This document shows positions 1 to 9,981 of a stretch of 9,981 bases of DNA, in pieces. The DNA lies in contig JAJYRV010000051.1 of the NCBI GenBank assembly GCA_021793935.1, forward strand, positions 1 to 9,981, written 5' to 3'. The stretch's first letter is position 1. Each line of letters starts with the position of its first letter. The notes below the pieces were generated by a model. The model did no database searches. It saw only the letters and a list, made by a program, of their open reading frames with translations, and was not told the origin of the DNA. Both the position numbers and the translations under genes were made by a program. The stretch is from Actinomycetes bacterium. Its GTDB lineage: Bacteria; Actinomycetota; Actinomycetes; Actinomycetales; Beutenbergiaceae.

Positions 1-348
1 AACGGTCCCACCTCGGTTCGGTGCTACGCGGAGAACCAAAATGACGAACCGGTAGAAATTGAGGCCCCAGGCGCGAACGTGACGGTCAACAACCGCGATC
101 GGGTCCTGCTGATCACTACCGGGCCCGGCGACACTTCGGTGAACCTGCTGTGCGAAACCGACAACGGCGGAGACTTCTTCTTCGGAGAAAACTTCGGCGA
201 CAAGCTCGGTGGGATGGTCGCCCCGATGGTCATCGGCGGGATCCTAGGCTTCCTCGGCTTCCCGCTCACGATCGCCGGAATCGTGTGGCTCGTGGTGCGC
301 AACCGTGAGATCAAACGTGCCCGCGAAGGCGGCCACCCCGCGCGATAG
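1..348 (+). CDS. C-terminal part of an unidentified membrane protein
   Basis: Frame 1 is open from the first base to the TAG at 346-348, so this is the 3' end of a gene that starts outside the window; the GTG at 79 is only an internal codon. The visible 115 residues begin with a polar, probably extracytoplasmic stretch containing two cysteines (in VRCYAEN and LLCETD) and a short beta-rich segment (VTVNN, RVLLITT, TSVNLLC). A hydrophobic, glycine-rich membrane segment follows (roughly MVAPMVIGGILGFLG, then TIAGIVWLVV). The protein ends with a basic tail, RNREIKRAREGG, so by the positive-inside rule its C terminus is likely cytoplasmic. I do not recognise the family. A 57-bp gap separates it from the leader ORF of the next operon, and no terminator is visible after it. 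Confidence 0.75.
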   Translation, partial: NGPTSVRCYAENQNDEPVEIEAPGANVTVNNRDRVLLITTGPGDTSVNLLCETDNGGDFFFGENFGDKLGGMVAPMVIGGILGFLGFPLTIAGIVWLVVRNREIKRAREGGHPAR

Positions 349-361
349 CCTGTTCGTCGGG

Positions 362-398
362 AAAATAGCTGGGTACGGCCGGAACGAACTGTTACGGT
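362..398 (+). promoter_or_regulatory. Putative leaderless, WhiB7-like promoter of the erm operon
   Basis: A -10 box TACGGT (393-398) fits the actinobacterial TAnnnT consensus and ends 7 nt before the ATG at 406, so transcription could start on that ATG. The hexamer 17 bp upstream (370-375, TGGGTA) is a poor -35. An AT-rich AAAAT (362-366) sits 3 bp upstream of it, in otherwise GC-rich DNA. WhiB7-dependent promoters are known for a short AT-rich element just upstream of a weak -35, and WhiB7 regulons include erm genes. The same GTTACGG core occurs in the antiporter promoter near 4424. The WhiB7 assignment is inference. Confidence 0.5.
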
Positions 399-405
399 GT
401 CGCGC

Positions 406-468
406 ATGGGCACACTCATCACCGCGCTCGCACTCGCGCGCAAACTCACCTACCGCGACCGCGCATAG
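406..468 (+). CDS. Erm leader peptide (20 aa), putative translational attenuator
   Basis: ATG at 406 opens 20 codons ending in TAG at 466-468. The peptide begins MGTLITALALA and ends RKLTYRDRA. It is probably translated leaderlessly from the promoter just upstream. Short leader ORFs ahead of inducible erm genes encode nascent peptides that stall macrolide-bound ribosomes; known stall classes include IAVV/IFVI-like hydrophobic peptides and Arg-x-Arg (+x+) peptides. This one has both a hydrophobic ITALALA segment and a C-terminal RDR, but neither is an exact match to a characterised leader. Two of its codon stretches can pair downstream: 424-429 with the erm Shine-Dalgarno region (556-561), and the GCGCGC at 436-441 with 471-476. 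That is the arrangement expected of an attenuator. There is no SD upstream. Confidence 0.6.
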   Translation: MGTLITALALARKLTYRDRA

Positions 469-469
469 C

Positions 470-528
470 GGCGCGCTAGTGGGCCTGGGCCGGCGGCCGA
501 CCGCCAGCCCAGGCGATGTTGGCGCGCC
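470..528 (+). promoter_or_regulatory. Long GC-rich hairpin in the erm leader mRNA
   Basis: Nested inverted repeats form a long stem-loop between the leader ORF and erm. The outer arm GGCGCGC (470-476) pairs with 522-528. The central arm GCCTGGGC (483-490) pairs perfectly with 507-514. The inner arm GGCGG (492-496) pairs with CCGCC (501-505) around a four-base CCGA loop, with one mismatch between the last two stems. No T-run follows, so it is not a classical intrinsic terminator and is better read as an attenuator structure. The GCGCGC in the outer arm can alternatively pair with 436-441 inside the leader ORF, giving mutually exclusive folds. Confidence 0.6.
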
Positions 529-533
529 AGGAA

Positions 534-561
534 CAAGTCACCTTCCTTCGACTTGGAGCGC
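534..561 (+). promoter_or_regulatory. erm ribosome-binding region with overlapping stem
   Basis: GGAG at 555-558 lies 6 nt before the ATG at 565 and fixes that start codon rather than the TTG at 553. CAAGTC (534-539) is complementary to GACTTG (550-555), giving a 6-bp stem with a 10-nt loop whose 3' arm runs into the first G of the SD. GAGCGC (556-561) is also complementary to GCGCTC at 424-429 in the leader ORF. Either pairing would reduce ribosome access in the resting state. These pairings are read by eye and no folding energy was calculated. Confidence 0.45.
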
Positions 562-564
562 ACC

Positions 565-1347
565 ATGCCCCGCACTTTCCCGGGCGGACCACACGAACGT
601 GGCGAAAATCTGCTCACGCACCGCCCAACGCTCACCTACCTTGGTTCTCTCGCGGCCCGCACGAGCGGGTCGATCCTCGAGATCGGCACCGGAACGGGAC
701 TGCTCACCCGCCGACTCGCGGAACTGGGCCGACCCGTAACGACCATTGACATAGATCCCCGCAACGTGCGCCGCGCGCGCCGCCGCCTGCCGCACGTGGA
801 GGTACGCTGCGCCGATGCGCTGGAGTACCGCCTCGCCGCGGACACGATCATCGGTAACCTCCCGTTCCACCTGACCACGCCGATCCTTCGCCGGATACTT
901 CGCGAATCCGCGTGGGCCGAAGCGATCCTCCTGATCCAGTGGGAAGTCGCCCGCAAGCGCGCAGGCGTGGGTGGCGGAACGATGATGACCGGGCAGGCTG
1001 CGCCGTGGTTCACATTCGCGCTACACGGCCGGGTGCCGGCGCACCACTTTTCGCCGGTACCGTCAGTCGACGGCGGGATCCTGGGCATCTCCCGGCGCCC
1101 CGAACCGCTCATCCCCCTCGCTGAGCGGTCGGGGTATGAACGGTTCGTCCGGTCGGTATTCACTGCCCGGGGCCGAAACTTTCCACAACTCCTCGGCGGC
1201 GCCATGCGATTGCCGCAATCCGCGGCGAAGAAGGTCGTGGCAAGCGCGGGGATCCGATTCAGCCACCGCCCGCGGGATCTCACGCCGGAGCAGTGGTGCC
1301 GGTTATGGAGGGCAATGAGGGCGGCAGCCGATAAAGTGTCAACGTGA
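565..1347 (+). CDS. erm: Erm-family 23S rRNA (adenine-N6)-methyltransferase, ErmX-like
   Basis: The protein has 260 aa. Erm enzymes use SAM to mono- or dimethylate A2058 (E. coli numbering) of 23S rRNA, which blocks macrolide, lincosamide and streptogramin B binding. Visible motifs are the Erm N-terminal signature (GPHERGENLL, about residues 8-17), SAM motif I LEIGTGTG (38-45), motif II IDID (61-64), CADAL (82-86), and the catalytic motif IV GNLPF (97-101). These are followed by HLTTPILRRIL, an IQWEVARKRAGVGGGTMMT block and the FTARGR region. The QWEVARxRAGVG and MMT..PWFTF blocks are strongly reminiscent of ErmX from corynebacteria. A KsgA/RsmA 16S dimethyltransferase is the main alternative but fits the mid-region less well. 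The signature reads GENLL where most Erm have GQNFL. The gene follows a leader ORF and hairpins, and its stop overlaps the next start (GTGA), implying translational coupling. Confidence 0.88.
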   Translation: MPRTFPGGPHERGENLLTHRPTLTYLGSLAARTSGSILEIGTGTGLLTRRLAELGRPVTTIDIDPRNVRRARRRLPHVEVRCADALEYRLAADTIIGNLPFHLTTPILRRILRESAWAEAILLIQWEVARKRAGVGGGTMMTGQAAPWFTFALHGRVPAHHFSPVPSVDGGILGISRRPEPLIPLAERSGYERFVRSVFTARGRNFPQLLGGAMRLPQSAAKKVVASAGIRFSHRPRDLTPEQWCRLWRAMRAAADKVST

Positions 1348-2033
1348 ATGCACATGGCAGCGATCGGCGGACCATCGCGCAGCGGCAGACCCGGTGGGCG
1401 AAGCGCGCGGCGGACCTCCTCTTCCGCGCAAGGATCCGACCCAACTACATCTCCGTTGCCTCCGCCCTCATCGCGATCATCGGAAGTATCACGCTCGTCC
1501 TCAGCGGCCCGGCCTCCGGCACCACTCGGCCCGCGCTGCTGATCGTCACTGCCCTGTGCATCCCACTGCGGCTCCTGTTCAACATGCTCGATGGGATGCT
1601 CGCCGTAGAAAAAGGGTTGCACGAACCCACCGGCGACCTGTTCAACGAGATACCCGACCGGCTTGCTGACCTCGCACTCCTCGCCGCTGCCGGTTACGCC
1701 ACCGCGGGGCTGATGACTACCGAAGGTGGCACCGACCTCGGGGTGTTGCTCGGTTGGCTCGCCGCGTCGGGCGCCGTTGGCACGGCCTACGTTCGCACCC
1801 TCGGAGCAGCTCAAGGGGTGGGCAACTTCTTCAACGGTCCCACCGCCAAACCCGCGCGGATGTGGATCCTGTTCCTCGCGTGCATCGGTGCGATCTTCGA
1901 GCCGGAGAACCTCCGCGGAACCGCGTTGATGGTGGCTCTCACCCTCATCGCACTCGGATCCTTGGTGACGATAGTCAATCGCCTGAGACGGATCACCCGC
2001 GCGTTGCACACGGCCGGGCGGGAAGGGCGATGA
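1344..2033 (+). CDS. CDP-alcohol phosphatidyltransferase family membrane protein (YnbA-like)
   Basis: The protein has 229 aa and starts at a GTG overlapping the erm stop (GTGA). CDP-alcohol phosphatidyltransferases transfer a phosphatidyl group from CDP-diacylglycerol to an alcohol head group within the membrane. Several hydrophobic segments are visible (about 36-54, 62-79, 107-122, 131-147, 171-185, 193-210). The hallmark motif, normally DxxDGxxAR-x8-GxxxDxxxD, appears at residues 80-105 as N80..D83G84..A87V88, G97, N101, D105. The first and third acidic positions are Asn and the Arg is Val. From memory, E. coli YnbA also has Asn at both places, and the surrounding words (ALDGMLA, LNETGD) resemble NMLDGMLA and FNEIPD here, so YnbA-like is the best label. 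The substrate alcohol is unknown. The stop overlaps the next start by ATGA, consistent with one operon with the cytidylyltransferase that would supply CDP-diacylglycerol. Confidence 0.8.
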   Translation: MNAHGSDRRTIAQRQTRWAKRAADLLFRARIRPNYISVASALIAIIGSITLVLSGPASGTTRPALLIVTALCIPLRLLFNMLDGMLAVEKGLHEPTGDLFNEIPDRLADLALLAAAGYATAGLMTTEGGTDLGVLLGWLAASGAVGTAYVRTLGAAQGVGNFFNGPTAKPARMWILFLACIGAIFEPENLRGTALMVALTLIALGSLVTIVNRLRRITRALHTAGREGR

Positions 2034-3025
2034 TGAGCAGCGACATCGGTCTCCTCGACGCCACCGCCCTGCGACTCCTCGGCGGGGTCGGGGTGATCCT
2101 CATCCTCGCCACCGCGATCGCCTGGTTGCTCAGTTGGCGGCTCCGCGCGCCGAAACACGAGGAGCTACTCACAAACCTGCGCCAACGCATCTACGCATGG
2201 TGGGTCATGATCGCCGTTCTATTCGGCTCGCTTGCCATCGGAGAATTAGCCACGATCCTGCTGTTCGTCGTCCTCTCGTTGCTCGCGCTCCGAGAGTTCC
2301 TCACGCTCGCGCCCGTGCCGAGCCGGCGGGTGATGACGGCGGTGCTCATCTGCGCCGCCCTCATCCACTTCGCGCTCCTGATGAAACACTGGTACGGGTT
2401 CTACTCGGTGTTCATCCCGGTCTACGTGTTCTTGTTCCTCCCCGCCGCTGCCGCCCTCACTGGCCGCACCGCCGGGTTCCTCACCCGCACCGCGATCGCA
2501 CAATGGGCGCTCATGGTCTGCGTGTTCGCGCTCAGTTTCAACCCTGCCTTGCTCCACCTTCCCGTCGCGATCGAACAGGGCCGCGAGGTGGCCGACGGAG
2601 CCCCACTCGGCGCCGGGGGAGCAGCGGGCGGGAAACTGCTGCTATTCCTCGTCATCGTGGTCCAGGGCTCCGATGTGCTGCAGTACATCTGGGGGAAACT
2701 CTTCGGCCGCCACCCGATCGCTCCCTCGGTGAGCCCGAACAAGACCTGGGAAGGTTTCATCGGCGGGGTGCTCACCGCCACCGTGCTCGGCGGTGCGCTC
2801 GCCTGGCTCACCCCGTTCGCTCCGTGGCAGGCAGGGATGATGGCTCTCATTTCGTGCTTGCTCGGATTCGCCGGCGGCCTAGTCATGAGCTCCATTAAAC
2901 GCGACCGGGACATCAAGGATTTCGGCGCCCTGATACCCGGCCACGGGGGAGTGATGGATCGCCTCGATTCCCTCACCTTCGCAGCGCCGGTGTTCTTTCA
3001 CCTCGTACGGTATTTCTTCACCTGA
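2030..3025 (+). CDS. Phosphatidate cytidylyltransferase, CdsA family (YnbB-like)
   Basis: The protein has 331 aa and starts at ATG 2030, overlapping the previous stop (ATGA), with AAGGG at 2023-2027 as SD. CdsA enzymes make CDP-diacylglycerol from phosphatidic acid and CTP in the membrane. The C-terminal CdsA signature is clear: S288-x-K290-R291, K296-D297, PGHGG (303-307), D310-R311, D313. Upstream are SDVLQYIWGK and VSPNKTWEG, the CdsA cytidylyl-region motifs. Multiple membrane helices cover the N-terminal two thirds. Details such as RIYAWW near the N terminus and FAAPVFFHLVRY at the C terminus resemble E. coli YnbB more than housekeeping CdsA. The usual Asp of the GD pair seven residues before the signature Lys is Gly283 (codon 2876-2878). 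The pairing with a YnbA-like transferase suggests a dedicated lipid branch rather than general phospholipid synthesis. The 3' end overlaps the convergent MATE gene by 28 bp. Confidence 0.87.
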   Translation: MMSSDIGLLDATALRLLGGVGVILILATAIAWLLSWRLRAPKHEELLTNLRQRIYAWWVMIAVLFGSLAIGELATILLFVVLSLLALREFLTLAPVPSRRVMTAVLICAALIHFALLMKHWYGFYSVFIPVYVFLFLPAAAALTGRTAGFLTRTAIAQWALMVCVFALSFNPALLHLPVAIEQGREVADGAPLGAGGAAGGKLLLFLVIVVQGSDVLQYIWGKLFGRHPIAPSVSPNKTWEGFIGGVLTATVLGGALAWLTPFAPWQAGMMALISCLLGFAGGLVMSSIKRDRDIKDFGALIPGHGGVMDRLDSLTFAAPVFFHLVRYFFT

Positions 3026-4320
3026 ACCACCGCGCGCGAGAAGGTGAGATATTGACCCGCTGCGGCAAGCGCGTTCGCAGCTGCAATCGCCGCCCACACG
3101 CCTCTCATTCCGAATCTCGCGGCAGCGGGAAAACATGCGAGTGCCAGCGCGCCGTAGACGAGGGAGAAGATCATGAAGCTCACCGAGGAGCGCTTCAGTG
3201 CGGTGAGGCCGAACCCGAACACGGCCTGAACGCCGTCGAGAAGAATGGAAACGGCGACGATGGGAATAATCTGGGTGAGGATCGCGAGCACCTGCCCATC
3301 CCGGGTGAACACCGCGGCGATGGGCTGGCGGGCGGAAACGAGTATCGCCCCGAAGAGAACAAGGGCGACGGACGAGACGGCGATCGCCGCCCGCATCGCA
3401 CCGCGCCGAGTCGGGGTCGTTGCGCCCCCGGCGCTGAGAAGGGGGATGAGGGCCTGCCCGACGGCGACGGCGAAGGAGAACGTGATCCCGACCAACGCCA
3501 GCGCGACGTTGTGCGCCGCCCCCGCAGCCGCGCTGATGCGACTCGCAGCGAGCGTGGCGAGCCCGAGTACCCCGAACTTCACCAGCACGGTACCGGCCAT
3601 CGGCACCCCCACTCGGGCCTGGCGCGCGACCTCCCGCGTCACGGGCCGCCGCGCCCGTGAGGAGACGCCGGGGCGGCGGGCGAGTTCGGCGCGCAGCGCT
3701 CCGCCCGCGATGACCGCGCTGACCACCTGTGAACTCAATATCGCGGCGCCGGCTCCCGCCGCGCCAAAAGGAGGCAGGGGCCCCGCGCCGGGAACGAGGA
3801 GCAGAGCGAGGGCGGCGGAGGTTCCCGCGGCGGCGAGCCCGCTGTAGAGGACCGGCCGGGGCCGGTGCAGGCTCACGAGAGCGGAGATCGCCACGGCTGT
3901 CACTGCTGCGACGCCGACAGCAGCGGCGAGAAGCACAGGCAAGGCGCCCAACGAGGCGAGGACCTCGCGCGGAATCCCGATCCCGGCGGCAAGTACGGGA
4001 ACGCTGAGCACCGCGCCCGTACCCAACGCGCCAACGGCGAGCGCCAACCACAGCGCGTCGTGGAGGACGGCTCGGAGCCTGCCGGGATCCTCCCGCGCTT
4101 CGGCGATGAACGGCATCGAGCCGCGCACTGCACCAGTGATGGTCGCTACCGCTGGGGAGTACACGGCGCCCGCCGCGGCGAAGGCCGCGAGCGCAAGCGT
4201 CCGGTATCGCCCCAACGCGGCCGAACTCACCATCGCGCTAGCGGAGGCGGCGGCCATCGACAGATACAGGGGAACTGCCACCCCAAGGAGGCGGATGACA
4301 TGCCCGCCGACCTCAGCCAC
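2998..4320 (-). CDS. MATE-family efflux/flippase membrane protein
   Basis: The protein has 440 aa, starts at a GTG (complement of 4318-4320) with a G-rich stretch (GCGGGGG) just upstream, and ends at 2998. MATE transporters are 12-helix antiporters that export cationic drugs and dyes using Na+ or H+ gradients; the wider MOP superfamily also includes lipid-linked oligosaccharide flippases. The hydrophobicity pattern gives about twelve segments in two halves. The start of the second half, VGVPMAGTVLVKFGVLGLATLAASRISAAAGAAHN (residues about 238-272), is MATE-like (P...G, then ag.ig..a.AAH). The segment DGVQAVFGFGLTALKRSS resembles the MATE dG.q.v..G.lrg.g word. It is unusually rich in Ala and Val. 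A drug-efflux role would fit the neighbouring erm gene, but the substrate cannot be read from the sequence. It converges on the CdsA-like gene with a 28-bp overlap and no visible terminator. Confidence 0.75.
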   Translation of the reverse strand: MAEVGGHVIRLLGVAVPLYLSMAAASASAMVSSAALGRYRTLALAAFAAAGAVYSPAVATITGAVRGSMPFIAEAREDPGRLRAVLHDALWLALAVGALGTGAVLSVPVLAAGIGIPREVLASLGALPVLLAAAVGVAAVTAVAISALVSLHRPRPVLYSGLAAAGTSAALALLLVPGAGPLPPFGAAGAGAAILSSQVVSAVIAGGALRAELARRPGVSSRARRPVTREVARQARVGVPMAGTVLVKFGVLGLATLAASRISAAAGAAHNVALALVGITFSFAVAVGQALIPLLSAGGATTPTRRGAMRAAIAVSSVALVLFGAILVSARQPIAAVFTRDGQVLAILTQIIPIVAVSILLDGVQAVFGFGLTALKRSSVSFMIFSLVYGALALACFPAAARFGMRGVWAAIAAANALAAAGQYLTFSRAVVQVKKYRTR

Positions 4321-4365
4321 CTACCCCCGCTTCCCACGTCGCCCGCGTGAGGACCTTTCCTGCGA

Positions 4366-4371
4366 ATGGTA
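4366..4371 (-). promoter_or_regulatory. Possible -10 box for the MATE gene
   Basis: On the minus strand TACCAT (complement of 4366-4371) matches TAnnnT and lies about 45 nt upstream of the GTG start. No convincing -35 is present at the expected distance (GTGCTG). It is the best candidate in the 146-bp divergent intergenic region. Confidence 0.3.
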
Positions 4372-4400
4372 CCGCCGGAGGTGGCGCACAGCACAGAGGT

Positions 4401-4429
4401 TTGGCCGATCCGTTCGCCTTGGTTACGGT
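4401..4429 (+). promoter_or_regulatory. Promoter of the cation:proton antiporter gene
   Basis: TTGGCC (4401-4406) and TACGGT (4424-4429) are separated by exactly 17 bp and resemble a housekeeping sigma-70-type promoter. Transcription would start near 4436, giving a 5' UTR of about 30 nt that contains the SD GGGGAAG (4457-4463). Confidence 0.55.
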
Positions 4430-4466
4430 GGATCACTTAAATCCCTCCCACCGATCGGGGAAGAAC

Positions 4467-5732
4467 ATGATCGAATTCGATGTCTACCTCGCCATCACGG
4501 CGCTGAGCGGGCTCGTCATTGTCTCCTACGTCTTCTCAATCCTCAGCGCCCGCACCCGCATCCCCACGGTGCTCATGCTGCTGCTGCTCGGGGTCGGCAT
4601 CCGGGAAATCACGATGGCCGCGGGCCACTACGTGGAGATTCCCCTCGACTTCATCCAGTTCTTTGGGGTGTTGGGCCTCATCCTCATCCTTCTCGAGGCG
4701 GGTCTCGACCTCAATATCCATCGGGAGAAACTGCCACTGATCGGGCGGGCAACGGGATCGGCGGCGTTCGTGCTCAGCCTTTCGGTCGTTCTTATCGCGG
4801 TGATCATCCAACTCACCTTCGCCCAGGGGTGGTTGCTGAGCTTCATCTACGCCGCCCCACTTGCGGTGATCTCCTCCACCATCGTCGCCTCCTCAATCTC
4901 CTACTTGAGTGAGGATAAGCGCGAGTTCCTCACCTACGAGTCGGCACTTTCGGACATCTTCGGGATTCTACTGTTCAACGTCCTCGTCGCCGGCCAGGGC
5001 TTCTCGGTGGGAATGATCGCCCTGAACATTGGCAGCATCGCGCTGGCGTTGCTGTTGTCGGTGGTCGTCTCGGTCATCCTGCTGTTCCTCCTCGCTCGCG
5101 TGAAGGTGAACATCAAGGCGTTCCTCATCCTGCCGGTGCTGCTGCTCGTGTACTCGGTCGGGCAGATCTGGCAGATCCCCACCCTTCTCACGGTGCTCAT
5201 CTTCGGGCTCATCATCAACAATTGGCGGCAACCGAAGCTCCACCCGCTGCACCGGCGGCTGGGGATCAAGAACGTGGAGAATGCCGCCGAAACGGTGAAG
5301 TCGGTGACCTCCGAGGCCGCGTTCCTCATCCGAACGGTATTCTTCACGCTGTTCGGATACATGATCGACGTGCGTTCGCTGTTCGATCTGCGCGTGCTCG
5401 GGGTCGGCAGCGCGATCGTTGCCGCGATTTTCCTCGCCCGCTACGTCTATCTTCGCGTCTTCCTGCGCGCCCACGTGCTGCCGGAGTTGTTCTTCGCCCC
5501 GCGCGGCCTGGTGACGATCGTGTTGTTCTACTCGATCCCCGCGGGGTTGAACCTCGACGGTTTCGACGACGGCGTCGTGTTCTTCGTCGTCATGGTCACC
5601 ACCGTCATCATGATGGTGGGCAGCGTCTTCTTCACTCCGAGCCACGCGACGCGGGAGGCGGAGAATTCAGGTAAGGAGCCCGGTGGGGCTCAGACTCGCG
5701 TCAGCTCACCGCGAGCGGCGGCAAAACGCTGA
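4467..5732 (+). CDS. Cation:proton antiporter (CPA superfamily)
   Basis: The protein has 421 aa. The start is ATG 4467, preceded by GGGGAAG four nt upstream; the frame is open further upstream but lacks hydrophobic or conserved residues there. These proteins exchange Na+ or K+ for H+ across the membrane. About 11-12 hydrophobic segments cover the first 400 residues. Recognisable CPA features are LLEAGLDLN (about 75-83), the unwound-helix region PLAVISSTIVASS (131-143), and YESALSDIFGILLF (157-170), with D163 at the position of the ion-binding Asp. LFFAPRGLVTIVLFYSIP near the C terminus resembles the NhaP-type APRGlv motif. The residue before D163 is Ser, where CPA1 usually has Asn (ND) and CPA2 Asp (DD), so the subfamily is unclear. 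The C-terminal 30 residues are polar and do not resemble a large TrkA-N domain. The gene is divergent from MATE, and its 3' end overlaps the metal ATPase by 43 bp. Confidence 0.82.
   Translation: MIEFDVYLAITALSGLVIVSYVFSILSARTRIPTVLMLLLLGVGIREITMAAGHYVEIPLDFIQFFGVLGLILILLEAGLDLNIHREKLPLIGRATGSAAFVLSLSVVLIAVIIQLTFAQGWLLSFIYAAPLAVISSTIVASSISYLSEDKREFLTYESALSDIFGILLFNVLVAGQGFSVGMIALNIGSIALALLLSVVVSVILLFLLARVKVNIKAFLILPVLLLVYSVGQIWQIPTLLTVLIFGLIINNWRQPKLHPLHRRLGIKNVENAAETVKSVTSEAAFLIRTVFFTLFGYMIDVRSLFDLRVLGVGSAIVAAIFLARYVYLRVFLRAHVLPELFFAPRGLVTIVLFYSIPAGLNLDGFDDGVVFFVVMVTTVIMMVGSVFFTPSHATREAENSGKEPGGAQTRVSSPRAAAKR
5676..5691 (-). terminator. Short hairpin at the 3' end of the metal ATPase gene
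   Basis: GAGCCC (5676-5681) and GGGCTC (5686-5691) form a 6-bp stem with a 4-nt loop overlapping the ATPase stop codon. No T-run follows on either strand, so it is at best a weak or Rho-assisted stop in the convergent 3' overlap. Confidence 0.25.
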
Positions 5733-7570
5733 CCGGACGAGTGGAAGATCGGGCGGGCTCGGCGCGCACGCAGGGCGTACAGGATCGCGGCGAGGTCGAC
5801 GAACTCCTGGGTGAGCGCGCCGACGACTGCCGGGATCGCCCCCGTCGCGGCGATGCCCATAAGGCCCACGGAAAGGCCGATTCCGATCCAGATCGCCGTG
5901 AGGGCCACCGAGACGGTGTGCTTCGCGATGTGAACCGTATCGACGACCCGGCCCAGGTCGTCGTGCAAGATGACGGCATCCGCCGCTTCGCCCGCGGCGG
6001 TCGCGCCCTTGGCGCCCATCGCGATCCCCACGTCCGCTGCGGCGAGCACCGGGGCGTCGTTGACGCCGTCACCCACCATGAGGGTCGGATGCGGAAACTG
6101 CGAAAGTAGGCGCACCTTGTCCTGCGGGAGCAGTTCGCTGTGCACCTCGGCGATCCCCACTTCGCTCGCGACCGCCGTCGCCGTCGCCTCGCCATCCCCG
6201 GTGAGCATCGCTTGGCGCACCTCGCGGGCAGCGAGCCAGCGAACGACCTCCGGCGCTTCCGCCCGAACCGGATCGGCGAGGATCAAGGCCCCCGCGTACC
6301 TCCCGCCGATAGCGACGTAAGCGGCCGCGTGGCCGGGCTGCAGGGCTGCGGGTTCCGGCCGGTCGGAATCTTCCAGGAGGGCGGCGATGAACGAAAGTTT
6401 ACCGACGCGCACGCGGGTGCCCGCGACGGTGGCCTCCACCCCGTTCGTGGCAATTTCGCTCGCGTCGGTGACGGGGGAGAGCACCAGGTCCCGTTCCTGT
6501 GCTGCGCCAAGAATCCCAGAGGCGAACACGTGGGTGGAGTACTGCTCCGCCGCTGCGGCGGCGCTGAGCACGTCCGTCTCGGTGAAATCCCCGGCGGGGC
6601 GAATCTCCGTGAGCTCCGGACGGCCCTGGGTGAGCGTGCCCGTCTTGTCAAAGGCCGCGGTTCTCACCCTCGAGAGGGCTTCGAGCACCGAACCGCCCTT
6701 GACGATGACACCGTTCTTCGCCGACTGTGAGAGCCCGCCCAGGAACGCGACCGGGGCCGCAATCAGGAGCGGGCAGGGGGTAGCGAGCACGAGCACCTCG
6801 GCGAACCGTGTCGGGTTTCCCGACACCCACCAGGCAATCCCGGCGAGCGCGAGGGAGAACACCGTGAACGGAACCGCGAACCGGTCCGCGAGGCGCACGA
6901 TGGGCGCCTTGGACTCCTGGGCCTCATGGACGAGGGAGATGATGCGCTGGTATTGACTCTCCGACGCCGGGCGCAGGGCGCGGGCAGTGACGGCGTCCGT
7001 GCCGTTGACGGCCCCCGAGGGGACCTCCGCGCCGGCGTTCAGCGTCACGGGCAGACTCTCCCCGGTGAGGGAGGAGGTGTCAAAGGCGGCGGACGGGCTC
7101 ACGAGCTCGACGTCGACGGGCACGGTCTCTGCGGGGCGGATGAGAAGCAGGTCGCCGGGGAGGACTTCGTCGGCCGGGCGATCCTCCGGCGCACCACCCG
7201 TCGCGGGGAGCACGTGGGCGATGTCGGGCGCCCGGTCGAGGAGCGAGGTGAGTTCCCTGCGCGCCCGTTGCTCCGCATAATCCTCCAGCGCCTCCCCACC
7301 GGTGAGCATGAGAGCAACGATGAGCGCCGCGGCATACTCTCCGGTCGCGAGGGTGGCTCCCATCGCAACGACCGCGAGGATATCCAGCCCCCAATGCCCG
7401 CGCAGGATATCTTTGACCATTCCCACGCTCACCCACGTGATAATCCCGAGCACGTAAACGGTCGCGGCGACGCGCGCCGCCGTCGGTACACTCGCGAGGT
7501 AGAGCACCGCGACGAGTAGCCCGACGACGATCGTAGCAAGGACGAGTGGGTAGCGGCGCAGGAGGTTCAT
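5690..7570 (-). CDS. P1B-type heavy-metal transporting ATPase, P1B-5-like (TPCP/QExxD)
   Basis: The protein has 626 aa counted from the ATG at 7568-7570, which lies downstream of a plausible -10; an upstream TTG at 7609 is unlikely. P1B ATPases pump transition metals across the membrane through a phospho-Asp intermediate. Visible, with positions from this ATG, are actuator motif TGES (about 169-172), the membrane metal motif TPCP (264-267), DKTGT with the phosphorylated Asp (308-312), MLTGD (455-459), GDGVND (500-505) and QEFVD in the last helix region (588-592). TPCP plus QExxD is the signature I recall for the P1B-5 subclass linked to Ni/Fe transport. The usual nucleotide-binding HP is His-Val (QYSTHVFA). 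There is no N-terminal CxxC/HMA domain and no C-terminal hemerythrin domain, which some P1B-5 proteins carry. The substrate is inferred. The gene is divergent from the DUF2892-like gene, with a CsoR-type operator between them. Confidence 0.85.
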   Translation of the reverse strand: MNLLRRYPLVLATIVVGLLVAVLYLASVPTAARVAATVYVLGIITWVSVGMVKDILRGHWGLDILAVVAMGATLATGEYAAALIVALMLTGGEALEDYAEQRARRELTSLLDRAPDIAHVLPATGGAPEDRPADEVLPGDLLLIRPAETVPVDVELVSPSAAFDTSSLTGESLPVTLNAGAEVPSGAVNGTDAVTARALRPASESQYQRIISLVHEAQESKAPIVRLADRFAVPFTVFSLALAGIAWWVSGNPTRFAEVLVLATPCPLLIAAPVAFLGGLSQSAKNGVIVKGGSVLEALSRVRTAAFDKTGTLTQGRPELTEIRPAGDFTETDVLSAAAAAEQYSTHVFASGILGAAQERDLVLSPVTDASEIATNGVEATVAGTRVRVGKLSFIAALLEDSDRPEPAALQPGHAAAYVAIGGRYAGALILADPVRAEAPEVVRWLAAREVRQAMLTGDGEATATAVASEVGIAEVHSELLPQDKVRLLSQFPHPTLMVGDGVNDAPVLAAADVGIAMGAKGATAAGEAADAVILHDDLGRVVDTVHIAKHTVSVALTAIWIGIGLSVGLMGIAATGAIPAVVGALTQEFVDLAAILYALRARRARPIFHSSGQRFAAARGELTRV

Positions 7571-7599
7571 AACTCCATTGAACCCCAATAATGGCGTGG

Positions 7600-7605
7600 A
7601 TTCTA
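7600..7605 (-). promoter_or_regulatory. Putative -10 box of the metal ATPase gene
   Basis: The minus-strand TAGAAT (complement of 7600-7605) is a good actinobacterial -10. Transcription would begin near 7593, leaving a 5' UTR of about 25 nt before ATG 7570. GGAG lies only 2-3 nt before that ATG, a short SD spacing. No good -35 is seen, which would fit an activator-dependent or extended -10 promoter. Confidence 0.4.
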
Positions 7606-7683
7606 GCAAGGATAGGCTTGGCTAACCCTCCCATCCCCTAGCGATCCACGCTGCCCGTGCCGAGCAAAGGAAGCGGCCCGAGG

Positions 7684-7699
7684 ATACCCCGCGGGGTAT
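7684..7699. promoter_or_regulatory. Perfect palindromic operator of CsoR/RcnR/CstR type
   Basis: ATACCCCGCGGGGTAT is a 16-bp perfect inverted repeat. Operators of the CsoR-family repressors (CsoR for Cu, RcnR/InrS for Ni/Co, CstR for persulfide) are G/C-tract palindromes flanked by TA, of exactly this type. It overlaps the spacer and the -10 (TATAGT, 7697-7702) of the downstream gene, so a bound protein would repress it. It lies about 80 bp upstream of the divergent ATPase -10. No CsoR-family gene is in the window, so the regulator must be elsewhere. Confidence 0.65.
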
Positions 7700-7702
7700 A
7701 GT
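7697..7702 (+). promoter_or_regulatory. -10 box giving a leaderless start for the DUF2892-like gene
   Basis: TATAGT ends 6 nt before the GTG at 7709, so +1 would fall on the start codon. The -10 shares three bases with the palindromic operator. The -35 position (7674-7679, GCGGCC) is poor. Confidence 0.5.
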
Positions 7703-7708
7703 GTAGGG

Positions 7709-7894
7709 GTGGGCAGACGGAACCGGCGTAGTCATCTTGTGAACCGGATCGTGCGGGCAGCGATCGCGGCGTTCGTCATGGCGTTCGCTCTTGCGAGTTG
7801 GCAGACGCCGCTGGTCGCCGCGTTCGGGGCACTCGCCTCGCTGGGTGTGCTCGTTACGGCGGTCAGGGGCAGGTGCCCGGGGGAGTGCGGGTAA
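7709..7894 (+). CDS. Small DUF2892-like membrane protein
   Basis: The protein has 61 aa and starts at a GTG that is probably the transcription start; GTG 7739 is an alternative. After a basic N terminus (GRRNRRSHLVNRIVR) come two hydrophobic segments (about residues 17-29 and 34-52), separated by a short polar turn. The protein ends with a cysteine pair, RGRCPGECG. This layout, NRIVR, two helices, then a Cys-Pro near the C terminus, matches the YgaP-type DUF2892 transmembrane domain, which normally ends in G-x-CPLY-x-x-x-G. DUF2892 proteins are often found with rhodaneses and CstR-type regulons in sulfur or persulfide handling, though the biochemical role is not settled. The palindromic operator over its promoter supports a metal- or persulfide-responsive gene. 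A strong hairpin lies 22 bp after the stop. The family call rests on pattern only. Confidence 0.6.
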   Translation: MGRRNRRSHLVNRIVRAAIAAFVMAFALASWQTPLVAAFGALASLGVLVTAVRGRCPGECG

Positions 7895-7911
7895 CACTCG
7901 TGGTCCGAGCG

Positions 7912-7942
7912 AAAAGGCCGCCCCCGGGATCCGGGGGCGGCC
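7912..7942 (-). terminator. Strong intrinsic terminator of the baeRF-like gene
   Basis: A 12-bp perfect G+C stem (7916-7927 with 7931-7942) has a 3-nt loop. Read on the minus strand it is followed by TTTT (complement of 7912-7915), and it starts 22 bp after the stop of the minus-strand gene ending at 7965. On the plus strand it also lies just after the DUF2892-like gene but lacks a T-run, so it may work less well in that direction. Confidence 0.8.
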
Positions 7943-7964
7943 GGTCGCGGGATGAGCGGCGCGG

Positions 7965-9077
7965 TTAGACCGGGTAGCGGAACGTCGCCGCTAACGCCGC
8001 GCCGTTCGGCATGTCGTCGGCGCGCACCGCGTACACCTTGCCATTGACGATGAGGGTTCGGCGCAGAATCTCGTCACCGACACCGTAGTTCGAGGCGTCG
8101 TCCTCCGAAGACTCGATCACTTCGGCGGTGGTCTCATCCACGTAACCGGGGATGCGCTGGTCGATATCGACCATGAGCGCATCGATCGCGTTGTACACCG
8201 CGGCGCGGGCGATGTGGGCGAGATCGGTCGACCCGAGGCCCTGGGCGGCTTTCGCCTGGAAGTCCTCGCGGATCTCTGCGATCTCCTGGGCGTACAGGTC
8301 GTCCAGGATCGGGCGAGCTCGTTCGGCAAGTTGCTCCGGGGAGAGGCTTTCAGGGTTACCCGAGATCGTCTCTTGGGCGAGGAACTTATACGAGTTTGTG
8401 CGCCGATAGGCACTGGCCAACGGCTCAGCGGAGGCGAGGATCAACGGGAGTTTCTCTTGGCGTAGCACCGGCAGGATCGCCTTGTTGATGGCGGCGGTGT
8501 ACTGCTGGGCGCGCAGATCGCCGTCCTCACTCCCTTTGCCGAAGGTCGCCCGGCCCGAGAGGTCGAGGTTGAGGTAGGAATCGATGTCGGCCGGCATGTC
8601 CGCCGGTTGCAGTTCCCGCGCGGGGGTATCTGCGGCAACCTTCACCAGCCGCACAGAGTTCTGCGCGAGCGCGAGCACGTACGCCGATTGCGGGAACGTG
8701 ATCGTGCGCAGGAGCGGCTTGATATAGAACCGGTCCGCGATGTCCACGGTCGCGGTGAAACGGTTGGGGAGGCGATAGGTTTCAAACATGCCCTCCGAGA
8801 TGAACACGGCCAGCGAGTTCGACTGGTACTGCCAGAACAAAGCATCCTGAAGGAGGGTCTCCACCGACTCCTTCACCCGCTCAAGCATTTCCTTACCGAC
8901 CTGGGCGGACTCCAGCTGACTGAGCACCTCACGCAACTGGTTCTTCAACTCGATCCGTGCCCGTTCCCCATCTTCAGGAAGCGGCCCTGCGGGAGTGTAA
9001 ATGGAAACGCAATTGGGTTCGCGAACCGCGGCCAAAAGGTCGATATCACCACGGCTTGGGATGTCTTTGTGGGCCAT
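7965..9077 (-). CDS. baeRF-family (archaeo-eukaryotic release factor 1-like) protein
   Basis: The protein has 370 aa. The start is the ATG at 9075-9077, preceded by AAGGAG at good spacing; an in-frame upstream extension to 9116 has no SD. The N terminus (CVSIYTPAGPLPEDGERARIELKNQLREV) looks like the Vxx(Y/S)lpt...r..i.lkNll..a opening of the bacterial eRF1-related (baeRF) families. A middle region, FYIKPLLRTITFPQSAYVLALAQNSVRLVKV, is the typical second-domain strand pattern. A C-terminal L7Ae/pelota-like region includes QEKLPLILASAEPLASAYRRTNSYKFLAQETISGNPESLSP. No GGQ loop is visible where peptidyl-tRNA hydrolases of the eRF1 group carry one, so release activity cannot be assumed. The family has been proposed to act on ribosomes or nucleic acid under stress, but its function is not established. 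It is monocistronic with its own strong terminator. Confidence 0.7.
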   Translation of the reverse strand: MAHKDIPSRGDIDLLAAVREPNCVSIYTPAGPLPEDGERARIELKNQLREVLSQLESAQVGKEMLERVKESVETLLQDALFWQYQSNSLAVFISEGMFETYRLPNRFTATVDIADRFYIKPLLRTITFPQSAYVLALAQNSVRLVKVAADTPARELQPADMPADIDSYLNLDLSGRATFGKGSEDGDLRAQQYTAAINKAILPVLRQEKLPLILASAEPLASAYRRTNSYKFLAQETISGNPESLSPEQLAERARPILDDLYAQEIAEIREDFQAKAAQGLGSTDLAHIARAAVYNAIDALMVDIDQRIPGYVDETTAEVIESSEDDASNYGVGDEILRRTLIVNGKVYAVRADDMPNGAALAATFRYPV

Positions 9078-9154
9078 GAACGATTCTCCTTCACGATCAG
9101 TTCCAACCGCATCCAACGGAGTCGTTCCCCGCCGGTTACCTGCGGTGGACTGCC

Positions 9155-9160
9155 AGTCTA
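9155..9160 (-). promoter_or_regulatory. Possible -10 box of the baeRF-like gene
   Basis: The minus-strand TAGACT (complement of 9155-9160) fits TAnnnT and would give a 5' UTR of about 70 nt before ATG 9077. No clear -35 is visible. The remainder of the 194-bp divergent region 9078-9271 holds a direct repeat AACCGGCCG (9197-9205 and 9247-9255) of unknown meaning. Confidence 0.3.
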
Positions 9161-9257
9161 ATGGTGAGCAGCGTGATTCTGCGGGGCTTTCTACCTAACC
9201 GGCCGTCTTAGCGCGGGCTATCGCCGTGGGACCGCTGATCGCGGCCAACCGGCCGAG

Positions 9258-9263
9258 TAGGGT
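9258..9263 (+). promoter_or_regulatory. -10 box of the SRPBCC-like gene
   Basis: TAGGGT ends 8 nt before the ATG at 9272, which suggests a leaderless or very short-leader mRNA. AAGG (9266-9269) is too close to the ATG to be a normal SD. The -35 region is not recognisable. Confidence 0.4.
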
Positions 9264-9271
9264 AGAAGGCG

Positions 9272-9871
9272 ATGAACCCACGCACCGAAGCCGCCCGCCC
9301 CCGCGTGCCCCGGCACCGGGTTCCCTGGCCCCGGGTTCCCTGGCACTGGGGCGCACCTGCGCGCGCCCGGGTGCCCGCGCGCACCACTGAGATCGGGCCG
9401 CCGATCACGCGCACGGTAGTCACCCGCGCCGACCTGGATTCCCTGATGTTGTGGGTCGCACAGTTGCGCCGGGCGCCCTACTCCTACGACTGGATCGACA
9501 ACCTCGGCAGACGCAGCCCGCGCCGTCCCGACCCGAGCCTTCGCAACCTCAAGGCCGGTGATGCGTTCATGTACATATTCACGGTCAGTTGCTGCGGGCA
9601 AGGCCATGTCGAAGCAAAGATGACCTCCCGGATCCCGCGTGCCATCTTCGGGGAGGTACACATCCGTTACGACGTGCACGACCTCGGCACCGCGAGGGTG
9701 TTGCAGTACACGATGTGGCTCCCGGCCACGAATCTTGCTACCCGAGTGCGGCGCCACCTGCTCGCCTGGGCGGACTTGCCCATGGCGAGAAAGCAACTCC
9801 TCACACTCGCCGCGTTGGCGCATATGACGCCAGCGGACAAGTACGATCGGTCTACCGCTAGGAAGGAGTGA
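9272..9871 (+). CDS. SRPBCC-like protein (polyketide cyclase/START fold), unknown ligand
   Basis: The protein has 199 aa. After an Arg/Pro/Trp-rich N terminus (residues 1-35), the segment LMLWVAQLRRAPYSYDWIDNLGRRSPRRPDPSLRNLKAGD (about 59-98) strongly recalls actinobacterial SRPBCC proteins that carry a W..QlG.gragfYSYDwLDNLGrrs...i.pelq.l.vGD block. The later region is consistent with the beta strands of that fold (FMYIFTVSCCGQGHVEAKMTS, then TRVLQYTMWL-like). The usual first strand/helix with RAPPERVW is not visible upstream, so the N terminus is either divergent or replaced. SRPBCC proteins bind hydrophobic ligands; the ligand here cannot be predicted. It is followed after 3 nt by another gene in the same direction, so the two probably form an operon. 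The N-terminal part contains three tandem 15-bp units. Confidence 0.6.
   Translation: MNPRTEAARPRVPRHRVPWPRVPWHWGAPARARVPARTTEIGPPITRTVVTRADLDSLMLWVAQLRRAPYSYDWIDNLGRRSPRRPDPSLRNLKAGDAFMYIFTVSCCGQGHVEAKMTSRIPRAIFGEVHIRYDVHDLGTARVLQYTMWLPATNLATRVRRHLLAWADLPMARKQLLTLAALAHMTPADKYDRSTARKE
9302..9346 (+). repeat. Three 15-bp tandem units encoding RVP(R/W)(H/P) pentapeptides
   Basis: Codons 11-25 of the SRPBCC-like gene encode RVPRH, RVPWP and RVPWH. At DNA level the second and third units share CCGGGTTCCCTGGC (9316-9329 and 9331-9344), which indicates recent in-frame duplication. Confidence 0.7.
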
Positions 9872-9874
9872 AGC

Positions 9875-9981
9875 ATGGCCGGACTCGTTGTCCTGCACGT
9901 ATCGGACCAGCCCGCGAACATCGCTCGTGCACTCTCCGCCGCGGAACTCATCACCTCCCGCGAGCCGATGCGCGTGCAGGT
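9875..9981 (+). CDS. N-terminal start of an unidentified gene (cut by the window edge)
   Basis: ATG 9875 has a strong SD, AAGGAG (9863-9868), and lies 3 nt after the stop of the SRPBCC-like gene, so co-transcription is likely. The 35 visible codons start MAGLVVLHVSDQPANIARAL and continue with SAAELITSREPMRVQ. A hydrophobic beta-strand (LVVLHV) followed by an amphipathic helix (ANIARALSAAELI) is compatible with many alpha/beta folds. The family cannot be assigned from this fragment. Confidence 0.6.
   Translation, partial: MAGLVVLHVSDQPANIARALSAAELITSREPMRVQ

What the first reader, a model, noticed from the sequence alone, without database searches (positions are those of the whole stretch)
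362..564. Complete erm attenuator: leaderless leader peptide, WhiB7-like promoter and competing RNA stems
Seen: AAAAT 3 bp upstream of a weak -35, TACGGT placed for a +1 on the ATG at 406, a 20-codon leader ORF, a long nested hairpin (470-528), and two alternative pairings that involve the erm SD (534-539 with 550-555; 424-429 with 556-561). Leader codons at 436-441 can also pair with 471-476 in competition with 522-528. Known: inducible erm genes use ribosome stalling on a leader peptide to open the SD, and actinobacterial erm genes can be in the WhiB7 regulon. Inferred: macrolide-bound ribosomes stall in this leader and unmask erm. The peptide (ITALALA, then RDR near the end) matches no leader I can name.
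Basis: partly seen in the sequence, partly recalled or inferred. Interest (0 to 1): 0.8.

Follow-up and report, generated by a model that had tools for sequence, protein, structure and literature searches.

The report
Drug-sensing leader upstream of erm
A tiny gene in front of an antibiotic-resistance gene looks like a built-in drug sensor: a ribosome jammed by a macrolide on its last codons is predicted to refold the RNA so that the resistance enzyme is made, and similar sensors sit in front of most of the related resistance genes examined.

Summary
At 361-564 lie a WhiB7-type promoter (one match in 9981 bases, 0.01 expected), an ATG 7 nt after its -10 box (so probably leaderless), a 20-codon ORF ending Arg-Asp-Arg-Ala, nested hairpins and a maskable erm ribosome site. 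Of 103 Erm loci (window included), 96 carry such a leaderless short ORF with Arg/Lys-X-Arg/Lys near its end (controls 0-2). In 28 relatives the RNA has two mutually exclusive, covarying foldings, one hiding the ribosome site. Folding of the window opens the site only when the leader's end is covered and the bases after its stop codon are not, about where a ribosome stalled on RDR would stand. A leader-end signature occurs in 53 of 55 erm-bearing and 0 of 143 other genomes of one genus. The WhiB7-type box tracks WhiB7 (26 of 29 genomes with the box, 1 of 51 without).

Verdict: a macrolide-responsive translational attenuator, here joined to a WhiB7-type promoter; the window's switch is a short version lacking its relatives' middle segments. 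Stalling, start site and WhiB7 dependence are inferred. New variant of a known kind.

The parts
361..366 (+). WhiB7/WblC-type box GAAAAT
   Evidence: matches GAAAWY 3 nt upstream of the -35 (consensus: PMC7157823, passages); the full promoter pattern occurs once in the window
370..375 (+). weak -35 element TGGGTA
   Evidence: fits the TKG core of the published TKGMNN; the M position is not matched
393..398 (+). -10 element TACGGT, 7 nt before the leader ATG
   Evidence: in 96 loci the spacing is 7 nt in 78, 6 in 15, 8 in 3 (the script tried 7 first)
406..468 (+). probably leaderless leader ORF, 20 codons, MGTLITALALARKLTYRDRA
   Evidence: nearest relatives mostly read MGx[LI]...R[DE]RRA
454..462 (+). 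Arg-Asp-Arg codons: predicted arrest site (Asp18 in P site, Arg19 in A site) and segment 0 of the RNA switch
   Evidence: pairs with 468-475 in the fold of 406-600 and in 7.9 of 8 expected pairs when the leader end is uncovered
468..479 (+). segment 1: pairs with segment 0 (468-475) or with segment 2 (470-479)
   Evidence: post-stop GGCGCG kept in most of the 28 aligned relatives
483..514 (+). GC-rich inner hairpin between segments 1 and 2
   Evidence: no counterpart seen in the alignment of relatives
519..528 (+). segment 2: pairs with segment 1 (predicted on) or, by 520-527, with 558-565 over the erm start (predicted off)
534..555 (+). small hairpin 534-539 with 550-555 next to the SD
555..558 (+). 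erm Shine-Dalgarno GGAG
   Evidence: opening cost 3.3-3.8 kcal/mol when the first free base is 464-471 and 6.1-7.5 when it is 474-479 (3' ends 585 and 600)
565..1347 (+). erm-type 23S rRNA adenine methyltransferase gene, 260 aa
   Evidence: NCBIfam Erm46 252.9 bits, Erm broad equivalog 210.6 (cut-off 212), KsgA 114 (cut-off 171); among actinobacterial Erm proteins in the tree; best solved structure Erm(38), E 2.8e-56

Best explanation
It is a macrolide-responsive translational attenuator of erm, on a probably leaderless transcript from a WhiB7-type promoter. Without drug, the RDR codons (segment 0) pair with the bases after the stop codon (segment 1); segment 2 is then free and closes over the erm start (520-527 with 558-565), so erm is off; a ribosome standing at the stop codon covers segment 1 and gives the same result. 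With a macrolide or ketolide the ribosome halts with Asp18 in the P site and Arg19 in the A site, covers segment 0 but little of segment 1, segments 1 and 2 pair (470-479 with 519-528), and the ribosome site opens. In relatives the same first step is thought to feed a further relay (3:4, then 4:5 in place of the ribosome-site hairpin 5:6). WhiB7, itself induced by ribosome inhibitors, would raise transcription of the same mRNA, so erm would need two signs of the drug. Shown by sequence: promoter match, leader, motif, conservation, covarying alternatives. Inferred: start site, stalling, direction of the switch, WhiB7 dependence.
For: Leader in 96 of 103 loci, controls 0-2 (the -10 box and the R-X-R motif are part of the search rule, hence the controls). 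In 26 deduplicated 21-codon leaders codon 2 is always Gly and codon 4 Leu or Ile with free third bases (these were chosen for ending RDR or RER, so constancy of codons 17-19 is by choice). Leader-end signature in 53 of 55 erm-bearing and 0 of 143 other genomes, each 118-180 bases upstream of the erm match (distances worked out by hand). Covariation in 28 relatives: structure 1:2 plus 4:5 has 20 cells changed on both sides (shuffled mean 4.1, 0/500 as high), structure 0:1 plus 3:4 plus 5:6 has 15 (mean 4.4, 0/500); columns 144 and 145 of segment 4 covary with both partners. Folding of 45 relatives: trapping of the anti-SD peaks at 8.6 kcal/mol when the first free base is at the stop codon, about 6.5-6.6 for edges 24 bases before or 10 after; statistic 1.95 against 0.0-0.73 in 12 shuffled sets. 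Window: leader end uncovered gives 0:1 (7.9 expected pairs) with 2:6 (3.9-7.3); edge at 464-468 gives 1:2 (9.2-9.7) with 2:6 near 0; edge at 474 or beyond gives 2:6 (6.6-7.5); 0 of 200 shuffles show as deep a dip in SD cost. WhiB7: promoter match; 26 of 29 genomes with the box encode WhiB7, 1 of 51 without (Fisher p 1.2e-16).
Against: No experiment. Plain equilibrium SD accessibility does not show opening on stalling for the set: of 95 loci 17 drop by more than 1 kcal/mol and 24 rise (mean 6.1 free, 6.3 stalled); truncation of 46 loci gives only a small dip (6.5 against 6.7-6.9 before and 7.1 after). The clear family signal needs the anti-SD to be judged before the SD is made. In the window with a full footprint the dip on codon 18 (5.7; 7.4 and 7.1 beside it, 7.4 with no ribosome) is only local: ribosomes on codons 4-5 (3.6, 3.4) or 11-13 (5.1-4.5) lower the cost more. 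At a toeprint edge of 15-16 nt (first free base 472-473) segments 1:2 hold with 3' end 585 but are lost with 600. With 3' end 630 the SD cost at 464-471 (4.5-4.7) is below that at 474-479 (6.6-6.8) but not below that of earlier edges (3.9-5.7 at 440-461); a second low lies at 488-493. The dip statistic was chosen after seeing the profile. Helices 0:1, 1:2 and 5:6 hardly vary in relatives, and two of the five covariation measures do not exceed shuffles. RNAalifold puts 1:2 together with 5:6. The window lacks segments 3-4-5. WhiB7 and box are shared by kin: only 3 well-supported independent comparisons exist, 2.1 agree on average, 0 disagree, not significant.
Confidence: 0.7

Rival explanations
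1. Transcription attenuation: the strong hairpin 470-528 ends transcription unless a ribosome stalls, as at whiB7 and partly at Bacillus yxjB/tlrB.
For: Strong GC-rich hairpin; whiB7 leaders and yxjB use terminators (PMC10727445 and PMC6851288, passages).
Against: No terminator-like site found in 300-700 and no U tract after 528; the elements kept in relatives end in an SD-masking hairpin. Rho-dependent or U-less termination is not excluded.
Confidence: 0.15
2. WhiB7 alone sets expression; in this window the leader is a passenger, decayed from the relatives' attenuator (one codon shorter, segments 3-4-5 missing).
For: No G[TC]GCTCC anti-SD between leader and erm; leader ends RDRA, not RDRRA; erm(37) and erm(41) are WhiB7-regulon genes (PMC4128351, PMC10727445, passages); a ribosome on early codons would also open the SD.
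Against: Leader intact with 7-nt -10 spacing, RDR in place, a window-specific switch whose dip no shuffle of 200 matches.
Confidence: 0.12
3. The leader senses arginine starvation or slow translation in general rather than macrolides.
For: Three of its 20 codons are Arg, two of them in the RDR triplet; whiB7 itself also answers to amino-acid starvation (PMC12121999, passages).
Against: What is kept in relatives is R-X-R with X varying (D, E, H, P, I, L, M), as in Arg/Lys-X-Arg/Lys arrest motifs; the gene controlled is erm.
Confidence: 0.08

Closest known systems
ErmDL-type and Erm(X)-type leaders (Arg/Lys-X-Arg/Lys class) of inducible erm genes
   Same: Short leader, +X+ arrest motif, erm downstream; X in the P site and Arg in the A site at the stall (PMC8298421, passages). 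The Erm(X) record fetched here carries MLISGTAFLRLRTNR with a TATAAT box 7 nt before its ATG; that this is the known Erm(X) leader is recalled.
   Different: RDR near the stop codon (codons 17-19) instead of RLR at codons 6-8 of ErmDL; different RNA switch; WhiB7-type promoter in the window.
Bacillus subtilis yxjB/tlrB leader (RYR motif)
   Same: R-X-R at the end of a short leader, SD-masking hairpin, rRNA methyltransferase downstream (PMC6851288, passages).
   Different: Leader has its own SD, a terminator and RNA polymerase pausing; other enzyme (RlmAII).
whiB7/wblC uORF, and WhiB7-regulon genes erm(37), erm(41), Streptomyces SCO6089
   Same: Promoter consensus and role in the response to ribosome drugs (PMC7157823, PMC10727445, PMC4128351, passages).
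   Different: There the uORF controls whiB7 itself; PMC4128351 calls erm(37) a notable exception to uORF control of erm genes. Here both devices lie on one erm.
Staphylococcal ErmC leader
   Same: Ladder of alternative stems in which stalling frees the SD (recalled).
   Different: Other arrest sequence, SD-led leader, no WhiB7 (recalled).

Membership tests
Inducible erm attenuators | Short leader ORF upstream of erm, conserved in relatives | tested here: met
   96 of 103 loci against 0-2 in controls; codon-position pattern at codons 2 and 4
Inducible erm attenuators | Known drug-arrest motif in the leader | tested here: met
   RDR = Arg-X-Arg at codons 17-19; motif defined in PMC8298421 and PMC6851288 (passages)
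Inducible erm attenuators | Two exclusive RNA folds, one masking the SD | tested here: met
   by covariation in relatives and by folding of the window; computed, not probed
Inducible erm attenuators | Drug-dependent ribosome stall and induction | not testable with these tools
   needs toeprinting and reporters
Erm methyltransferases | Score over the NCBIfam broad Erm cut-off | tested here: not met
   210.6 bits against 212
Erm methyltransferases | Groups with Erm rather than KsgA | tested here: met
   tree of 112 rows with one KsgA as outgroup; KsgA model 114 bits against 171
WhiB7/WblC-activated promoters | GAAAWY, 3 nt, TKGMNN, 16-19 nt, TANNNT | tested here: met
   matches except for the M of TKGMNN
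WhiB7/WblC-activated promoters | WhiB7 present in the same genome | not testable with these tools
   no genome is held for the window; only relatives were tested
Leaderless mRNAs | Start codon at the transcript's 5' end | tested here: inconclusive
   -10 to ATG spacing of 7 nt fits; no start-site mapping
RDRRA-type attenuator defined here | Leader MGx[LI]...R[DE]R with pairings 0:1 and 1:2 | tested here: met
RDRRA-type attenuator defined here | Segments 3, 4 and 5 with a G[TC]GCTCC anti-SD | tested here: not met
   no such anti-SD between 469 and 564

The most novel reading that the evidence does not exclude
A dedicated actinobacterial class of erm control in which one drug is sensed twice on one mRNA: a WhiB7-type promoter starts a leaderless transcript, and the codons of the arrest motif are themselves the first strand of a domino RNA switch, so that a stall on that triplet, and neither free passage nor termination, turns erm on. 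The promoter box comes and goes with WhiB7 while the leader switch persists.
Probability: 0.45. Interest if true: 0.72.

Novelty: new variant of a known kind. Interest (0 to 1): 0.6.

Why it matters
If true, many chromosomal and several plasmid-borne actinobacterial erm genes share a drug-sensing leader (it was not among the annotated features listed for the plasmid records fetched), with a predicted stall codon, a predicted switch and a clear test. It would also show a WhiB7 promoter and a stalling leader on one gene, two devices that PMC4128351 sets against each other, and the genomes with and without WhiB7 offer a natural comparison of what each layer adds.

Tried and rejected
First leader scans read minus-strand loci the wrong way round, so about half seemed to lack a leader; fixed, controls repeated. 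One search folded the wrong stretch (coding DNA of L105) and is not used. Plain equilibrium tests of SD opening did not support the switch for the family and are told above; the test of the anti-SD before the SD is made did, and was devised after that failure. Pairing of leader codons 7-8 with the SD as the general device was dropped: relatives have their own anti-SD next to the SD. My first register for that hairpin was one base off (33% paired); corrected. Terminator: none found. Rfam: no match to the leader (one weak unrelated hit at 2327-2383).

Rows dropped. Before the 103-locus count: L002 and L004-L006 (distant or not Erm), L003, L033, L039, L061, L062, L080, L083 (duplicates), and L081 by mistake; checked, L081 shows no such leader, so with it the count is 96 of 104. 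The 103 include near-identical loci; 82 or 79 promoters remained after deduplication. The 28 aligned relatives are those left of 44 (leader 185-220 nt before erm, R[DE]R[RSC]) after removing near-duplicates. The fold profile used 45 of 46 loci (L096 has no such anti-SD). For loci, the genome search gave at most 30 per search: 30 of 55 erm genomes. WhiB7 was sought in 80 of the 91 genomes I first listed (11 Microbacterium-like ones left out because the tool takes 80). The AT box was scored loosely (AAAW, AATW, ATAA, ATAT starting 33-27 bases before the -10); the strict promoter pattern fits only 7 of 96. One further WhiB (L129) matched a loose AT-hook pattern and was left out of the WhiB7 profile.

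Literature: searches in an open-access library showed no paper describing this leader class; I saw listings and, for eight papers, passages. Subscription papers, among them Ramu 2009 on leader classes (recalled; seen only in a reference list), were not seen. DNA of the closest relatives of the window's protein (P0002, 88%; P0003, 76%) was not reached.

Full report
What is in the sequence. GAAAAT (361-366), three bases, TGGGTA (370-375), 17 bases and TACGGT (393-398) fit the published consensus of WblC/WhiB7-activated promoters except for one -35 position; such promoters mostly start transcription 7 or 8 bases after the -10 (PMC7157823, passages). The pattern occurs once in the window; 0.01 are expected. 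The leader ATG (406) lies where the transcript should begin. The ORF reads MGTLITALALARKLTYRDRA and stops at 468; erm starts at 565 with GGAG at 555-558.

The gene. The downstream protein is Erm-like: 252.9 bits to the Erm(46) model, 210.6 to the broad Erm model (1.4 bits short of its cut-off), 114 to KsgA (cut-off 171). In a quick tree of 112 rows it groups with the 88% and 76% relatives (100*) inside a starred clade of 70 actinobacterial Erm rows (98*), with one KsgA as a long-branched outgroup. The 88% relative is listed as a Beutenbergiaceae MAG (search listing), so the window may come from that neighbourhood; no genome is held for it.

Is the leader real? I gathered Erm loci from genomes and plasmids. 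With orientation corrected, 96 of 103 loci (window and near-duplicates included) carry a 9-32 codon ORF upstream with Arg/Lys-X-Arg/Lys in its last nine residues and TANNNT 5-9 bases before its start; the spacing is 7 in 78, 6 in 15 and 8 in 3 (7 was tried first). The same scan finds 2 of 103 on the opposite strand, 1 of 102 downstream, and 0-2 of 103 in each of 20 shuffles. Of the seven misses, L037 and L038 have an MGTL...RDRRA ORF without the box, L019 an early stop, and L032, L067, L075 and L086 none found. By a looser rule, named genes Erm(36), Erm(50), Erm(51), Erm(55) and Erm(X) also show such leaders (5 of 7 records; the two Erm(46) records do not). In 26 deduplicated 21-codon leaders (picked for ending RDR or RER, so their ends are alike by choice), Gly2 and [LI]4 are constant with free third bases, the middle is loose, and amino-acid-changing differences in codons 2-16 run at 0.70 of the neutral rate, a mild figure. 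A 27-base leader-end signature (two mismatches allowed) occurs in 53 of 198 genomes of one genus; these 53 are among the 55 with erm at E 1e-60 or better, none of the 143 others has it, and each copy lies 118-180 bases upstream of the erm match on its strand (by hand); the reversed control pattern hits once.

The RNA of relatives. In 28 deduplicated relatives (alignment A3) there is a ladder: leader end CGCGCC (0), post-stop GGCGCG (1), GCGCGCC (2), CCGAG (3), GCACCTCGG (4), CCGAGGTGCTCC (5) and GGAGCGC over the SD (6). Helices 0:1, 1:2, 3:4, 4:5 and 5:6 pair in 95.0-98.5% of cells; slid registers pair in 32-53%. The 1:2 plus 4:5 structure has 20 cells changed on both sides (shuffled mean 4.1, 0/500), the 0:1 plus 3:4 plus 5:6 structure 15 (mean 4.4, 0/500). 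The numbers of pairs with such changes (19/500 and 120/500) and of further pair types (171/500 and 349/500) stand out less or not at all, and kinship can inflate all these counts. The strength is in 3:4 and 4:5: columns 144 and 145 change together with 127 and 126 and also with 207 and 206. Helices 0:1, 1:2 and 5:6 hardly vary, so covariation says little about them. RNAalifold picks 1:2, part of 3:4 and 5:6, with three other short helices, so assigning 1:2 to the on state is my inference.

How relatives would switch. A ribosome halted with codon 18 in the P site covers 0 and leaves most of 1 free. The cost of opening the anti-SD, computed before the SD is transcribed, peaks (8.6 kcal/mol) when the first free base is at the stop codon and is lower for an edge 24 bases earlier (6.6) or 10 later, as at termination (6.5); over 45 relatives the contrast is 1.95 against 0.0-0.73 in 12 shuffled sets. 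This fits: stall, then segment 4 takes segment 5, then the SD is free. It is not seen in equilibrium calculations on the finished RNA, so the model needs folding during transcription.

The window's version. It keeps 0, 1, 2 and the SD but has no G[TC]GCTCC anti-SD and so no 3-4-5 module; 96 bases lie between stop and erm. Pair probabilities: in the bare 406-600 RNA, segment 0 pairs with 1, leader codons 11-12 with segment 2 and codons 7-8 with the SD. With the ribosome's edge at 440-446, 0:1 holds 7.9 expected pairs and segment 2 closes over the SD (3.9-7.3). At 456-460 1:2 has formed but 461-464 pair with the SD region (2.4-4.0). At 464-468 1:2 holds 9.2-9.7 pairs and nothing but weak downstream pairing masks the SD. 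From 474 on, 2:6 holds 6.6-7.5. The turning point is 472-473: with 3' end 600 the switch is already off, with 585 still on, with 630 in between. SD opening costs 3.3-3.8 kcal/mol at 464-471 and 6.1-7.5 at 474-479 (3' ends 585 and 600), 4.5-4.7 against 6.6-6.8 with 630, where earlier edges are no higher (3.9-5.7). With a full footprint and the leader's 5' part free, the cost dips on codon 18 (5.7, against 7.4 and 7.1 beside it), but codons 4-5 (3.6, 3.4) and 11-13 lie lower (done before the model). None of 200 shuffles gives as deep a dip for the truncated RNA (positions chosen after seeing the profile).

WhiB7. In 79 deduplicated promoters, 28 of 35 (overlapping) AAAW tetramers start 34-30 bases before the -10 box. 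WhiB7 orthologues, modelled on five WhiB proteins with a C-terminal AT-hook, one from each of five genomes, separate cleanly by score in 80 genomes (115 bits or more against 55 or less): 26 of 29 genomes with the box have WhiB7, 1 of 51 without (Fisher p 1.2e-16). The three exceptions (G294, G021, G367) carry the RLRSR-type leader with ATATT; the one WhiB7 genome scored as boxless (G949) has TTTAAAT just outside my scoring window. Kinship weakens this: both traits change 11 times on the Erm tree, but only 3 independent comparisons rest on firm branches. The strict promoter pattern fits 7 of 96 loci, the window among them.

Place among known systems. Arg/Lys-X-Arg/Lys leaders, SD masking and P-site/A-site positions are known; telithromycin depends on the motif, erythromycin less so (PMC8298421 and PMC6851288, passages). 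WhiB7 control of erm genes is known (PMC10727445, PMC7157823, passages). The RDR-type leader class, its relay of stems, its apparent leaderless start and the union with a WhiB7-type promoter were not found in the searches listed in Tried and rejected. I file it as a new variant of a known kind.

Noticed in passing
1344-2033 and 2030-3025 (+): The erm stop overlaps the start of a gene resembling phosphatidylinositol phosphate synthases (NCBIfam, below cut-off), followed by a cytidylyltransferase-family (CTP_transf_1) gene, so erm may head a lipid operon. No similar genes lie within the fetched flanks (mostly about 1.5 kb each side) of the other 102 Erm loci.
   Followed up: partly
7965-9116 (-): Relative of baeRF-type ribosome hibernation factors (Pfam baeRF families; NCBIfam AOC03_06830 family below cut-off), another ribosome-related gene in the window.
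   Followed up: no
2998-4320 (-): MATE-type efflux transporter close to erm (NCBIfam below cut-off, Pfam MatE above).
   Followed up: no
L145, L147-L150: Named Erm(36), Erm(55), Erm(X), Erm(51) and Erm(50) leaders also have TANNNT 6-7 bases before the start, so leaderless leaders may be common in actinobacterial erm genes.
   Followed up: partly
L045-L049, L053, L055-L060: A subgroup with leaders MGT[LF]N...R[DH]R has 270-324 bases between leader start and erm, about 100 more than most others; the extra RNA is unexplained.
   Followed up: no
rows G432 and G427: Erm matches with one internal stop codon.
   Followed up: no
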